The position numbers and the translations under genes are program-made. A stretch of DNA of 64,000 bases. Origin: a virus. Below the pieces are notes generated by a model. The model worked only from the letters and a program-made list of their open reading frames with translations. It did not search any database and had not been told where the DNA came from. Positions 1 to 64,000 of this stretch are shown here, one piece after another (within the stretch, counting starts at the first letter, position 1; each line of letters opens with the position of its first letter). The stretch is from the IMG/VR virus record IMGVR_UViG_3300029267_005544, positions 122,451 to 186,450 of that record, one strand, 5' to 3'.

Positions 1-2
1 TT

Positions 3-386
3 GCTCTTGAATTCGCAGCAGGTGAAGCATATCAATGTGAAGTAATTGATACAGAAATGGAAGATTCATTAATAGGCTGCAATGCAGAATATGAATCAGC
101 TGAAGAATGGATCAGAAACAAAGTTAAATGGTGGATTGATTCAGTCTCGGAAAAATTTAAAACATTTCACCAATCAAAGACAATCGAATATAATGAGTAT
201 ACCGTTAAAGCTGCTCATATTTTTTATAAACTAAAGCTTGGTGAAACTATTAATATAAATGACCAAACAATGATAACAAGAGTCCCTGGTGGATGGATGT
301 GGGTTTCAGTATCACATCCAAGAAATGGGACATTTATTCCATATAATAATGAATTTATATCAATTATTGAAGGAGAAAGTGATTAA
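3..386 (+). CDS. Hypothetical protein, truncated at the left edge
   Basis: The reading frame is open from base 3 through an internal ATG at 57 to a stop at 386, so the gene starts outside the window. The visible part is about 127 residues. It has a mixed, Trp-rich middle (EEWIRNKVKWW) and a beta-like end around PGGWMWVSVSHP. No family is recognised. It overlaps the next gene by a TAATG junction, which suggests translational coupling with the exonuclease. The ATG at 57 has no clear ribosome binding site, which is why the longer partial reading is preferred. Confidence 0.7.
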   Translation, partial: ALEFAAGEAYQCEVIDTEMEDSLIGCNAEYESAEEWIRNKVKWWIDSVSEKFKTFHQSKTIEYNEYTVKAAHIFYKLKLGETININDQTMITRVPGGWMWVSVSHPRNGTFIPYNNEFISIIEGESD

Positions 387-970
387 TGAATTACTTTATC
401 GATACAGAATTTATTGAAGATGGTATTATCCTTGATCTTCTCAGTATTGGTATTATTTCAGAAGATGGAAAGGAAATGTATCTTCTTAACTCTGGTGCAC
501 GCATCATGAGAGCAGATAGTTGGGTAAAAAATAATGTATTAAAATACCTTCCAGGTATTACTATAACTGACAAAGGTGATATCCAATGTGATGAAAAATA
601 TCCAAACCCAATGTTCGGATGGGTTTCTATACATGGTATAATGCTCCAAATAATTGAATTAGTCAATGGTGATAATAAACCGGTATTCTGGGCTGATTAT
701 GGAGCGTATGATTGGGTTGCTTTTGCAAGGTGTTTTGGTAGACTAATAGATCTTCCTAAAGAATTTCCAATGTACGTAAAGGATTTTCAGATGCTTCTTG
801 ATATATGTGGAAATCCAAATTTACCACAATTGCGAAATAAAAATAATATAGAGCATAAAGCTATTGATGACGCGCGCCATCTTAAAATGCAATTTGAATA
901 TATTAATAAACGATTTGAAATAACTGTTGATGATCATGAAAACAAATCGGTATTTACAGCAGAATTATGA
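386..970 (+). CDS. DEDDh-type 3'-5' exonuclease (Rv2179c-like)
   Basis: This is a 194-residue predicted 3'-5' exonuclease of the RNase H-like DEDD fold, cytoplasmic, acting on RNA or DNA. The N-terminus has the ExoI motif D6-T7-E8 (FIDTEF). A middle acidic segment around D104/D109 (WADYGAYDW) fits ExoII, and the C-terminal H157-x3-D161-D162 (EHKAIDDARH) fits ExoIII of the DEDDh class. Its length matches the small Rv2179c-like exoribonucleases that phages often carry. It begins by TAATG overlap with the upstream gene. The fold assignment is fairly sure; the substrate is unknown. Confidence 0.8.
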   Translation: MNYFIDTEFIEDGIILDLLSIGIISEDGKEMYLLNSGARIMRADSWVKNNVLKYLPGITITDKGDIQCDEKYPNPMFGWVSIHGIMLQIIELVNGDNKPVFWADYGAYDWVAFARCFGRLIDLPKEFPMYVKDFQMLLDICGNPNLPQLRNKNNIEHKAIDDARHLKMQFEYINKRFEITVDDHENKSVFTAEL

Positions 971-1092
971 AAATAAAACAGCCTCGTGATAAGATCGGTC
1001 GGTATCGAACTTATTATCTGGCCGCAAAAGTTCTCAAATTTGGAATATCAATATGGCACGGAATGAGAAAAAAATTCAAACGAAAATCTTAA
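967..1092 (+). CDS. Possible 41-residue basic protein
   Basis: An ATGA overlap with the exonuclease stop opens a 41-residue frame starting MKIKQPRDK and ending KKFKRKS. It is Lys/Arg-rich and overlaps the start of the VRR-NUC gene by 40 bases in another frame. Coupling by ATGA is typical of this genome, but the long overlap and lack of a recognisable family make it only a possible gene. It may simply supply translation into the next start. Confidence 0.3.
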   Translation: MKIKQPRDKIGRYRTYYLAAKVLKFGISIWHGMRKKFKRKS

Positions 1093-1379
1093 AAGACCTA
1101 GAGTCTTTTGGAAAGTATTGCGAATGCTTTAAAATAGAAAAGGCAAATAAGAATGGTGAGCCTGATATATTCTTTACCACATTACTTACTGGCGCTGTTT
1201 TTATTGAATGTAAGCGCCTTACCGGATATGCTAAAAGATTACAGCTATTTAAAATAGAAAAATTGAAAAATTGTGGATGTAAAGCATTTGTATGCCACTC
1301 ATGGGAAGAGTGGTGCGAAATAAAAAATGAACTTGGTTTAACAAAAATAGCTGTTATCCGCTTATACAATATGGAATAA
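1053..1379 (+). CDS. VRR-NUC / PD-(D/E)xK nuclease
   Basis: This 108-residue protein fits the small stand-alone VRR-NUC nucleases found in many phages. The catalytic pattern is visible as GEPD (D38) followed after a short loop by FIECKR (E52-x-K54), flanked by predicted helices in the order usual for this fold. Known relatives act as structure-specific or Holliday-junction nucleases in replication and repair; the substrate here is not shown. The start has only a weak GGA upstream, and translation may be coupled to the short overlapping frame before it. Confidence 0.75.
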   Translation: MARNEKKIQTKILKDLESFGKYCECFKIEKANKNGEPDIFFTTLLTGAVFIECKRLTGYAKRLQLFKIEKLKNCGCKAFVCHSWEEWCEIKNELGLTKIAVIRLYNME

Positions 1380-1423
1380 CTATAATGTAAAGAATAATAT
1401 TCATATTAAGGAGGATATATATA

Positions 1424-3355
1424 ATGGACCAAACATTTGGTTTTATAGAAGTATGGCTCGCTGATATTTTACATATTGAATATCTTGAGTATGCGCTTGA
1501 AAATGGTTCAATTGCTGCTGCTGTCGGGCAAGATGGTTTTAATGAATCATTTACTGCTATATCATATTTATGGGAAAAATTTGACCAAGATGATGCATTT
1601 AGACCAAGAGTGGTTGATTCAATAATTTCTGGTATGAAAATTGCAATCCATAAATATTGGGCTAATGATGACTTGTTAAATGATTTAACAGGTGAGCGTG
1701 CAAAATTATCAGAAGTTTATCTTAACGTTATCGGAATTGGTCCTGGTAGATTTTCGCTTGATGCAATTAAGGATGAAATAAATAATAGAAATATAAATAT
1801 ACATCAGGATAATAATGCTGATATAAACAACAATGAGGCCATTCCTGAAGAACAAAATGTTGATATTAAACAGAATAAGGAATTGCAGTTTGATACTATT
1901 CCAATATGGAAAACGCGAATTGAAGAAATTGTTCATATTATAAAATCGATTACATACCTTGATCCAACTCGTGATGAAATATTTGGTGAAGATAAAGTGA
2001 GAGTTGTGTCATTTAAGGGTGAAGAAGTTAGTGATGATCAATTTGATAGAATTATTAAAACAGCAAAAGGAATTAAAAAAAGTGTCATATGCATTTATAG
2101 CGCATCTGATGCAAATTTGATAATCGATGCGTTAAAACGTAATTATAATATGGATGATATATCAAAATATGTATTATTTTTTATTCATTCATTACCAACA
2201 AGTAAATTTACATTAACTGAAAATGCAAAATCTCTTTGTTTTGGATATGAAATAGATGAGATATATAAAATACCAGGCACATCAAATGAAAATGACGAGA
2301 TAAATAAAATAAGAAACGACAATTCGTTAAATGATGCTGAAAAGCAAGATTCTATCAATTTAATTCTTGCAGAAAGAAAAAATTCTCCTATATATAAATT
2401 CGATGGAATATACAAAGATACTGTTACTAATGTAATATGGGCTGTTAAAGACAGATGTATTATATACTTTTTGATTCCATATTCTACTGGAAAAAATACG
2501 GCAGTATATAAATGTATATATAACGAATTAATAAGAAGGTATTTAAAATCTTTACCATATAGAGAACTTGTCAAAATAGATCTTGAATATATGGAAAAGA
2601 TGCATAGCAATAATAAAGAAGATTATATTAACTTTGCTGTAGAAAGTTCAAAAGTTATTACTGAGCAAATTAAAAAAAAAATGGAACAGCATCGCAGCCA
2701 ATATAAAGAACATCTTGATCAAGCTATGGAGCATGCAAAACTATTTCAAAAATATTTTGATCAGATTTCATATTTCGATGAAAAAAAATTTATAAAAGAT
2801 CAACGTAATAAAGCAAATGAAAATTATGAACAAACTATGGCAATTGATAAAATAAGTGCTATTACGGTAAAAGATAATACTGTACATGTGTATACACATA
2901 ATTTATATGCGCAGGATGAAAGGACTAAACGTTGGCATGACATAGGAACTTTTCATATTGCAATAGGGATGCATAGTAATGCATATGATGCAAATAGAAC
3001 AGTAATAATTAAAAATACTAAACATATGATACAAGTTGGAGCTTCAAAAATGAATGCCCCGCATGTGTGGGAAAATGGAACCTTTTGTCATGGAAATCTT
3101 GCTTCAGGAATGATTGATGCATATAAAAGGAAAAATTTATTTGAATTAGTTTACCAATTAATATTATTTCTTGAATCAGCGAATACATCGGATTCTGCTG
3201 GTGAAAAGGTAAATAGATGGCCAGAAGTTTCAGAAGAAGTTGCATTGAATACAGATTATAATCAAAACTCTGTTTATGAAATAATGGAACAAATGGCACA
3301 AGCTGAAAAGAAATTTGATGATGCATTAGCAGATGCAATACCTATTCATATTTAA
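1424..3355 (+). CDS. Large protein with C-terminal E2-like (UBC) cysteine domain
   Basis: A 643-residue protein with a strong AAGGAGG site. The first ~400 residues match nothing I recognise; a charged, coiled-coil-like stretch lies near 400-470. The C-terminal ~130 residues contain PHVWENGTFCHGN with Cys555, then a helical segment and N-(R)WP. That order (HPN-like turn, conserved Cys, two helices, Trp) resembles E2/UBC conjugating enzymes, and the next gene has the same pattern around its own cysteine. It lies directly upstream of JAB, E1-like and Ubl genes, so a role as ubiquitin-carrier enzyme is inferred. A divergent, inactive relative or a substrate-recruiting protein is possible. Confidence 0.6.
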   Translation: MDQTFGFIEVWLADILHIEYLEYALENGSIAAAVGQDGFNESFTAISYLWEKFDQDDAFRPRVVDSIISGMKIAIHKYWANDDLLNDLTGERAKLSEVYLNVIGIGPGRFSLDAIKDEINNRNINIHQDNNADINNNEAIPEEQNVDIKQNKELQFDTIPIWKTRIEEIVHIIKSITYLDPTRDEIFGEDKVRVVSFKGEEVSDDQFDRIIKTAKGIKKSVICIYSASDANLIIDALKRNYNMDDISKYVLFFIHSLPTSKFTLTENAKSLCFGYEIDEIYKIPGTSNENDEINKIRNDNSLNDAEKQDSINLILAERKNSPIYKFDGIYKDTVTNVIWAVKDRCIIYFLIPYSTGKNTAVYKCIYNELIRRYLKSLPYRELVKIDLEYMEKMHSNNKEDYINFAVESSKVITEQIKKKMEQHRSQYKEHLDQAMEHAKLFQKYFDQISYFDEKKFIKDQRNKANENYEQTMAIDKISAITVKDNTVHVYTHNLYAQDERTKRWHDIGTFHIAIGMHSNAYDANRTVIIKNTKHMIQVGASKMNAPHVWENGTFCHGNLASGMIDAYKRKNLFELVYQLILFLESANTSDSAGEKVNRWPEVSEEVALNTDYNQNSVYEIMEQMAQAEKKFDDALADAIPIHI

Positions 3356-3371
3356 TTAAGAGGAGGACTTA

Positions 3372-4454
3372 TTGTTAACGTTGTTTATTAATCCGAATCT
3401 AGGCTTTACTATGAACACGCTTCCAGAAGGCATGTTCAATATTATGCAAAGTATAGATGTAGGTTCAGACAACACAATACAAGTCGTTATCGAAGATAAT
3501 AGACTTGAAGAAGCTCGTGAAATACTGTCCGATGCTTATACTGGTTTTGTTAATTTCAACCAAACTGGAAGTATTGTTAAAGTTGATATTGGTGCAGAAC
3601 CGGCAGAGCCTGAAGATCATGGTATTGAAATCGAAGAAGAGGGTAATGAAGAAGAGGAATTGGACGAAAGAGACGATGCTCCTGAAATTGAAATTCCACC
3701 TGCTGGACAGGCAGTACCACGAGAAAATGAACCTGGCCAAGACGCGCCGATTCAACGTAATACAATGATCGAACCTTCTGTGGTACGAGAAAATATCATA
3801 GAAGATAACAATCAGCCATATACTGTACAGGTATATGCTTTAATTGCACAAGCAGTTGGCGGTGAGAGTGTAAATCTTGCCAAACAACTTGATGAAGCAA
3901 TACGTCAATTTAATATTCATTTCAATAAAGCACTTGCTTTAAAGCGTCAAGTTGACTCTGCAACTCAAAGATTTACAGAATCAAGCCCTGAAATAATTAA
4001 CCTTGTTGAACAGGCAAACACTCTTGCCGAGCAGTATGAGCTTGTTGAAAGGGTGTATTTTACAAATGAAGAGCTTGTATTTATTACAATACCACTCATC
4101 ACTGATGACAGGTGGGATGGTCACAGGCGACTTATCGGGTCTATGAGAATAGGAATAGCACTTGAGGCTTTATTCTCACCAAATCCAACAAGTGATAATA
4201 ATGCGATATCAATCAAAAACCTTACTCACAGATATGTAAGCGGTTCAGGTCGCATATGGGAGTGTGGTCATTTTGATTCTCAAGGGCGTTCTTGTTTTGG
4301 AACTGCTTTTAATGCAATATTTGATGCTATTGTATCAAGAGATTTAACTTATATTATTGAATCTTTGATTCGATTTATTAAATCTCCTAATCCGAATGAT
4401 TCATGGGGTAGTCATATGAAATATTGGCCAATAGCACCAATAGAAGAGGAATAG
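3372..4454 (+). CDS. Second E2-like cysteine-domain protein with acidic linker
   Basis: A 360-residue protein beginning with TTG, 5 bases after AGGAGG. Residues ~1-75 form a compact mixed domain, ~75-110 are strongly acidic (repeated Glu/Asp), ~150-220 look helical, and the C-terminus repeats the E2-like pattern of its neighbour: a CGHFDSQGRSCFGT segment with Cys308, helices, an N-P-N turn and YWP. The two C-termini align in Gly, Cys, Ser-x-Asn and Trp-Pro spacing, so they look like paralogues. Predicted role is Ubl carrier or adaptor in the same conjugation pathway. The assignment rests on pattern and context, not on close similarity. Confidence 0.6.
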   Translation: MLTLFINPNLGFTMNTLPEGMFNIMQSIDVGSDNTIQVVIEDNRLEEAREILSDAYTGFVNFNQTGSIVKVDIGAEPAEPEDHGIEIEEEGNEEEELDERDDAPEIEIPPAGQAVPRENEPGQDAPIQRNTMIEPSVVRENIIEDNNQPYTVQVYALIAQAVGGESVNLAKQLDEAIRQFNIHFNKALALKRQVDSATQRFTESSPEIINLVEQANTLAEQYELVERVYFTNEELVFITIPLITDDRWDGHRRLIGSMRIGIALEALFSPNPTSDNNAISIKNLTHRYVSGSGRIWECGHFDSQGRSCFGTAFNAIFDAIVSRDLTYIIESLIRFIKSPNPNDSWGSHMKYWPIAPIEEE

Positions 4455-4464
4455 CAACAATAAT

Positions 4465-5385
4465 ATGGATTATTTCAAACCTGATAATCGTAAAACAACG
4501 TATAGAATCCTAGCAGATGATAAAAAAAAAGCGCCGCGTATAATATTTAGTATCACGGCGCTTAAATGGATTAAGGTTCTTATGGATGAACATGACACTG
4601 AAATTGGATTTTATGCGATTGTGGATGAAAGAGAAGCTGGTGAATACTATGTTCATAATGTATTCTACCCGAAACATGAACTTGTTACAGGAGGAACGTG
4701 TGAAATATCCCCGGAGGGTGAGACTGAGATCATGCAATACCTTATTGATAAAGGCAGAGAAGATGATATTGCCAAAATAAGGTTCTGGGGACATAAACAT
4801 CCTGGGCATTGTGCAACAGGCCCATCAGGGCAAGATGAAAAACAGGCTATAGATAGAATGAATTCTACTGGAGCCTATTTAGTAAGAGCCATATGTAGTG
4901 GCACTGAAATAAGTGTATCATTCTTCGATTATGATAATAAAATAAGGTTCGATAATATCAAATGGGAAGTTGAAGAAGATAATAGAACCGCTATTATGAT
5001 TGACAGATTGAACAAGCTTCAAGGTGTGTTTGATGGTGAAACCACCGAAGAAAATGTAGATGCTCGCTATACTGAAATAGCAAAAATATTTTCAGTAGAT
5101 AGTGAGATAGAGGCTATAAAGGCCAAAGTAAAAGAATTGAAAAAAGTCAATATTCCAAATGAAAATGAATCAAAATATTATGGAAATAGACGAAATTATT
5201 CAATTAAAGATATTAGGAGTCAGCCGTGGAAAAATGGTGATAATGTTCAACAAACAACATTATTACCAAACAGACCAACGTCTCAAAGTAATATTGGTCT
5301 CGATGAAAATGAAACTGTTTTATTGCTTGATGAAATCGATCAGGAAATCGATGATTTCTATGGGGCGTATAGAGGGGGCTACTAA
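4465..5385 (+). CDS. JAB/JAMM metallo-isopeptidase
   Basis: A 306-residue protein whose first ~150 residues look like a JAB/MPN metalloprotease. The zinc motif is GHKHP with H110 and H112, then S121 and D124 (HxH-x8-S-x2-D, one residue longer than the usual spacing). An upstream acidic residue in TEIGFYAIVDE would be the catalytic Glu. Such enzymes remove or process ubiquitin-like proteins; here the tandem Ubl two genes downstream is the obvious substrate. The C-terminal half (~160-306) is low in recognisable features and may bind partners. It ends in TAATG overlap with the E1-like gene, implying tight co-expression. Confidence 0.8.
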   Translation: MDYFKPDNRKTTYRILADDKKKAPRIIFSITALKWIKVLMDEHDTEIGFYAIVDEREAGEYYVHNVFYPKHELVTGGTCEISPEGETEIMQYLIDKGREDDIAKIRFWGHKHPGHCATGPSGQDEKQAIDRMNSTGAYLVRAICSGTEISVSFFDYDNKIRFDNIKWEVEEDNRTAIMIDRLNKLQGVFDGETTEENVDARYTEIAKIFSVDSEIEAIKAKVKELKKVNIPNENESKYYGNRRNYSIKDIRSQPWKNGDNVQQTTLLPNRPTSQSNIGLDENETVLLLDEIDQEIDDFYGAYRGGY

Positions 5386-6155
5386 TGGATTATATACGGC
5401 AATTAGGGTTACTTGACCCAAAAGATATAAAGAAAAAAAGTGTTTCGATAATTGGGGTCGGAGCTACTGGAAGTCATGTCGCACTGTACCTCGCCCAACT
5501 TGGGTGGGGAAATTTAGCGCATGAACAGGGAATAATAAGAGTTTTTGATGACGATATTATTGAAGAGCACAATATTTGTAATCAAATTTATGAACCATCC
5601 CAGGTTGGTAAATCAAAAGTAGAAGCTCTTAATGAAATTATAAAACGTAAATGTAATTTTGAGATTGAAACACATAAAGAGATGGTAACAAATCAAAAAA
5701 GTGTTCAATCTACTTATGTTTTTATTCTCACAGATACAATGGCATCAAGAAAAGAAATATTCGAAAATTGTTTAAGATTTAGTTTCAATACAGACTTGGT
5801 AATCGAAACACGGATGGGTTTGCGTGAAGGTCGGGTTTATGCATTCAATCCACACGATGGAGATCAAGTTTTGGCATGGAAAGATACGCTGTATAGCGAT
5901 GAAGAGGCAAACGTATCTGCATGCGGAGCAAGCGCATCAATAATTACAACCACTACATTTCTTGCGAGCCTCGCATGTGGAAGGGTCGTGCAGCATTTCA
6001 ATGGAAAGTATGGGACTGATGATAAAATATCAAAACCAGATCGGTCTCAGAAATTATGGAATGAGGTTCACTTTTCCCTTTACCCTGAATCATTTTATTA
6101 TAGAATGTTCAATGGAGGGGAGCCTCAGTTCATTCAGCAGAACTTAAATCAATAA
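5385..6155 (+). CDS. ThiF/E1-like Ubl-activating enzyme
   Basis: A 256-residue single-domain E1-like adenylating enzyme. The Rossmann ATP-binding glycine loop is GVGATGS (24-30); VFDDD (~53-57) and NICNQIY with GKSK (~63-78) match the E1 aspartate and the N-x2-R/N-Q...K adenylation residues; LTD at 115-117 matches the Mg-binding Asp. C180 (SACGA) and C198 are candidates for a thioester cysteine, but there is no separate catalytic-cysteine or zinc domain, so it resembles ThiF/MoeB and plasmid PRTRC-type enzymes rather than eukaryotic E1. Start is coupled to the JAB gene. Predicted to activate the Ubl of the next gene. Confidence 0.85.
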   Translation: MDYIRQLGLLDPKDIKKKSVSIIGVGATGSHVALYLAQLGWGNLAHEQGIIRVFDDDIIEEHNICNQIYEPSQVGKSKVEALNEIIKRKCNFEIETHKEMVTNQKSVQSTYVFILTDTMASRKEIFENCLRFSFNTDLVIETRMGLREGRVYAFNPHDGDQVLAWKDTLYSDEEANVSACGASASIITTTTFLASLACGRVVQHFNGKYGTDDKISKPDRSQKLWNEVHFSLYPESFYYRMFNGGEPQFIQQNLNQ

Positions 6156-6188
6156 CTATTTTCCAACGAAAGGGTTTTTGCTAATATA

Positions 6189-6668
6189 ATGATTTGTGCA
6201 AAACTCATCCAGATGGGTAAACCAATTCAGGATGCTGAAATTTCTGGTAACCCAACTGTGCAGGGACTGTTAAACGCTCTTAGCGTTACGGTTCCGGCAA
6301 ATAGCACCATTACTCGAAATGGTGTAGAGGTAAATTTATACACCCAACTGTACAACGGAGACAAAGTCTTCATCGGAACAAAAACAAAAGGAAATGTTGA
6401 TGAACCATTCGAAGTTCAGTTAATTCGTATGGGGGCTGGCGGCGGAATTGAAAAACTTCCCGCCACGGACGGGATGACTATTCAGGAAGTTATCGATCAG
6501 CTCAGTGAAGAAAAGAAAGCATCTTTTAAACACGCTGATGGTAGCCCTGCTTACGAATACCGTATCGGCACACGGAAGGTTGAGTTAACTGAAAAACTTT
6601 ATAGCCCAACCGGAAGTGATATATTAAGAATTATATTATCTCAAAAGGTAAAAGGCAATAAGTCTTAA
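6189..6668 (+). CDS. Tandem ubiquitin-like (beta-grasp) protein, two modules
   Basis: A 159-residue protein that reads as two copies of one module. Copy 1 (1-69) and copy 2 (~74-157) share KLIQMG/QLIRMG at the start, TVQGLLNALS/TIQEVIDQLS in the middle and, at the ends, TKTKGN (64-69) and QKVKGN (152-157). Strand-helix-strand order and size fit beta-grasp Ubl domains. A JAB cut after either Gly (68 or 156) would give two Ubls with a C-terminal Lys-Gly. A GAGGG run (~82-86) opens copy 2. No canonical di-Gly C-terminus is present. Context with E1-like, E2-like and JAB genes supports the Ubl call. Confidence 0.65.
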   Translation: MICAKLIQMGKPIQDAEISGNPTVQGLLNALSVTVPANSTITRNGVEVNLYTQLYNGDKVFIGTKTKGNVDEPFEVQLIRMGAGGGIEKLPATDGMTIQEVIDQLSEEKKASFKHADGSPAYEYRIGTRKVELTEKLYSPTGSDILRIILSQKVKGNKS

Positions 6669-6700
6669 AGCCGCGTATTAACCTCTTAATAACGACAATT

Positions 6701-6728
6701 ACGGGGAATAATTTAATTCCCCGTTTTT
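6701..6728 (+). terminator. Rho-independent terminator after the Ubl gene
   Basis: A 9-bp inverted repeat (ACGGGGAAT / ATTCCCCGT) with a 6-base loop is followed by TTTTTG. It lies 33 bases after the Ubl stop and before the 132-residue gene, so it may end or attenuate the conjugation operon. Confidence 0.8.
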
Positions 6729-6752
6729 GTTTAGAAAGGAACTCGTGACTTA

Positions 6753-7151
6753 ATGGGAGCAATGTTAAAAATAGTAGCATTGATTAATGGTAAGACAAGC
6801 GAATGCAGTGTTGAATTAGATTGTGTTGACATTGTTCAGTGTAATTATCACAAAGATTCAGATGATATTATTGAAGTCGGCCGAAGAGGTAAATTAATTA
6901 TCGATACCACTTCATCAAATAGGATATCGATTGACACAGGAGTTCAGGGAAAAATTCTGTGTATACTGGCTGATACAAAACTCGAGGCACCAATATATTA
7001 TAAAGGTATTGATGGTGTTCTCAAAATGTATACTGGCTGGAAGCTATATTCCAGAAGCAAAGAAAATTTCCTGCAGTATATACTTGGAAAAGGGGGATTT
7101 GTGCCATCAAAACAAAATGATGACACTGATAATAAATCGGAAAAATCATAA
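6753..7151 (+). CDS. Hypothetical 132-residue protein
   Basis: Unrecognised. The sequence alternates beta-like segments (MLKIVALING, GKLIIDTTSS, KILCILADTK) and ends in a hydrophilic Asp/Lys/Ser tail. Its size and strand-rich look would allow a further beta-grasp or small beta-barrel, but no motif proves this. It follows the terminator at 6701-6728 and precedes another at 7151, so it can be transcribed alone or by read-through. The start at 6753 is uncertain; ATG at 6762 is also possible because GGGAG lies just before it. Confidence 0.65.
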   Translation: MGAMLKIVALINGKTSECSVELDCVDIVQCNYHKDSDDIIEVGRRGKLIIDTTSSNRISIDTGVQGKILCILADTKLEAPIYYKGIDGVLKMYTGWKLYSRSKENFLQYILGKGGFVPSKQNDDTDNKSEKS

Positions 7152-7180
7152 TGGGGCCGATTGGCCCCATTGTTTTAGCT
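7151..7180 (+). terminator. Terminator of the left plus-strand operon
   Basis: A perfect 8-bp stem (ATGGGGCC / GGCCCCAT) with a GATT loop begins on the stop codon of the 132-residue gene and is followed by TGTTTTA. It faces the end of the long minus-strand operon and probably stops transcripts from the left. Confidence 0.8.
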
Positions 7181-7200
7181 ATGAGCAATTTTTTTAGCTA

Positions 7201-7276
7201 TAACGCACATGCCCGATCAAGAGACCGGACAAGGCGGGTCTCCGAGCGAGGGTTAGGGTGGCTCTTACCCGGCGAC
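7201..7276. other. GC-rich, probably structured intergenic segment
   Basis: Between the convergent operons, 76 bases are about 63% GC, nearly twice the surroundings. Visible pairings on the plus strand are GAGACC (7221-7226) with GGTCTC (7237-7242), GAGC (7244-7247) with GCTC (7261-7264) and GGGT (7256-7259) with ACCC (7267-7270); the last two interlock as a possible pseudoknot. On the minus strand it is the 3' untranslated end after the portal stop. It could be a 3'-end RNA, a processing or protective structure, or a foreign insert. No coding frame fits. Confidence 0.45.
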
Positions 7277-9376
7277 CTAAACTGGAGAATTTGGAGAAAC
7301 TGGCGGTCTTGATTCCGGCAATTGTTTGTTATACTGTTTTTTATTAAATGATTGATTTGCAGTAACCGGATCTGCCCCCATTTCTGTAGGGGTCGGTGGT
7401 GTTTCTGCACCAATATCACCTTGGCTATATACTGGAAATTCACCAGGGGTCATTTTTTGAGCAAGTTGTTTATCTGGATTAATATCAGCTTCAATAATAT
7501 TTAATTCTTTAAGATTATTATATACCTCTTGATAAAGAGATGGCGTTGAATTTTTCATTATAAGCATGCGCATTTTAAATTCATCAGGATTTGTTTTTGC
7601 TGCAATTGCAAACCTCTGAGTAAGCATAAGGATAAGGTTTGGCACAGGTATAGTTAACGGATCGAGGCCACTTCTTGCTGCTGCAATTGCAACCTCTTCA
7701 GCAATTGTATCTGCATTTTCCTCATGCATTTGAGTATCAAGCTCTTCTTTTTTACCCTGAGATTCTCTATCATGAACCTCAAGGCGATCAGCATTTGCAG
7801 CTTGCGCGTCAGCTTGATACATTGCATTAACAACAGATGCAGAACCTTGAGCAGTTGCTTCGCCCTCCATCTCTTCTATCATCAATTCAATATTTTTCTT
7901 CAATTCTTTCAATTTAAGTTCGTATTCTTGTTCAGGATCAAAACCAAGCTCTTTTGTAACTGTTGTTTTTGACATAAGAGTTTTTGATGCCGACCCGAGG
8001 GCTGCATTAACAATAAGTTGTTTTTTCTGCATATCATCAGCCATTTTGAAATCAGCCATTCTAATATCTATTTCAGGCATATCAAGGTATCTGGAAACAT
8101 TTTCAACTACAAATTCGAGATATTCATGCATATCATTGCGATGATTAATAAATGTATTTTCAACAACTCGGAGAGAAACATTGCTACCTGACCACGACGC
8201 TCCACCACGAATAATTTCAGGAATAATACCTATCCCTGTTATTATTGTATCCTCTGTCGCTTTTAATTCTGGAGTAATAGAAAGAACTTTTGCGTCACCA
8301 CTAAAATTAATTTGCCCTATTGGTAAAGGAACAACAGAAATATAATTAGGGTCAGCTTTCCATTTTCTTATCTCATCTTCAATTTTTGTTCTCCATCCTG
8401 AAAGATTAACTGTGGCATGTGGACTGATATCACCTGTCCCTTGTGGAAAAAGAAGTCTTAAAGGAACAATATGATCAAAGGCAATCATTTCATTTCCTTT
8501 TTTCAAAATCTTCGTATGAAAGATATCTTTCATAACAGGCATAATTGCAGGAATTCCCCATCCACGTTCTGACGATATAACATATTGTGGGCCAGATCTT
8601 TTTAAATGGAATACGTTATCAGCCATTAATTTTAATGGCTTTTTTTTCTTAACGGCCTCTATAACTTCAAGCCTGGTAGTACTGATAATATCAATATCGC
8701 CACGTTTAATTGCGACTTCCATCTGCGGAGGGATTTTATAAAAATAAAAATGATCACCACTAATAGTATTGTATTTAATATCAATGTATATCAAATCCCA
8801 ATGGATAAGATTGAATTTATCTATTTCTTTTGTATTTCTATCACGAGCTTCGAGTCGTCCATCAGATTTACATTTGGGGCATTTTCCATAAAATTTATAA
8901 TCTTTGAATTTATATTTTATTGAATCAGCTGCAAATCTATGATTACATTGTTTACAAGTAAAAAATCTTTTAAATGGGTAATTTATGGATATAATTGCAT
9001 TTCCGTAAGCATAATAATCCATTCCGGCTTGTTTCATAGATCTAATAATTTTGAGCTTTTTTTCAAGTATTTTTTTCCATTTTTCAATAGTTTTATCATC
9101 CTTTATTTCAGAGTCTTTGTCTTCATTATAGATTAAATCTGTAATAGGATATTCTGATAATTTAGTTATACATTGTGAAACAAACCCATCACTGAGAACA
9201 CATGCTGCTATATATCGAATAAGGGATTTAATACTTTTTGGTATAAAAGTGCTTGTCATGTCCATAAATGGACTATCATATTTTAACGAGCCCCTGGTAA
9301 ATGCTATTTTAAGATTACTTCCACTATCAGCTCCGCCACCAGAAATACCAGGACCAACTAATCCCTCATTTGCCAT
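7277..9376 (-). CDS. Phage portal protein with zinc-ribbon insertion
   Basis: A 699-residue protein with the look of jumbo-phage portal proteins: an N-terminal helical region, SMKQAGMDYYAYGNAI (113-128), and a long mixed core, then a helical, Gln/Ala-rich C-terminal part. Portal forms the 12-fold ring at the capsid vertex through which DNA is packaged and ejected. An insertion at ~141-169 has C141-x2-C144 and C166-x2-C169, a zinc ribbon, which is unusual for portals. It is the last gene of the minus-strand structural operon, with its own promoter just upstream and an AAAGGA site. Confidence 0.75.
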   Translation of the reverse strand: MANEGLVGPGISGGGADSGSNLKIAFTRGSLKYDSPFMDMTSTFIPKSIKSLIRYIAACVLSDGFVSQCITKLSEYPITDLIYNEDKDSEIKDDKTIEKWKKILEKKLKIIRSMKQAGMDYYAYGNAIISINYPFKRFFTCKQCNHRFAADSIKYKFKDYKFYGKCPKCKSDGRLEARDRNTKEIDKFNLIHWDLIYIDIKYNTISGDHFYFYKIPPQMEVAIKRGDIDIISTTRLEVIEAVKKKKPLKLMADNVFHLKRSGPQYVISSERGWGIPAIMPVMKDIFHTKILKKGNEMIAFDHIVPLRLLFPQGTGDISPHATVNLSGWRTKIEDEIRKWKADPNYISVVPLPIGQINFSGDAKVLSITPELKATEDTIITGIGIIPEIIRGGASWSGSNVSLRVVENTFINHRNDMHEYLEFVVENVSRYLDMPEIDIRMADFKMADDMQKKQLIVNAALGSASKTLMSKTTVTKELGFDPEQEYELKLKELKKNIELMIEEMEGEATAQGSASVVNAMYQADAQAANADRLEVHDRESQGKKEELDTQMHEENADTIAEEVAIAAARSGLDPLTIPVPNLILMLTQRFAIAAKTNPDEFKMRMLIMKNSTPSLYQEVYNNLKELNIIEADINPDKQLAQKMTPGEFPVYSQGDIGAETPPTPTEMGADPVTANQSFNKKQYNKQLPESRPPVSPNSPV

Positions 9377-9455
9377 TTATAATTTTCCTTTAATATTGAT
9401 TTATATTAGAAAGTGCGGCAGCTTTCTCTACCACTTTTAAACAAAACTTATTAAT

Positions 9456-9483
9456 AATATAGCACTCCATCATATAATTACAA
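9456..9483 (-). promoter_or_regulatory. Possible internal promoter for the portal gene
   Basis: On the minus strand TTGTAA (9478-9483) and TATATT (9456-9461) are 16 bases apart, with a TGC extended -10 element. It sits in the only sizeable gap (9377-9484) of this part of the operon, directly before the portal. The gap otherwise holds only a 6-bp hairpin (9408-9427). Confidence 0.4.
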
Positions 9484-9484
9484 T

Positions 9485-10150
9485 CTATCTTCTAAGAGCT
9501 CTCCATCCAGATCTTCTTTCGTCACCTATTTTTTTACCCTGCAAATATTGTAAAATAGATGATCCTGCACCAAGCCCTGCAGAAGCACCTATTGCAGCTC
9601 CAGTATTTATTGTCTGTTTTTTTACCAGATCACGAAGTTCTGATATACCTGCATTACCCTTGAGTCTTGGCAGCATGTTAAAAAAAGCCTTATTTTTAAT
9701 TACTTGCCCGCCCCTTTTTAATCCAATAGCCTTATGTATATGCGTTGCTCCTTGTTGTGTTATTTTACCTGTTTTAAGCGATTTTGTAAGAGCTTGCGTC
9801 CCTTTTGCACCATGATAAAGTTGTTTGTAAGGAGAAATTGCCCCTGCGCCAAAACCTCTTATAGCACCAACAACTTTTCTTCTAAAACCGCCTGGTGTTT
9901 GTGCAAATCTTCGTATTCCGCCGACCGTCCCACTTACAGCTGATGGAATTATTGTAGCACCACCTATAATGCCACCAACACTCCCTGATATTAAATGAGT
10001 TTTATGACGTTTAGCCCTTTGTGATAGGCCAAATGTGCTTGTGCCAGTTGGGTCAAAACCAGCTAAAAAAGATTTTGATATGGAAACAGGATCTTTAGCT
10101 ATTTTTTGAAGTTCGTCTACAAAAGCTGCTTTATAAATATCGTTATTCAT
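9485..10150 (-). CDS. Tagged glycine-rich basic protein (cargo/internal virion candidate)
   Basis: A 221-residue protein with the shared leader MNNDIYKAAFVDELQKIA. After it come Gly-rich, weakly hydrophobic segments (GSVGGIIGGATIIPSAVSG; GAAIGASAGLGAGSS) separated by Arg/Lys-rich stretches, and a basic C-terminus (GWRALRR). The pattern suggests a membrane-active or DNA-binding internal virion protein. It is not recognised by family. The leader is the same type as in the 44-48 kb cargo block, so it may mark the protein for packaging and be cut off. Ends just before the portal promoter. Confidence 0.75.
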   Translation of the reverse strand: MNNDIYKAAFVDELQKIAKDPVSISKSFLAGFDPTGTSTFGLSQRAKRHKTHLISGSVGGIIGGATIIPSAVSGTVGGIRRFAQTPGGFRRKVVGAIRGFGAGAISPYKQLYHGAKGTQALTKSLKTGKITQQGATHIHKAIGLKRGGQVIKNKAFFNMLPRLKGNAGISELRDLVKKQTINTGAAIGASAGLGAGSSILQYLQGKKIGDERRSGWRALRR

Positions 10151-10159
10151 ATTTATACC

Positions 10160-10891
10160 TTATTGGCTATAAACGAGTGCCGCTTTTTCAGTTTTAAGAA
10201 TACGTTTTGTCTGAATATCAACAAAGCTTTCTGTTACAGACTGGTATTTGCCATTATTAAATTTATTGTATCTTCTATAAATTTCAATCCAGTTTTCTGA
10301 ATTAGATACCATCTCTTTCATTTTATCTTTTATAATTTTAATTAAAGAAGGTGGAGGTGTATAAATGCCTTCGTTAATTAAAATAATACATATATATTTA
10401 ATTACATCATTACTAAAAAACGATTCCCTATCTGGTCTAATATAATTAAGCGCCTTTACAGCATTAATTATCATTCCCGGCGACGGGCTTCTTAAATATT
10501 CAAAATCGGCGATACTTCCTGAAAACGATAAAGCAATTTGATTAAATTCATACCAGTCAGAAAAGGCTCCATCGCTTCGGCAAACATGCCTTATAGCCAG
10601 GATCTTATCACGATTGATATCTTCTAACGCTGTACCATATTTAATCCACAGAAGCCTCTCAATGGTCTCTATTTCATATTCCCACCAATCTTGACCAAAA
10701 GCCCTATTTAGAAAATCATATATTTTAATAACAGATGATTTTTCATCATTAAGTAATGTATTTATCTTTGTCGGTGTAACAGGCTCATTACGAGCAATTT
10801 TAGTTTGCTCGATTTCATTTTTAATACGCTCTACCTCATTTGGTTTATTAAATAGGTAGGCTTCATAGAGCTGTTGTGATAACTTTTCCAC
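10160..10891 (-). CDS. Hypothetical 243-residue protein
   Basis: Unrecognised. It starts with GTG and looks mostly helical: a charged N-terminal helix pair (~1-45), then FLNRAFGQDWWEYE, then a region rich in Trp/Phe/Tyr and helices to the end. Several small helical proteins sit between head and tail genes in large phages (adaptors, head-tail completion), and location next to portal allows that role, but nothing in the sequence proves it. The upstream site is weak (AGAGAAAA) and the start lies inside a possible short overlapping frame. Confidence 0.7.
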   Translation of the reverse strand: MEKLSQQLYEAYLFNKPNEVERIKNEIEQTKIARNEPVTPTKINTLLNDEKSSVIKIYDFLNRAFGQDWWEYEIETIERLLWIKYGTALEDINRDKILAIRHVCRSDGAFSDWYEFNQIALSFSGSIADFEYLRSPSPGMIINAVKALNYIRPDRESFFSNDVIKYICIILINEGIYTPPPSLIKIIKDKMKEMVSNSENWIEIYRRYNKFNNGKYQSVTESFVDIQTKRILKTEKAALVYSQ

Positions 10892-11015
10892 TATTTGATT
10901 TTCTCTGTTTCATTTTTTTATCTATAAAACTTTTTAAACAAAATAAATTACAATTTGGCAATTTTTCTTTTTTAAATAATGCTTTAATAGATTTAATAAT
11001 CCACGAAAAAGTCAT
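10863..11015 (-). CDS. Possible 50-residue basic protein
   Basis: A short frame (begins MTFSWIIKSIKALFKKEK) fills the 130-base gap between two genes and overlaps the start of the 243-residue gene by 29 bases. It is Lys-rich with an amphipathic N-terminal helix and two cysteines. No strong ribosome binding site is visible, so it is only a possible gene. Confidence 0.3.
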   Translation of the reverse strand: MTFSWIIKSIKALFKKEKLPNCNLFCLKSFIDKKMKQRKSNSGKVITTAL

Positions 11016-11021
11016 TTTTTT

Positions 11022-11648
11022 TTATTCATCTTTTATTATAGTATTATATGATTTATTTATTATTTCTGGTAGAGATTCCCACCAATTATTCCATTTTTTA
11101 TTACCTTTCCATATTTTACCAGCAACACATATACGAGGCCTCCCATTAAATCCAATATCTGATTTTGCATATATATTAGGTTCTTTTTGAAGTTCATTTA
11201 CTATTTTTTTATGCAATTTATCATATTGTGGTGGCATTCTAAAAACAATAGCCGCTGGTCTTTCGGGCCCCTTACCCTCTTCAGAAGATCTTATTTCTAC
11301 TGGGAGTTTATTTAACCTGTCTAACCATTTATTTTTTAAACCTTTATCGACAAAAATTCCTTTCCATTTTTTCTTAGGCTCATTTGTTCTACCCATTAAA
11401 AATTTATCAGGATTTTTTCCATAAACAGTTTGATAAGCAAGGGTTGGAGAATTAACTTTTCCAGTAACACCAGCCACAATCATTTGATCACTTCTGCTTA
11501 AAGGGGCATTATTTTTGATTTTATTAAAATTTCTTAAATGACTTGCTCCCATTAATCCGGATCCAAGCAAAAAACTCGAAAGAACAGAAGTTAATGGCTT
11601 TTTTGAAACTGTCTCCCGAAAACTTTGTAATATTTTTCTATTTAGCAT
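11022..11648 (-). CDS. Tagged hypothetical protein (208 residues)
   Basis: The start MLNRKILQSFRETVSKKP resembles the L-type leaders MLTSEVLQSF and MIISEVLQSF of proteins at 47.5-48.5 kb, though more weakly. A short hydrophobic segment (SSFLLGSGLMGA) follows, then a basic region with many Trp and Lys and a C-terminal domain around ICVAGKIWKGNKKW. The family is unknown. Location among small genes next to the portal and the leader suggest a minor virion or internal protein. Confidence 0.7.
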   Translation of the reverse strand: MLNRKILQSFRETVSKKPLTSVLSSFLLGSGLMGASHLRNFNKIKNNAPLSRSDQMIVAGVTGKVNSPTLAYQTVYGKNPDKFLMGRTNEPKKKWKGIFVDKGLKNKWLDRLNKLPVEIRSSEEGKGPERPAAIVFRMPPQYDKLHKKIVNELQKEPNIYAKSDIGFNGRPRICVAGKIWKGNKKWNNWWESLPEIINKSYNTIIKDE

Positions 11649-11659
11649 TTTTTTTTATT

Positions 11660-12040
11660 TTATACCAATTGCTTTTTAATTTCATTATTAAATGCATTTT
11701 GGTAAATTTGCCTTAAATATTCAGATTTTTTTATCAATTCCGATTTTAAGGCTAATCCAGCACCTGTACGCTTGCCTCCACCAGGGCCAAGGCCAATTCC
11801 GTGCGGGCCAGTTCCATCCATTCTTCGTCCGATACCAGCGCCTAAACCAATTCCACGACCAAGACCAATTCCTAATCCTCTTACAGGTCCAAATCCAAAT
11901 TGGCTATGCTTTTTCATACTTTTACCTGTTTGGTAAACCTGCTTTGTTGAATCCTGGCAAATAGCAATTGCGCTGCCTTTTTCTTTACCTTGATCCATAA
12001 CATGCTCAACGCATCGAGCTACACGAGTTCCTTTTGGCAT
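11660..12040 (-). CDS. Conserved small phage protein with Gly/Arg-rich centre and C-terminal tag
   Basis: A 126-residue protein with three parts. Residues 1-40 (GTRVARCVEHVMDQG ... AIAICQDSTKQ) match a small module often seen in phage head-region genes, with two Cys in fixed spacing. Residues ~45-95 are low complexity, almost only Gly with Arg, Leu and Ile in pairs. The end reads IYQNAFNNEIKKQLV, close to the N-terminal leader IYKQAFISEIEKLS of the helicase but at the C-terminus. Function unknown; a virion-associated or DNA-binding part is plausible. Confidence 0.7.
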   Translation of the reverse strand: MPKGTRVARCVEHVMDQGKEKGSAIAICQDSTKQVYQTGKSMKKHSQFGFGPVRGLGIGLGRGIGLGAGIGRRMDGTGPHGIGLGPGGGKRTGAGLALKSELIKKSEYLRQIYQNAFNNEIKKQLV

Positions 12041-12066
12041 ATTTAAAACCTTTCGGAAAAAAAAGA

Positions 12067-12897
12067 TTATTTTTTACCTTGCATCTTAGTACCACACTTG
12101 GGGCAATCTTTTTCGGCGCATGGGGTTCCACGATTATGTTCTTCCTCGTGCCCGCATGATGGACATACACATTTTCCGGCCCCTCCAACCATTTGCCTCG
12201 GACCGCCAACACCCTTTCCTTCACCAAGTTTTGCAATTTTTTCAATAAAAAGGCGTTTTTCTGGGGCTGACATATTCTTCACCGTATCAACAGGATGTCT
12301 TTTAAAATTATCAGAAACATCCTGAGTGAATGTTGCAGCGATTTTTTCAAGCACATCTTTCTTTCTCGACATTTTAATCAAGTCATAATTCGTCTTATCA
12401 CCTGCAACTTTTTCGGCATCGTATTCCGGGCGTATTAAACTCCCAAATACAGTTAAAACCGGGTCAACAATATCATTATCGTATCGATATTCAAAATTAG
12501 CCAACTTGTCAAAAGCCTCGAGGGCTTTAACAATTGCTATACCTGGCGTTTCTTCCGAAAGATTAGCCACCTTCTCAAGTAATGGTAGTGCGTCCATTTC
12601 TTGACCACCAATGGTAACTTTGATATTTTCTTTTAAACAGGCATCTTTTCTCAGCTGCATATTACGAACAAAATCTGGCGAAATTGCAGCATCCTTTTTA
12701 AGCATGCGCGCATAGTTCGTAATCCAATTACGATCTACATCTACACCAAGAGCATCAGCTCGTTTTTCTATATTGGTCGCTATTGCCGCTCGGTCCATTG
12801 GATTAAACCGAGTGAGATATTTATCAAAATAGGCAACAGCTGTCTTTATATGCTCTTCAGTTTCAATTGGATATTTACCCTTTAATGCGAAATGCAT
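12067..12897 (-). CDS. Helical protein with C-terminal zinc ribbon and repeated EK[I/V]A motifs
   Basis: A 276-residue protein. The first ~235 residues are helical and contain five short similar spots: IEKRADALG (43-51), LLEKVANLS (106-114), AFDKLANFE (128-136), VLEKIAATF (182-190) and FIEKIAKLG (217-225). The C-terminus is a zinc ribbon with C243, C245, C248, C260, C265 and C268. The EKIA core recalls the leaders of tagged proteins in this operon, so these may be binding or protease sites. The family is not firmly known; similar zinc-ended proteins occur beside portals in large phages. Confidence 0.7.
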   Translation of the reverse strand: MHFALKGKYPIETEEHIKTAVAYFDKYLTRFNPMDRAAIATNIEKRADALGVDVDRNWITNYARMLKKDAAISPDFVRNMQLRKDACLKENIKVTIGGQEMDALPLLEKVANLSEETPGIAIVKALEAFDKLANFEYRYDNDIVDPVLTVFGSLIRPEYDAEKVAGDKTNYDLIKMSRKKDVLEKIAATFTQDVSDNFKRHPVDTVKNMSAPEKRLFIEKIAKLGEGKGVGGPRQMVGGAGKCVCPSCGHEEEHNRGTPCAEKDCPKCGTKMQGKK

Positions 12898-12916
12898 AAT
12901 ACACTCCTATTTTAAA

Positions 12917-13783
12917 TTATGCGGTACCAATAAAAATACCGTTTTTAAATTTCAAATCTATTGTCCCAGTCCCGGCGGCGTCACGCACTGTAAGAGCCAA
13001 ATTTGTAGCTCCTTCACCCTCGGTCGTAAATATTTTTCCACCAGATTCAATTTTTAAATCACCATAGACTTTATAATCATATCCTGTGCTAAAATTTATA
13101 TCTCCACCAGAAAAATCTACAGTTCCAAAAAATGTAGAGTTGCCATTTACATCTAAACCAGAAACTCTATATTTTCCATTTGGAGTATTTGGACCAAGTC
13201 CTCGTGATGTAGAGTTATTTACAGCTACTATATCAGCCCCCAGAACATCAACACTTCCTATATATATAAGATCAGAATTTCCTGAAATTATAGTTGGACT
13301 TATTGTTAAAATATCTCCAACAAAACTTTGAACAGAATCTTTTTTTGAAGCGGCAAAATCATCATATACTATATCTTGCGTACCGGCCTTTCCAATAAAT
13401 CCTGTTTTTTTTCCGTCTTCGTAAACATCTCCATCAATTGCAGCCATTTTATGACGAATATATACATATTTTGTGCCATCAGCACTATCTACATTTGAAG
13501 TAATATTTGTTGATATAAGAACTATATCACCATTTGGAGTAAATCCATGGCCGGCAGATATGGAAATGGATAAAGATGCAGTCTTTGATATCCACATTCC
13601 TCTCATTGGCCGGCCCGGTTCGTTACCAACAATAGCTGCCGCTATACGTCTCAAATTATCAAGCATTGCGGCTTGAACAGACCATGGAGTAAGCCCAGGA
13701 ACACCATCCTCTGTACCAGAATCACTCCCAATAATTTCATTCATCCTCTGTTTAAGTCCGAACCGTATATTTACTCTTTTCAT
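12917..13783 (-). CDS. Tail fibre/appendage-like structural protein
   Basis: A 288-residue, Gly/Asp/Thr-rich, beta-strand-rich protein. The N-terminus (KRVNIRFGLKQRMNEIIGSDSG) resembles attachment parts of baseplate appendages. The C-terminal ~90 residues have short repeated beta strands typical of trimeric fibres (VDFSGGDINFSTGYDYKVYG). Few charged helices and no enzyme motif. It probably adorns the baseplate or capsid; the exact place cannot be told. Confidence 0.6.
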   Translation of the reverse strand: MKRVNIRFGLKQRMNEIIGSDSGTEDGVPGLTPWSVQAAMLDNLRRIAAAIVGNEPGRPMRGMWISKTASLSISISAGHGFTPNGDIVLISTNITSNVDSADGTKYVYIRHKMAAIDGDVYEDGKKTGFIGKAGTQDIVYDDFAASKKDSVQSFVGDILTISPTIISGNSDLIYIGSVDVLGADIVAVNNSTSRGLGPNTPNGKYRVSGLDVNGNSTFFGTVDFSGGDINFSTGYDYKVYGDLKIESGGKIFTTEGEGATNLALTVRDAAGTGTIDLKFKNGIFIGTA

Positions 13784-13795
13784 ATTATACTCCGG

Positions 13796-14221
13796 CTAAT
13801 CTTTATTAGCGGTTGATCCTGCAATATCTACATTAGCAGGTACATTTGAATGGCCAGAAACATCAATTCCTGATTGAGGTTCTCCCGGTTGTATATTGGG
13901 CATATTTTTTGGTGGTTGGTATTTCTCACACCATTCATTAATTTTATCTTCAGATTCTTTTTTTAACTCTTCTGTTATAACATCGGACATAGTATCAATA
14001 GAACCAAGAAGATGATAAAATTTTGTTTCAAGTTGAGATAAAGCCTCTCTACCTTGTGCTATTGCAAAATTTGTTGATGCTGCTGATTTTTCATAACCTT
14101 CAAGCTTATCAAAAAACTTTGTAAGCTCTTCAGGCTGCTCATTCTTATTACGCATAAGATAAGCAACTGCCATTTTGCACCGCTGCTCAGGCGGTAACGA
14201 ATTAACATAAACTTTGTCCAT
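13796..14221 (-). CDS. Hypothetical 141-residue protein
   Basis: Unrecognised. Residues 1-100 are predicted helical with a coiled-coil-like part (QLETKFYHLLGSIDTMSDV); the end is Pro/Gly/Asn-rich and disordered. It sits between two appendage-like genes, so it may be a chaperone or linker for fibre assembly, but no motif supports a firm call. Confidence 0.65.
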   Translation of the reverse strand: MDKVYVNSLPPEQRCKMAVAYLMRNKNEQPEELTKFFDKLEGYEKSAASTNFAIAQGREALSQLETKFYHLLGSIDTMSDVITEELKKESEDKINEWCEKYQPPKNMPNIQPGEPQSGIDVSGHSNVPANVDIAGSTANKD

Positions 14222-14245
14222 TAACCCTCCTTAAATAGCCACCCA

Positions 14246-15388
14246 TTAAGATGGAAGAGGAGGAGCTGGCTCCTCTTCAATAAATACATGATTATTATAA
14301 TTGTAAAGCTCAGGAACATTGTCCTGTGAATTTACATTTTCAACTAAAGTAAACCTTTCGTTTGCTTCATCATTTATATCAGTAATACCCTGAAACATAC
14401 CATCGAATGATTCAATTTTTTCAATATATGGACTAAATACTGTATCGAGATCAAGGTCAGATGTAAAACGTGATGATAGCCATTTTTCAGTAGTAACAAC
14501 ATATGGGCTGCTTCTATCCACATTAGTAACAATACCATAATGAATAAATGGGCCAATAGGAGATCCCCCGCCATCTACACCGCGTATTGTTAATTTAAGA
14601 ATATCTCCTATGATCATATCATCAACATGAGATATAAATGCAGGATCTGTTCCGGAAATAGTAACAATTTTTTCGGCGGCACCCTCGGCCGGAATTATAA
14701 TATCTGCAGCGTAATCAGATGTTATTTTTGGCAAACTTGCTACAATCGAAAAATAATCAAGTGGAATAACCAATTTTGAATCTTTGCCAAATCTTATCGC
14801 AGGAACACCTGCCCATCTTATCCTTTTATAGAAGTTTGATAGTGCAGTAAGTGGGGCAAAATATTCAATATCAAATCTTGTTGTTGTTATTCTTGAATCT
14901 ACACTGAGATTAAAAAATAATGCCATATTATAATATTCATTATTCACGTCTGTAAGCAAAGATAAATTGGTATCATAAATAGGAAAGGAGCTTCCATAAA
15001 CTGATATATCAAGCTCTTCTGGCTCTATTTGTAAAAACCATTTAAAAGCATTTAATGTAGGATTAGTTAAACTATCAGCAAGAGTCGCAAAGTTTCTTAT
15101 CAATGATATATCATAATTGTCAGTAATTGGTTTGAAACACTGAATGGCATTTCTATCGGCAGTATGAACGATTCTTGCTATACTAATCCCTGATTCATAG
15201 ATATCATACAATCCATTCGGTAATGGCTTTGATTGAAAATACCCATCATCATCAGATTGAACTGAGCCCATTGTAATACTTCCTGACGGTGCCGCCTGTT
15301 TAATAATTATCTGAGAATTCCTCAGAACATTTCCGGCACTATCAGTTACATGCCCTTCAATCGGTTTTGAGCGTAAGTTAGAAGACAT
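14246..15388 (-). CDS. Tail/appendage protein with carboxypeptidase-regulatory-like domain
   Basis: A 380-residue protein whose first ~75 residues (IEGHVTDSAGNVLRNSQIII ... DDDGYFQSKPLPNGLYDI) match the CarboxypepD_reg/Cna-B-like beta-sandwich often used as a spacer in surface proteins. The rest is a strand-rich structural region (EPEELDISVYGSSFPIYD). Likely part of a tail appendage that reaches towards the host surface. The N-terminal domain call is fairly good; the rest is by context. Confidence 0.6.
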   Translation of the reverse strand: MSSNLRSKPIEGHVTDSAGNVLRNSQIIIKQAAPSGSITMGSVQSDDDGYFQSKPLPNGLYDIYESGISIARIVHTADRNAIQCFKPITDNYDISLIRNFATLADSLTNPTLNAFKWFLQIEPEELDISVYGSSFPIYDTNLSLLTDVNNEYYNMALFFNLSVDSRITTTRFDIEYFAPLTALSNFYKRIRWAGVPAIRFGKDSKLVIPLDYFSIVASLPKITSDYAADIIIPAEGAAEKIVTISGTDPAFISHVDDMIIGDILKLTIRGVDGGGSPIGPFIHYGIVTNVDRSSPYVVTTEKWLSSRFTSDLDLDTVFSPYIEKIESFDGMFQGITDINDEANERFTLVENVNSQDNVPELYNYNNHVFIEEEPAPPLPS

Positions 15389-15437
15389 TAATAAACCTCC
15401 ATATCTTCAATATACAATATTTGTTGCAATCAATCAA

Positions 15438-18400
15438 TTACCGAGAAGCGCATTTGAAATAAGTAAGACCAAGCTTTCTTAAGCGTTCTGTAATAGTTAT
15501 CTTTGCCCAGTTAAAAGCGGAATCAAATGTAGTGCCATCTCCCCAAGGGAAATTAACCCACTCATTGCCGCCATCAATAGCACTTCCAAGGTATTGTATA
15601 TCACTTGAATCTTCATTTATATAATTTACTGGATAGTCGTTATTTCTACGCACTCTTATTCTAAATTTTATTTTATTATTACTATCAATATATCTTTCAA
15701 AATCAGAAATATTATTGGTTCCTTCTTGTGATCTTATATCAATATATCTTTTTACAGATTTTGTTAAATCTATAGGTGATGGTATATTTGTATTAAATGA
15801 AAAATTAGAATTTTTACTTAAATATTTTTCAGGCTTATGTATAGAAAGATATCCAAAATCTCCAGGTAGATTTGTTACGTCGATTAAAGTTTTATCTTTG
15901 ACAAATAAATCTCCTAAGACGCCATCATATCTCATAAAAATTTTATACGCCTCAATACCGCCAACTGGCGCCCATTGTATATAAATAATATGATAATTTT
16001 TTAATATATATGAATCTGACAATACAAAATTTGATTGACCATCAAGACTTGGAGAATTTTGCCATTCAGGTGGAAACCATGGAAAAAAATTAGGATCAAA
16101 AGTGCTTATATAAAATGACCATATATCAGAGAATTCGTTTGTTATAACAGCTCCCGGTGTGCCATCGTCATCAATAGCAAACATATTATCAAGAATAAGT
16201 TCACCAGCAATTTTATTAGTATCTGAAGAAATAACTGATAATGGTCTCCAGTTTCCTGAATTATTATTTCCTATATCGGACTTCATATCCCATATTTCAA
16301 TAACTAAATTCGATTTTGCATCTTGAGTGGTTAAGAATTCAGATCCTGGGACAGTTGTTTCTCCTTTCGTTTGTTGTTGAGATTCAATTGCCATCATGTG
16401 CGCAAAGCCAGAAAAGTAACCATATAGCCATCTTTTTACATCAGGTATTGCACCATTTTTATATTGATATGTCTGAAAATCCTCAAATAAAGTTGATACA
16501 TCTATTTCGCATAAATATGCCGGATTTTCTCTTCCTATAAACGATGAATATTTGTTTTTATCAAACTTCCATTGTCTATTGTCAACAAGTGTAATAAGTT
16601 TTAAATCACTTGAAAAATATGGAAGATATAAATCTGGTTCAATCTCTACTCTTGGTTGCGTTATATTTATTTCATAAGTTCCATATTTTTTAAATTCATC
16701 AATTTGTGATTTTATTAAACTCAATAAATTCCATTCAAGTGGTTGCCATACTAAATGGCCCGGATATTGAATTATTTCATTATGATATTGAGGTTTATAA
16801 ATACCTTCTAAAATAAATGTACGATCATAATAATAATGAACATATCCATCACCAATATTATAAATTTCATCTGATGTATATATTTGCTCAAACAACTCAT
16901 GATGTGAAAAAGAATCATCACCATATGGTGCATATCTTTCATTTGTCGAGTCATATCTTTCATCTTCACCAACAGATGTTGCTTCCCATGATCCAGCATT
17001 GATATAATCAGCTTTATATAATATTTGAGTTGGAAGATATGGATGGTCTGTATTATAATTCATTACAAAGCGCTCATATACAGAACCTGGACAAAATGGA
17101 AATTCAATGTTATAGATAACTTCATACTCCCCATCACGAGAGCGTTTTACTTTAAAATGTGGATTTCGTTCAAGTATTTTTATATAACCATTAACAGCAG
17201 GTAATTTTATCATAGGTCTAAATTTTTCATATTGTTGTATTCTTGTTACAATTGATGTGTCTGTAAGAATTTCAATATCTTCATTTGGTATTGCATTTAT
17301 AGGATCACTATCTCCCGGAGGTGGTGTATTTGTAAATGTATGATTATTACAATAAACGTGAAGATATTCATTATGGCTTGATTGAATATTTCCAGCCTGG
17401 TTAATTATTGTTCTGCATATAAAACCCATCCCAGAAACTTTCATTTCATTATCGCTATACTTTTCAGCTCTCGGACCAAATGAGTTTATGTAAAATTTTC
17501 TATGCTTTCCTGTTCCTATTTTTCCACCAACTAAATCATCGAGGCAAAAGTCCTGACGATGCAATAACGATTCATTATCTTCTCCAAAATTATCATAAAA
17601 AACACTTGGGGCAGAATTAAATAAACCATAATTATCACGAGGATTTTTTATAATAAGAGTGTCAATTATATCAGTATTAACCTCTTCGAGCGCAAGATAT
17701 CTATCAAGCTCTTTTATTAAAGTAAGAGGCGCTTTAATTTTTAAATACATTGCCGGGTCATCAAGAAAATCACTTATACTTGTATGTTGTCTTGGCTCCC
17801 CTTTATAATTTACAAAAGATATTTTTGCTACTTGGCCATTTGCAATTGGTTTTACTGTGAAATACGGCTCTGTCATTACAACAGCAGAATTTCTTCTATT
17901 TCTCTCAGTATCTAAATCCAAACCAACAAGAACATCATCCAAATTAGGATCTTTTTTTAGAAGTATAAACCGCTCAATAGATGCATCCCATTTTGTCATA
18001 TGTTTACATATATTATAAACAATTCTTGATTGGTCATCAGCTTCACCAAGATGTACACCAGAATGAAAAGTTGCTGAGCCAAACCTAGTCAATCTCGATC
18101 CAGTTGATGATGACGAGCCCCAATTAACTAAAACTTTTGCAGGTTCTAAAACTCCATTTTGAGTTATCTCTGGATAAAACTGTATATACCCTTTTGCAGG
18201 TGGGTGCTGCGGCCCAGTGGCATATTCATAATAAGGTGTTATGTATTGCCAGTCAGCGGTTTGATTAACAAAACATTGTACAAATCCAATGTATGGATAA
18301 TATTTATTACTTCCGGATTGAATTTTTCTTTGATGAATGACCCAATTATGAACACTGGTAGGAAAGTGATAAAATTCAGGATTGTCAGCATTGACTTTAT

Positions 18401-19145
18401 AGTCAAACATTCTTATAATGTCATTTTTTCCAGTATAAGGATCAATTATTGATGATATGTCACTATCACCATAGTAATCAGTAAATATAGGTAAAAGTGT
18501 TATATCAAAATCATCTTCATTCAGATAATATTCTTTATATACACCATTGTAGGGAGATATTTTTTTATGATTAACCCATAAATATTGATCATAATACTCA
18601 TATTCTTCACCTTCTGGGTATTTAGCCATATCAAGTTTGTAACCAATAGCATAATAAACTGGAGATCTATATTGGTTGTGACGAATATTAAAATTAACCC
18701 TTGTTCTTAAATAGTCAGGATCTTGCTGTGGATTTGTACTATGAATCAATGGATATAATTCAGAAAAGTTTACATATTCAATAATATCATATTCTGAAAA
18801 TTTTTGACCAACTTTAAAATACTGACGGGTAGACAATTCAGTATAATGTTTTGGAAATGCTGAATAATTATATTCACTAAGAAATGGATATTGCTCATGA
18901 AGCCTTTCTATATTTCCATATTCTTGTTGAAATATATTTCTTTCACTATAAAATGATATATATCCAATATGTCGGTTAATAGATATATTTTCTGCATGCT
19001 TATAAAGAAAATCAGATATCCATGAATACTTATTTATTGAAAAACCTTTTGCTACGCCGGTTGATATTAAATGATGAATATCAGAGAATTCGCTAATAGC
19101 ATCATAATGATATGTTGATCTTTTTGCGTTTATAAGCCTTAACAT
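15438..19145 (-). CDS. Large Tyr-rich structural protein (1235 residues)
   Basis: Unrecognised. The protein is strikingly rich in Tyr, Asn, Phe, Ile and Asp, has no enzyme motif and looks mainly beta, as expected of a large fibre or baseplate-peripheral protein. A possible fibronectin-like unit lies near the C-terminus (IYIQWAPVGGIEAYKIFMRY). It is framed by appendage genes in an unbroken block, with only 2 bases to the upstream gene. A role in adhesion is inferred from position and composition. Confidence 0.65.
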   Translation of the reverse strand: MLRLINAKRSTYHYDAISEFSDIHHLISTGVAKGFSINKYSWISDFLYKHAENISINRHIGYISFYSERNIFQQEYGNIERLHEQYPFLSEYNYSAFPKHYTELSTRQYFKVGQKFSEYDIIEYVNFSELYPLIHSTNPQQDPDYLRTRVNFNIRHNQYRSPVYYAIGYKLDMAKYPEGEEYEYYDQYLWVNHKKISPYNGVYKEYYLNEDDFDITLLPIFTDYYGDSDISSIIDPYTGKNDIIRMFDYKVNADNPEFYHFPTSVHNWVIHQRKIQSGSNKYYPYIGFVQCFVNQTADWQYITPYYEYATGPQHPPAKGYIQFYPEITQNGVLEPAKVLVNWGSSSSTGSRLTRFGSATFHSGVHLGEADDQSRIVYNICKHMTKWDASIERFILLKKDPNLDDVLVGLDLDTERNRRNSAVVMTEPYFTVKPIANGQVAKISFVNYKGEPRQHTSISDFLDDPAMYLKIKAPLTLIKELDRYLALEEVNTDIIDTLIIKNPRDNYGLFNSAPSVFYDNFGEDNESLLHRQDFCLDDLVGGKIGTGKHRKFYINSFGPRAEKYSDNEMKVSGMGFICRTIINQAGNIQSSHNEYLHVYCNNHTFTNTPPPGDSDPINAIPNEDIEILTDTSIVTRIQQYEKFRPMIKLPAVNGYIKILERNPHFKVKRSRDGEYEVIYNIEFPFCPGSVYERFVMNYNTDHPYLPTQILYKADYINAGSWEATSVGEDERYDSTNERYAPYGDDSFSHHELFEQIYTSDEIYNIGDGYVHYYYDRTFILEGIYKPQYHNEIIQYPGHLVWQPLEWNLLSLIKSQIDEFKKYGTYEINITQPRVEIEPDLYLPYFSSDLKLITLVDNRQWKFDKNKYSSFIGRENPAYLCEIDVSTLFEDFQTYQYKNGAIPDVKRWLYGYFSGFAHMMAIESQQQTKGETTVPGSEFLTTQDAKSNLVIEIWDMKSDIGNNNSGNWRPLSVISSDTNKIAGELILDNMFAIDDDGTPGAVITNEFSDIWSFYISTFDPNFFPWFPPEWQNSPSLDGQSNFVLSDSYILKNYHIIYIQWAPVGGIEAYKIFMRYDGVLGDLFVKDKTLIDVTNLPGDFGYLSIHKPEKYLSKNSNFSFNTNIPSPIDLTKSVKRYIDIRSQEGTNNISDFERYIDSNNKIKFRIRVRRNNDYPVNYINEDSSDIQYLGSAIDGGNEWVNFPWGDGTTFDSAFNWAKITITERLRKLGLTYFKCASR

Positions 19146-19147
19146 AA

Positions 19148-20050
19148 TTATCCATTCACTACTGATAAGCCACCGGTACGAACCTCATTAACTATATTTG
19201 TTTTTCCTGACTTGCCTTTATTATAAGTCGGATTTATATATACAAAAAGTTTACTATCAATTTCACTAAAGAAGAATATATATCTTCCATCATCGAATAT
19301 AGTCTTAATCATATTGCCAAAAAAGTCATCAGTTTTAGTTATAACAATTGATAATTTTCCTTTGTCATAATACGCTTCATATTCTGCAAGTTGAATATTA
19401 AATTTATCTGTAGAAAGTTTCAATTCCTGTTCAATAACTTTCATTTTAATAATAACTTTTGATTCTCTAACAAATTCTTCTTTGTATTCTGAATTTGTTA
19501 TAAATTGATACCATAAATCTTCATAGATATCATCTCCAATCATTGGAGTAAATCTCTTGCCAATATGGTCAATGCGAAGCTTGTCTTGAAATATTGATTT
19601 TATTTTGTCAGATGTAAAATGAAGTTGATGCACTTCAAGTTCATATGGGCCAATATCAACAACTCCAGAAATATAAATACGACGATTTCCAATAATATCA
19701 ATAGGAATATCTGTAACAAATTGATTATCTCCACTATCGAGAACCGGAGAAGATTTAAGTGGAATAAAATCATTCTCCATTACTTCGTCAATATCAAATA
19801 ACTGTTCAGTTAAAGGTGTTTCAATAAATTGCGGATCAATATTTGGTTGAGAGTTAATAATATTTGCCATTGGGTGTGAAATATCAAGGCTTCCAGCACC
19901 GTAATTATATGTCATAAGGTTATAAATCACATCCCCCACTGGAGTATCAGTGGTAGAAAAGTCTAAATCACTGTCACTATATGATATAACAATGGAATTT
20001 TGTATTTCATTTCCATTATTTCCATTTTTTACTAATTGTAAATTAGACAT
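19148..20050 (-). CDS. Structural protein (300 residues)
   Basis: Unrecognised. N-terminal half contains segments reminiscent of beta-helix ends (SSPVLDSGDNQFVTDIPID and YISGVVDIGPYELEV; the phrase VDIGPYE is common at the end of pectate-lyase-like repeats). The C-terminal half is mixed. It may continue or cap the beta-helical adhesins encoded around it. Confidence 0.6.
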   Translation of the reverse strand: MSNLQLVKNGNNGNEIQNSIVISYSDSDLDFSTTDTPVGDVIYNLMTYNYGAGSLDISHPMANIINSQPNIDPQFIETPLTEQLFDIDEVMENDFIPLKSSPVLDSGDNQFVTDIPIDIIGNRRIYISGVVDIGPYELEVHQLHFTSDKIKSIFQDKLRIDHIGKRFTPMIGDDIYEDLWYQFITNSEYKEEFVRESKVIIKMKVIEQELKLSTDKFNIQLAEYEAYYDKGKLSIVITKTDDFFGNMIKTIFDDGRYIFFFSEIDSKLFVYINPTYNKGKSGKTNIVNEVRTGGLSVVNG

Positions 20051-20063
20051 ATATTACTTTCTA

Positions 20064-20585
20064 TTATGCTGGTGTTATTCTTGTTCTTTCTCCGCTGTCT
20101 TCATCAACATGAACAACAAATAATGGCGTTACATTGTCTCGTTTATAGAATGTAATATCACCGGAAGATGGTGTATCTTTCAAGAAGCGCCCATTAGCCA
20201 TCGCCATTAAAAATTCATTAATAGATTCAACTGTAACACCATCAATAATAGTATTTGAATCAACAAACTGATGCATGGCATTTTGGTCCCCATACGTTTC
20301 AATAATAATAAAATCGTCGAGCCATACTTTTGGATCTGTTTGATCTACAATTGGAATTCTCATACTTTTTCCAGTAAGCTCTGCAGCATCGAGGGTTAAT
20401 CTATACCCTTGATCTACTAAAATAAATCCATTAATAGTATTTGATTCTGACCCTCCATCAATTGATATTTTTGTATCACCGGCAACATGAATTGCTGTGG
20501 TAATTAAATTGACACCAGTTGGATCAAATAATGAAAAATCAATTACAGATGCTGTAGCGTATCTTCTTAATAATTTCATTGGCAT
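20064..20585 (-). CDS. Small structural protein (173 residues)
   Basis: Strand-rich, acidic, without enzyme motif. The start (MKLLRRYATASVIDFSLFDPTG) and the end (DITFYKRDNVTPLFVVHVDE) resemble small accessory tail proteins that precede adhesins in other large phages. This is resemblance by eye, so the role is tentative. Confidence 0.6.
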   Translation of the reverse strand: MPMKLLRRYATASVIDFSLFDPTGVNLITTAIHVAGDTKISIDGGSESNTINGFILVDQGYRLTLDAAELTGKSMRIPIVDQTDPKVWLDDFIIIETYGDQNAMHQFVDSNTIIDGVTVESINEFLMAMANGRFLKDTPSSGDITFYKRDNVTPLFVVHVDEDSGERTRITPA

Positions 20586-20599
20586 AATTTTTCCCCTTT

Positions 20600-21856
20600 T
20601 TAAAATCCATCATCAATTGTATCTCTTCTTCTACGAAGGGCCGCAATAGTATTTTCAATATCAATATAATCTGTTTTTGTTATTGTCGCAAAATCCTCAT
20701 TTATAAAAGATTCTGCCGTTTCTGTGCTATTGTTGGCTATGGTAACAAACTTATCATTTCCATATGCAATACCACGATAGCTCCTGTTATCAAAAGTTCC
20801 TATTATCGTTGCTTCTTTCCAATTAATACCATCAGTAGAATACGCTGTTTTTGTTAAACTTGGGGCTAATGATGGATTGGTCATAAAAAATTTACCATCA
20901 GCAAATGTTATATGAGCCCAATTCGATCCAAATCCAACATTATGAACAGTCCAGTTTATCAAATCAGTTGATATTAAAACTTGAGAGGGAAGGTATCGGC
21001 CTCTTGTTAATACATATATGCCATTACCATAAGCTATACTTGCCGGATGAGGAATATTACCATCAATCGTGACTGGTAGTGTTCTAACGGTTACATCCGT
21101 TGCGTTTGTCGAAGTAATATATAAATTACCAGCACCACCGCTAAGATTCCCTGGCATAAAAAAATATCCATTAACAAATTCAACCCTTCTAAAACTATAA
21201 CCACCAGGGATTGTTCCATGAACAGTGCATGGATAAAAATTAATTCCATTTAATGAATATCTTGGAAGAGTAGAAAAGCCTATTAAATATCTACCATTAC
21301 CAAATGCAATATCATCCATAAATGGCAATTGAGGTGTAATAGTTCGTAAACTCCAATTTATCCCATCTGGAGATATTGGAACTTTACTTGTTCCTGTTCC
21401 GTATAAATCCATTTGTTGTCCAACTATTATGAAATTACTTCCATCCCAAGTAATTCCATAAACTAAAGGGGCATTTGGAGGATTGGGTTGTGGATATGTA
21501 CTTGACACCCAAGTAATCCCATCAGTAGATGATTTTACTGTCATGCCAGATCCACCATGCTGTGTTGTTATAAACCTTCCATTTGCAAAAATTAATCTAT
21601 CCCAGGTTCCTGAATAATTATTATGTATCTGAAATGCAAAATATTTGTTAATAATTTTTAATGTTGGTGAATAAACCGCCCCTGTAAGATATGTGTGTAA
21701 AGGGTTTTGTAAATTTGAAACACCGGAATCTCCAAAACTCCATTCCCAATCTGTAATAACGCTATCACCATCAACAGTTGATTCATCTGTAAATTGAACC
21801 GATAATGGCCTTACTCCAGAAAGTGGAAAAGCAGAAAAATCAGCATATAAACCCAT
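20600..21856 (-). CDS. PKD domain fused to a seven-blade beta-propeller-like region
   Basis: A 418-residue protein. Residues ~1-75 form a PKD-like domain (VRPLSVQFTDES ... DWEWSFGD). The remainder repeats a [FY]xxGxx[FY] unit seven times (FANGRF, TWDGSNF, FGNGRYL, FVNGYFF, YGNGIYV, FADGKFF, YGNDKFV) with accompanying STDGI-N-W motifs, as expected for a seven-bladed propeller. Such pairs bind glycans or proteins on surfaces, so this is probably a receptor-binding appendage. No signal peptide, in agreement with a virion part. Confidence 0.65.
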   Translation of the reverse strand: MGLYADFSAFPLSGVRPLSVQFTDESTVDGDSVITDWEWSFGDSGVSNLQNPLHTYLTGAVYSPTLKIINKYFAFQIHNNYSGTWDRLIFANGRFITTQHGGSGMTVKSSTDGITWVSSTYPQPNPPNAPLVYGITWDGSNFIIVGQQMDLYGTGTSKVPISPDGINWSLRTITPQLPFMDDIAFGNGRYLIGFSTLPRYSLNGINFYPCTVHGTIPGGYSFRRVEFVNGYFFMPGNLSGGAGNLYITSTNATDVTVRTLPVTIDGNIPHPASIAYGNGIYVLTRGRYLPSQVLISTDLINWTVHNVGFGSNWAHITFADGKFFMTNPSLAPSLTKTAYSTDGINWKEATIIGTFDNRSYRGIAYGNDKFVTIANNSTETAESFINEDFATITKTDYIDIENTIAALRRRRDTIDDGF

Positions 21857-21858
21857 AA

Positions 21859-24800
21859 TTATCCATTTCTATATATTAGAATAGAATTAATTACACAAAT
21901 AGTTGCATCTGCAATATTATCAATTATACTATCCTTATTTACTTGAACAATAGAATTTATAAATTTAAGTGCTTTCGTGGCGGCAGTATTATTTAAAAGA
22001 TAGCCTTGAGCAGCAGATGCATCGCTATATACTTTCATACCATCATATGTTAACATGGCTTGGTCGCTTATATCATCAGCTATAGGGCCAACATATATAT
22101 GTGATGCCGGGCCAAGATGAGCTTCAGGTGGATATGTTTTTATAGTAACCGTTCTCGGGTTTCTATTTTGAAGTTCAAATGTCCCAGATTTAGTTACACC
22201 GCCTTGTACATAAATTATAACATTATCAGTAGTTGGTAGTGAAGCAAGAAAGGCATTTATATGATAATCAGGATCGACACCTTCAATCCCAGTAAATTGA
22301 TATAATGGATTAATGTATGGTAAATAATTTGCCTCATCAAGGCGAAGATGAATTATTAACAATGGATATTCCATTGATTCAAACCCAACACCATCTATCT
22401 CAATAGGTCCAGTAACAAGCTCGCCTGTGCCTATTATATCAACAACTTCAAAAGCTCCAACATCATAATCTCCTAAATCTCTTAATCTACCACCAATGTC
22501 ATCGATATAAGAATATAGCCAATCTGTACTCATATCAATAGCACTGTCTACAGCAAATCCGTCTCTGATTTTATTGAGATTATAATTATCAGGTCTATCA
22601 ATAAATTTGACATATTGCTCTTTTATATTACCAGTACCAGGAAATAACCATGATGAAAAATCACTACTGATACAATTATATAGAGCAAGTCTGCCAAAAT
22701 AATTTTCAAATGTAGAAACGTAATCACGATATCTTGAATCTTGAGCTATATTATTTCTTAACTCAACAGAAAGGCCATCAGAATAATCATCATCAGCTTT
22801 TTCTAAATAAAATGCTCTTAAGCAATTTACTACAGTATTATTATTTATACGTTGCAACGATGAGAATCCTGGATTGAGATTTGCTTTTACCATAATTCCA
22901 TTTTTAGAACAATCATAAACAAGATTGTTGAATATAATATCTTCAGGGTTAATTCCTGTTTCAATTACAATTCCATTTCCTTGACAATCTTTAATTACAT
23001 TATAACCAATATATGCATCTTTACAGTCAAATAAATTAATACCATCTTTATTTAACCCATTTGCATTTATGAGCAATCCTTCTATTTCTATATATTGTGC
23101 CTGAAAAAAATATATTGAAGAAATGCTTTCATTAAATTCTTCCGGCTCAAATCTGAATCCTTCATCATATAATCCATCATGCCGTTGTGAATTATTACAT
23201 TCAGTAATAGTATTATATGGTGTTGTAATTTTTAAGTTATGATGTTTATCAAAACTCATTAATGATGAATTAATAGCCTGTTGTACAGATCTCCCGATGC
23301 CCTCATTATAACAAGCAAGTATTAAATAAACACCAACATTTGATAAAGATGTATTATCAAAATATGTGGTACTTATTATTCCAGAATCATCAAGAGCTTC
23401 GTATAATGTATTAAAAATACGATTTATACTAAATACAGTACCTGAGCGGGCTAGTATCATATTACCCTGATAATCAACAACTTCCCATCTTGTTTCATTA
23501 ATTTTTTCAATGATAATACAACCATTTGAAAAAGGATTTCCGGTATCTATTATTTGGCTACCTATTCCCATGCTAAGTTTTGTTTGCGGAATATAAAAAT
23601 CGATATAACTCTTCCCATTCAATTCAATAATATTATATGTAAGCGCTACGGATAAAGGCTTTGTTTGGTGATCAATACTTGTGTCACCTATTGCATACAC
23701 AACCTTTTTTGATTGATATTCGAGAGACCCTCTATCCCATTTTCTAAGACGTGGAGTGCTTCCACCATCTATATCAAATGGATAATCTGGATTATGAAGA
23801 AGGTGTTTTGCCGACCATATTGCTAAATCATCATATAATAAATTGAGATGATAATTACGAGATTCTGCAGCACCGGTTTTTTGTATAAAAGTAAGTGTAA
23901 GGCTATTTATATTTTTATTTTCATCATTAACAATTAATGAAGTATCGCTTGCTATACAATATTCAGCTGTTGTACCATCATAATAATCGCCGGCTGTCCC
24001 GCGCTGACCAATATTGTTAATCATAATATCAGAAGGTGCATTGTGATAGCAATAATTGCCACATTCATCGATTGTATTGTTATAAAGAATATCAGTATTT
24101 GAAGTAACAATACCGTCAACTGGCAAAAGGGCGGCAGTATTATTAATGTAAATATTATTTGAATTTCTACCTACTATTTTTGTTCCGCCGGGAAGCGGCT
24201 CAGACGCTACCCACAAATCTATATAACTAAAACCATGTGACTTAGGACCTTCAACCTCTATCCAATGACTGCCAGACCATGATACAACTGTTCCTGGATG
24301 CTTACGCCATTTTTTAGAACCAAGACCGTCACCATCATTAAAATCATCAAGGTAATAAAGTGAAGTTGTGCTATCTTCACCAGAATCATCAACATATAAA
24401 CCTTCTGTTGTAATAGTCCCGCCACGCACTAACCGAACTTTATATTCCCGGTTAAATTTCCAAGGAAAGTTGAGTGATGACCCGCCAAAGTTAAAAGCAC
24501 CATTTTCCCAGTTGCACTCCGCTTTAATACCACCACTATCCTCAAGAATAAAACGTAATTTCTGTCCTATTGAATCATCTGCACCAAGTCTTATACCAAA
24601 TTCATAATCGAAGTCGCCTGATTTCAATGTTCCTGAATCTGTAAGCTCATCTTTAACGCCTACTTGCGCCCATTTAGGCACGGCAACATAACCGAGTCCT
24701 GATACATTTCTCAGTTCCCAATTATTATAAAAATTTGATACCCATATGTCATTTCGTATTGATCCTGTGAAATGGTCTCCTGTAAAATCATCATGCCCCA

Positions 24801-27800
24801 TATCATTAGGAACCACTCCATTATCACCAAGATAAAAATAATTATTTACAAATTTACAGTTATTGGCCCTATAAAGTCTCAATGAATCTTTATTGCCGGT
24901 TGTATCTCCCGCAATACTTATACCATCAATAATTGTATTATCAACATATAAACTTATAGCATGCCTTGTTCCAAGCGATCTAATCTGCGCAAGATGGCTT
25001 GCTGTGATAAAATTTCCACCATGAGCCTGAGACACATTGCATTCAGTTCTCATATTACTTGGGGTAAATAATCTTAAATAATTATTCTCATCAGTATCAA
25101 AACCCCTTATAATAGTGGCATTTTGATATTGCTCGTGTCTATACATGGAAATGTTTAATCTGTATCTGGCGGTTCTCAAATAATTAAATGGATTATTGTT
25201 ATCTCCGATAAATTGCTGAACACTTTCAGAATCAGTATCATCAAATAAATACCACATTTCTCTTGTAAGCGCTCTTCGAATTGAGTTTAAATCAGTTTCA
25301 TCACTCGTATTTTCTGGAATGGATCCAAATTTATCACGGACCTCCCAAGAAGTATCAGATATTTTTTGATACAGATAACAAATTTTATTATCAATATCAT
25401 AATCAACTTTATCACCTATACCCATTTTATCGTGATTTTGTGGTTGAGAAAAAGACATTACGCCATCTAATATTTCAAGATATGGACTTGTTCCTTTTCT
25501 AAAATTTTCAGTATCATTACGAGCTGCTGAAAAATAGAGATCAATAGTTTCCATATTAATAAAAGAATCTGCACCAATTGACCATTCGTCGCCACCAAGA
25601 AGTTCATTATCGATATCTCTATAAAAAGAATAATATTCGTAATTTCCTGATTCATATATAAATTGATACAGCTCGCTCAATTTTATTCCACGGTTTATTG
25701 CATGCCAATCATTACGATTTAAATGAAAATCCTTTCCAGATTTATCAATAAAATTGAGATTAACATTTGACATACATTCATTATCTGTCCCGGCAGTACT
25801 GTCACTACTTATACATGCTTTTGGTGTTGCTGAGCCGCTGAAACAAGTAGTTTGATCCTGACAAATATTGGCTACATTTTCATCAGTTGCATTTGTTACT
25901 ATAATACCATTGACTGATGCGCCAACAGCAGTATTATTGAATGCACTTCCACCATTTACTTCTATATTTGTACCGGTTTGATCATAAAGAATATTTCCAT
26001 AAGCTCTGTTTCCACATCCGGCAGCGCCTTGGAGTTGTATTCCAATTAAACCAAGTCTTATTACATTATTTTCAACAATAATACCGTCTCTACCAGAATT
26101 AGTACCAATTCCAATTCCTGATATGTGTGGGGGCTCTATAGCCAACCCTCTCACTATGACATGATTAGTACTAATTATATTAATCACAGTTCCAGAAGAG
26201 CCATTTGGCTCATCATCTGAAATTATACGATAACCGTCCCAAATACCAGTATGCATCTGTTGAGACATGCATTGTGTTTTTGTATCCCATGGCGCTTCTA
26301 TATAAATGCGATAAAAAGCTGACGTGGACCATGTATCAATAACAACATCAGCGACATCATCAATATCATCATTATAACACCATACTTTCAAATCAAGGGC
26401 ATCAGATACAATGTCTTTATCACTTATATCTGAAAATTCGGTAATAATATCTGTGATGAAAGCAGATTCTAAACTATTAGAAACACGAGTTATATCAGTA
26501 ACATTTTTTGTTGTGAGATTATTTATCTGATTTCCACTATCGTCAACAACACACCAACGATGCTCAGTCCCCTTCTCAGCAAGATAGCAATAAGCCGGGC
26601 CGCCATCATCATACTGGACCTTATCACCAACACCAATCTGACTGCTTATATCATTAGCACTAAGCTCGGCTATCCCGTTCTCTATTGTAATAGTGCGGTT
26701 TGTTGGGAATTCATCAAGGTTGCCTGATTCAACCCCAACCGAGCAATGTATTGTCTTCTTTCTGAATTTCCATGTATTTGCACCAATTGCCCATCGTTGG
26801 TATATTGCATATTCAGTGCCGACATTATCATATTCAATCTGAAAATTTTCATCAGAAGCAAGGTTAATTCCTTCCATCCGCTCAAGGTCATAAAGTGTTA
26901 TTCTGTAATCTTCTGCTGAAGTATTTATAAATCTTGGAAACAATGTATCTATATTATTTGATCCATAGAAGTTTAATATTGAAGTGTCGTCCGACCAATT
27001 ATTCTCAGCAAGAATTGTTAGTGGGAATACATGTGTGGAATAGTAATTTGCAAGTTCACAGTTAGAAATATCATTGTTTCTTATTACAGCAATATTAGTT
27101 GCCCAATCCTGCTCAACAAGAGTTTCTATATAAATTCCACGTTGACATTCAGTTATTGTATTTTGATACAGATAGTATCTTGCGGCAAGATCAGCCTCAC
27201 TATATTCGAGAAGTGTAACAGCATCTTCCATTCTTGTTTCGGTAAGAGCTGCAACAGGATTTGAGCCATCAGCAGTTATTACTCCCCATGGTGTTCCAAA
27301 CAAGTTTCCGCTCGCTAGGACATCTCCAATACTTGAACCTGAATCTGCAGTGATAACAACCCTTCCCGGAAACCACTCTATTTTATCCACAGATCCTGAA
27401 ACTACTGTAACTGTATATTTTTTAAATATATGGGCATGCCCGAACATTGATGTGATAACAAAACCATTATCAGCCGGTGTTCCAAACTTAGCTTCAAAAT
27501 ATGTCTCAAATGCTGAGCCGTGCTGAATCTCTATACCATTCCTTCCACACCGATAAATAGTGTTCTTTGCAATAAAATTTTCGTTTGATTTTTCTTTTCC
27601 AGTTACAGTAATACCATTGTCTTGGCAGTCTTTTATCAGATTGTTTTCAATAATAGTGTTCTTTGCCCCATCAATCAGAATGCCTTGGATAGAAGAAGAT
27701 ACCTGCACCCCTTTAACAGTACAGAAATCTGCACCGGTCCCAAAAATAATTCCGCTACCGCCCCTGTCTCCATATATTGAATGCGGTTCGTTTATTGGAA

Positions 27801-29652
27801 AATCAGATGTACTTGATAAATAATTGAGATGCCCCCATTTACCATTGTGTTTTCTATTCTGATTTGATTCGATATATTCAGAATTTGATAAATCGGGAGC
27901 AAACACATCAACATGCCGATGTCTATCACAGTTATATCCATTAAGTTCAACTGATCTCGATGTTATACCAGCAGCGCAGACAATTTTTACATTAATATCT
28001 GCTGTTACTAAATCAATTGTCCCAAGCTGATTTACGAGATATTTACTATCTATTGTGTCTGTCAATATCTTATGAATACTGTCTGAATTGTGTTGTATAC
28101 TGGTAATTGTAACAGGACCTGCTACATCTCCTGGAATTGTTCCATCGTTCTGAGTAACCTCCCATTCGGTATCCGATATTTTTCTTTTTAAAAGATGTGA
28201 GGTTCCGGCATCGTTAACCTGGCACCCCGCGGTTAACAACTCATTGGTTTGAGCAACACTAAATGTCATAACAGAATCAGTAACTGAATATGTCGGCGAT
28301 CCTGATTTAATATCACCAGATGGGCCAACACTGTATGCCACTTCAGGAGTTTTATGAAATGGACCAATACACCAAGAGCTATCTATCTCTTCACAATTAA
28401 TATCAAAACAAAATGCATATCTGGAATCAGCAGATAAATCAATACCGGCCCCGCTTGTATAAACATCAGTATCGCTAATATGTGGGCGGAAATCTTTATT
28501 AGTTGCATCTTCAAATTTAAGAGTGGCAGTGATACATCCAGATCCAGTTGCAGATCCATCTTTGGTAATACAATTTTTGACATTTGTATATCCTGCGCTA
28601 TTATCTTCAATATCGTTACCAGACGTTAACCCACTATCCTGAACAATATTATTATAAATTTGATGACGAGTGTTTCCGCTAAACATAATTCCATTGAATT
28701 GAGAATCCTTAACAAGATTATTATAACAAGCCCCACCAATTGTTTGTGCATCATTCAACATTATTCCGTGGCCACAATTTCTGACTATATTATTTGCGAT
28801 AACAAATTCATCAGCCTCCGGAGTATCAACCTCAATTCCTTTATTACAATTGAATATAACATTATCAAGTATTTGTGTATAATCGTTATCATTATATATC
28901 ATTATTCCATAACCAGGATTGTATCCATTATCACCAATCACAAGACCTTCGATAATGTTATGGGTACCAAGCATATCAATAACATATGATGATGATGCTA
29001 TCCTATATCCACCAAGATCTGATCTTCCATTTTTATGACGCTGCTTTTTATTACATTCTGTCGATATATTCGTAGGAGTATAGATTTTAACTCGATAAAA
29101 TTCATTAACACCCCATAGTCCTGAAATAGTAAGGGTATTGGAGCCTATATCATCATACATTTCATAGCATGCTATTCGAAGCGTTGCTAACTTTGATACT
29201 AAGTCGTGTGTTCCTATAAGGTTATATACACCAGAAGTATCTCCATTTATTGCAGAGCGGACATCGTTAAATGTTTTATCAATTGAATCAACAGTGAGAT
29301 TTACTTTGTCAATAGGAATATCACCGGCAGAATCGTGCACCCTCCATTGCCTGGTATTGATTTTCTCATTTAGATATACGTAAAAAGGAGAACCATCGTC
29401 AAGCTCTACTTTATCACCAACCCCTATATATGGATGTATTTGTGGAACTGAAAAAGTAAGAAGTCCATTTTTAATAGTTGCAGTAGGTAATACTCCAGAT
29501 ATAGTCTTAGTGACATATTCGTCTGCAGTTGAGGCAGCAGTGCCTACAGAAAAAGTAATTGTAGACTTTTTCGGTCTTATTCCATAAACCGAATATGCAG
29601 AGCCTATAAATGGGTTTGCCGGAGAGTTAGCCGGCAAAAATGGATAAGACAT
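21859..29652 (-). CDS. Giant five-module beta-helix adhesin/tailspike-like protein (2597 residues)
   Basis: The protein is built of five diverged copies of one module, starting near residues 20, 436, 966, 1370 and 1983. Each opens with a small domain carrying GxGDKV...D-x3-YLxxK...WxVxDxxGxIP, then a right-handed parallel beta-helix with NNxIxxCxxGI turns (pectin-lyase-like). Module 4 holds an extra jelly-roll-like insert (~1600-1800). A common xCNxxQxHxGxW motif precedes each helix. Such helices bind or cut polysaccharide; no catalytic residues can be assigned. Expected to be a tailspike or long adhesin. It takes up 7.8 kb of the operon. Confidence 0.75.
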   Translation of the reverse strand: MSYPFLPANSPANPFIGSAYSVYGIRPKKSTITFSVGTAASTADEYVTKTISGVLPTATIKNGLLTFSVPQIHPYIGVGDKVELDDGSPFYVYLNEKINTRQWRVHDSAGDIPIDKVNLTVDSIDKTFNDVRSAINGDTSGVYNLIGTHDLVSKLATLRIACYEMYDDIGSNTLTISGLWGVNEFYRVKIYTPTNISTECNKKQRHKNGRSDLGGYRIASSSYVIDMLGTHNIIEGLVIGDNGYNPGYGIMIYNDNDYTQILDNVIFNCNKGIEVDTPEADEFVIANNIVRNCGHGIMLNDAQTIGGACYNNLVKDSQFNGIMFSGNTRHQIYNNIVQDSGLTSGNDIEDNSAGYTNVKNCITKDGSATGSGCITATLKFEDATNKDFRPHISDTDVYTSGAGIDLSADSRYAFCFDINCEEIDSSWCIGPFHKTPEVAYSVGPSGDIKSGSPTYSVTDSVMTFSVAQTNELLTAGCQVNDAGTSHLLKRKISDTEWEVTQNDGTIPGDVAGPVTITSIQHNSDSIHKILTDTIDSKYLVNQLGTIDLVTADINVKIVCAAGITSRSVELNGYNCDRHRHVDVFAPDLSNSEYIESNQNRKHNGKWGHLNYLSSTSDFPINEPHSIYGDRGGSGIIFGTGADFCTVKGVQVSSSIQGILIDGAKNTIIENNLIKDCQDNGITVTGKEKSNENFIAKNTIYRCGRNGIEIQHGSAFETYFEAKFGTPADNGFVITSMFGHAHIFKKYTVTVVSGSVDKIEWFPGRVVITADSGSSIGDVLASGNLFGTPWGVITADGSNPVAALTETRMEDAVTLLEYSEADLAARYYLYQNTITECQRGIYIETLVEQDWATNIAVIRNNDISNCELANYYSTHVFPLTILAENNWSDDTSILNFYGSNNIDTLFPRFINTSAEDYRITLYDLERMEGINLASDENFQIEYDNVGTEYAIYQRWAIGANTWKFRKKTIHCSVGVESGNLDEFPTNRTITIENGIAELSANDISSQIGVGDKVQYDDGGPAYCYLAEKGTEHRWCVVDDSGNQINNLTTKNVTDITRVSNSLESAFITDIITEFSDISDKDIVSDALDLKVWCYNDDIDDVADVVIDTWSTSAFYRIYIEAPWDTKTQCMSQQMHTGIWDGYRIISDDEPNGSSGTVINIISTNHVIVRGLAIEPPHISGIGIGTNSGRDGIIVENNVIRLGLIGIQLQGAAGCGNRAYGNILYDQTGTNIEVNGGSAFNNTAVGASVNGIIVTNATDENVANICQDQTTCFSGSATPKACISSDSTAGTDNECMSNVNLNFIDKSGKDFHLNRNDWHAINRGIKLSELYQFIYESGNYEYYSFYRDIDNELLGGDEWSIGADSFINMETIDLYFSAARNDTENFRKGTSPYLEILDGVMSFSQPQNHDKMGIGDKVDYDIDNKICYLYQKISDTSWEVRDKFGSIPENTSDETDLNSIRRALTREMWYLFDDTDSESVQQFIGDNNNPFNYLRTARYRLNISMYRHEQYQNATIIRGFDTDENNYLRLFTPSNMRTECNVSQAHGGNFITASHLAQIRSLGTRHAISLYVDNTIIDGISIAGDTTGNKDSLRLYRANNCKFVNNYFYLGDNGVVPNDMGHDDFTGDHFTGSIRNDIWVSNFYNNWELRNVSGLGYVAVPKWAQVGVKDELTDSGTLKSGDFDYEFGIRLGADDSIGQKLRFILEDSGGIKAECNWENGAFNFGGSSLNFPWKFNREYKVRLVRGGTITTEGLYVDDSGEDSTTSLYYLDDFNDGDGLGSKKWRKHPGTVVSWSGSHWIEVEGPKSHGFSYIDLWVASEPLPGGTKIVGRNSNNIYINNTAALLPVDGIVTSNTDILYNNTIDECGNYCYHNAPSDIMINNIGQRGTAGDYYDGTTAEYCIASDTSLIVNDENKNINSLTLTFIQKTGAAESRNYHLNLLYDDLAIWSAKHLLHNPDYPFDIDGGSTPRLRKWDRGSLEYQSKKVVYAIGDTSIDHQTKPLSVALTYNIIELNGKSYIDFYIPQTKLSMGIGSQIIDTGNPFSNGCIIIEKINETRWEVVDYQGNMILARSGTVFSINRIFNTLYEALDDSGIISTTYFDNTSLSNVGVYLILACYNEGIGRSVQQAINSSLMSFDKHHNLKITTPYNTITECNNSQRHDGLYDEGFRFEPEEFNESISSIYFFQAQYIEIEGLLINANGLNKDGINLFDCKDAYIGYNVIKDCQGNGIVIETGINPEDIIFNNLVYDCSKNGIMVKANLNPGFSSLQRINNNTVVNCLRAFYLEKADDDYSDGLSVELRNNIAQDSRYRDYVSTFENYFGRLALYNCISSDFSSWLFPGTGNIKEQYVKFIDRPDNYNLNKIRDGFAVDSAIDMSTDWLYSYIDDIGGRLRDLGDYDVGAFEVVDIIGTGELVTGPIEIDGVGFESMEYPLLIIHLRLDEANYLPYINPLYQFTGIEGVDPDYHINAFLASLPTTDNVIIYVQGGVTKSGTFELQNRNPRTVTIKTYPPEAHLGPASHIYVGPIADDISDQAMLTYDGMKVYSDASAAQGYLLNNTAATKALKFINSIVQVNKDSIIDNIADATICVINSILIYRNG

Positions 29653-29668
29653 TCATAACTCCAATTGA

Positions 29669-30226
29669 TTATGGGCCGGCGTAATATGGCTCTATTACAC
29701 CTCTATGAGTAACTCGACTAGGGTCTGTTGCATAAGTCGTCCCGGTTCCACCTTCATATGCCGGAGCAGTAAATCTTCTATACGACTCTTCACCATGGTG
29801 ACCTGGGGTATACCAGAAAAACCATGCCTGACCACCATTGATAACTATTTCATAAGACATTCTCATTAATATATCATCAAGAGATTCATTATCAACAGCA
29901 AATTCAGTAATTTGAAACGGTTTAAGACTTTCCGGCTCAGATGTATTAGGGTATATTGTTCCTACATATTTATGCCTGTCTTGAAGAACGCCACTTATGT
30001 CAGCAACATCTATTGTCCAGTATTTTGATTGATTTTGATATGACATTGTGACCCCTTCTATCGATACAGGGGCATTGCTCATAAGATCCCATAATTTTAA
30101 ATCTACCAATAATGATGATGTTTCCAATTCGTTAATTGGAGTTTGTGTACCATCTTCAATAACGTCATAATAAATAAAAGCCAAAACGCTATCTTCATTG
30201 AGATTTATTACTTGAGCATGTTTCAT
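29669..30226 (-). CDS. Structural protein (185 residues), baseplate-appendage-like
   Basis: A strand-rich protein whose first ~115 residues look like a BppU-type N-terminal beta-sandwich (LLVDLKLWDLMSNAPVSIEG ... YWTIDVADIS). The C-terminus is Gly/Tyr-rich (AYEGGTGTTYATD). The fold call is tentative. Located directly upstream (in transcription) of the giant adhesin, it could serve as its attachment base. Confidence 0.55.
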   Translation of the reverse strand: MKHAQVINLNEDSVLAFIYYDVIEDGTQTPINELETSSLLVDLKLWDLMSNAPVSIEGVTMSYQNQSKYWTIDVADISGVLQDRHKYVGTIYPNTSEPESLKPFQITEFAVDNESLDDILMRMSYEIVINGGQAWFFWYTPGHHGEESYRRFTAPAYEGGTGTTYATDPSRVTHRGVIEPYYAGP

Positions 30227-30235
30227 AAAAACTCC

Positions 30236-31936
30236 TTAAGTATTGCTGTGCATATATAGAGTAAATGACGCATGTCTATAAATACCTTTTAAACCGCCAA
30301 CAGAAAACCCACTCGATGTTAATCCGGACGCAGTTGGTATACTGCAAATAAACGATCCTGGTTCAGCTGTTGAAAGTTCAATTTCACCAACAAGTCTTTT
30401 TACGGCAGGTGACCCACCATCATTAAAAGGACATACTGCTGATGAAGGACCTGTGATATTGGATAATGATGCCGGGCGCCCATTTGAATAAAATGCATAA
30501 GATAAATTATTATTGTTAGATATTCCGTTACCAGCTTGTATCCAAACATCAACATGGCTACCAAGCCTTTGTGCCCCGGCATATACATCAAACGGTGTAC
30601 CAACATCAGATACAGTTAATAAAAATCCGGAAACAACAGGCCGCTTTTCATACTGATAAAACGCGATATCCTGAAACATTACTATATCAACATCAGGTGG
30701 TGTTCCGGGCCCAGTTCTAACACTTCCAAGCCTTTGCCATTTGGTAAAACCACCTGCTACCACATTAGTAGATGCCATTAAATTTACTGCTGTTAATGAT
30801 GTGTCAAACCCTACATCGGCGGCACCAGTTCCAGGGTTTGAAATAACGAAAACCCAATATGTTGTATTTGCAGTAAGTGACACACCATCGGCCCTTCCGC
30901 CATTATCATCCCCTACAGTAAATCCCTGATCAAGATTTTTTGTTATACTAGCATCAAGAGTTATTCTTTCTTCTTTTGTAGAATCTAAACACGTACCCTC
31001 TTTAACATGAAGCTTTTTAGACCCTCCAGACTCTAATGGAAATCTCCAGCTTAAATGTAAACCTTCAATAGGTGTATGCATTGTGCTTACAAATATTCTT
31101 CCACCGGTTGTTTCTTTATATTTACCTGACTCCATTGTTGCACCTGAAACTTCACCAGATGCTTCTATATCAGCACCATCGATATTACCAAACACAACAC
31201 TTGAGCCTATTGATACAAGTTGGTCAAGTTCAGATACTGCATACCATTTTGAAGTAGAAATAGCATCTTGAATATTAGCAATTTGAGACATCTGCCAACC
31301 AGAAATATTATCAGCAGCCTCCTGAAGCGAATCAACCAAAAGAGGCCCCACTCCTCCGTCAAGAGCATTTATCGCAAGATAGTCAACCAATTGTGTATAA
31401 TTTTTTATAGAAGCCCAAACTGAAGTGTGGTCCTCTATCCATAAATCATTAATAAACGCCGTATTATATCCTGCATATGATCCATATATATACCCCAACC
31501 ATGAAGCATTTCCAACTTCAAACTTATAACCACTACTAATCTCCACAGTAGTACCTATAACAAGCTTGGGAAGGTGGTAGCTATAAGAAGATGTATTCGC
31601 GGTTAAATTTACCATTGGTCCGCCGGCGCTATTTAAATATAAAGAGCCATATTGCGTCGCAACTGATTGAAGAATTGCTGCATATCCACTGAAATCACTC
31701 GCCCATACATGAAGAGATCCGGCACCAATCACTGAAGATTCTACTAATGCTATTCTATCAGTAATTCCAATAGTAAATGCAGAGCCATCAATAGATCCGG
31801 TCCCTCCAGTACCAGCATCATGAGGAACTGCAAAATGATCTGTATACAATCCGTCTATCCAGTTTATTTCTCCACCAAATATTTTATTACCTGATATCGA
31901 ATTGTCCAGTATTTCTCTTTGTACGAACGTATTCAT
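30236..31936 (-). CDS. Tail fibre-like protein (566 residues)
   Basis: N-terminus (VQREILDNSISGNKIFGG) is a typical fibre attachment segment. The middle is Ser/Gly/Ala-rich with short strands and a long helical linker (LQEAADNISGWQMSQIANIQ). The C-terminal part (~280-566) looks like a beta-sandwich with many Gly and aromatic residues. No enzyme motif. Probably a trimeric tail fibre; receptor unknown. Confidence 0.65.
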   Translation of the reverse strand: MNTFVQREILDNSISGNKIFGGEINWIDGLYTDHFAVPHDAGTGGTGSIDGSAFTIGITDRIALVESSVIGAGSLHVWASDFSGYAAILQSVATQYGSLYLNSAGGPMVNLTANTSSYSYHLPKLVIGTTVEISSGYKFEVGNASWLGYIYGSYAGYNTAFINDLWIEDHTSVWASIKNYTQLVDYLAINALDGGVGPLLVDSLQEAADNISGWQMSQIANIQDAISTSKWYAVSELDQLVSIGSSVVFGNIDGADIEASGEVSGATMESGKYKETTGGRIFVSTMHTPIEGLHLSWRFPLESGGSKKLHVKEGTCLDSTKEERITLDASITKNLDQGFTVGDDNGGRADGVSLTANTTYWVFVISNPGTGAADVGFDTSLTAVNLMASTNVVAGGFTKWQRLGSVRTGPGTPPDVDIVMFQDIAFYQYEKRPVVSGFLLTVSDVGTPFDVYAGAQRLGSHVDVWIQAGNGISNNNNLSYAFYSNGRPASLSNITGPSSAVCPFNDGGSPAVKRLVGEIELSTAEPGSFICSIPTASGLTSSGFSVGGLKGIYRHASFTLYMHSNT

Positions 31937-31944
31937 AACTACTC

Positions 31945-32352
31945 CTAATTTTGACCTTGCCGCAATATAAGAGTCAAATTATTGAGTGTGATAACTCCAG
32001 ACTCAGACCAGTCTCTTCTATTAAATCTTATATCTGAATTAGAACCATACCCTCCAACCGTTCCAGAAAGTGCAGTTACTTGTCCTGGAATTGCAGGGTT
32101 TTCTCCATCAATAGAAAATTCAGCAACTCTTCCACTCGTAATAACAGATGCTTTTAATGAATAACTGCCATCTAAAGCTTTGAATCTATATTGGGCATCA
32201 GAGCCAATAGATTCAAGTTCGTCAAATGGCATTTCTGCCAATGTGATACCAGAATCATCTTTGAAAACAATTAATTTAGGTGAAGATCCATGCTCCAAAG
32301 ATATTTTTATTATCTCAAGCATCTCCGTTCTTATATCGATATAAACTTGCAT
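31945..32352 (-). CDS. Hypothetical 135-residue structural protein
   Basis: Unrecognised, strand-rich and acidic (VYIDIRTEMLEIIKISLEHG ...). It sits between a fibre gene and the large tail protein at 32.4 kb, in the same operon with short spacers. It may be a connector between fibre and baseplate, but this is only positional. Confidence 0.6.
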   Translation of the reverse strand: MQVYIDIRTEMLEIIKISLEHGSSPKLIVFKDDSGITLAEMPFDELESIGSDAQYRFKALDGSYSLKASVITSGRVAEFSIDGENPAIPGQVTALSGTVGGYGSNSDIRFNRRDWSESGVITLNNLTLILRQGQN

Positions 32353-32383
32353 ATTAAAAGTCCTTTATTATAACTTTAATATA

Positions 32384-35029
32384 CTATACGAGTTTCATAG
32401 AAGCACTTGGAAAATATTTACCAAATGTAGCACCAGGGACAATATAGGTAATCTCCAAAATATCAGATTCAAGATTGATTCCATTGAATCTCCTGAAATG
32501 ATCAAAATCTACCCATCCCGGGAAAATCGCCTTATCAACAACAGAAACGTTCCTTGCTATTATATCATATTGATTAAGTACATCGCCAACATCATAAACA
32601 GTATCTATCGGTGAATCAAGATATGCTTTGTAATATTTCTGAGTGCTAAGATATAAATGAATGAATTTATGTGTCGGCCACGAAAAGTGTGCAAATCCTG
32701 CACGTACGTTTTCAGTTGTAATACCAATATAATCATTATATACAGTGCCATCTACGTCAGAGCGCGCATACACAGTCAGTCTGACCACACCACCTGCCTC
32801 ATCAGCATTTGTAACACGATATACACCATTGTAATTGTTTTCAAGATTCTCAGTTCCGTATATTAATATTTCAGGATATTGCTCTCCGTCTGAGTTTGTC
32901 TGGAGGACATCAATGACGTGCTGAATAGCACCAGCCCCTTCAGGTATATATACATCAATATACCCAGGAGTAGATGTTGATAGATTTTCAGCATAAAAGT
33001 TTTTTATATAGAATCTATTATTTAATTTTACATAAAAAATGTCATTTATGTCAATAGAGGATGCACTTTCAAGCTCTATTATTCCATTAGACCTATCGAT
33101 AATATTTTTTATTTTTACCTCAGTTTTTCCTTCAACAAAAAATCTTCCGCCAGGCTGAATAAAATTATGCAATTCTTCATTATCAGGAATTTCTAAAGTA
33201 ACATCATTTGTATCAATATTTATTACTTTGTACCCATAAGACTCATACAAACCAAGAACATCTGATCGTTCCGGCGCAACTGGTAATCCATAATAAACAT
33301 TCAATGCTCTTTCATAATCCTGTCTATTACTGGAATTTTGTAATGATAATAATAGAGAGTTTATTCCGGCTTTTCCGGATATATTCGTGTAATTATAATC
33401 CTGCCATCTTGGCACGTTAACTACTGTACCATACATTTCAAAAAGCATATGTTCAATTGCAGATGCTTTTGGGCAATATAAATAGGTATCAGGGGTAGCC
33501 TGCCCATTAGTAAATATATCATTGAAAAATTCTACAGTATTATTATAGAATCGATAATCTTGTCCATCAAAAAAAGGCACACCTAACTTTTGATCAAGAA
33601 AATTTTGAAGAGAAGGTAATGCATCAATATGTGAAAGAATATCATATGTTCTTCCAGTTGTAAAATATATTGTAAATGACTCATTTCCTATATAAGATAA
33701 ATCACCTTGAACTTCAATCATATAATTAAACAACGATAACGAATCAACCCACTCCCCATATGTTAAATCGCCAACATCCCCATCAAATTCCGAATATCCT
33801 TCAAACCATTTCCACCTTTTACCATCAGGAGGATAATATCTTCCTTCATTTTCTTCACGGTAGATATAATTAGGAAGATTTTTAAATTCAACAGCATCAT
33901 CGAGCATCGTGCCCGATTCTATCATCATTGGAAATGTATCTTTGTTTTTAGGAGACCTATTTGTCACTACTGCCCATGCAGTAGGTGTTGCATTAACTAT
34001 TGCCAATATGTCATCAATAGATTCAGCAGCAATCCTGTCAACTTCTATAAGAAGACTGTTTGCTGCCCATGTTGCACTCGTGCCGCCACCATCATTATCA
34101 GTAACCAGAATTTCATATTCAGACACATCCTCAGTATAATCTTTTGCAGTAATTCCAATACGACCAACTGTGTCATCAAATTCAAAATGAACAGTTTCAT
34201 TTATTTCTGCAAATGATGGTCTATCATATTTTTCTTCTGATGATAAAAGGTTATTAACCTTAAAATAACGATCTGCAATATCTTCTCTTTTAACTTGTAC
34301 AATGACATAAGTATTAATAGCTATATTTCGCAATCTGTAATAATCAACTGCAGAAATTTTAAATATATCACGATAAATAGGTTTTGTTTCAGAATCATAT
34401 TCAGGTTCAATAAGTTTTACTTCAATTGGTCGCACTGTATAGTTCGGTGGTTTAATTGTAGGATCTAAATCAATTGGTTTTGAATGAAGCGGGCCAATAA
34501 GAATATCATAAAAATCTTCAAGCACACATGTCCATGCGTTTTCTGGAGCAGTTGTGCCAAGAAATCTTCTTGCTCTTTTTATTAAATCTGCGCCAGCCTG
34601 TGTTAATCCATTCCAAAAAGCCTCAAAAGATTCTCTATCAGAAGTTGAAAGGTAATTCCAGAATGTAGATAAATATTCCCAGAATGTTCTACCAGTTGTT
34701 TCTTCTTCTGCACATATAATATGAGTTCTTCTCGGTTCTATATCAGGATTTGGAACAGGTACAAAAAAATAAAATGCACCAATACCATACCTTTCTTCGC
34801 CACCTATCCCTGTTGGGTATCCATTTGCTGATTGAAATGAATCTCCACGCCCGGGATTTATAAAACCAAAATCTTCATATACAAAATTAAATTTATTGTA
34901 TTCACTAGCATAAAATGGTCCAGGCACATTATTAGGAGCATCGGATTCAAATGAACAATTAACAAGTACTGAATTTGATAAATCAGAAGCAGGCCTATTT
35001 GTTTCAAGATTATTTATTGTAATGGTCAT
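32384..35029 (-). CDS. Large baseplate/tail-tip-associated protein (881 residues)
   Basis: No family is recognised. The N-terminal ~200 residues are rich in aromatics and contain a helical part (WEYLSTFWNYLSTSDRESFE). The centre holds several beta segments, and the C-terminus looks like a compact beta domain. Its place between fibre genes and the baseplate-J-like protein suggests a peripheral baseplate component linking fibres. Shares a 1-base TAATG-type junction with the upstream gene. Confidence 0.6.
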   Translation of the reverse strand: MTITINNLETNRPASDLSNSVLVNCSFESDAPNNVPGPFYASEYNKFNFVYEDFGFINPGRGDSFQSANGYPTGIGGEERYGIGAFYFFVPVPNPDIEPRRTHIICAEEETTGRTFWEYLSTFWNYLSTSDRESFEAFWNGLTQAGADLIKRARRFLGTTAPENAWTCVLEDFYDILIGPLHSKPIDLDPTIKPPNYTVRPIEVKLIEPEYDSETKPIYRDIFKISAVDYYRLRNIAINTYVIVQVKREDIADRYFKVNNLLSSEEKYDRPSFAEINETVHFEFDDTVGRIGITAKDYTEDVSEYEILVTDNDGGGTSATWAANSLLIEVDRIAAESIDDILAIVNATPTAWAVVTNRSPKNKDTFPMMIESGTMLDDAVEFKNLPNYIYREENEGRYYPPDGKRWKWFEGYSEFDGDVGDLTYGEWVDSLSLFNYMIEVQGDLSYIGNESFTIYFTTGRTYDILSHIDALPSLQNFLDQKLGVPFFDGQDYRFYNNTVEFFNDIFTNGQATPDTYLYCPKASAIEHMLFEMYGTVVNVPRWQDYNYTNISGKAGINSLLLSLQNSSNRQDYERALNVYYGLPVAPERSDVLGLYESYGYKVINIDTNDVTLEIPDNEELHNFIQPGGRFFVEGKTEVKIKNIIDRSNGIIELESASSIDINDIFYVKLNNRFYIKNFYAENLSTSTPGYIDVYIPEGAGAIQHVIDVLQTNSDGEQYPEILIYGTENLENNYNGVYRVTNADEAGGVVRLTVYARSDVDGTVYNDYIGITTENVRAGFAHFSWPTHKFIHLYLSTQKYYKAYLDSPIDTVYDVGDVLNQYDIIARNVSVVDKAIFPGWVDFDHFRRFNGINLESDILEITYIVPGATFGKYFPSASMKLV

Positions 35030-35727
35030 TATGACGGACTCACATCTTTTAAAAGATTTGCCTTAATTGAACCATCATTAAGTGATAAAGGGTTATTAGA
35101 ACTAGAACCGAAATCAACTTCATTTGCCCACACTGAATATCCATAATATTTACTGATACAATTTTGGTGTGTGGAAAAATTTACATTTCCATTACGACAA
35201 TAAATCATACAATTCTTCATTGCTATTGCCGGCCCAGAACTACTTAATATTACGTCTGTCATTTTTACGGCAACAGGGCCTGGATTGTTTTGCAACAACC
35301 CAAAGCCCTCCACCGATAAATTATTTATATAATTATCAGATTCATTCTTTATGAATGTGAAAGAGGCCGAATCAATATCCCGGGTCTCTATTAACCAGAT
35401 ACCATGTTGAGTAAAGCTCCACGGCCTGACAGTAACTATACCTGGTACGGTATTTTTTATATTAATCAAATATGCTCTTGTGACAAGATTGGCCACACCT
35501 TTTGTATTTATTATATCTCCGAATGTCGGTGAAATATTACATGGATCCCCATCAGTGGGATCAAAATAATTAACAAATTGCTCATAGTTAAATGGATCGC
35601 CCTCCGATCCATCTCCCAATCCTACACGACTTAAATCGCAATAGTAATTGCCCGGTACAAACGGGTCCCCCTCATCCTTATAATAAGGAGATTGTCCATA
35701 ATCATAGTTATTGCCGTATTGGGCCAT
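35029..35727 (-). CDS. Small beta-helix-like surface protein (232 residues)
   Basis: The N-terminus is Tyr/Gly/Asp-rich, followed by segments such as NYINNLSVEGFGLL and AIAMKNCMIYCRNGNVNFS that fit turns of a short parallel beta-helix, similar in style to the giant protein downstream. The stop and start codons overlap those of its neighbours. Probably an accessory appendage. Confidence 0.55.
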   Translation of the reverse strand: MAQYGNNYDYGQSPYYKDEGDPFVPGNYYCDLSRVGLGDGSEGDPFNYEQFVNYFDPTDGDPCNISPTFGDIINTKGVANLVTRAYLINIKNTVPGIVTVRPWSFTQHGIWLIETRDIDSASFTFIKNESDNYINNLSVEGFGLLQNNPGPVAVKMTDVILSSSGPAIAMKNCMIYCRNGNVNFSTHQNCISKYYGYSVWANEVDFGSSSNNPLSLNDGSIKANLLKDVSPS

Positions 35728-36230
35728 TATTCCTCTGATTCTATTTTTTCTGTTTTATTTTCTTCAATAAAATCCCAGAATATTTCTTCTCGATTTCCAT
35801 CCCATTGATCTTTGGGGAGGTGTTTTCTTTTAACAGGTATAACTGCACTGAAATCAGGTTCAACTTCCTTATCACCAATATTTTTCATTTCTTCATTAAG
35901 TTGCTTGAAGCGTTTATCAAATTCTGGATTTTCGCCACGCACGAGACCTATATATTGCTCTTCAGTAAGAATTAATCTGCCATTGTCATCACGGTTATAT
36001 TTTCGTGCAATAACCGCTTTTCCATTTTCGTCCTTTTGACAATGTTCAACCTTAAGAGCAACAATTTCTTCATTCAAAGCTGTTTGCTCTTCACTGTAGC
36101 CTTCTACAATGGATTTAATTGCTTTTTTAACCGCAATACACATACGATTAAATTCCCAGACTGTTTTTTTTATACCTTGTAATGAAACAATTTCATTAAA
36201 CAGCCTAATAACCTCATTGGTTCTCAACAA
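35727..36230 (-). CDS. Hypothetical helical protein (167 residues)
   Basis: A mainly helical protein (NEVIRLFNEIVSLQGIKKTV; EEQTALNEEIVALKVEHC) with a conserved-looking turn YNRDDNGRLILTEEQY. The layout recalls small phage proteins of the DUF1617 kind, but this is from memory and weak. A tail assembly chaperone or accessory role is possible. Confidence 0.6.
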   Translation of the reverse strand: MLRTNEVIRLFNEIVSLQGIKKTVWEFNRMCIAVKKAIKSIVEGYSEEQTALNEEIVALKVEHCQKDENGKAVIARKYNRDDNGRLILTEEQYIGLVRGENPEFDKRFKQLNEEMKNIGDKEVEPDFSAVIPVKRKHLPKDQWDGNREEIFWDFIEENKTEKIESEE

Positions 36231-36259
36231 AACCTCCTTTATTTTATTGGTTAAACAAT

Positions 36260-36436
36260 TTATTTGTTATGTATTTTATATAATTCTTGAGGCGTCATAT
36301 CAATATACTTATCATATGAATCTTTATGTTTATTTTTCATTTTTAACAAATCGATTGCTTTTAATTTATGGGCCTTTGATACATTTGGATTTTTTAATAT
36401 TTTAATTAATTTTTCCTCTGTATATGTTTTATCCAC
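36260..36436 (-). CDS. Small 58-residue basic protein
   Basis: A GTG start with a well-spaced AGGAG fills the gap between two structural genes. The protein is Lys-rich and helical (begins MDKTYTEEKLIKILKNP, ends QELYKIHNK), with no known family. The fit to the gap and the good ribosome site make it a likely real gene. Confidence 0.6.
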   Translation of the reverse strand: MDKTYTEEKLIKILKNPNVSKAHKLKAIDLLKMKNKHKDSYDKYIDMTPQELYKIHNK

Positions 36437-36437
36437 A

Positions 36438-38456
36438 TTATACTCCTATTTTTATGGTATTATCAGTTGTATCATGCCAGAGCTCATCAGTTGCCGCTCC
36501 AGCTCCGCCTTGTGTTGTTCCTGATTTCAAATAATAGGCAAATAAACCACCATCATTTGCAATTCTTATTCTTTCTGCTGAACCGCCTACACCACTTTTA
36601 TGCGTCCAAAAACCAATTCTTCCAGGAACATCATCGCTTCCCGAGGTACCATCAACCTGTCCAATAATATTAGCAGCATCATTATTAAAATCACTACCAT
36701 CATTTCCAATAAATCTGATATTTCCTAAAAATTCGTTATCGGCAACAATTGAATTACTATGTATTATTGCTGTGGCGCTTTTTCTAAAATCAAGCATTGG
36801 ACAATGATTATTGGATTCACTAAAACAAGATAATGCCAACCCACCATGCCCTGATGCTTTTGTTATTTCCATCATATGTGAATATCCAAGTGGATCTGGG
36901 GTTGGTGTTCCAACCCCTATTCTACCAGTATCCATATCCATGGTTAAAATATATGGAATATTATAAGATAAATAGCTTGACTGATCATCATTTAAAGAAT
37001 GAAAGGCAATGACGCCACCACCATTTCCAAGCATTGCAATTTTATTATCAGATCCGGCAGTTCGATCGCACATGACTAAACCGTTTGCTGGTATAGTCCC
37101 ACCATCAAGCGCTCTCTCACCTTCAAGAACTAAAAATGCCATTTCTGCTTCATCATCACTTACTATGTGTAATCCATGTCCATATGCTGCTAAATCACCA
37201 TTAGCACTCCCAATATTATTAAGTGGATTTGCTGTCATAACTCCGATATAGCCACTTTGTTTAATATAAAGTGGATTATTATCATTTGGATAAAAAGCGG
37301 TAGCAACAGATTCAACCGTTTCATATAATGTAGTTCCAATTTCATGAGTAATTATTGGACTTGATGCAGGCGCATCCTTATAAACAGTTTTTCCAAAAGT
37401 ATCCCAAGATGCTCCATTATAACCTTCAACAATAATTTGACCAATAAAATCACCACTGGAATAAGCTCCACCACCTCTTGATTTACGAATTCTTAAAGAT
37501 GAACATGAATTATCAGAGGTATTATTTAACATATCAAAAATAGAATTTGTATCATCCCATGCTAATTTTGTTGAATCGGTAACCGCAGAACCAGATTCGA
37601 ATAAAACTCTTCCAGTATTATAACTTCCTGGGGTATCAGATAATGCAAGAAATGTTGTGGCGCCGGCGTTATCATCAACATATCCTTGAGTTACAAATTT
37701 ATCATTGTCAGCAGAACCAGTTGTTACTGAAATGATTCCATCAAGTAGCCCAAGCTCGCTTGTTGTAATAGCAGAGCTCTCAATTATTGCTCCGCCAGAA
37801 CTAATCATTACCCTATCATTATTTAATGCAGTACTGCTGTTTGTCCCTCCTTGGGCAACTGGAACAACCGATATAAAATTAATACCATCAGGAACGCCAT
37901 TAACAGCCAAAATTTTATTTGCACTTCCAGTATAATTAATCGGAGTATCAGATAGTTCTATAAATTCATCCAATCCAGATGCGACATCGTCAACATACCC
38001 TTGTGTTACCAATTTATCATTATTTGATATTCCGGTTGAAACAGAGACCATATTATCAAGCAACGCTAATTCAGATGTTGTAATTACACTTTCAACAATA
38101 GAGCCGCCATTACTAATCATAACCCTTCCATTATTTAAAGCAACATCACTATTTGTTCCTCCAAGATTAATAGGAAGTTTTGCAACTGTTTGAAGTGAAC
38201 CTGTCGCTAGATTGGTAACAACACCTTCCGTGGTAAGACTCAATATTTGAGCATCTCCAGCGGCACCAATCTCTATACCAGCAACACCAATCGGGCTGTA
38301 TATTTTATTATGCTGATGCCCTGATACTTCTTTTCCAACGGTGATTGCGTCACCAACAACTGTATCAATAAGGTCTTCCCACGCGCTTGATTCACGCGGG
38401 GCCCATGGTTTTGGCGTATCTAAATAATTAAGGTCGAAACCTTTATAGTCTGCCAT
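36438..38456 (-). CDS. Tail fibre protein with internal direct repeat (672 residues)
   Basis: A classical fibre organisation. An N-terminal attachment part is followed by two copies of a ~65-residue unit (first ~38185-37985, second ~37870-37672) that share GGTNS, ALNN-RVMIS, ITTSEL-LLD and NDK-VTQGYVDD, then an Asn/Gly/Ser-rich middle and a C-terminal region with short strands ending in NTIKIGV. Expected to trimerise and contact the host. The final WHDTTDNTIKIG motif is common at fibre ends. Confidence 0.75.
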   Translation of the reverse strand: MADYKGFDLNYLDTPKPWAPRESSAWEDLIDTVVGDAITVGKEVSGHQHNKIYSPIGVAGIEIGAAGDAQILSLTTEGVVTNLATGSLQTVAKLPINLGGTNSDVALNNGRVMISNGGSIVESVITTSELALLDNMVSVSTGISNNDKLVTQGYVDDVASGLDEFIELSDTPINYTGSANKILAVNGVPDGINFISVVPVAQGGTNSSTALNNDRVMISSGGAIIESSAITTSELGLLDGIISVTTGSADNDKFVTQGYVDDNAGATTFLALSDTPGSYNTGRVLFESGSAVTDSTKLAWDDTNSIFDMLNNTSDNSCSSLRIRKSRGGGAYSSGDFIGQIIVEGYNGASWDTFGKTVYKDAPASSPIITHEIGTTLYETVESVATAFYPNDNNPLYIKQSGYIGVMTANPLNNIGSANGDLAAYGHGLHIVSDDEAEMAFLVLEGERALDGGTIPANGLVMCDRTAGSDNKIAMLGNGGGVIAFHSLNDDQSSYLSYNIPYILTMDMDTGRIGVGTPTPDPLGYSHMMEITKASGHGGLALSCFSESNNHCPMLDFRKSATAIIHSNSIVADNEFLGNIRFIGNDGSDFNNDAANIIGQVDGTSGSDDVPGRIGFWTHKSGVGGSAERIRIANDGGLFAYYLKSGTTQGGAGAATDELWHDTTDNTIKIGV

Positions 38457-38474
38457 ACAAAGCTCCTTGTTGGC

Positions 38475-41400
38475 TTATAACTTTTGCACGTTTAGGTTTA
38501 CAATCCTAAAGAAATCGATTGTCCTTATTGCAAGCTCATCGGTAAATGTACCCATTTCTTGATCCCATTCATTATTCCATTTGGTATATGAAATTTCGAT
38601 AGGCTCCTGAACATTATTAACCAACTCTTCATTATAGAGATAACTAATAAAATTACGTATCGAAAATACACCATCAATATTATCATCAACATACTTTCTT
38701 ATCTCAGTTATCAACTGGTCATCATTAATATCACCAGTATAGAAAATAGTAAAACTTAAATCACATGGAATTTTATGTTTAACAAGAACGTCTCCATATA
38801 TCTTTTGATAAATAGAACCTTCAAAGAAATCTTGAATACGCTCAATTTCAGGGTATGTTCTATATTCAACGGTGATTACGTCTGCATCTGATTCATTAAG
38901 AACAATGTGCTTTTTTTCTTTTGAAGAGTTAATCATAATAGGGTCAGGATTTATTATTGTATACTCTGTTTCAGCAAGAGCTTCTGTATCACTGACAGTT
39001 GTTCCAATTGTTATTGATACTATCTCTACTACAGGCATTTTACAATCATTTTCAAGACTCATCTCAAAATAAGTATCAATAGGTTGCTTAACAATAGTTG
39101 TAGTAACAATTTCATATTCTTCCGAATTGTTTAAGGTTGCCAAATGAATATCAGCTTTATTATTTGCATGATATGATGCAATATTAGCACTTTCAACTTT
39201 TATATAATCAATACGAAGCAATGAGTGAATATCATCTCTAACATCCCCATTGTAACGTATCGAACCTTTAGATTTTCCAGTAGTAATAATCATGATAAAA
39301 ATATTTTTACCGTATTTGCTATCAACGAGATATCTATCGAGATTAGCAATATTGTGACGCAAAAGGCCATTTGCAATACTTTTTGAACTATCAGGATTTG
39401 ATATCCCATTGGCTTCAGACCAACCGCCCCTCGTTAATTCAGATGACCCGGACGCCGCTGTTTGGACCTCTTTGTCCCATATAAAAGCCTGGTATCCATC
39501 AGCGCTTGAGCCGCTTATAGCGCTTCTACCATACGCTCTTAGGAAAATAAAAGCCGGACTTTCAATACCATCCATATTAATTGCATAAAGAGCCATACCG
39601 GCAGATGGATTCATATCAAATGCTTTGAGATTATTGACACGCCATACATATTCAGGAACAAGTGTTTCAGTATCAAGGGTCACTTTCATTGTTGTCCCAT
39701 ATCTATTATTATATGGAGAAAGTAATCCGTTTCTATCCGGATCAGAAAATATCCCAAGAACCTTACGTGGAAGTTCAAAATGCAGCTCGTTTTCCTTTTC
39801 ATCCGGATCTGATGGCTGTTGTTCACTTGTTTTATAAAGATAAAGTGATACACGAAGATCATCGTATATAATAAATTCAAATTCGTATTCGATACCTGGC
39901 TGGATTCTAAATTCTTTCTCAGCAAGTGCTCCTATATCTGAAACAGAAATATGATCACTTATATCGAAGTCTGTTGCATATACTTGTGCTGTACCATATT
40001 TCTCATTATGGGCAAAATAAATAACAGCATTAGGGGTATCAATATCACCATCATCGTAAATATCGACCATTCTAACACCAAACCCGACACCGGTATATCC
40101 ATCAACCAGATTGGCATCATTTATACCACCAACCATAATCTGTAAATTGCTGTTTAATATATCAGATTCAGGATCGTCTCCAGGATCAGGATAAATAAAT
40201 GAACCAGTAAGTTTAACCCCCGTTCTCTTAAGGATATCTCTTCCTAATGATATAGATTCATACGCGCCCCCGGCGAGACGTATTTCATTACTGTACATAT
40301 TGATTACATTGATATTTTGCGCATCATCTGAAAGACGCCCAAAGTTACCAGGCTTCATTCCATGAGCACCAAACCTCCATTCATCTGAATTTGGAAGTAC
40401 AGATTCAAACCCTATATTTTCATCATCAATGTTATATAAATCGTTTGTAGATACTTCCATAAGTCGTTTATAATCATTAAAAAATAGACCTTTATACATA
40501 TCATCAGTGCATTCCTGGTCTAAAGGAAATCCGAGGAATGCCGGATCGCTCAATCTTGGATCTGTTTGGTCTGGATTAAAAGCTGATGATGATTGCTCAA
40601 TTGTGAGTGGGTATCTATAATCTGATACCGCTGAATGTGGGCCCCAATACCTATCAGATTGAAGGCTTCCAACATTAGGTGGAAATATTCCATACCATCC
40701 AATGTGTTTAACTATATTCTCACCATTCAGCTTCCCAAGATAATCAGCTTTTTTAAAAGGGATTGATAGATCCACACCGGTAATAAGATCGCGCTGCATA
40801 TACCGGTCGCCTGAACCTGCAATATACATTGCATTAATAACCGGAAAGAATTCTGGAAGAAGCACAATCATACTTTTCTTATTCATCATACTGCGATCGT
40901 TTATAGCATATACTAAACGATTAAAATATTCTTCATTAGTTTCATACTTTGAGCCACGAATTATATTTTCTGGATTAGTTACAGAATGGTAAGTGAATTC
41001 TATATTAATAAGCTGTGTTATTTCATTGGCGTCAGTATTGTATTCGTCACCTTTTGAAACGGCAATAATTGGTATATTGATATAATACAATGCTATCCTG
41101 TTTGTTGAATTTAAAAAAGAACTTCCTGATATTTTTCCTGGCTGTGTTGGCCTGTATTGTAAACCGGAATTCGATACAAAACGTGCTATTGTTGATATTT
41201 CTATATTCTTTTTTTCATTGAAATAAATTCTTGCCAACCCTGTTGAAAAGTCTCCTTCTATTCTACCAAGAAAAAATTTATTACCAAAGATGTTTAATTC
41301 CGCATCAGTCATTGTTTCCCATAAAGAGATGTTATTAATCCTTCTTTGTTCGGAAAGAGCATTATAAAAATCAGATAAAACCAGCCCTGCAGGCTTGACT

Positions 41401-41489
41401 GCAAGGTCATCAATAACAGTCCCTCTCTGGCCTCTTGAATTTGAATACTCAGACCATTTTTTTCTCAAAAAAGCCCAAAAATCAAACAT
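38475..41489 (-). CDS. Baseplate J-like (wedge) protein, extended
   Basis: A 1004-residue protein. The first ~280 residues (LSDFYNALSEQRRINNISL ... DAELNIFGNKFFLGR ... FVSNSGLQYRP) and the final ~150 (VLVKHKIPCDLSFTIFYTG ... YVDDNIDGVFSIRNFISYLY) match the layout of Mu gp47/T4 gp6 baseplate J proteins. A long insert (~300-850) with jelly-roll-like strands is added between them. The wedge forms the ring of the baseplate around the hub. The neighbour at 41.5 kb would fit gp25/W. Confidence 0.7.
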   Translation of the reverse strand: MFDFWAFLRKKWSEYSNSRGQRGTVIDDLAVKPAGLVLSDFYNALSEQRRINNISLWETMTDAELNIFGNKFFLGRIEGDFSTGLARIYFNEKKNIEISTIARFVSNSGLQYRPTQPGKISGSSFLNSTNRIALYYINIPIIAVSKGDEYNTDANEITQLINIEFTYHSVTNPENIIRGSKYETNEEYFNRLVYAINDRSMMNKKSMIVLLPEFFPVINAMYIAGSGDRYMQRDLITGVDLSIPFKKADYLGKLNGENIVKHIGWYGIFPPNVGSLQSDRYWGPHSAVSDYRYPLTIEQSSSAFNPDQTDPRLSDPAFLGFPLDQECTDDMYKGLFFNDYKRLMEVSTNDLYNIDDENIGFESVLPNSDEWRFGAHGMKPGNFGRLSDDAQNINVINMYSNEIRLAGGAYESISLGRDILKRTGVKLTGSFIYPDPGDDPESDILNSNLQIMVGGINDANLVDGYTGVGFGVRMVDIYDDGDIDTPNAVIYFAHNEKYGTAQVYATDFDISDHISVSDIGALAEKEFRIQPGIEYEFEFIIYDDLRVSLYLYKTSEQQPSDPDEKENELHFELPRKVLGIFSDPDRNGLLSPYNNRYGTTMKVTLDTETLVPEYVWRVNNLKAFDMNPSAGMALYAINMDGIESPAFIFLRAYGRSAISGSSADGYQAFIWDKEVQTAASGSSELTRGGWSEANGISNPDSSKSIANGLLRHNIANLDRYLVDSKYGKNIFIMIITTGKSKGSIRYNGDVRDDIHSLLRIDYIKVESANIASYHANNKADIHLATLNNSEEYEIVTTTIVKQPIDTYFEMSLENDCKMPVVEIVSITIGTTVSDTEALAETEYTIINPDPIMINSSKEKKHIVLNESDADVITVEYRTYPEIERIQDFFEGSIYQKIYGDVLVKHKIPCDLSFTIFYTGDINDDQLITEIRKYVDDNIDGVFSIRNFISYLYNEELVNNVQEPIEISYTKWNNEWDQEMGTFTDELAIRTIDFFRIVNLNVQKL

Positions 41490-41492
41490 ACT

Positions 41493-41936
41493 TTAAGTCC
41501 TTTTGATAATAGGTAAGTTGAACACTAAATTTTGATAAAGTTCAACTTCTACAGGATGCACTTGTATCTGCGCAAATACAACGTCATTAATTATTTCCAG
41601 ATTTATAAGTTCAGCGCTATCAATTTTTTCGGTATCAGGAATACCTTCAGGCTCATCATTTTTCATTGATTCAATGGTCTTATCGATTGAAACAGATATT
41701 CCTCCTGCTATACTTTGTGGATCATTTAATACCTGTGGCCTATTGATATATTTTTCCGCATCCCCAGCATATTCATCTATAACAAGTCTTTCACCAAATA
41801 AATATCTTTTTGTTTTGGTTAGAAATGTTATCTCAAAACGATTAAGTAATGCACGATTTCCATCAATCCCTTGAGGATTGTCACCTATGGCAATTTCAAA
41901 TTGCTCTCTTAAATCTGTAATGAAATCAATGTCCAT
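41493..41936 (-). CDS. Baseplate gp25/W-like candidate (147 residues)
   Basis: It lies 3 bases upstream of the J-like gene, where large myoviruses usually carry gp25/W. LLNRFEITFLTKTKRYLFG (~30-48) resembles the gp25 helix-and-loop that begins the baseplate wedge, and the C-terminal half is strand-rich. The match is mainly contextual, so an unrelated baseplate protein is possible. Confidence 0.5.
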   Translation of the reverse strand: MDIDFITDLREQFEIAIGDNPQGIDGNRALLNRFEITFLTKTKRYLFGERLVIDEYAGDAEKYINRPQVLNDPQSIAGGISVSIDKTIESMKNDEPEGIPDTEKIDSAELINLEIINDVVFAQIQVHPVEVELYQNLVFNLPIIKRT

Positions 41937-41975
41937 AATATTAAAATAGTAATAAAACCCTTATAACGCTATTGA

Positions 41976-44054
41976 TTAATCTATGCTTCCAAAAGTATCC
42001 GGAGGTAATTCATTAAAATCTTTTTGCGTAAATTCAGCATTCATATCCCAATTATCTATATATGATCGCGCACCAATTAACCTTCCTTCATTTTCCTCTA
42101 TAGTTGCTATGAAATTTAAATCTATTTCCGATGGAGGAATACAGGCATTTGCAAGAGCCGCAGCTTCTGCAGCTTCAGCATTATTATAAAGATCAGGGTA
42201 GGCCGCACGACAATTTGCGTATGTTGGCATAGTATCATCAAGGCCACCCTTTATTATAGATGTTACAATATCTGCAGTCACTGCTGCAATACTCATTCCA
42301 GTTGCGAAATTTTCAAGTAATCCTGCATTTGCAAGAATTCGTGAAAGGTTTCCAGCTTCCGATGACATATATGGAGTATATGAATTTAAAGTATTTAATA
42401 CTACTGAATTGTGATTAAGTAAAACTTTAAATGTATTATTTAAACTTTTAAGTATATTTGCTATTTCTCTTCTGTCATCTTCATCATTAGAAATAGCTAA
42501 TGGTGGAACTTTTGCAAGAACTGTTATTGCATCTGCTATCATTTGTATATATGGGCTTATTTTACTATCTGTTGGCGATACCGCCCACACACCAACCTCT
42601 CCATCCCAATCAGGAATTTGTTCGAGAGCTTTATAAAATTTTTCAAAATCGTCATTAGCAAATTGTAAAACATCATCAGAATTAATCAAATCAGCCAAAC
42701 TTTGAGTTATTGTTCCATCAAGTAACGCATCTGCTGATGATAATAATCCATATCCTGTCGATACTGTTGTTGCTAATTCTGTTGAACTTATTTTTGCAGA
42801 CGGGGTTTCATATCTAGCCACATTCTCAGAAAAATCTTCTTCTGCAACTTCCATTAGTGATTGTGCCGTCTCAATTGATTTAATTGCTGCAGACGCCGAG
42901 GCATTTGATGTCTTTCTTAACATATCAATAATTTCATTGATAAGATTTGTAATCAAATTTCTTATATCGTAGATTGCATTACAAAGAGCCTGGCTCCTAA
43001 TATAAGCAGAATATGCATCTTTTAAATTTTCAACAAATGCTGCAAGATTATTTCCTAAATTATTTATATCATTTGAAAATTCAGCAGCAATTCCGCCAAT
43101 TGCGTTAAAATATGTGCTTTTATCTATCGCAGCTTGTGCTGTTGCTTCTAATTCTGCAGCGTGTAATTTTTCTTTATACTCTGTATCAAGAACATTTCTT
43201 TTTATCGCATATTCATGTCGCAATTTTTCTTCTTCAAGAGCATTTTTTAGACTTTCACTATTTTTACTTATTAATGCAGATTGATTACTATACCATAAAG
43301 AAAGTTCTTTTCTACTTTTTTTATAATTACTATCTATTTTTTCTTTTAATTCTTTGTACCGTTTGTCGCGATTTTGTTCAACTTTTTTTGTTATTTGAAA
43401 TTTTGTATCAACAATAGAATCCGGCTTTGTGATACTTATTGCCTGTTCAAGATTAAATTGCATCTGACGATATTTTGTTTCATTAAAAACAGCATTTCTT
43501 GCTCCACTTTCTTCTGATGGATCGCCCTCAAGCTCGGTTATAATATCAATAGAAAGAAATATTGCTTCCTGAATATATGGAAGTGCCGTTTTTAATTGTT
43601 CATAATACCGTGAACCTCCAATACCTTGCGTCCATTTAAGTATGATATATAATATTGTACGCATGTTACGTCTTGCCTCTCGTAGCAACTTCCTTTCTTC
43701 ATTAGCCGCCTTAACCGCTTCTTTATGAGGAATTGCCACGAGAGAAAATATTGCTGTAGGATTTGCTAAAAGGATTTTCAATATCGATGAAAGAATAGAT
43801 TCAAGTAATGTACTTGCCATTCCTGAAACAGAACCAAGCATTGATTTGGCAATAGATCCAGCTGCTGATGATATTGCTGAAATTGTTTCTGCCGACATTA
43901 CATCAAGTAAATTAACAATTCCATATTTCAACTTGGCTTTATTTTCTAATAACGATTTAAGTTTCTGCGAAATTTCTCTCACACGCTTAATAATCTTGAC
44001 AATAGAAATTTGCGTTTTGAGTATTGTTTCGCATGCTTGTTTTTGAGGGGGCAT
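41976..44054 (-). CDS. Helical, coiled-coil tail structural protein (692 residues)
   Basis: Mostly helical with two hydrophobic Ala/Ser/Leu-rich stretches near residues 55-115 and a long coiled coil at ~210-310 (KEKIDSNYKKSRKELSLW ... LRHEYAIKRNVLD). It could be a tail-tube-lumen, membrane-contacting or tail-completion protein. No family is recognised. It separates the baseplate block from the cargo block. Ribosome site AAGGA. Confidence 0.6.
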   Translation of the reverse strand: MPPQKQACETILKTQISIVKIIKRVREISQKLKSLLENKAKLKYGIVNLLDVMSAETISAISSAAGSIAKSMLGSVSGMASTLLESILSSILKILLANPTAIFSLVAIPHKEAVKAANEERKLLREARRNMRTILYIILKWTQGIGGSRYYEQLKTALPYIQEAIFLSIDIITELEGDPSEESGARNAVFNETKYRQMQFNLEQAISITKPDSIVDTKFQITKKVEQNRDKRYKELKEKIDSNYKKSRKELSLWYSNQSALISKNSESLKNALEEEKLRHEYAIKRNVLDTEYKEKLHAAELEATAQAAIDKSTYFNAIGGIAAEFSNDINNLGNNLAAFVENLKDAYSAYIRSQALCNAIYDIRNLITNLINEIIDMLRKTSNASASAAIKSIETAQSLMEVAEEDFSENVARYETPSAKISSTELATTVSTGYGLLSSADALLDGTITQSLADLINSDDVLQFANDDFEKFYKALEQIPDWDGEVGVWAVSPTDSKISPYIQMIADAITVLAKVPPLAISNDEDDRREIANILKSLNNTFKVLLNHNSVVLNTLNSYTPYMSSEAGNLSRILANAGLLENFATGMSIAAVTADIVTSIIKGGLDDTMPTYANCRAAYPDLYNNAEAAEAAALANACIPPSEIDLNFIATIEENEGRLIGARSYIDNWDMNAEFTQKDFNELPPDTFGSID

Positions 44055-44109
44055 TATTTTTTTTCCTTATCATTCTTTTTATACGTTGCCGCGATAGTAT
44101 TAATCCTCA

Positions 44110-45933
44110 TTATGACAGTCTGGGGCCGAAAAGCGCACCACCAATACCACCTACAATACCACCTGATATTATCCGCCTCGGAAGGTATTCCCAGTATCTC
44201 GCTCTTGCTTTTTCCTTTTCCGTCTCGACACGATTCTTGTAATCTTCAACACTCTCCAGACTTCTTCTTCTACTCACCTTGTGCTTATAAGGAAAGGCAG
44301 AGCCAACCGCACCAATAACACCACCCACTGCAGCTCTGGTTAAAACAGGATGCTCTATTGCTGCATGGGTCATCATGGCAACGCCGTCACCTATCATCTT
44401 TGAAAGTTTGGCAGCAATTGCCGATTTTGATGACAATTTAATTATCTCACTATAAAAAGAACTATTATAGGATGATTCCTTTTGCATTCCCTCTTCCTTA
44501 AAAATATCAAGGAATTTATCAAGAAGTTCCTGTTTATTTTTACTTAGATTTTCTAAGTATTGATCGGCAGATGTGTCAGACTTTTTCCTGAAAACTTTTT
44601 GTATAATATTTTTGGGAATTGTCGTTTGGTATTTTATTACATCAACTTTCCTTTCATCGCTTGGGAGGTTTTCATGAGATTTGTATCTAATTCCCCTACC
44701 GATAACCTGCTCGATCCTTGATTGGTTCCAGTGCGGCTCAACTATCTGAATAGAACGGGTCTCTTTTAGGTCAAGACCCTCTGAGCCTGCTCCGCTTACC
44801 AGAATTGCCTTTACCTCACCTTTATTGTATTTATCAACAGATTCCTTTTTCTTCTTGTCATTTAACTGGCCGGTAAAACGGGCGTATGGTATACCACGCC
44901 TCTCCATCTCCTCTGCAATAATATCAACACCAGCGCCAATATAATTTGAGTACACAATACCTTTATGCTTCTTATTCTTTTTTACCTTTTCTTCAAAATC
45001 ATCAACAACAGCTTTAAGTTTTGGTGAAATCATTTCTTTACCACCATACGGCCTCGTAGTATTGGATACCTGCCTTGCCGCAGTCATAAATGCATTTAAT
45101 TCTTTCAGCTCTTTCTTTGATAAAGGCATGTTCATACGAATTTTTAACGCAACGACAGGATTGGCCCTTTTGGTAATATATTGATAATATTTAACTTGCT
45201 CTGGTGATGCCTCAACTCCCTTCACCTCATCGATACGATCTGGATAGTTTTCTTCACCGGGCTTATAATAATGAACCTTTCCCTTAATAGCTCCTTTAAT
45301 CTCATCAACGTGCCTGGGGTAAAATTCGACACCCGGCTTCATACCCATCAAATACTTTAATGGTGATAAGCCAATCACCTTCTCTCCAACAAATTTTGTA
45401 TTAAACATATATGGGTCAAGAGGTATATTCCTCGCTTCTGGAGTCAACGTTCTTATAATTGGCGCAAGCTCATACGGATGGTTCGTCGCAGGGGTTCCGG
45501 TTAAAAGTATCCTTTTCGGGTATGATAGTGCAGACCCAACAACTGCCTGCGAAGTCATTGTATCATGCCTACCAATGCGCTGAGGCTCATCGAATACAAC
45601 AGCTTTTGCTCCTGGAGTTGGGCCCTCTTTTATGAACTTATTATAAGAAACAACATTCCTCTTCGCACCCCCAGGTGTAGTAAATTTATCAAGCTCCTTT
45701 TTATAATTCTCTCTGAGAGATGCAGGCACAACAACATCAACAGAGCCACCATCTTCAGTTCCGGCAATTGATGTTATTGTCTTTCCTGAACCCAAATGGT
45801 GGAGTAGAAGAAGAGCATTTTCTTTATCAAGCTTTTTTAAAGCTTCAGACTGGTGCTGCAATAACTCGCCTTTAAACTTCGATAATTTTTCAATTTCAGA
45901 TATAAAAGCTTGTTTATAAATACTATAATTCAT
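44110..45933 (-). CDS. Tagged SNF2/NPH-I-like superfamily 2 helicase (cargo candidate)
   Basis: A 607-residue protein with leader MNYSIYKQAFISEIEKLS. SF2 motifs: HHLGSGKT (45-52), VVP near 68, VFDEPQ (113-118), LLTGTPA (143-149), then a C-lobe with IVYSN, GAGSEGLDL and QVIGRGIRY followed by SHENLP. The order matches viral NPH-I/SNF2-like ATPases that work on DNA or transcription complexes. After ~485 the enzyme ends and a second leader-like sequence (YNSSFYSEIIKLSSKSA) opens a ~110-residue Gly-rich/hydrophobic tail, as if a second packaged protein had been fused. Its place among tagged genes suggests virion packaging. Confidence 0.8.
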   Translation of the reverse strand: MNYSIYKQAFISEIEKLSKFKGELLQHQSEALKKLDKENALLLLHHLGSGKTITSIAGTEDGGSVDVVVPASLRENYKKELDKFTTPGGAKRNVVSYNKFIKEGPTPGAKAVVFDEPQRIGRHDTMTSQAVVGSALSYPKRILLTGTPATNHPYELAPIIRTLTPEARNIPLDPYMFNTKFVGEKVIGLSPLKYLMGMKPGVEFYPRHVDEIKGAIKGKVHYYKPGEENYPDRIDEVKGVEASPEQVKYYQYITKRANPVVALKIRMNMPLSKKELKELNAFMTAARQVSNTTRPYGGKEMISPKLKAVVDDFEEKVKKNKKHKGIVYSNYIGAGVDIIAEEMERRGIPYARFTGQLNDKKKKESVDKYNKGEVKAILVSGAGSEGLDLKETRSIQIVEPHWNQSRIEQVIGRGIRYKSHENLPSDERKVDVIKYQTTIPKNIIQKVFRKKSDTSADQYLENLSKNKQELLDKFLDIFKEEGMQKESSYNSSFYSEIIKLSSKSAIAAKLSKMIGDGVAMMTHAAIEHPVLTRAAVGGVIGAVGSAFPYKHKVSRRRSLESVEDYKNRVETEKEKARARYWEYLPRRIISGGIVGGIGGALFGPRLS

Positions 45934-45956
45934 AATTTATTCTTTCTTACAATTTT

Positions 45957-46367
45957 TTAGTTTTTTGAAAAATAGGATTTTGCACCCAATCCAGCTAAAC
46001 CAATACCGCCAGCCGTCGCAACACCCCTTGCAACAGATGGAATACCTGTTCTTTCCAGATTTTTTCTGGCAAGACCCGTATGATATGCATAACTAATATC
46101 ACCCGGGCTTCCCATAGCAAATTGCGGCCTTCTCATTCCTGCTTTCGGAGTAATCGCTGCTTTTGCCGCGGCACTATGCATTTGATATCTTTTGAACCGT
46201 TCTGCCTTGGCACCTATTGATGTAGGAAGCCTTTTGATTTTTCGACCAATGGTTCCAATTATTTTACGCCCATGTCGTTTAACAATATTACCGAAACCTG
46301 ATTGGGCAATTTTCTCTATCTCATCTTCAAAAGCAGCCATATAAACATCATAATAAACATTGTTCAT
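45957..46367 (-). CDS. Tagged small basic protein (136 residues)
   Basis: The start is set at ATG 46367, which has GAGGT at good spacing; the longer frame to 46439 overlaps the sigma gene and lacks a site. The leader YYDVYMAAFEDEIEKIA is followed by a very basic domain (KRHGRKIIGTIGRKIKRLP) and a Gly/Ala-rich hydrophobic end. This looks like an internal virion protein that binds DNA or membrane. No family recognised. Confidence 0.75.
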   Translation of the reverse strand: MNNVYYDVYMAAFEDEIEKIAQSGFGNIVKRHGRKIIGTIGRKIKRLPTSIGAKAERFKRYQMHSAAAKAAITPKAGMRRPQFAMGSPGDISYAYHTGLARKNLERTGIPSVARGVATAGGIGLAGLGAKSYFSKN

Positions 46368-46377
46368 AATCCATACC

Positions 46378-47070
46378 TCACCGATAGGATTTAATTTTTT
46401 CTGATAATCGTTTTTTAGCCCTATGCACCCACATTTCATTTTGATTAAGTTTTTGTGCTATTTCTTTATTATTCAATATTGGTTTACCACCAAAGCCGAA
46501 TGTATGTTCGAATATAACCTTATCAGGACCAGACAGCTCATGGTACATATAATCCGCCAATGCCTTGTCAGGGTGCTCTGTAGTAACAATGTTGCCATAA
46601 TAATCAAATGACGCCTTTGACGCTGTTGCCTCACCACCAAGCTCATGCTCCATACGAGCAACTTCTTTTCTACTCCATCCAATTTCATCTGCCATTTCAG
46701 ATGTACTTGGCTCCCTCCCAAGGCGATCCTCAAGATTGTCGCGTACAATAGTAAATGTTGATCTCTTAAGAGCGCGATTCTCAGGAATATGCCCGGACTG
46801 AAGTGACTCAGATGCTACGCGCTGAACTTTCTTCAGATTGTTCCATACATGTGTAGTGGGTTGGGTACCCATATTAGGATTGTAACTCTTAAAGGATTTT
46901 ATTAATTGAGTAGTTGCCTCGGCGCGCAATGTTGCAGGAGGAACACCAACAGTTCTGTATTGGTTAACAACTTTATTAACAACCGGCTGATAACGAACAA
47001 TCAAATCAGCAAATAGTTGCGGATCTTTTGTCTTTTGCCATTGCAATATATTTTCTTGATCAGTTGGCAT
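46378..47070 (-). CDS. Sigma-70-family sigma factor
   Basis: A 230-residue sigma factor. Region 2 spans ~16-85 (DLIVRYQPVVNKVVNQYR ... HVWNNLKKVQR), region 3 ~100-140 (DRLGREPSTSEMADEIGWSR) and region 4 ~175-228 with a helix-turn-helix (LNNKEIAQKLNQNEMWVHR), like FliA/SigF-type factors of about this size. The start is placed at 47070, where AAGGTG is well spaced. It redirects host RNA polymerase, most likely to phage promoters. It sits inside the cargo block, but its own N-terminus has no leader. Confidence 0.85.
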   Translation of the reverse strand: MPTDQENILQWQKTKDPQLFADLIVRYQPVVNKVVNQYRTVGVPPATLRAEATTQLIKSFKSYNPNMGTQPTTHVWNNLKKVQRVASESLQSGHIPENRALKRSTFTIVRDNLEDRLGREPSTSEMADEIGWSRKEVARMEHELGGEATASKASFDYYGNIVTTEHPDKALADYMYHELSGPDKVIFEHTFGFGGKPILNNKEIAQKLNQNEMWVHRAKKRLSEKIKSYR

Positions 47071-47090
47071 AATCACCTTTAATTAACTGT

Positions 47091-47540
47091 TTACATATTA
47101 TTTACAGCATTTTGTATACTTTTGATAAGTGACTGGTCAATTGAGCTTATCATCTCTTTTTTTACGGCTTTTTGCCTAGCTAAATTAGACATTATTTTTT
47201 TTGTTATCCACTCTGCAGGCACATCTTTTTTAAGAACATACGAACGTTTCATGTGTTTGGGTAAGCTCGCCCCAATCATCAACGCCGCTTTGTTCGCAGG
47301 ATCAGTTTCTAAATATTCTTTTCTTAGATGTTTTGGTATATTAATTTTTAGCATTGCACCTTTCTTCCCATATTGCGATGCATACGCTGTTCCAACATGC
47401 GTTCTCCTTGCTATATAACTTCCAGCTTTTAAACCTTCTTTCATTTTCTTTGCAATACTTTTAAGAGTGTGTCCGTGATAATAAGCTGCTTTTTTTTCAA
47501 TATTATTACCAAACTGTTTTAATATTTCAGGTGTTATCAT
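47091..47540 (-). CDS. Tagged ADP-ribosyltransferase-like protein (149 residues)
   Basis: The leader MITPEILKQFGNNIEKKA runs directly into YYHGHTLKSIAKKMKEGL and then a THVGTAYASQYGKKGAML-type strand, the pattern of ART folds (Y-H-G near the NAD pocket, KEGL, ...A..YA...G..L.V.IP), also seen in many phage proteins. KDVPAEWI near 108-115 fits the conserved end. Catalytic Glu cannot be fixed by eye. T4 packages ART enzymes (Alt) by a leader, so packaging of this one is a reasonable inference. Could also be a phosphotransferase of the KptA type. Confidence 0.55.
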   Translation of the reverse strand: MITPEILKQFGNNIEKKAAYYHGHTLKSIAKKMKEGLKAGSYIARRTHVGTAYASQYGKKGAMLKINIPKHLRKEYLETDPANKAALMIGASLPKHMKRSYVLKKDVPAEWITKKIMSNLARQKAVKKEMISSIDQSLIKSIQNAVNNM

Positions 47541-47555
47541 TTATCACCTCCTAAA

Positions 47556-47732
47556 TTAAGCTGTAGTTGGAACTTTCTCAGGTTTTTTTACTTTTCCTGG
47601 CATTTTAGTTTTAATTTTTTTCGGCATTTTCATAACATTATCAGCACCGGTGTTAATCTCTGATATTGATTCAGCAATTTTTTGAAAATTAATATTATTT
47701 CCAAACGATTGTAATACTTCTGAAATTATCAT
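47556..47732 (-). CDS. Tagged mini-protein (58 residues)
   Basis: A small gene in the gap between two tagged proteins. It begins MIISEVLQSFGNNINFQKIA, almost the same as the leader of the metallopeptidase next to it, and the rest is a Lys/Pro-rich tail (PKKIKTKMPGKVKKPEKVP). It consists of little more than the tag plus a basic peptide, like a short internal protein. Confidence 0.65.
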   Translation of the reverse strand: MIISEVLQSFGNNINFQKIAESISEINTGADNVMKMPKKIKTKMPGKVKKPEKVPTTA

Positions 47733-47742
47733 TTAAACCTCA

Positions 47743-48507
47743 CTATTTCTTAATTTTCTTTACTACTTTAAGTATTTTTTTTGCCGTATCCTCGGCGATG
47801 TCAATATTAGATAATGCGAGGACTGGAACACCAATACCGATGCCTATATTACGAGCAATTCTATCAGCATCATCTTGTGTTTTATATGTAGCTAATGCAA
47901 TATCTTTTATAACTTTTTCGCCTTTACCTTTTGCATATGGTGATTTTTCCCATGCTCTTACTTCTTCTTTATATTCAGGCTCAATGGTTGATCTATAAAG
48001 TTTTTCCCAGAATCCAAGCCCCTGTTTTTCTTTAAAAGATTCATGATGACCAAGCTCATGGCCAAGAACATACCGATTTATTTTTTTAGGAAGAACAACA
48101 ACCGGACTTACTTTGCTTGGTGAATATACAGCATTATCTTCAACTGGTACGGTTAATCCTACAATAAACCTTCTAATAGGATTCATATTTTTGACAGCTT
48201 TTAACTGCTTCTCTGTTGAGACAACTGATATTTCAGGGTATTTTACAGCAATTTCTTCTCTTAACTTTTTCGCGCTCTGAGGATCTTTTTGAAATTCTTT
48301 TTTTGCTTCTGGGAATATTCTTTTTCTTTTTGCCTCAGCAATATCATCAGTGATATTACTTGCATGTGCAGCAGCACCAAGGCCAATAATAGCAGCTAGA
48401 ACAATTCTAGTGGCAATACTTCTTCCACCTTTTATAAATGGATTTGTAGATAAAGCTCTTTTCTCAATCTCATCACCGAATGATTGTAAAACTTCAGATG
48501 TTAACAT
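47743..48507 (-). CDS. Tagged zinc metallopeptidase with membrane segments
   Basis: A 254-residue protein. Leader MLTSEVLQSFGDEIEKRA is followed by a hydrophobic segment (RIVLAAIIGLGAAAHA, ~34-50). The zinc motif is H150-E-x2-H154 (VLGHELGHH), with a Glu-rich stretch (EPEYKEE, ~176-182) that could give the third ligand, as in M48-like or other gluzincins. A second hydrophobic stretch lies near 217-230. It may cut host envelope or a phage protein upon injection. The peptidase call is good; family and target are not known. Confidence 0.7.
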   Translation of the reverse strand: MLTSEVLQSFGDEIEKRALSTNPFIKGGRSIATRIVLAAIIGLGAAAHASNITDDIAEAKRKRIFPEAKKEFQKDPQSAKKLREEIAVKYPEISVVSTEKQLKAVKNMNPIRRFIVGLTVPVEDNAVYSPSKVSPVVVLPKKINRYVLGHELGHHESFKEKQGLGFWEKLYRSTIEPEYKEEVRAWEKSPYAKGKGEKVIKDIALATYKTQDDADRIARNIGIGIGVPVLALSNIDIAEDTAKKILKVVKKIKK

Positions 48508-48518
48508 TTTTTTTTCTT

Positions 48519-51488
48519 CTAATAAACAGGTGTATATTGAGTTCCACTTACTCTTTGTAGAACTTTAGATGCATATATCTCAACAGCATTTCGACGCTCT
48601 TGAATAAAAGCGGTAATCGGCGTGTGTTCACGAATACTGCTAAACTGACCGGCTTCATACATTGTGCCGCCATTTTCCTCTTTCAAACCATCAATTTTTC
48701 CACTATTCCAATCAATAGTAGTTACACCATAATATCTATCATGAATATCATGGTCATTAAAAAGTATATCAATACCGAGTGACTCCCCCAGCGCAACATG
48801 ATTCACATATTCATTAACACGATTGCCCTGGCTATCATTCACTTTATCTTTAACCGAAAGGCCGAGAATTCCTTGATAAAAGGCGTCTGCAGAACAAACA
48901 TTTCTTTTTACATATTCAATACATGCAGAATAATTTTGAAGCAATTCGGGATTTGACCAGGAAAGCGCATTAAGAGCCTCATGGATTGTATTAAATATAA
49001 AATGTATTCGTTTTTTCTTATTTTTAGGATCCGAAGCCGTTCCTATCATGAAATGGCGCTTGTTATGGCGAAATACGTCACGATAGAATTTTGCTATTCG
49101 TGTTGGTTCATATTCCTGATCAATATATATCTGATTACGCTCCCCATTAGCAACATCCTGTGCAGTAAGACTCAAAAGATCTTTTGCATATACATATTCA
49201 CTACCTGGATTAATTGCATCGAGATCATAATAATCTGAATTTAAAATGCGTTTTACAGGAGCCTGTGGGTCAGGAACATGATAACTTAGATTTTTATATT
49301 CTAATGTGTCCGGATCAATTTCAGCTTCAACAGGCACAGTTGCTTTCATATAAAGAGGGCTGCCATATTCGTTCATATCGGTAGGTTCATCTTCGAATCG
49401 AGCGTTATTCATAACAACTGATGTATTTGCTTCACCAGACTGTGGTGTGATATATATTGTGTGCTTTACCTGCTGAACCATTCCAATAATACTCTTCATA
49501 GACTCTCCACCATACCCCATATCATCAGCTACTACAACACCTGGAAAACCGCACATTATATACGGATTAAAAGCCATATCAATAGTTACAACGCGCCCAG
49601 CATATTTTCTATTCAAAAATTTAAGAAGAGCATGGTGTTTCAGTGCGTTTTTCGTTTTTTCAGTAATCTTTCTATGTCCTTTGAGTTTATTTCTTGCAGC
49701 CCGCTTTTCTTCAATTTTCTTTTTTGCAATTTTTAATTTATTTGTTACATTCTTTAATCCGGATGTATTAGGTGGCAGTGTTCCCTTTTCTTTTAAAGCA
49801 CCAAGAGCATTATCTCTTTCAGTTTCAAGTTTTGCTATTTCCTGATCAATTCTGTCACGAGCCTTTTTATTTGCATTTCTATCCTTCACTACATTAATAG
49901 CGTCATTCATTGCAAGCTCATGAGAGACACTTCCAAATACAACATTGACCCCTTTATATCTTTCTTCGAGAGTAAGTGGCGGTTTTGTTCTACCATATCG
50001 ATCTGTTCCTTTTGATTTTGTTGATTTAATATTTGCTGCGGCTTTTTTTGCATTATCTTCTTGAATGTTAAGTTTTTTTGCAGCATCTATTTGATTATTA
50101 AGATTATCTGTACCATCAACAGTTCCATTTGATTTAGTAGTGTCTTTCTTTTTTTTCTGGTCGGTCATTAAATTGAATAATGCATTTGGAACCTGTACAC
50201 TTGGTGAGGCAAGCGCATCACCTCCAGGGGTTGAAAGAAGATGAACTTGATCAAAATAACCACGAGTAACATCTGCATCAATATCATATTGCCATTCAAC
50301 GCGGTCATACATAGGTGGAAACATCATATTACAATTTGGAGGAGCTGTAAATTCAAGTGGTGGAAGCAGCATCGATTCATTAAGTATATATTTTCCACCA
50401 AATTCAGCTGAAGCCCTGTCAATCAAAAATTTTCTCACACCTGAATCAATCACATAATTCACTGCGTTATGAGGGGTTCCATCAGCCTTATTTCCAATAG
50501 GTATTAAAGAAGGCGTGCTGCATGAATATACCCGAGTGGAAAAAGCCCCTGCTAAACGCATTATTGCAGCCTCTAAACTAGAAAATCTTGAATTTCCCAT
50601 CAGATGTGAGCCAATGTGAACACTCCCTCTTTGTCTACTCCAGAAATTATATCCTGATTTATTAACCGGGATAAGGAACCGTTTATCAACACGAATACGT
50701 TTATTGAGAAACGTTCCTACGGCTGTTCCACCAACAGCCTCCAACCACATACCGCGTATTATTGCATCAAGATAAAATCCACAATTTGCAACACCATTAT
50801 CTGATGGTGTCGCACTGGCAAATTCTGCTGAGTAGGCATCCTGTCCATTCTGCTGGGTTTTATTCGCATTATTATCAGCATTTATTTTATCAATCTGTTC
50901 ATCAAGAGTGCCTGTATTCTCTACAGGAGTTGTTTGCTGTTTAGTATTTTTTATTTTATTCGATCTCCTGCTATATCCGGCGCTCCCAGCAATAAGTCCA
51001 AGAGTATAACTAAGTGGCGCAAGGCCGGTCTTATCATACACTCTTATATCAGTTCCTTGTCTCTGCGTTTTACCTGGTATAACAAATGTCTGAAATATCC
51101 CCATCGAATTATAGAAATTGCGTGTTGTAAGTTTGTCAGCACCTTCCCATGCCAAAGCCGCCGGAGCGCGCCGTATGTCCATACGAAAATCACGGCAAAC
51201 CAAACCTATACCTCTCCCTTCAGTAGCCTGGTCAGTTTTATAGAAACTTGAAAAAAAGCCGTCAAACATAAGTTGCCATTTCGGCTTCTCTTTACCTACA
51301 ACCCATTCACGATAGAATATTTGCACAGCAGTCTTCGGTTTTAAATCGAGCAGCTCCTTATTAGAATAAACATTGATGTTCGCCTCCTGTCCATTCGGTG
51401 TACATACAATAGTAGCACCTTTGAAAGGAACAGCAACACCTTCCAGAAAGAGTTTGAATGAATAATTAAAACCTTTTTTCTCAGCCAT
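48519..51488 (-). CDS. Baseplate hub-like tail protein (989 residues)
   Basis: The N-terminal ~120 residues (LFLEGVAVPFKGATIVCTPN ... LMFDGFFSSFYKT) look like the first beta domain of hub/late-control-D-type proteins. A Lys/Asn-rich linker lies in the middle (~470-620) with a coiled coil, and a second beta region follows. It is next to the tail protein at 51.5 kb and the tape-measure candidate, the usual place for a hub. No lysozyme domain is seen. Assignment is by context and fold impression. Confidence 0.55.
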   Translation of the reverse strand: MAEKKGFNYSFKLFLEGVAVPFKGATIVCTPNGQEANINVYSNKELLDLKPKTAVQIFYREWVVGKEKPKWQLMFDGFFSSFYKTDQATEGRGIGLVCRDFRMDIRRAPAALAWEGADKLTTRNFYNSMGIFQTFVIPGKTQRQGTDIRVYDKTGLAPLSYTLGLIAGSAGYSRRSNKIKNTKQQTTPVENTGTLDEQIDKINADNNANKTQQNGQDAYSAEFASATPSDNGVANCGFYLDAIIRGMWLEAVGGTAVGTFLNKRIRVDKRFLIPVNKSGYNFWSRQRGSVHIGSHLMGNSRFSSLEAAIMRLAGAFSTRVYSCSTPSLIPIGNKADGTPHNAVNYVIDSGVRKFLIDRASAEFGGKYILNESMLLPPLEFTAPPNCNMMFPPMYDRVEWQYDIDADVTRGYFDQVHLLSTPGGDALASPSVQVPNALFNLMTDQKKKKDTTKSNGTVDGTDNLNNQIDAAKKLNIQEDNAKKAAANIKSTKSKGTDRYGRTKPPLTLEERYKGVNVVFGSVSHELAMNDAINVVKDRNANKKARDRIDQEIAKLETERDNALGALKEKGTLPPNTSGLKNVTNKLKIAKKKIEEKRAARNKLKGHRKITEKTKNALKHHALLKFLNRKYAGRVVTIDMAFNPYIMCGFPGVVVADDMGYGGESMKSIIGMVQQVKHTIYITPQSGEANTSVVMNNARFEDEPTDMNEYGSPLYMKATVPVEAEIDPDTLEYKNLSYHVPDPQAPVKRILNSDYYDLDAINPGSEYVYAKDLLSLTAQDVANGERNQIYIDQEYEPTRIAKFYRDVFRHNKRHFMIGTASDPKNKKKRIHFIFNTIHEALNALSWSNPELLQNYSACIEYVKRNVCSADAFYQGILGLSVKDKVNDSQGNRVNEYVNHVALGESLGIDILFNDHDIHDRYYGVTTIDWNSGKIDGLKEENGGTMYEAGQFSSIREHTPITAFIQERRNAVEIYASKVLQRVSGTQYTPVY

Positions 51489-51489
51489 A

Positions 51490-52353
51490 TTATACGTTTT
51501 CTAATGGATTTCCTGTAGAATCAGATTCAACTATAAACCCATCAGGTATAGTCTCATCGAGTGCCGCTGTTTCAATTGAGCCGGCAAGAAATTCTCCGGA
51601 CAGCCTCGCAGCATTTCTCATACCATTAAATTCGTCAACCTGTATATATCTACCAAGATTAGTAGAATAAATTGGCATAAGATTAATTCTTGCCCATGCT
51701 GACTTCCTGACCAAAACTGAAAATGTAAATGATTTACTTTGTTCCATATCACCGGTTGCGGTAGTTGAAATGCTAAGCATATATCCATCAATAATTCTGC
51801 CATCATATATCATTTTCATTTGCATATTATTTTCGACAGCGCGTCTTCCACGTAAATATTTCTCGTATGCAAGCATAAATTCCTGATAGTATGGATATTC
51901 TCTTGTATCGAGAAAGATTCCTGAGAAATTATAGATAGATGGCTTTTCACCAAAGAAAAATGCATTCCATCCATTTGAAAAGTTTTGATGAAGTTTGACA
52001 ATCTCACCATGTGCTTCTTGCACATTAATAAGTGAGAAATTGTTAAATACACCATAATAATTATTTGGCGCCTTACCATCAAGTGAAAGAAGTGCAATTT
52101 TTCCACCAGGAATTGATGGCGGTGAAGACACATCGCCACTTACCGATTCAGCTTCGAGCTCTGTTATACTCATTGATAAATCAGTAAGATAATCATTGGT
52201 CTTGAGCGCATCATCTGAAACAAAACCCTGAGAGGTGGTATAAAGAATAATAGTTGCAACTGTTCCTTCATGCTCAGTTGTACCAACCGTATATGGCCTC
52301 ACTTTACTATCGGTTGGTGATGCTAGAAACTCATTTGGTAAGCGTGGTGGCAT
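51490..52353 (-). CDS. Tail protein (287 residues), hub/tube-associated candidate
   Basis: A strand-rich protein between tape-measure and hub candidates. The core (YNFSGIFLDTREYPYYQEFM ... YEKYLRGRRAV ... MKMIYDGRIIDGYML) resembles LysM-less tail-hub proteins (T4 gp53/Mu gp43-like position), where a YP-x-F-x2-AYE-x-Y-LRG segment is common in large myoviruses. Family not certain. Role inferred: part of the tail tip connecting tube and hub. Confidence 0.55.
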   Translation of the reverse strand: MPPRLPNEFLASPTDSKVRPYTVGTTEHEGTVATIILYTTSQGFVSDDALKTNDYLTDLSMSITELEAESVSGDVSSPPSIPGGKIALLSLDGKAPNNYYGVFNNFSLINVQEAHGEIVKLHQNFSNGWNAFFFGEKPSIYNFSGIFLDTREYPYYQEFMLAYEKYLRGRRAVENNMQMKMIYDGRIIDGYMLSISTTATGDMEQSKSFTFSVLVRKSAWARINLMPIYSTNLGRYIQVDEFNGMRNAARLSGEFLAGSIETAALDETIPDGFIVESDSTGNPLENV

Positions 52354-52366
52354 AATATTACCTCTT

Positions 52367-55300
52367 TTACAAAGTCCACTTATTGTTCCAATAATTTAAT
52401 ATTGGAGGTTGCACACTGGTATATGATGTTCTATCTCGAGAAGTAGTGGGATATTCAACTCTCGTCTCTAAATCTTTCAATTTGAATTCAGCTTCAGTTA
52501 AACCCTTTGCGATATCAGCAGCCCTGTACTCTTTCTTTCCTTCTTTAATAAACCCATCATTAGTTTGCCTCAGCTGCGCCTCTCTTACTCTCCATTGCTT
52601 CAATTCCTCCCTCGCACCGGCTAAAGAATCTTCACCCCGTTTTGCCCAGACACCACTAACACCTTCTATCCAACCTGGCAATTCTCCAGATTCTATTTTT
52701 GCTTTAACAACATCAGGAGTCGTTTCGGTATAAGCAGATAACATGCTAAGCATTTCGCCACCACCACGCAATGGAGAAGTTGCTCTCTTTATCTGCGCCT
52801 TCGATAAATCACCAGCTACAAGCTGTGTTAAAAATTGTTTTTGTTTGTCCGTAACTTCGTAACCAAGCCGTTGTTCCAGAGTATCTATCATTCGATAAGC
52901 GCGGCCATCTCTTATTTTCAAAGCTTCAGCTTCCTGCTCCTGATTACGCTTGGTTCTCCATTCTTTAATTCTATCTTGCCACGTTCCTTCACCTTCTGTA
53001 TTGAAATATGAAGTTACATTATGAGCAGGATTGTCAGTAAATATCGGAAGTATTCCTGCCATCTTTTTCTTAGCCGCCTCCCCGGGAGTCACACGGAGAC
53101 GCTCGATTTCCTCAATTACTTCAAGCTGACGTTCTGGGGTATCCATTCGAAATCCAGGACCAAGAAATTTACGAAGAATAGCCTTTCTTTTTTTTGTTTC
53201 AGCTGTCTCCCTCATCTCACCGGTTTCACTACGAATACCTTTACGGGTAGTATAACCCATTTCCATCTTAAAACCAAGAGCACTATAACCAGCTTCACGC
53301 CTTGCTTTTCTGTAAGGCTCCATATCAACCTGCAGTTGATTAAATGTCGGGCCAACCAGCTCAGACCTCTCTCGCTCAACTTCTGCTTTTGCTCGCTTCG
53401 CTACCAAATCACCAGCAGTTCCAGCAGGAATTCCCTGTATCTTTCTTCCGCCAATATTAAACTGCATTTGTGCATCGCCAGTTGCTCTGTATATCTGTTT
53501 TGCATTAAGCAGCATATCGTTTATACGCTTTCGAGATTCTATCGGCAATCTTGCAGAAATCCTATCCCATTCTGTTGTAGAATCTTCATACTGCTTACTA
53601 ACGCTACGCCTATATTGATTCATAGTTGATAAAAGCGCATTTATAGTACCAATCGGTTGAGATTTCAATTGGCCATATAACTCCGAACCTGGAGCTGCTC
53701 CAAGTACACGGGTGATTTTGTCATTTTTATAAATATCACCTGCAGTTCCCGAATATAATGCGGTACCAAGTTGCTGATATGCATATGCAACCTCAGTCGG
53801 GTCTTTTGTTCGCATTAATGTTCCAAAATCAACACCAACCTTAACCTGTTTTACGTTTCTCAATCTCTGTACGGCGCCTGGAGACATCTGCGCTAGCCTA
53901 TCTATCCCAGCCTGACTCGCACTTATTCCAACAGAATACATATTCCTTACAGCAGTTGCAGGATCCGCATACGTTGCACGGTTTACGCCGCCATACTCGT
54001 CATATATACCGGTCACCTGCAATGCCTTCTCCATCATTCCACTGGCGCCTTTCTTAATATCTAACAACATATTTCCCATACCGGTCATTGCCCTACCTGA
54101 CTGGTATACAACATCCTCGCCAAATCTGTTAAAAAATCCACCAACAGCTGCATTTGCCCCTGCAATAGAACTTCCAATAGGCCCAAGTGGTCTCTGAATT
54201 TGCGATTGATTTAATGTTGCCCGAGCAGCTTGCATACCGGCAAATTGTTCACCAAGACCTTTTGGCCTCAATAGTGACTCATACATTAAACGCTGCTCAC
54301 GCTGATTATTTGTGAACTGTCCAGCAAATACCCATGCCTTAGCGTTTACATCTCCATACCTGCCACTCCCCCACGCCTGGAACACTCTATTAACCATTTG
54401 AGTGCGGCCGACATCTGACATCTGATTGAGCATATCTTCTTTATACCGCTCAAACTGTACACGCCCCGATATTCCCATGGCATATCCACGCTGACTCGCA
54501 CCAACAACCATTTCATATGCACCGACTTTACCGGACATGAGACGATTCATTCTATCTTCATCTACAGTACCATCTGGCCTCATTGCATAAGCAACTGCCT
54601 TTGTGCCCATACCTGAAGAAAGAACATTCATCTGGGCCCGGGCAATTGCACCTCCGGCGGCAGCGACACCACCTGCTCTCTGTACTGCATATGCTCCTGC
54701 TGGATCAGAACGCGCAATAAATGATGCTTGTGCAGCACCAGTCTGGTACATTGATGCTCCGACATTAGCAGCCCATGGTGTTCCCTGAACAGCTCTGGCA
54801 CCTGCTGCTCCTATCTGCATCATGTTCTGCGCCCCGAGGCCGGTTATTCCACCGAAAGCTTTTGCCTGGCGAATCTGATGCCTTACCTGTCGCATACCAC
54901 CAAAACCGGTTTGCTGAAGCTCTTTAATAACAGACATTCCGCCTTCAATAGTGGTCTGCATCAGCTTAACCACTTCTTCAGTAGTTTCCCGCAATTCTTC
55001 AAAATTACGCTCATACTGACGAAGTGTTCCTGACGCTCGGCCACCCCTGGCAGATATCATATTATTTGACAGGGCTATTTTATGTATCTTCGATTGCTGT
55101 TCAGTATTAAAAAATCCACCCTGATACATATTCCTCTGCATTCGGCCGGCAAGGTTCGTTGCCTGATTATATGACAATCCACCTCTGAATCCAAGTTGGT
55201 CACGATATTGCTCAATATCGGCGGCCATTGAATGCATAAATTGCTGCCTCTGCATAGCGTTATTAATTCCACGCATTGGCATATATAACGCCGCCGCACC

Positions 55301-55687
55301 CAATGCTGCAGGAAATGCAATTCCGCCAAGCATTCCCATACCGGCCATGCCTGCTATTCCGGCTCCGGCCTCCCAGGCACCAATATCCATTGCTGTTTTA
55401 GCAATAGCAGTACCAACCCCCATCCTTCGTAATTCTGCCTGTCTTTGATAATGTCGCGGATCCTGACCGCCGGGAACGCCATATTGGAATCGCGGGTCCA
55501 TTGCAACATGGCGCTGCATAGCGAGCGTCATTGATGTAGGTTGAACAGTTCCCTGTTGGTATTGTGAAATCATTTGTTGACGAATCATATCATTATATCT
55601 GATACGATTGTCGAATGCGGCAAACGGGTCTATATGACCCGGGCGGGCATAATTGACAGGCCCGTATCCGAATTCAGGAGGAGGCAT
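52367..55687 (-). CDS. Tape-measure-like / large internal tail protein (1106 residues)
   Basis: The start is placed at ATG 55687 with GAGGTG 8 bases before; the GTG at 55696 overlaps that site. Residues ~1-90 are Pro/Gln/Tyr-rich, ~95-140 a Gly/Ala/Met hydrophobic stretch (GAGIAGMAGMGMLGGIAFP), and the rest is long, helical and Arg/Gln/Ala-rich. Length, composition and its place before tail-tip and hub genes suit a tape measure, which sets tail length. It is the first gene of the 48-kb operon, 37 bases after the likely transcription start. Other internal tail functions are possible. Confidence 0.55.
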   Translation of the reverse strand: MPPPEFGYGPVNYARPGHIDPFAAFDNRIRYNDMIRQQMISQYQQGTVQPTSMTLAMQRHVAMDPRFQYGVPGGQDPRHYQRQAELRRMGVGTAIAKTAMDIGAWEAGAGIAGMAGMGMLGGIAFPAALGAAALYMPMRGINNAMQRQQFMHSMAADIEQYRDQLGFRGGLSYNQATNLAGRMQRNMYQGGFFNTEQQSKIHKIALSNNMISARGGRASGTLRQYERNFEELRETTEEVVKLMQTTIEGGMSVIKELQQTGFGGMRQVRHQIRQAKAFGGITGLGAQNMMQIGAAGARAVQGTPWAANVGASMYQTGAAQASFIARSDPAGAYAVQRAGGVAAAGGAIARAQMNVLSSGMGTKAVAYAMRPDGTVDEDRMNRLMSGKVGAYEMVVGASQRGYAMGISGRVQFERYKEDMLNQMSDVGRTQMVNRVFQAWGSGRYGDVNAKAWVFAGQFTNNQREQRLMYESLLRPKGLGEQFAGMQAARATLNQSQIQRPLGPIGSSIAGANAAVGGFFNRFGEDVVYQSGRAMTGMGNMLLDIKKGASGMMEKALQVTGIYDEYGGVNRATYADPATAVRNMYSVGISASQAGIDRLAQMSPGAVQRLRNVKQVKVGVDFGTLMRTKDPTEVAYAYQQLGTALYSGTAGDIYKNDKITRVLGAAPGSELYGQLKSQPIGTINALLSTMNQYRRSVSKQYEDSTTEWDRISARLPIESRKRINDMLLNAKQIYRATGDAQMQFNIGGRKIQGIPAGTAGDLVAKRAKAEVERERSELVGPTFNQLQVDMEPYRKARREAGYSALGFKMEMGYTTRKGIRSETGEMRETAETKKRKAILRKFLGPGFRMDTPERQLEVIEEIERLRVTPGEAAKKKMAGILPIFTDNPAHNVTSYFNTEGEGTWQDRIKEWRTKRNQEQEAEALKIRDGRAYRMIDTLEQRLGYEVTDKQKQFLTQLVAGDLSKAQIKRATSPLRGGGEMLSMLSAYTETTPDVVKAKIESGELPGWIEGVSGVWAKRGEDSLAGAREELKQWRVREAQLRQTNDGFIKEGKKEYRAADIAKGLTEAEFKLKDLETRVEYPTTSRDRTSYTSVQPPILNYWNNKWTL

Positions 55688-55730
55688 GTATCGCACCTCA
55701 ATTTCTAAAGTGGAATACTGTTATAATTAC

Positions 55731-55759
55731 AATATAACTTAAAAACACCATTCTTTCAA
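55731..55759 (-). promoter_or_regulatory. Sigma-70-type promoter of the structural operon
   Basis: On the minus strand TTGAAA (55754-55759) is 17 bases from TATATT (55731-55736). Each box differs from consensus at one position. It is in the divergent gap and points into the tape-measure gene, so it is the likely start of the 48-kb operon. Confidence 0.6.
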
Positions 55760-55788
55760 TCGGCATATAGTTATAATATGGAATTATA

Positions 55789-55797
55789 TGGTATAAT
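55789..55797 (+). promoter_or_regulatory. Extended -10 promoter of the FISUMP gene
   Basis: TGGTATAAT gives an extended -10 (TGn-TATAAT) without a good -35. The expected start is about 40 bases before the FISUMP gene. A further TATAAT lies at 55772-55777 and a T4-late-like TATAAATT at 55801-55808, so more than one start is possible. Confidence 0.5.
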
Positions 55798-55842
55798 TAT
55801 TATAAATTAAGTGGTAATTATTACTTTCAAAAGGAGGATTTT

Positions 55843-57120
55843 ATGAATATCCAAAAACTTTTTATCGGATTGGTATTCGTATCATTATGCTCCGCTCAAA
55901 TTAACATAAGCGGTACCGTGGTAGATGAAAATGAAAACCCGGTTGTTTTGACAGTCGTGTCACTGTCAAATCATAGAATAGATGATACAACAGACCAAAA
56001 TGGTAATTTCTTACTTTCAGACGGTGTAACCAAGGTCGGAAAGGTAAACAATTCACCCCGCGCATTTTCTGTAAAAATATCGAAAAGCTCTTTACATTTA
56101 AATGCAAATATCAATTCTAATGTTGATATTACAGCGTACAATCTGAAAGGCGCTACAGTATTTAACATTAAAAAAGCGATTCGTATTGGACACAATGCGA
56201 TACCTATTCATAATTGTTCTGGTATTTCATTTTATCAGATTAAAATGAATGGCAGCAGTATTATTATTAAGCATAATTCCATTGGGAAATCATTCTCTCA
56301 TTTTAACACACACAATTCGAATACAGTTGCTTCAATACCGTTTTCTATTCAGGCTAAAAAGGGTGGTTATTATGACTACTCTATACCAATAAAGAATCTC
56401 GATACTAATGGTGTAAAAATCAAGCTGATTAGAAATCCTGATATTGCGGCCGATGCAGATGGAAACGTGTATCAAACCTTTGTTGTTGCCGGGCAGTGCT
56501 GGACAAGTAATCTGAGAACGACCAGGTATAGTGATGGTACAAAGATACCTAATATTGAAGATAAAAATGAATGGAAGGCCTTGGCTTCTCCAGCGTATGG
56601 TTGTAACAAGAAAGTCTCAGGAGTTGACAGTCTTGAAAAATTCGGTTTATTATATAACTGGTATGTTGTTGATCCTGATAATCAGAAAAAAATAGCGCCT
56701 GAAGGATGGCGCGTTCCGACAACCGAAGACTTTATAATAATGGCGGACTTCCTGGTTAAACACGGTCTAACCTGGGACGGATCGACCGAAACTTATAAAC
56801 TTGGTAAAGCGCTCGCATCGAAAGAAGATTGGCTGGAACCTGATTTTACATTAAATCCAAATCCTGATTCTCTTGGTACAATAGGAAAGGATTTGTCAAG
56901 AAATAATAAAGCAGGATTCACAGCCCCACCATCGTCTTACAGGTGTGGGTATACCGGTACCGATAACAAATTAGGGCATACATTTTATATGTGGTGTATT
57001 GATGTAAATAATGATGATTTATCTTATTGTGGAGCGCTACTATACGATAGTGATATGTTCTACCATCAAGCTAGTGCTCATAAACGTTTCGGCCACTCTA
57101 TCAGATTAATTAAAGAATAG
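55843..57120 (+). CDS. Secreted FISUMP-domain protein
   Basis: A 425-residue protein with AAAGGAGG and a type I signal peptide (IQKLFIGLVFVSLCSAQ, cut near A19). Then come a CarboxypepD_reg-like domain (ISGTVVDENENPV ... DQNGNFLLSDG), a beta-sandwich like T9SS sorting domains (ITAYNLKGATVFNI ... NAIPIHNCSGISFYQI), and from ~205 a Fibrobacter succinogenes major paralogous (FISUMP) domain (VAGQCWTSNLRTTRYSDG ... LLYNWY ... APEGWRVPT ... GHSIRLIKE). This is a surface protein family of Fibrobacter and Bacteroidota, so it looks captured from a host. It may alter the host surface as a moron. Confidence 0.8.
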   Translation: MNIQKLFIGLVFVSLCSAQINISGTVVDENENPVVLTVVSLSNHRIDDTTDQNGNFLLSDGVTKVGKVNNSPRAFSVKISKSSLHLNANINSNVDITAYNLKGATVFNIKKAIRIGHNAIPIHNCSGISFYQIKMNGSSIIIKHNSIGKSFSHFNTHNSNTVASIPFSIQAKKGGYYDYSIPIKNLDTNGVKIKLIRNPDIAADADGNVYQTFVVAGQCWTSNLRTTRYSDGTKIPNIEDKNEWKALASPAYGCNKKVSGVDSLEKFGLLYNWYVVDPDNQKKIAPEGWRVPTTEDFIIMADFLVKHGLTWDGSTETYKLGKALASKEDWLEPDFTLNPNPDSLGTIGKDLSRNNKAGFTAPPSSYRCGYTGTDNKLGHTFYMWCIDVNNDDLSYCGALLYDSDMFYHQASAHKRFGHSIRLIKE

Positions 57121-57152
57121 AGAGGTTTAATAAAAAAAAGGAGGATAGCCAT

Positions 57153-57500
57153 ATGAACTCAACTACAGTTCGATGGATTGTCTCAGGCGTTCTCGCTGTT
57201 GGAGCAGCAACGCTATATATTTGGGACAAAAAAAGAAAAAAGCATCAAAATGAAGAATCTGATTCAGATGCTAATGAGACCCCATCTTTTAATAAAGGTG
57301 GGAGTGAATATCGTATGTTTATTTTAAAAAAGCATATTGTTGAAGAAGCAATATGGCGCGGTTTGTCAAAAGATATACCTGGATGGAAACGTGAACATGC
57401 GCCAGATATAAAAAAAATAAACGAATTGTCTAAAGCGGCAACGCTCGGATGGGGTCAAATTGTTGTAAAAATATTACAAAAAGCGGCCGGAAGAAAATGA
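57153..57500 (+). CDS. Membrane-anchored small protein (115 residues)
   Basis: Strong AAGGAGG. One N-terminal membrane segment (WIVSGVLAVGAATLYIW) followed by a basic/acidic linker and a compact C-terminal domain (~50-115, WRGLSKDIPGWKREHAP). It sits in the same transcript as FISUMP and ends before a terminator. Function unknown; lysis, superinfection exclusion or inner-membrane roles are possible. Confidence 0.65.
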   Translation: MNSTTVRWIVSGVLAVGAATLYIWDKKRKKHQNEESDSDANETPSFNKGGSEYRMFILKKHIVEEAIWRGLSKDIPGWKREHAPDIKKINELSKAATLGWGQIVVKILQKAAGRK

Positions 57501-57510
57501 TGATAATATC

Positions 57511-57540
57511 GGGGGCGCATAGCCCCCTTTCCATTTTTTT
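57511..57540 (+). terminator. Rho-independent terminator
   Basis: GGGGGC (57511-57516), a 5-base loop and GCCCCC (57522-57527) form a strong stem followed by TTTCCATTTTTTT. It closes the FISUMP / membrane-protein unit. Confidence 0.8.
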
Positions 57541-57551
57541 AAGGAGGGGTT

Positions 57552-57806
57552 GTGAGAGAAGAAAAAGATTCGCTTGTTATGATTATGAAGCAAGGTAACT
57601 TAATAATAACCAACTGCACACTTATTATGGATGCGCTTAAAGCTATAATGAAAAACCAAAATGATATTATGAAAATGTTGCAGGTTGTTATTTCAAATCA
57701 ATCAAATTCTACCATCAAAGAAGGTGAGCAAAACGATGGAGAGTACGCAACAATACATCCGCCTGTGGATGGAAAAAAGGGAATTACGGAAACAAAGAAT
57801 TCGTAG
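57552..57806 (+). CDS. Small protein (84 residues), GTG start
   Basis: It starts with GTG after AAGGAGGGG. A helical region with many Ile/Met/Asn (~5-50) is followed by a hydrophilic tail. No family. Its 3' end overlaps the next small membrane gene, implying coupled translation in a cluster of tiny genes. Confidence 0.6.
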   Translation: MREEKDSLVMIMKQGNLIITNCTLIMDALKAIMKNQNDIMKMLQVVISNQSNSTIKEGEQNDGEYATIHPPVDGKKGITETKNS

Positions 57807-57876
57807 AAACAGAATAATATTATTTTTTATAATCGGAGGAATCGCATGTGGATTATATTTATTATTTGGACCATAA
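57736..57876 (+). CDS. Small membrane protein (46 residues)
   Basis: The start is placed at ATG 57736, preceded by AAGGTGAG, rather than the longer frame. A basic helix (MEKRELRKQRIRRNR) is followed by one hydrophobic segment (IILFFIIGGIACGLYLLF). This topology, cytosolic basic part then one membrane helix, is seen in small regulatory or lysis-associated phage proteins. No family. Confidence 0.55.
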   Translation: MESTQQYIRLWMEKRELRKQRIRRNRIILFFIIGGIACGLYLLFGP

Positions 57877-58040
57877 TATTTATATGGTGCCTTCTCAGTA
57901 TACTCGGAATATTAAATAATGATAAATCTGCATGGATAGTATCATTTAAAATAAGCTGCATTACATTTATTTTCTATTCTGCAATAGCAGTAATTGTAAT
58001 GTTGATAAAATTCATCTGGTCTAATTTGCCGGATGGATAA
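57846..58040 (+). CDS. Small membrane protein (64 residues), two membrane segments
   Basis: Preceded by GGAGG at 6 bases. Two hydrophobic helices (IIFIIWTIIFIWCLLSIL and ITFIFYSAIAVIVMLIKFI) separated by a short polar loop, a holin-like architecture in very small form. Holin is only one possibility; no lysis enzyme gene is next to it. Confidence 0.6.
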   Translation: MWIIFIIWTIIFIWCLLSILGILNNDKSAWIVSFKISCITFIFYSAIAVIVMLIKFIWSNLPDG

Positions 58041-58068
58041 TAACACTCTTAATCCATAAGGAGATATT

Positions 58069-58230
58069 ATGGATACTGAATCAAAACACACACCAAGTCA
58101 TTGTGATTACACAGAATGTTATCTTTATGATATATGTAATCATAAAGATACACCTCATAATTGTTCTATGTATCGAGATTATATAAAATTAAAAAATATG
58201 GAAAAAAAATATGTAGAAATTGAAAATTAA
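58069..58230 (+). CDS. Small Cys-rich protein (53 residues)
   Basis: AAGGAG is well placed before ATG 58069. The protein has four cysteines in the order C-x4-C-x5-C-x8-C (CDYTECYLYDIC ... DTPHNC), which could bind a metal, followed by a Lys/Glu-rich helix. It ends 2 bases before the tmRNA. Too short for the usual ORF cut-off but probably real. Confidence 0.6.
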   Translation: MDTESKHTPSHCDYTECYLYDICNHKDTPHNCSMYRDYIKLKNMEKKYVEIEN

Positions 58231-58232
58231 CA

Positions 58233-58639
58233 GGGGGTGTATTGGTTTTCGACGTGATGAACTGACGTTTCGGCTGCACGTAGAGGATGATCGTTGGCCT
58301 CTTAAATCATCGGTCACTATCAATAATTGGCAAATCCAATATTGATTTCTGCACACTGTTTGGCGCACTTTGCTATGCAAATGCACATGCAGCTGTTGCA
58401 GAAACCGCCGTCCTCTAATCAAAGAGGACAAACCCGGCGGCAAGAGGGTCGATTTCCGCCGGGTCGCCCAAAGGCCCTGGCTCATGAAGATGCTTCGATT
58501 CATGAGTGAGATTAGGAGCTGGCTGTCATTGTATTCTGTCTGTGGAAGATAGTGGCAGTGAGATTAAATCACCAGACTAAACGTGTAGATGTCGGAAAAG
58601 ATGGCGTTGCGGACAGGGGTTCGACTCCCCTCACCTCCA
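58233..58639 (+). ncRNA. ssrA: Transfer-messenger RNA (tmRNA, ssrA) encoded by the phage
   Basis: The 407-base gene has both tRNA-like ends: acceptor GGGGGTG (58233-58239) pairs with CACCTCC (58632-58638), including the G3-U wobble that alanyl-tRNA synthetase reads. The T-arm is AGGGG-TTCGACT-CCCCT, and the conserved GACTAAACGTGTAGATG precedes it. The tag frame opens at GCA (58377) and stops at TAA (58416-58418) in a hairpin loop (GTCCTC/GAGGAC). The predicted tag is ANAHAAVAETAVL. CCA is not encoded. It rescues stalled ribosomes with host SmpB and tags products for degradation. It follows the small gene at 58069 and probably is cut from that transcript. Confidence 0.9.
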
Positions 58640-58669
58640 CTATTAGAGTAGTTTAAAGAAAGGGAAATT

Positions 58670-59035
58670 ATGAAAAGAGTAAAAGTGAACAAGGCTGAGT
58701 TGCTTGAAACTGTCAAGAAAAATCGTGAAGATCATCACGCAGAATACAAAGTTGCTTTCCAGGAATATATAGAAGCTGGTAAAGTAGCAATCGAGCAGCT
58801 GCTCGATGATTTCAAAAAAGACCCAAATACACCATTGTGTATCGATATAATGGCGCCTGCGTCACATATTGAAGAATATGATGACGCAATTTTAATACTA
58901 GAAGCTTCATGTGAAGAGGAGATCGAACTGGACCGGCAAGAGGTTAACCAGCTCATTCTGAATAAGTGGCATTGGGTTGGAGATCTTGATCACACACGGA
59001 CTATATATGCCAATTATCTGAAAATAAAAAAATAA
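58670..59035 (+). CDS. Conserved phage hypothetical protein (121 residues)
   Basis: Begins MKRVKVNKAELLETVKKN followed by NREDHHAEYKVAFQEY, a helical opening seen in many phage proteins of about this length (recalled, function unknown). The middle contains short strands (LCIDIMAPASHIEEYDDAI) and the end a helix with WHWVGD. Lies between tmRNA and tRNA-Glu with good AAAGGG. Confidence 0.7.
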   Translation: MKRVKVNKAELLETVKKNREDHHAEYKVAFQEYIEAGKVAIEQLLDDFKKDPNTPLCIDIMAPASHIEEYDDAILILEASCEEEIELDRQEVNQLILNKWHWVGDLDHTRTIYANYLKIKK

Positions 59036-59053
59036 TTGGAAAGAATTAACTCT

Positions 59054-59125
59054 GGGAGCATCGTCTAGTGGTCAGGATTCCGGCTTTTCAAGCCGTCGAC
59101 CGGAGTTCAATTCTCCGTGCTCCTA
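59054..59125 (+). tRNA. tRNA-Glu (anticodon TTC)
   Basis: A 72-base cloverleaf: acceptor GGGAGCA with TGCTCCT (G1-U72 wobble), D-arm GTCT/GGAT with loop AGTGGTCA, anticodon loop TTTTCAA (anticodon TTC) on stem CCGGC/GCCGT with the outer pair mismatched, and T-arm CGGAG-TTCAATT-CTCCG. Discriminator A, CCA not encoded. The overall sequence follows bacterial tRNA-Glu. It reads GAA and GAG, useful for an AT-rich phage. Confidence 0.9.
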
Positions 59126-59136
59126 TTAAAATTTAC

Positions 59137-59251
59137 AAGCAACTGACAACTAATCCGTAGCTGGGGAAAAATACGGTGTCGGACTACTCGCCCAGCCCTA
59201 AAGGTTGAGATATACCATCAGCAAAATGAGCTGTAGTCATGTCAGTTGCTT
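59137..59251 (+). ncRNA. Structured RNA candidate with a pseudoknot
   Basis: AAGCAACTGACA (59137-59148) pairs with TGTCAGTTGCTT (59240-59251), 12 bp, continued by ACTA/TAGT after a 2-base bulge. Inside, CCGTA (59155-59159) pairs with TACGG (59172-59176) and its loop segment GCTGGG (59160-59165) pairs with CCCAGC (59191-59196), an H-type pseudoknot with an A-rich loop. A further hairpin is CAGC/GCTG (59219-59233). It lies 11 bases after tRNA-Glu, and T-rich sequence follows. No known class is matched with certainty. It could be a riboswitch, ribozyme or stable small RNA. Confidence 0.65.
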
Positions 59252-59299
59252 TTATTGTTTATAAAAGAGACTTGTTTATTTTACTATAAGGAGGTTTTG

Positions 59300-59410
59300 T
59301 TGAAAAAAATAGCCGTTTTTACTTTCATTCTAATTATCATTGGAATTGTTATTGCTGTTATTATCACACCGGTTAAGGATGATGAATACAGATCCCCTCT
59401 CGGAATATAA
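59300..59410 (+). CDS. Small membrane protein (36 residues), TTG start
   Basis: AAGGAGG is 5 bases before TTG 59300. The protein is one hydrophobic helix (VFTFILIIIGIVIAVIIT) with a short charged end. The strong site and following gene at 10 bases support expression. Function unknown; the structured RNA upstream could control it. Confidence 0.55.
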   Translation: MKKIAVFTFILIIIGIVIAVIITPVKDDEYRSPLGI

Positions 59411-59419
59411 GGAGAATTT

Positions 59420-60157
59420 ATGCACAAAGATATCACTCTATCAGAAAAAGATGACAGAGTTGTAAGCTTAACTGTAAAAACAAACCATAATCAGATATAT
59501 AATATTGACTTAGAATTTTGTTCACATGAATTTGGGCTTGGTTGTGACGATGTCCAGGTTAATGTAACAAAAAAAATGATATCTGAAGAAGGAAAAAGTT
59601 GTCAAGCTATTTTAACACCAAATAGAATATTGCATAGAGAAAAAGTTATTGATGAAAAGCGCGATGGGTATATTATTCCCAATGTATGGTTTGAATTTCA
59701 TCAAATACCAGATGGGCAAGGTTTACCAGCTAAAATTCCTGCTGTAACAAGTCAGAGTTTTCCATACACAATTATAATGCCTAATATGATGATTGTTCCT
59801 AATAGAGAAGATTCAATTTATATGTTCAGTATTAATTTTTTTAATGAGGCTGGAGATTTTGAAGATACTGATGACAATATTGTTTGTATCAATTTATTTA
59901 CAAACCAAAATAAAATTAGAAAGTTAAAAAACGATCTAATTTACAATCTATCAACCCCTTTTAACCCATTGTGGGATAAAGAGCGTAAAGCAGCCGGTGA
60001 ATCAGTTATTCTTCAACACTTATCAACCGGTGTGTATGGAGGTGCTATTGTACTTTCTCCGGAAACGTCGAAATGTTATCTTAATATTGATTTAATATGG
60101 ACGAAAAATGGTAAAGATAATTGGGAACAAAGAACTGGAATTACATGTATACGCTGA
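59420..60157 (+). CDS. Hypothetical protein (245 residues)
   Basis: Unrecognised, mixed strands and loops, without membrane segment. Segments such as YTIIMPNMMIVPNREDSIYM and IPDGQGLPAKIP suggest a beta-sandwich domain. It is the last gene of the plus-strand unit and ends just before the bidirectional terminator. The site AAGGAG is good. Confidence 0.7.
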   Translation: MHKDITLSEKDDRVVSLTVKTNHNQIYNIDLEFCSHEFGLGCDDVQVNVTKKMISEEGKSCQAILTPNRILHREKVIDEKRDGYIIPNVWFEFHQIPDGQGLPAKIPAVTSQSFPYTIIMPNMMIVPNREDSIYMFSINFFNEAGDFEDTDDNIVCINLFTNQNKIRKLKNDLIYNLSTPFNPLWDKERKAAGESVILQHLSTGVYGGAIVLSPETSKCYLNIDLIWTKNGKDNWEQRTGITCIR

Positions 60158-60160
60158 TAA

Positions 60161-60198
60161 CTAAAAAAAAGAGGTTTGTTTCATTCCTCTTTTTTTAG
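60161..60198. terminator. Bidirectional terminator between convergent operons
   Basis: CTAAAAAAAAGAGG (60161-60174) and CCTCTTTTTTTAG (60186-60198) form a stem with an 11-base loop, U-tracts on both strands. It serves the plus unit ending at 60157 and the minus unit ending at 60195. Confidence 0.8.
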
Positions 60199-60368
60199 CT
60201 ATTACGCTCTTCCCATTTTTTTCGAAAATCTTCGCTCTGTGATTCAATCCATTCATATATTGGCCGGTCGCCTAAATCTTTACCAGCTTCTTTATCCTTT
60301 AACTGTTTGTGTTTTTTTATTTCTTCTACCTGATCGTCCATAAATCTTTTCATTCTTGACTTGTCCAT
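60195..60368 (-). CDS. Small charged protein (57 residues)
   Basis: ATG 60368 has GGGAGA at good spacing. The protein is helical and rich in Lys, Asp, Glu (begins MDKSRMKRFMDDQVEE; ends EDFRKKWEERNS). It overlaps the end of the upstream gene by 77 bases in another frame. Unknown function. Confidence 0.5.
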   Translation of the reverse strand: MDKSRMKRFMDDQVEEIKKHKQLKDKEAGKDLGDRPIYEWIESQSEDFRKKWEERNS

Positions 60369-60624
60369 TCTCGTCTCCCTGAGAGCGTAAAGCCAAGTTC
60401 ACATCACGCAAGGATACCATATCTTTAGGCGCATCAGCCACCCTTTTTGAGTTCCATATTGGACAGCACTTAATATTGCATTTAAAATCATTCAGCCTAC
60501 ATAGAACATTAAAATTACCCGGTTTGCCTGCGTATATAAATTTTCTCTCGTCGCAATGGGCCTGGAATACTTGAAAAGGTACTATTTTCTCATTTGATAT
60601 AATTGTAGCACGGTCTATATTCAT
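60292..60624 (-). CDS. Hypothetical Cys-containing protein (110 residues)
   Basis: Starts at ATG 60624 (or TTG 60630), no strong ribosome site, probably coupled to the gene before. Cysteines at LCRLNDFKCNIKCCPIW form a possible metal site; NIDRATIISNEKIVPFQVF is strand-like. The basic C-terminal part overlaps the next gene and may be less reliable. Function unknown. Confidence 0.5.
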   Translation of the reverse strand: MNIDRATIISNEKIVPFQVFQAHCDERKFIYAGKPGNFNVLCRLNDFKCNIKCCPIWNSKRVADAPKDMVSLRDVNLALRSQGDENGQVKNEKIYGRSGRRNKKTQTVKG

Positions 60625-60638
60625 AATCAATAAAATAA

Positions 60639-60863
60639 TTAAAAAATTTTAGATCGTAATTTTTTCTTTGGGCATGTAATTAAATATCCTGTAATTGCGA
60701 AGTTCCCGTTTGGGAGATATGTTTTAAACCACTCTACAGTACTGCCGGGCTCTACCCAGACACCATATACAGTGCCTGGATAATCCCTTGCAGTAGATGG
60801 TGGCGCATGGATAGCTTCCATGCCGTTTTTAATTCTGTTTTTAGTAGGTTTTTGGAACAGCAT
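60639..60863 (-). CDS. Hypothetical small protein (74 residues)
   Basis: Overlaps the end of the SNase gene by 23 bases. Short beta-like protein (TVYGVWVEPGSTVEWFKTYL) with a Lys-rich end. No family. Confidence 0.55.
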   Translation of the reverse strand: MLFQKPTKNRIKNGMEAIHAPPSTARDYPGTVYGVWVEPGSTVEWFKTYLPNGNFAITGYLITCPKKKLRSKIF

Positions 60864-61236
60864 AACCGAGTTTCACCAGTTCATGATTAAGATTTGTCAT
60901 TATTGTATTATCCTTTTTCATATATCTGATAATAGCAATATATCTCCCATATTTTCCTTTACTAAGCTTGGTTGTCTGCACCTGCACATATGTACCTTCA
61001 ATAGCAGTAGCTACGTGCTGTTTCGCTTTTAACCCAAGCGCTTTTTCCTTTTTTCCAGTTTTCTTGCCGAGGCGTGTTTCAAAAGCATCTATCCCATGAA
61101 GCCTTACAGTAGTATGATAATGAGACGAGAAACCAAGATCAATATCAAGCTCAATCGTATCACCATCAATTACTCTTTTGACAAACGCGCTATACTTATA
61201 CTCACCAAGCGAGCATGGTCCTGATTTAATATTCAT
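60841..61236 (-). CDS. Staphylococcal-nuclease-like (thermonuclease) protein
   Basis: A 131-residue SNase-fold nuclease. RVIDGDTIELDIDLG (21-35) supplies the Ca-binding Asp residues; R45 and E53 in VRLHGIDAFE and R98 in KGKYGRY equal the catalytic Arg35-Glu43-Arg87 trio of staphylococcal nuclease. There is no signal peptide, so it acts inside the cell, on host or phage DNA/RNA. Follows the TOPRIM gene without gap. Confidence 0.85.
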   Translation of the reverse strand: MNIKSGPCSLGEYKYSAFVKRVIDGDTIELDIDLGFSSHYHTTVRLHGIDAFETRLGKKTGKKEKALGLKAKQHVATAIEGTYVQVQTTKLSKGKYGRYIAIIRYMKKDNTIMTNLNHELVKLGYAVPKTY

Positions 61237-62118
61237 TTATTCCTCCATTTGATTAGCTATTTCTCTAAGACTAATTTTAGCCTTCTCTTCTTCGGCAACC
61301 ATATGGCTCCATTTATCCGCATCTTTATATTCAGCAATAGTTCTCTCGATTAATTCGACAATCACTTCTGGCTTTAGAGCATCCAATTCCCAGCTCTCCT
61401 GTCCATATTTGATAATATAAGCTTCATACCAAGAATCTTTTGTTTTTGCCGGATTTGGCGGGGGATTAAACTTTTCAATCTGATCGCGATTTAAAGCTAT
61501 TCTATTTACATCCACCCCTCCCATAAATAACCTCATTCTATTCTCGATATCACAAGTCATATCAATTCCACTTGGATCATGATCACCCAAATGGATAATA
61601 ATTGGAATCTGGTCATGAAATTTTTTATACTTACGCAATCTTCGAGCAGCTCTCCACATCTCGCTTTGAGACGTGTATCCTCTGCACGAAAAATAAGGAA
61701 CATCATTAATTCCGCAAATATTCTCGATTACACCAATAAGAGCATCTTTCTCAATCCATACCTCAATACGATAATCCTGATTTGCCCATTTGTCTATTTC
61801 GTATTGTTCAGAGCAAGCCCTAACTATTTCTCCGGGACCACCCCAATGAGAGTTCTTACGAACATTGCGTGTTCTATCTTCAATTGCGCTCCAATCAATT
61901 TCTCCAGCCAATCTTGCATCATTTATGATGTTTCCGAGACGTTTATATTCAGACTGTTTATTTGCAATAAGATCTCTTGAGACAAACTGATAATACAGCT
62001 GCCTGAGAGTTAAATTGAATCCCTTTGCAACGTATTCGTCGATAATTTCATTAGCGTTGTCTATTACTAAACGACTCGAAGCAGAAAATTTTTTTTCTAT
62101 ATATTGTATTTTAGGCAT
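61237..62118 (-). CDS. TopoVI-A/Spo11-like protein with TOPRIM domain
   Basis: A 293-residue protein. LTLRQLYYQFV (37-47) resembles the catalytic Tyr helix of the 5Y-CAP domain (Tyr42/43). The TOPRIM fold follows: WIEKDA (E123) and HLGDHDPSGID with D179 and D181. It resembles the A subunit of topoisomerase VI and phage relatives, but no B (ATPase) subunit is seen nearby; the AAA protein upstream is of another kind. A role in DNA cleavage, recombination or topology is likely. The family is clear by the two motifs; the reaction is not. Confidence 0.7.
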   Translation of the reverse strand: MPKIQYIEKKFSASSRLVIDNANEIIDEYVAKGFNLTLRQLYYQFVSRDLIANKQSEYKRLGNIINDARLAGEIDWSAIEDRTRNVRKNSHWGGPGEIVRACSEQYEIDKWANQDYRIEVWIEKDALIGVIENICGINDVPYFSCRGYTSQSEMWRAARRLRKYKKFHDQIPIIIHLGDHDPSGIDMTCDIENRMRLFMGGVDVNRIALNRDQIEKFNPPPNPAKTKDSWYEAYIIKYGQESWELDALKPEVIVELIERTIAEYKDADKWSHMVAEEEKAKISLREIANQMEE

Positions 62119-63281
62119 TATTTTTTCTCTAATTGCTCTAGTGGATTTCCTTCCTGCTGTTCATTGTTTTTTATTCTTTTTTCTTCAGCTTCTTTTCTTA
62201 TTCCATTTGTACTTTCTTGAAATTGAGGGATTAAATTATGATATATTTTATCAGGCAGATATCCAAAATCAAGCATTTCTTTTACAAACATTACAATATC
62301 CATCGTATATCCGCCATTTATAATTGCATTGATATACTTATTATGATATTTATCATAATATTTTTTCAAAATTGTCATACACTGTTCATTTGATGGATTC
62401 GTCACTTCAACAACAACTCGAAATCTTGAAGGCCTGTGTTTTAATGCAAAATCAACTTTATCAATATGATTTGCGGTCATAAAATAAATTAACTTTTCAT
62501 TATTTGAATAAGCACCATCTATTACATTTAATAATGTATCAAATGTAAACTTTGCCTCTTCTATAAGACATTTTCTCACATCATATGTTGTATCAAAATC
62601 TTCAATTAATACAATACCAGGCCCTTTAGCCCTGGCAAACATTCGAATAAGGCCATGGTTATCAACCTCACGCATCAAAGATAGAATGTAAATTGGAAGA
62701 TTATATTTACATGAAAAATGTTTCGCAAGAATACTTTTTCCATTCCCAGGAGGGCCATATAATATTGTTCCTGTTTTATCCAAACCCCCATCAATAACAC
62801 GATTAATATTTTCATCAATTTGATTATATGCATTCCCATAGATAGAATCGAAAAAAATCTTCGGTTTTTTTACCGAACCTATTTTTTCGGCATCCCACCC
62901 TTGCATTATATAGATAGGAATATCTTCGCTGGCAATTTTTTTATTAATTATCATATTTTTTAATTTTTTAACTTGCCATCGTAAAAGAGTTATATTAATT
63001 ATACTATCAGTACCTGCAAATCCAGCCTGAAGCATTCTTTCTGAAATGTCTATATAAAACATTATACCTTTTAATAATCCTATAGCTTTGAATTCTTTTG
63101 GCACTGCATCGTCGCAAAATTCTTCTCTTATTTTAAAAAATTTTCCATCTTTTTTTACCATATCGAATAAAATACTTGCACGATGCCCACGTATCCTCAT
63201 AGTAAAAAAAATCATCGATCTCAAAAATAACCATATTGACATCAATGATCCGGTAACCCAAAGCCACCAACTTTTTAGCAT
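62118..63281 (-). CDS. Bcs1-like membrane AAA ATPase
   Basis: A 387-residue protein. The N-terminal hydrophobic segment (WWLWVTGSLMSIWLFL) is followed by a middle domain with FKIREEF and an AAA module: Walker A GPPGNGKS (~175-182), Walker B IVLIEDFD (~219-226), sensor 1 MTANH, and RPSRFR (second region of homology). LEDFD/NH... order is like Bcs1, an AAA translocase with an N-terminal membrane helix. The C-terminal tail is Glu/Lys/Gln-rich. May move folded proteins or remodel complexes at the membrane in infection. Confidence 0.75.
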   Translation of the reverse strand: MLKSWWLWVTGSLMSIWLFLRSMIFFTMRIRGHRASILFDMVKKDGKFFKIREEFCDDAVPKEFKAIGLLKGIMFYIDISERMLQAGFAGTDSIINITLLRWQVKKLKNMIINKKIASEDIPIYIMQGWDAEKIGSVKKPKIFFDSIYGNAYNQIDENINRVIDGGLDKTGTILYGPPGNGKSILAKHFSCKYNLPIYILSLMREVDNHGLIRMFARAKGPGIVLIEDFDTTYDVRKCLIEEAKFTFDTLLNVIDGAYSNNEKLIYFMTANHIDKVDFALKHRPSRFRVVVEVTNPSNEQCMTILKKYYDKYHNKYINAIINGGYTMDIVMFVKEMLDFGYLPDKIYHNLIPQFQESTNGIRKEAEEKRIKNNEQQEGNPLEQLEKK

Positions 63282-63299
63282 TTAATTTATCCTTTCTGT

Positions 63300-63617
63300 T
63301 TAAATATTAATAATTCCATCACCTATTTTTTTTATTCTTTCAACTAAATATTCAAGAAGTCCTTCTGCCCACTTTTTATTACAGAGCTTAAATGTTGATT
63401 TGAATGTTTTAAATGAAATATCATCTTCCCTTATATTTAGTAAAATTGTACCACCCAACTCATCAACATAGATAACGCTAAAAAATATAACATATCTATT
63501 TCCAAAATATTTAACCTCAGTTACACGAGCAAGGCCATATTTTCCATTATCAATATTTCTAAAATAGAAATTATTGACGTATTTTTCTCTTAACTGAGTT
63601 ATTTTGTTTTTTGCCAT
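63300..63617 (-). CDS. Hypothetical protein (105 residues)
   Basis: Basic at both ends with a strand-rich middle (RYVIFFSVIYVDELGGTILL). No family. Good ribosome site (AGGAGG). Same unit as the AAA gene. Confidence 0.65.
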   Translation of the reverse strand: MAKNKITQLREKYVNNFYFRNIDNGKYGLARVTEVKYFGNRYVIFFSVIYVDELGGTILLNIREDDISFKTFKSTFKLCNKKWAEGLLEYLVERIKKIGDGIINI

Positions 63618-63628
63618 ATCTAGCCTCC

Positions 63629-63796
63629 TTATATTCTTGTGTTGCAGACTTTTTTTTTCAGCTCTCCAATACGTTCTTGAAGACGCTTAATACAGGCATT
63701 AACAATGGATCTGCCCATCGGAGCATTATATCTCTGATGGGCAGATTCCATAACAACATCAGCAAACATGATTCCTAGCCTTTTACTCCTTGTCAA
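63629..63796 (-). CDS. Small protein (55 residues), TTG start
   Basis: GAGGAGG precedes a TTG start (ATG 27 bases further on is an alternative). The protein is helical, begins MTRSKRLGIMFADVVM, and ends Lys-rich. Unknown function, in line with the small genes of this unit. Confidence 0.55.
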   Translation of the reverse strand: MTRSKRLGIMFADVVMESAHQRYNAPMGRSIVNACIKRLQERIGELKKKVCNTRI

Positions 63797-63805
63797 TTAA
63801 CCTCC

Positions 63806-64000
63806 TCATTGCCATTTTAACGCCAATTCGAAACATTTATTGAAATCATGTTCTTCGACTGTTGCTATCTGACTGTGCCCATTACGCTCAGAGCCAAGAC
63901 AGATAGAAACAGCCGGTTCATTACCATCAAACTTCTCAATTATTAATGGATAATGAGCACAACTTCTGATTCTTTTTTTGCGGCGATCTAATAATATTAC
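63806..64000 (-). CDS. Hypothetical protein, 5' end beyond the right edge
   Basis: An open minus-strand frame of 64 visible residues runs off the right edge. It has a strand-like course (PLIIEKFDGNEPAVSICLG) and stops at 63806. Function unknown. The next gene's ribosome site overlaps its end. Confidence 0.6.
   Translation of the reverse strand, partial: VILLDRRKKRIRSCAHYPLIIEKFDGNEPAVSICLGSERNGHSQIATVEEHDFNKCFELALKWQ

Follow-up and report, generated by a model that had tools for sequence, protein, structure and literature searches.

A short leader, matching I-[YL]-x-x-[AS]-F-x-[DN]-E-[LI]-x-K-x-[AS] over ~18 residues, stands at the N-terminus of five genes at positions 44110–48507 of the window (the whole 64,000-nucleotide stretch of viral DNA that was analysed) and of one further gene at 9485, and the bodies behind these leaders are mutually unrelated. 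We consider it probable that the leader serves as a modular propeptide for capsid targeting, cut after K-x-[A/S], whose bodies are packaged in the head and injected. The window corresponds to positions 122451–186450 of a record of 186,450 bases (record coordinate = window coordinate + 122450). This 186-kb record contains about 14 leader copies, nearly all of them in late genes.

Leader genes of the window and the record

The window features described here are all on the minus strand. The leader of a SNF2-like helicase (MNYSIYKQAFISEIEKLS; 45880–45933) precedes the helicase body and its glycine-rich C-terminal segment (44110–45879; phrog_62 DNA helicase, Pfam SNF2/Helicase_C). Ahead of that C-terminal segment lies a second, internal leader-like copy, SSYNSSFYSEIIKLS (44431–44475, residues ~487–501). 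This copy together with the glycine-rich C-terminus (44110–44475, residues ~487–607) suggests that the gene may encode two fused cargoes, separable by the predicted cleavage; no clear free-standing relative of the C-terminal segment was found. Helicases of related phages retain a leader, and the records of two relatives, G001 and G002, yielded no copy of this helicase. Next to it, a basic protein (45957–46367) carries the leader MNNVYYDVYMAAFEDEIEKIA at 46305–46367; its start is likely the ATG at 46367, after GGTGAGGT, which yields MNNVYYDVYMAAFEDEIEKIA. A sigma-factor-like gene (46378–47076; phrog_351) stands within the leader cluster yet has no leader. The L-type leader MITPEILKQFGNNIEKKA (47487–47540) begins an ORF at 47091–47540 that we tentatively call ADP-ribosyltransferase (ART)-like; no Pfam or PDB relative of it was found, and its structure model is poor (pLDDT 40). 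The cluster continues with a 58-residue mini-protein (47556–47732; leader MIISEVLQSFGNNINFQKIA at 47673–47732) and a putative metallopeptidase (47743–48507; leader MLTSEVLQSFGDEIEKRA at 48454–48507), a tentative name whose basis is the HELGHH motif. The peptidase is present in G002 and absent from G001. Pattern searches for relatives of the helicase, the ART-like ORF and the peptidase were unsuccessful.

The sixth leader, MNNDIYKAAFVDELQKIA (10097–10150), belongs to a glycine-zipper-like protein (9485–10150) beside the portal gene (7277–9376), the anchor of the late module, whose product is 27.7% identical to the gp204 portal protein of Salmonella phage Arash. The first-pass annotation had proposed a leader common to the five clustered genes and to the gene at 9485, with unrelated bodies; all six leaders were found on ORFs, and the unrelatedness of the bodies was borne out. 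It had also counted a gene at 11022 as a weak member. This gene (11022–11648) has the LQSF start (MLNRKILQSFRETVSKKP) and lacks K-x-A, and we treat it as marginal and exclude it from the leader count.

Additional copies occur in the record on the minus strand at 57974–58183, 80774–81358, 81449–81811 and 82747–82998. An internal copy lies on the plus strand (88399–89073) and a C-terminal copy on the minus strand (98878–99213), so the leader is not strictly N-terminal. The G001 relative of the latter gene likewise has its leader at the C-terminus. The neighbouring ORF at record 98572–98877 starts with a degenerate leader, MNPEIMRALSHHMIKLAKKSS, and its G001 ortholog has a full one (the two ORFs together are L008:3572–4213; in G001, L155:5563–7239).

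The leader is far above its chance level. Across all predicted proteins of the 186-kb record, the regular expression [AS]F..E[ILM][EQ]K[ILMTRK][AS] gave seven matches, all close to N-termini, compared with none in 200 shuffles. The hydrophobic moment of the leader is 0.53, versus 0.27 for shuffled sequences. The annotation had suggested searching the genome and its relatives for the motif, and copies were found across all three: a profile search at E<0.05 detected 11 in the record and nine each in G001 and G002. The same search gave no copy in Arash, Vibrio phage D181, PA-SR01 or phage G.

The late genes are encoded on the minus strand (record 52–106 kb and 129–178 kb) and the others mostly on the plus strand. 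Landmarks of the record include the capsid protein (75728–76753; related to Arash gp226), the head maturation protease (78964–80757; phrog_18299), the terminase (85537–87210) and a fused RNA polymerase (RNAP) beta-beta′ (99232–105579). Leaders were found on 11 of the 73 late minus-strand genes and on one of the 118 plus-strand genes (Fisher p=1e-4). Equal occurrence in early enzymes, which the first-pass annotation had named as counting against packaging, was thus not seen. The sole plus-strand leader gene (record 88399) is divergently encoded beside the head module, and its copy is kept in relatives. An early-gene function of the leader was ruled out, as the leader genes are late.

Distribution and cargo in related phages

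A degenerate DNA pattern for AFxDELxKIA occurs in at least 118 IMG/VR stretches, and a scrambled pattern of the same residues in five. Within these loci, a relaxed regular expression gave 177 matches versus 5.2 expected, and most of those listed lie no more than 15 residues from a methionine; about half of the 177 are the seed matches, and the leader positions F/E/K/A are partly selected by the search pattern. Among the matches listed, homologs of this phage's late genes are present in 91 of the 118 loci, and none of the 118 has homologs of early genes only. All 22 leader-bearing records tested contain two to 14 copies each, 119 of the 127 being on the record's majority strand, and a control record from the scrambled scan has none. 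Searching named phages by tblastn with the leaders alone was unsuccessful.

A stricter pattern matched eight times in 85k cellular genomes. Three of these matches have the same PhoU-like N-terminus, and two others are transketolase-like and rhodanese-like, respectively (names assigned by eye). A general cellular motif was ruled out, the few cellular matches looking coincidental. Also ruled out was a DNA- or RNA-level element: the leader codons vary freely across GC contents of 33–67%, so the constraint acts on the protein. We regard it as exceedingly improbable that the leader is a chance resemblance, or a widespread N-terminal helix with no function in common. The cellular PhoU-like and transketolase-like N-termini do illustrate that the motif can be matched in this way, and one match to a viral transketolase (L069) is probably of this kind, a false positive. 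The shuffles and the scrambled-pattern scan nonetheless reject chance similarity, as does the variety of codons.

Clustered by their bodies, the 127 leader proteins form about 98 groups, an upper bound since the short bodies limit BLAST, and some of the contigs counted may be redundant (e.g. L019/L068, L047/L061 and L094/L096); among the matches listed, the consensus is limited to the leader. The biggest body cluster is the SNF2-like helicase (8), and other bodies match PhoH, histidine phosphatase, peptidase C92, acetyltransferase, glyoxalase and MazG. The gene just upstream of the protease has a leader 95% identical over 19 residues between relatives, with the body swapped. These cargoes bear on the alternative that the leader is a structural assembly helix on ordinary head or tail components, uncleaved and not injected. 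We consider this quite unlikely: the late location fits it, and many bodies are short, glycine-zipper-like or basic, but helicases, PhoH, histidine phosphatase, acetyltransferase and C92 peptidase are among the bodies too, and bodies differ between close relatives, unlike structural parts.

The leader residues upstream of the core have an identity of 0.50–0.76 within a genome, versus 0.06–0.27 between genomes. In this record, the leader DNA of the basic protein and that of the gene at 81449–81811 share 77% identity over 56 bp. The within-genome likeness and this DNA identity together point to new genes having received the leader by duplication. The first-pass annotation had further divided the signal into Y-type and L-type variants, a division that probably does not hold: the mini-protein is L-type in this phage and Y-type in its G001 ortholog, and the peptidase is L-type here and Y-type in G002. 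As orthologous bodies carry either type, the two are probably one signal and appear interchangeable.

The K-x-[A/S] end in head proteins

The K-x-[A/S] that ends the leader consists of the same letters that close the N-terminal extensions of the major capsid protein and the prohead protease. Among capsid-protein orthologs, K-x-A is found at residues 17–27 in 12 of 15 and K-x-S or K-x-G in the other three, versus ~3% of internal windows. The extension ends in K-x-A/S at residues 27–32 in all 17 protease orthologs, and the putative core proteins 77853 and 77337, whose genes lie between those of the protease and the capsid protein, have K-x-A in all orthologs. In the same comparison, the terminase and four tail groups have no such K-x-A, tail group 170969 has one K-x-A at residues 22–23, and most portals are without it. 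N-terminal K-x-A counts in the single genome are not distinctive (10/30 head genes, 13/43 other late genes and 25/118 plus-strand genes), and the case therefore rests on ortholog conservation.

K-x-A is also repeated inside the core proteins 77337 (8 versus 1.6 expected) and 77853 (13 versus 4.5), the top composition-corrected enrichment in the genome. Two other genes enriched in K-x-A, at record 92774–95032 (11 versus 4.2 expected) and record 134517–135347 (window 12067–12897; 9 versus 3.1), may each encode an additional core or ejected head protein. In the leaderless phages Arash and D181, the protease–capsid interval again leads K-x-A enrichment, together with one further structural gene; in PA-SR01 this interval does not lead. 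That K-x-A is merely common was ruled out, as it is enriched only in the head core proteins and a small number of others and shows no enrichment around the PA-SR01 core genes. We propose that K-x-A is most likely the site of the prohead protease, that this site probably predates the leader, and that the leader most likely couples it to a docking helix.

The protease assignment is supported by family phrog_18299, which matches all 12 of the homologs compared, and by the gene order beside the core and capsid genes, which is kept in relatives. Pfam S78 matched one homolog only (E=0.028), and the AlphaFold2 model is poor (pLDDT 54). The protease homologs (alignment A3) have a conserved CxxC...CxH (C170, C173, C184 and H186 in L130), a possible zinc site. 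In some relatives the gene is longer by several hundred residues (L132:8486–11407, L020:3187–6180 and L039:1891–5124), and in L132 and L020 a GAWLSGDGF-like insert near residues 135–160 is possibly an intein. In L133 the protease gene is split into two ORFs.

Virion evidence, known packaging signals and the proposed pathway

Arash and the Vibrio phages D181, D148 and D69 have a related capsid protein, protease, portal and RNAP, and K-x-A in their head proteins; Arash and D181 differ in having no leader copy. In purified Arash virions the helicase homolog gp217 was detected with 38 unique peptides and 1148 spectra, compared with 1333 spectra for the capsid protein, RNAP was the most detected protein, and the sigma factor gp10 was found with 24 peptides (PMC10585845). 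By analogy, gp217 supports the helicase as a virion enzyme. It aligns only from residue 23 of the window helicase and has no leader, so the leader would be one way into the virion and not universally needed. We dropped the Arash mass spectrometry coverage as a gauge of missing propeptides, as the coverage column gives 100% with two peptides. A helicase relative in cyanophage PA-SR01 (L134 25081–26877) is encoded between head genes and has no leader. In the literature as far as searched, we found no leader-bearing phage that is cultured, or that has virion proteomics or N-terminal sequencing.

The abundance of the helicase family in Arash virions also argues against a late role of the leader within the cell (localisation, stability, or a precursor form keeping effectors inactive) and not in virions. 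This we hold to be very unlikely, given also the late-strand bias and the restriction of the leader to phages with this head module. Another alternative, which we judge unlikely, is that the leader tags proteins for docking to the virion RNAP or another internal complex, with the bodies riding along bound and K-x-A being incidental or a separate processing site. The prominence of RNAP in Arash virions fits such a tag, as do the position of the leaderless Arash helicase gene beside RNAP beta′ and, in G002, a run of leader genes adjoining RNAP. Against it, K-x-A is kept exactly where the capsid and protease N-terminal extensions end, and leader genes are dispersed over the head, tail and portal regions.

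The capsid-targeting propeptide has precedents in architecture. T4 internal proteins bear a ten-residue capsid-targeting sequence (CTS), of which the first part targets and the last part is processed by the capsid/core protease, and Alt is an injected enzyme with a CTS (PMC9026906). Like the CTS of IPI–IPIII and Alt, cut by gp21, the leader is a short N-terminal propeptide common to divergent internal proteins, and its processing signal is common to capsid, protease and core proteins as read from their sequences, with cutting being predicted. In T4, by contrast, gp21 cuts after glutamate (I/L-x-E); the leader instead closes on a conserved K-x-[A/S], its cargoes are far more varied, and internal and C-terminal copies exist too. 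In phiKZ and SPN3US (proteases gp175 and gp245, respectively), capsid and ejection proteins have N-terminal propeptides, of which two are just 20 and 24 residues long, and as here one short cleavage motif is found on them; there it is A-X-E (S/A-X-E in phiKZ) and here K-x-A, and the parts of that account available to us describe no common docking sequence on many unrelated cargoes (PMC10052503). The absence of a glutamate-ended motif places the leader outside the substrate sets of T4 gp21 and phiKZ gp175. In P1, the N-terminal 30 residues of DarB are enough for a reporter to be packaged in the capsid (PMC9024508). Whereas DarB is a single large cargo, here the address is reused on many genes. 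One leader protein, the helicase L030, weakly matches a DarB-like family (phrog_10089; E=3e-6 over 65 residues), the sole leader protein to do so. The proposed tag is akin to the T4, SPN3US and P1 DarB signals in architecture and differs in cleavage code and cargo breadth.

We propose the following pathway. During head assembly, the amphipathic leader helix, with I/Y/L, F and L/I on one face, would attach its protein to the prohead, at the inner core or the shell. Cleavage by the prohead protease would follow after K-x-[A/S] at the leader end, and the same cut would probably be made on the protease's own N-terminus, on the capsid propeptide and at many core-protein sites. The freed body would stay in the head and be injected with the DNA, and new injected proteins would be gained by leader duplication ahead of new genes. 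We infer docking, cleavage, packaging and injection; the common leader, its late location, K-x-[A/S] in head proteins and the within-genome leader likeness are read directly from the genomes. The earlier suggestion of a packaging leader cut by the prohead protease withstood all the tests applied to it, and the K-x-[A/S] in head proteins gave it a further link; it needed amending in that the leader is not strictly N-terminal and that the Arash helicase is in virions without one.

More broadly, we lean towards a picture in which phages of a large uncultured clade fill their heads with dozens of unrelated enzymes by means of one duplicated, exchangeable tag and a new K-x-A protease specificity, with the injected set readable from the genome and internal or C-terminal copies marking fused cargoes released separately. 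Our literature search found no paper describing this tag. Phage-injected proteins are hard to find because they have no common sequence; if the leader is a packaging signal, it would list the injected proteins directly for the whole clade. If so, the set would include helicases, peptidases, acetyltransferases and many unknowns as candidates for early counter-defence or host takeover, K-x-A would join the glutamate codes as another cleavage code in large-phage head maturation, and the leader would be a short tag with which proteins of choice could be packaged in such capsids.
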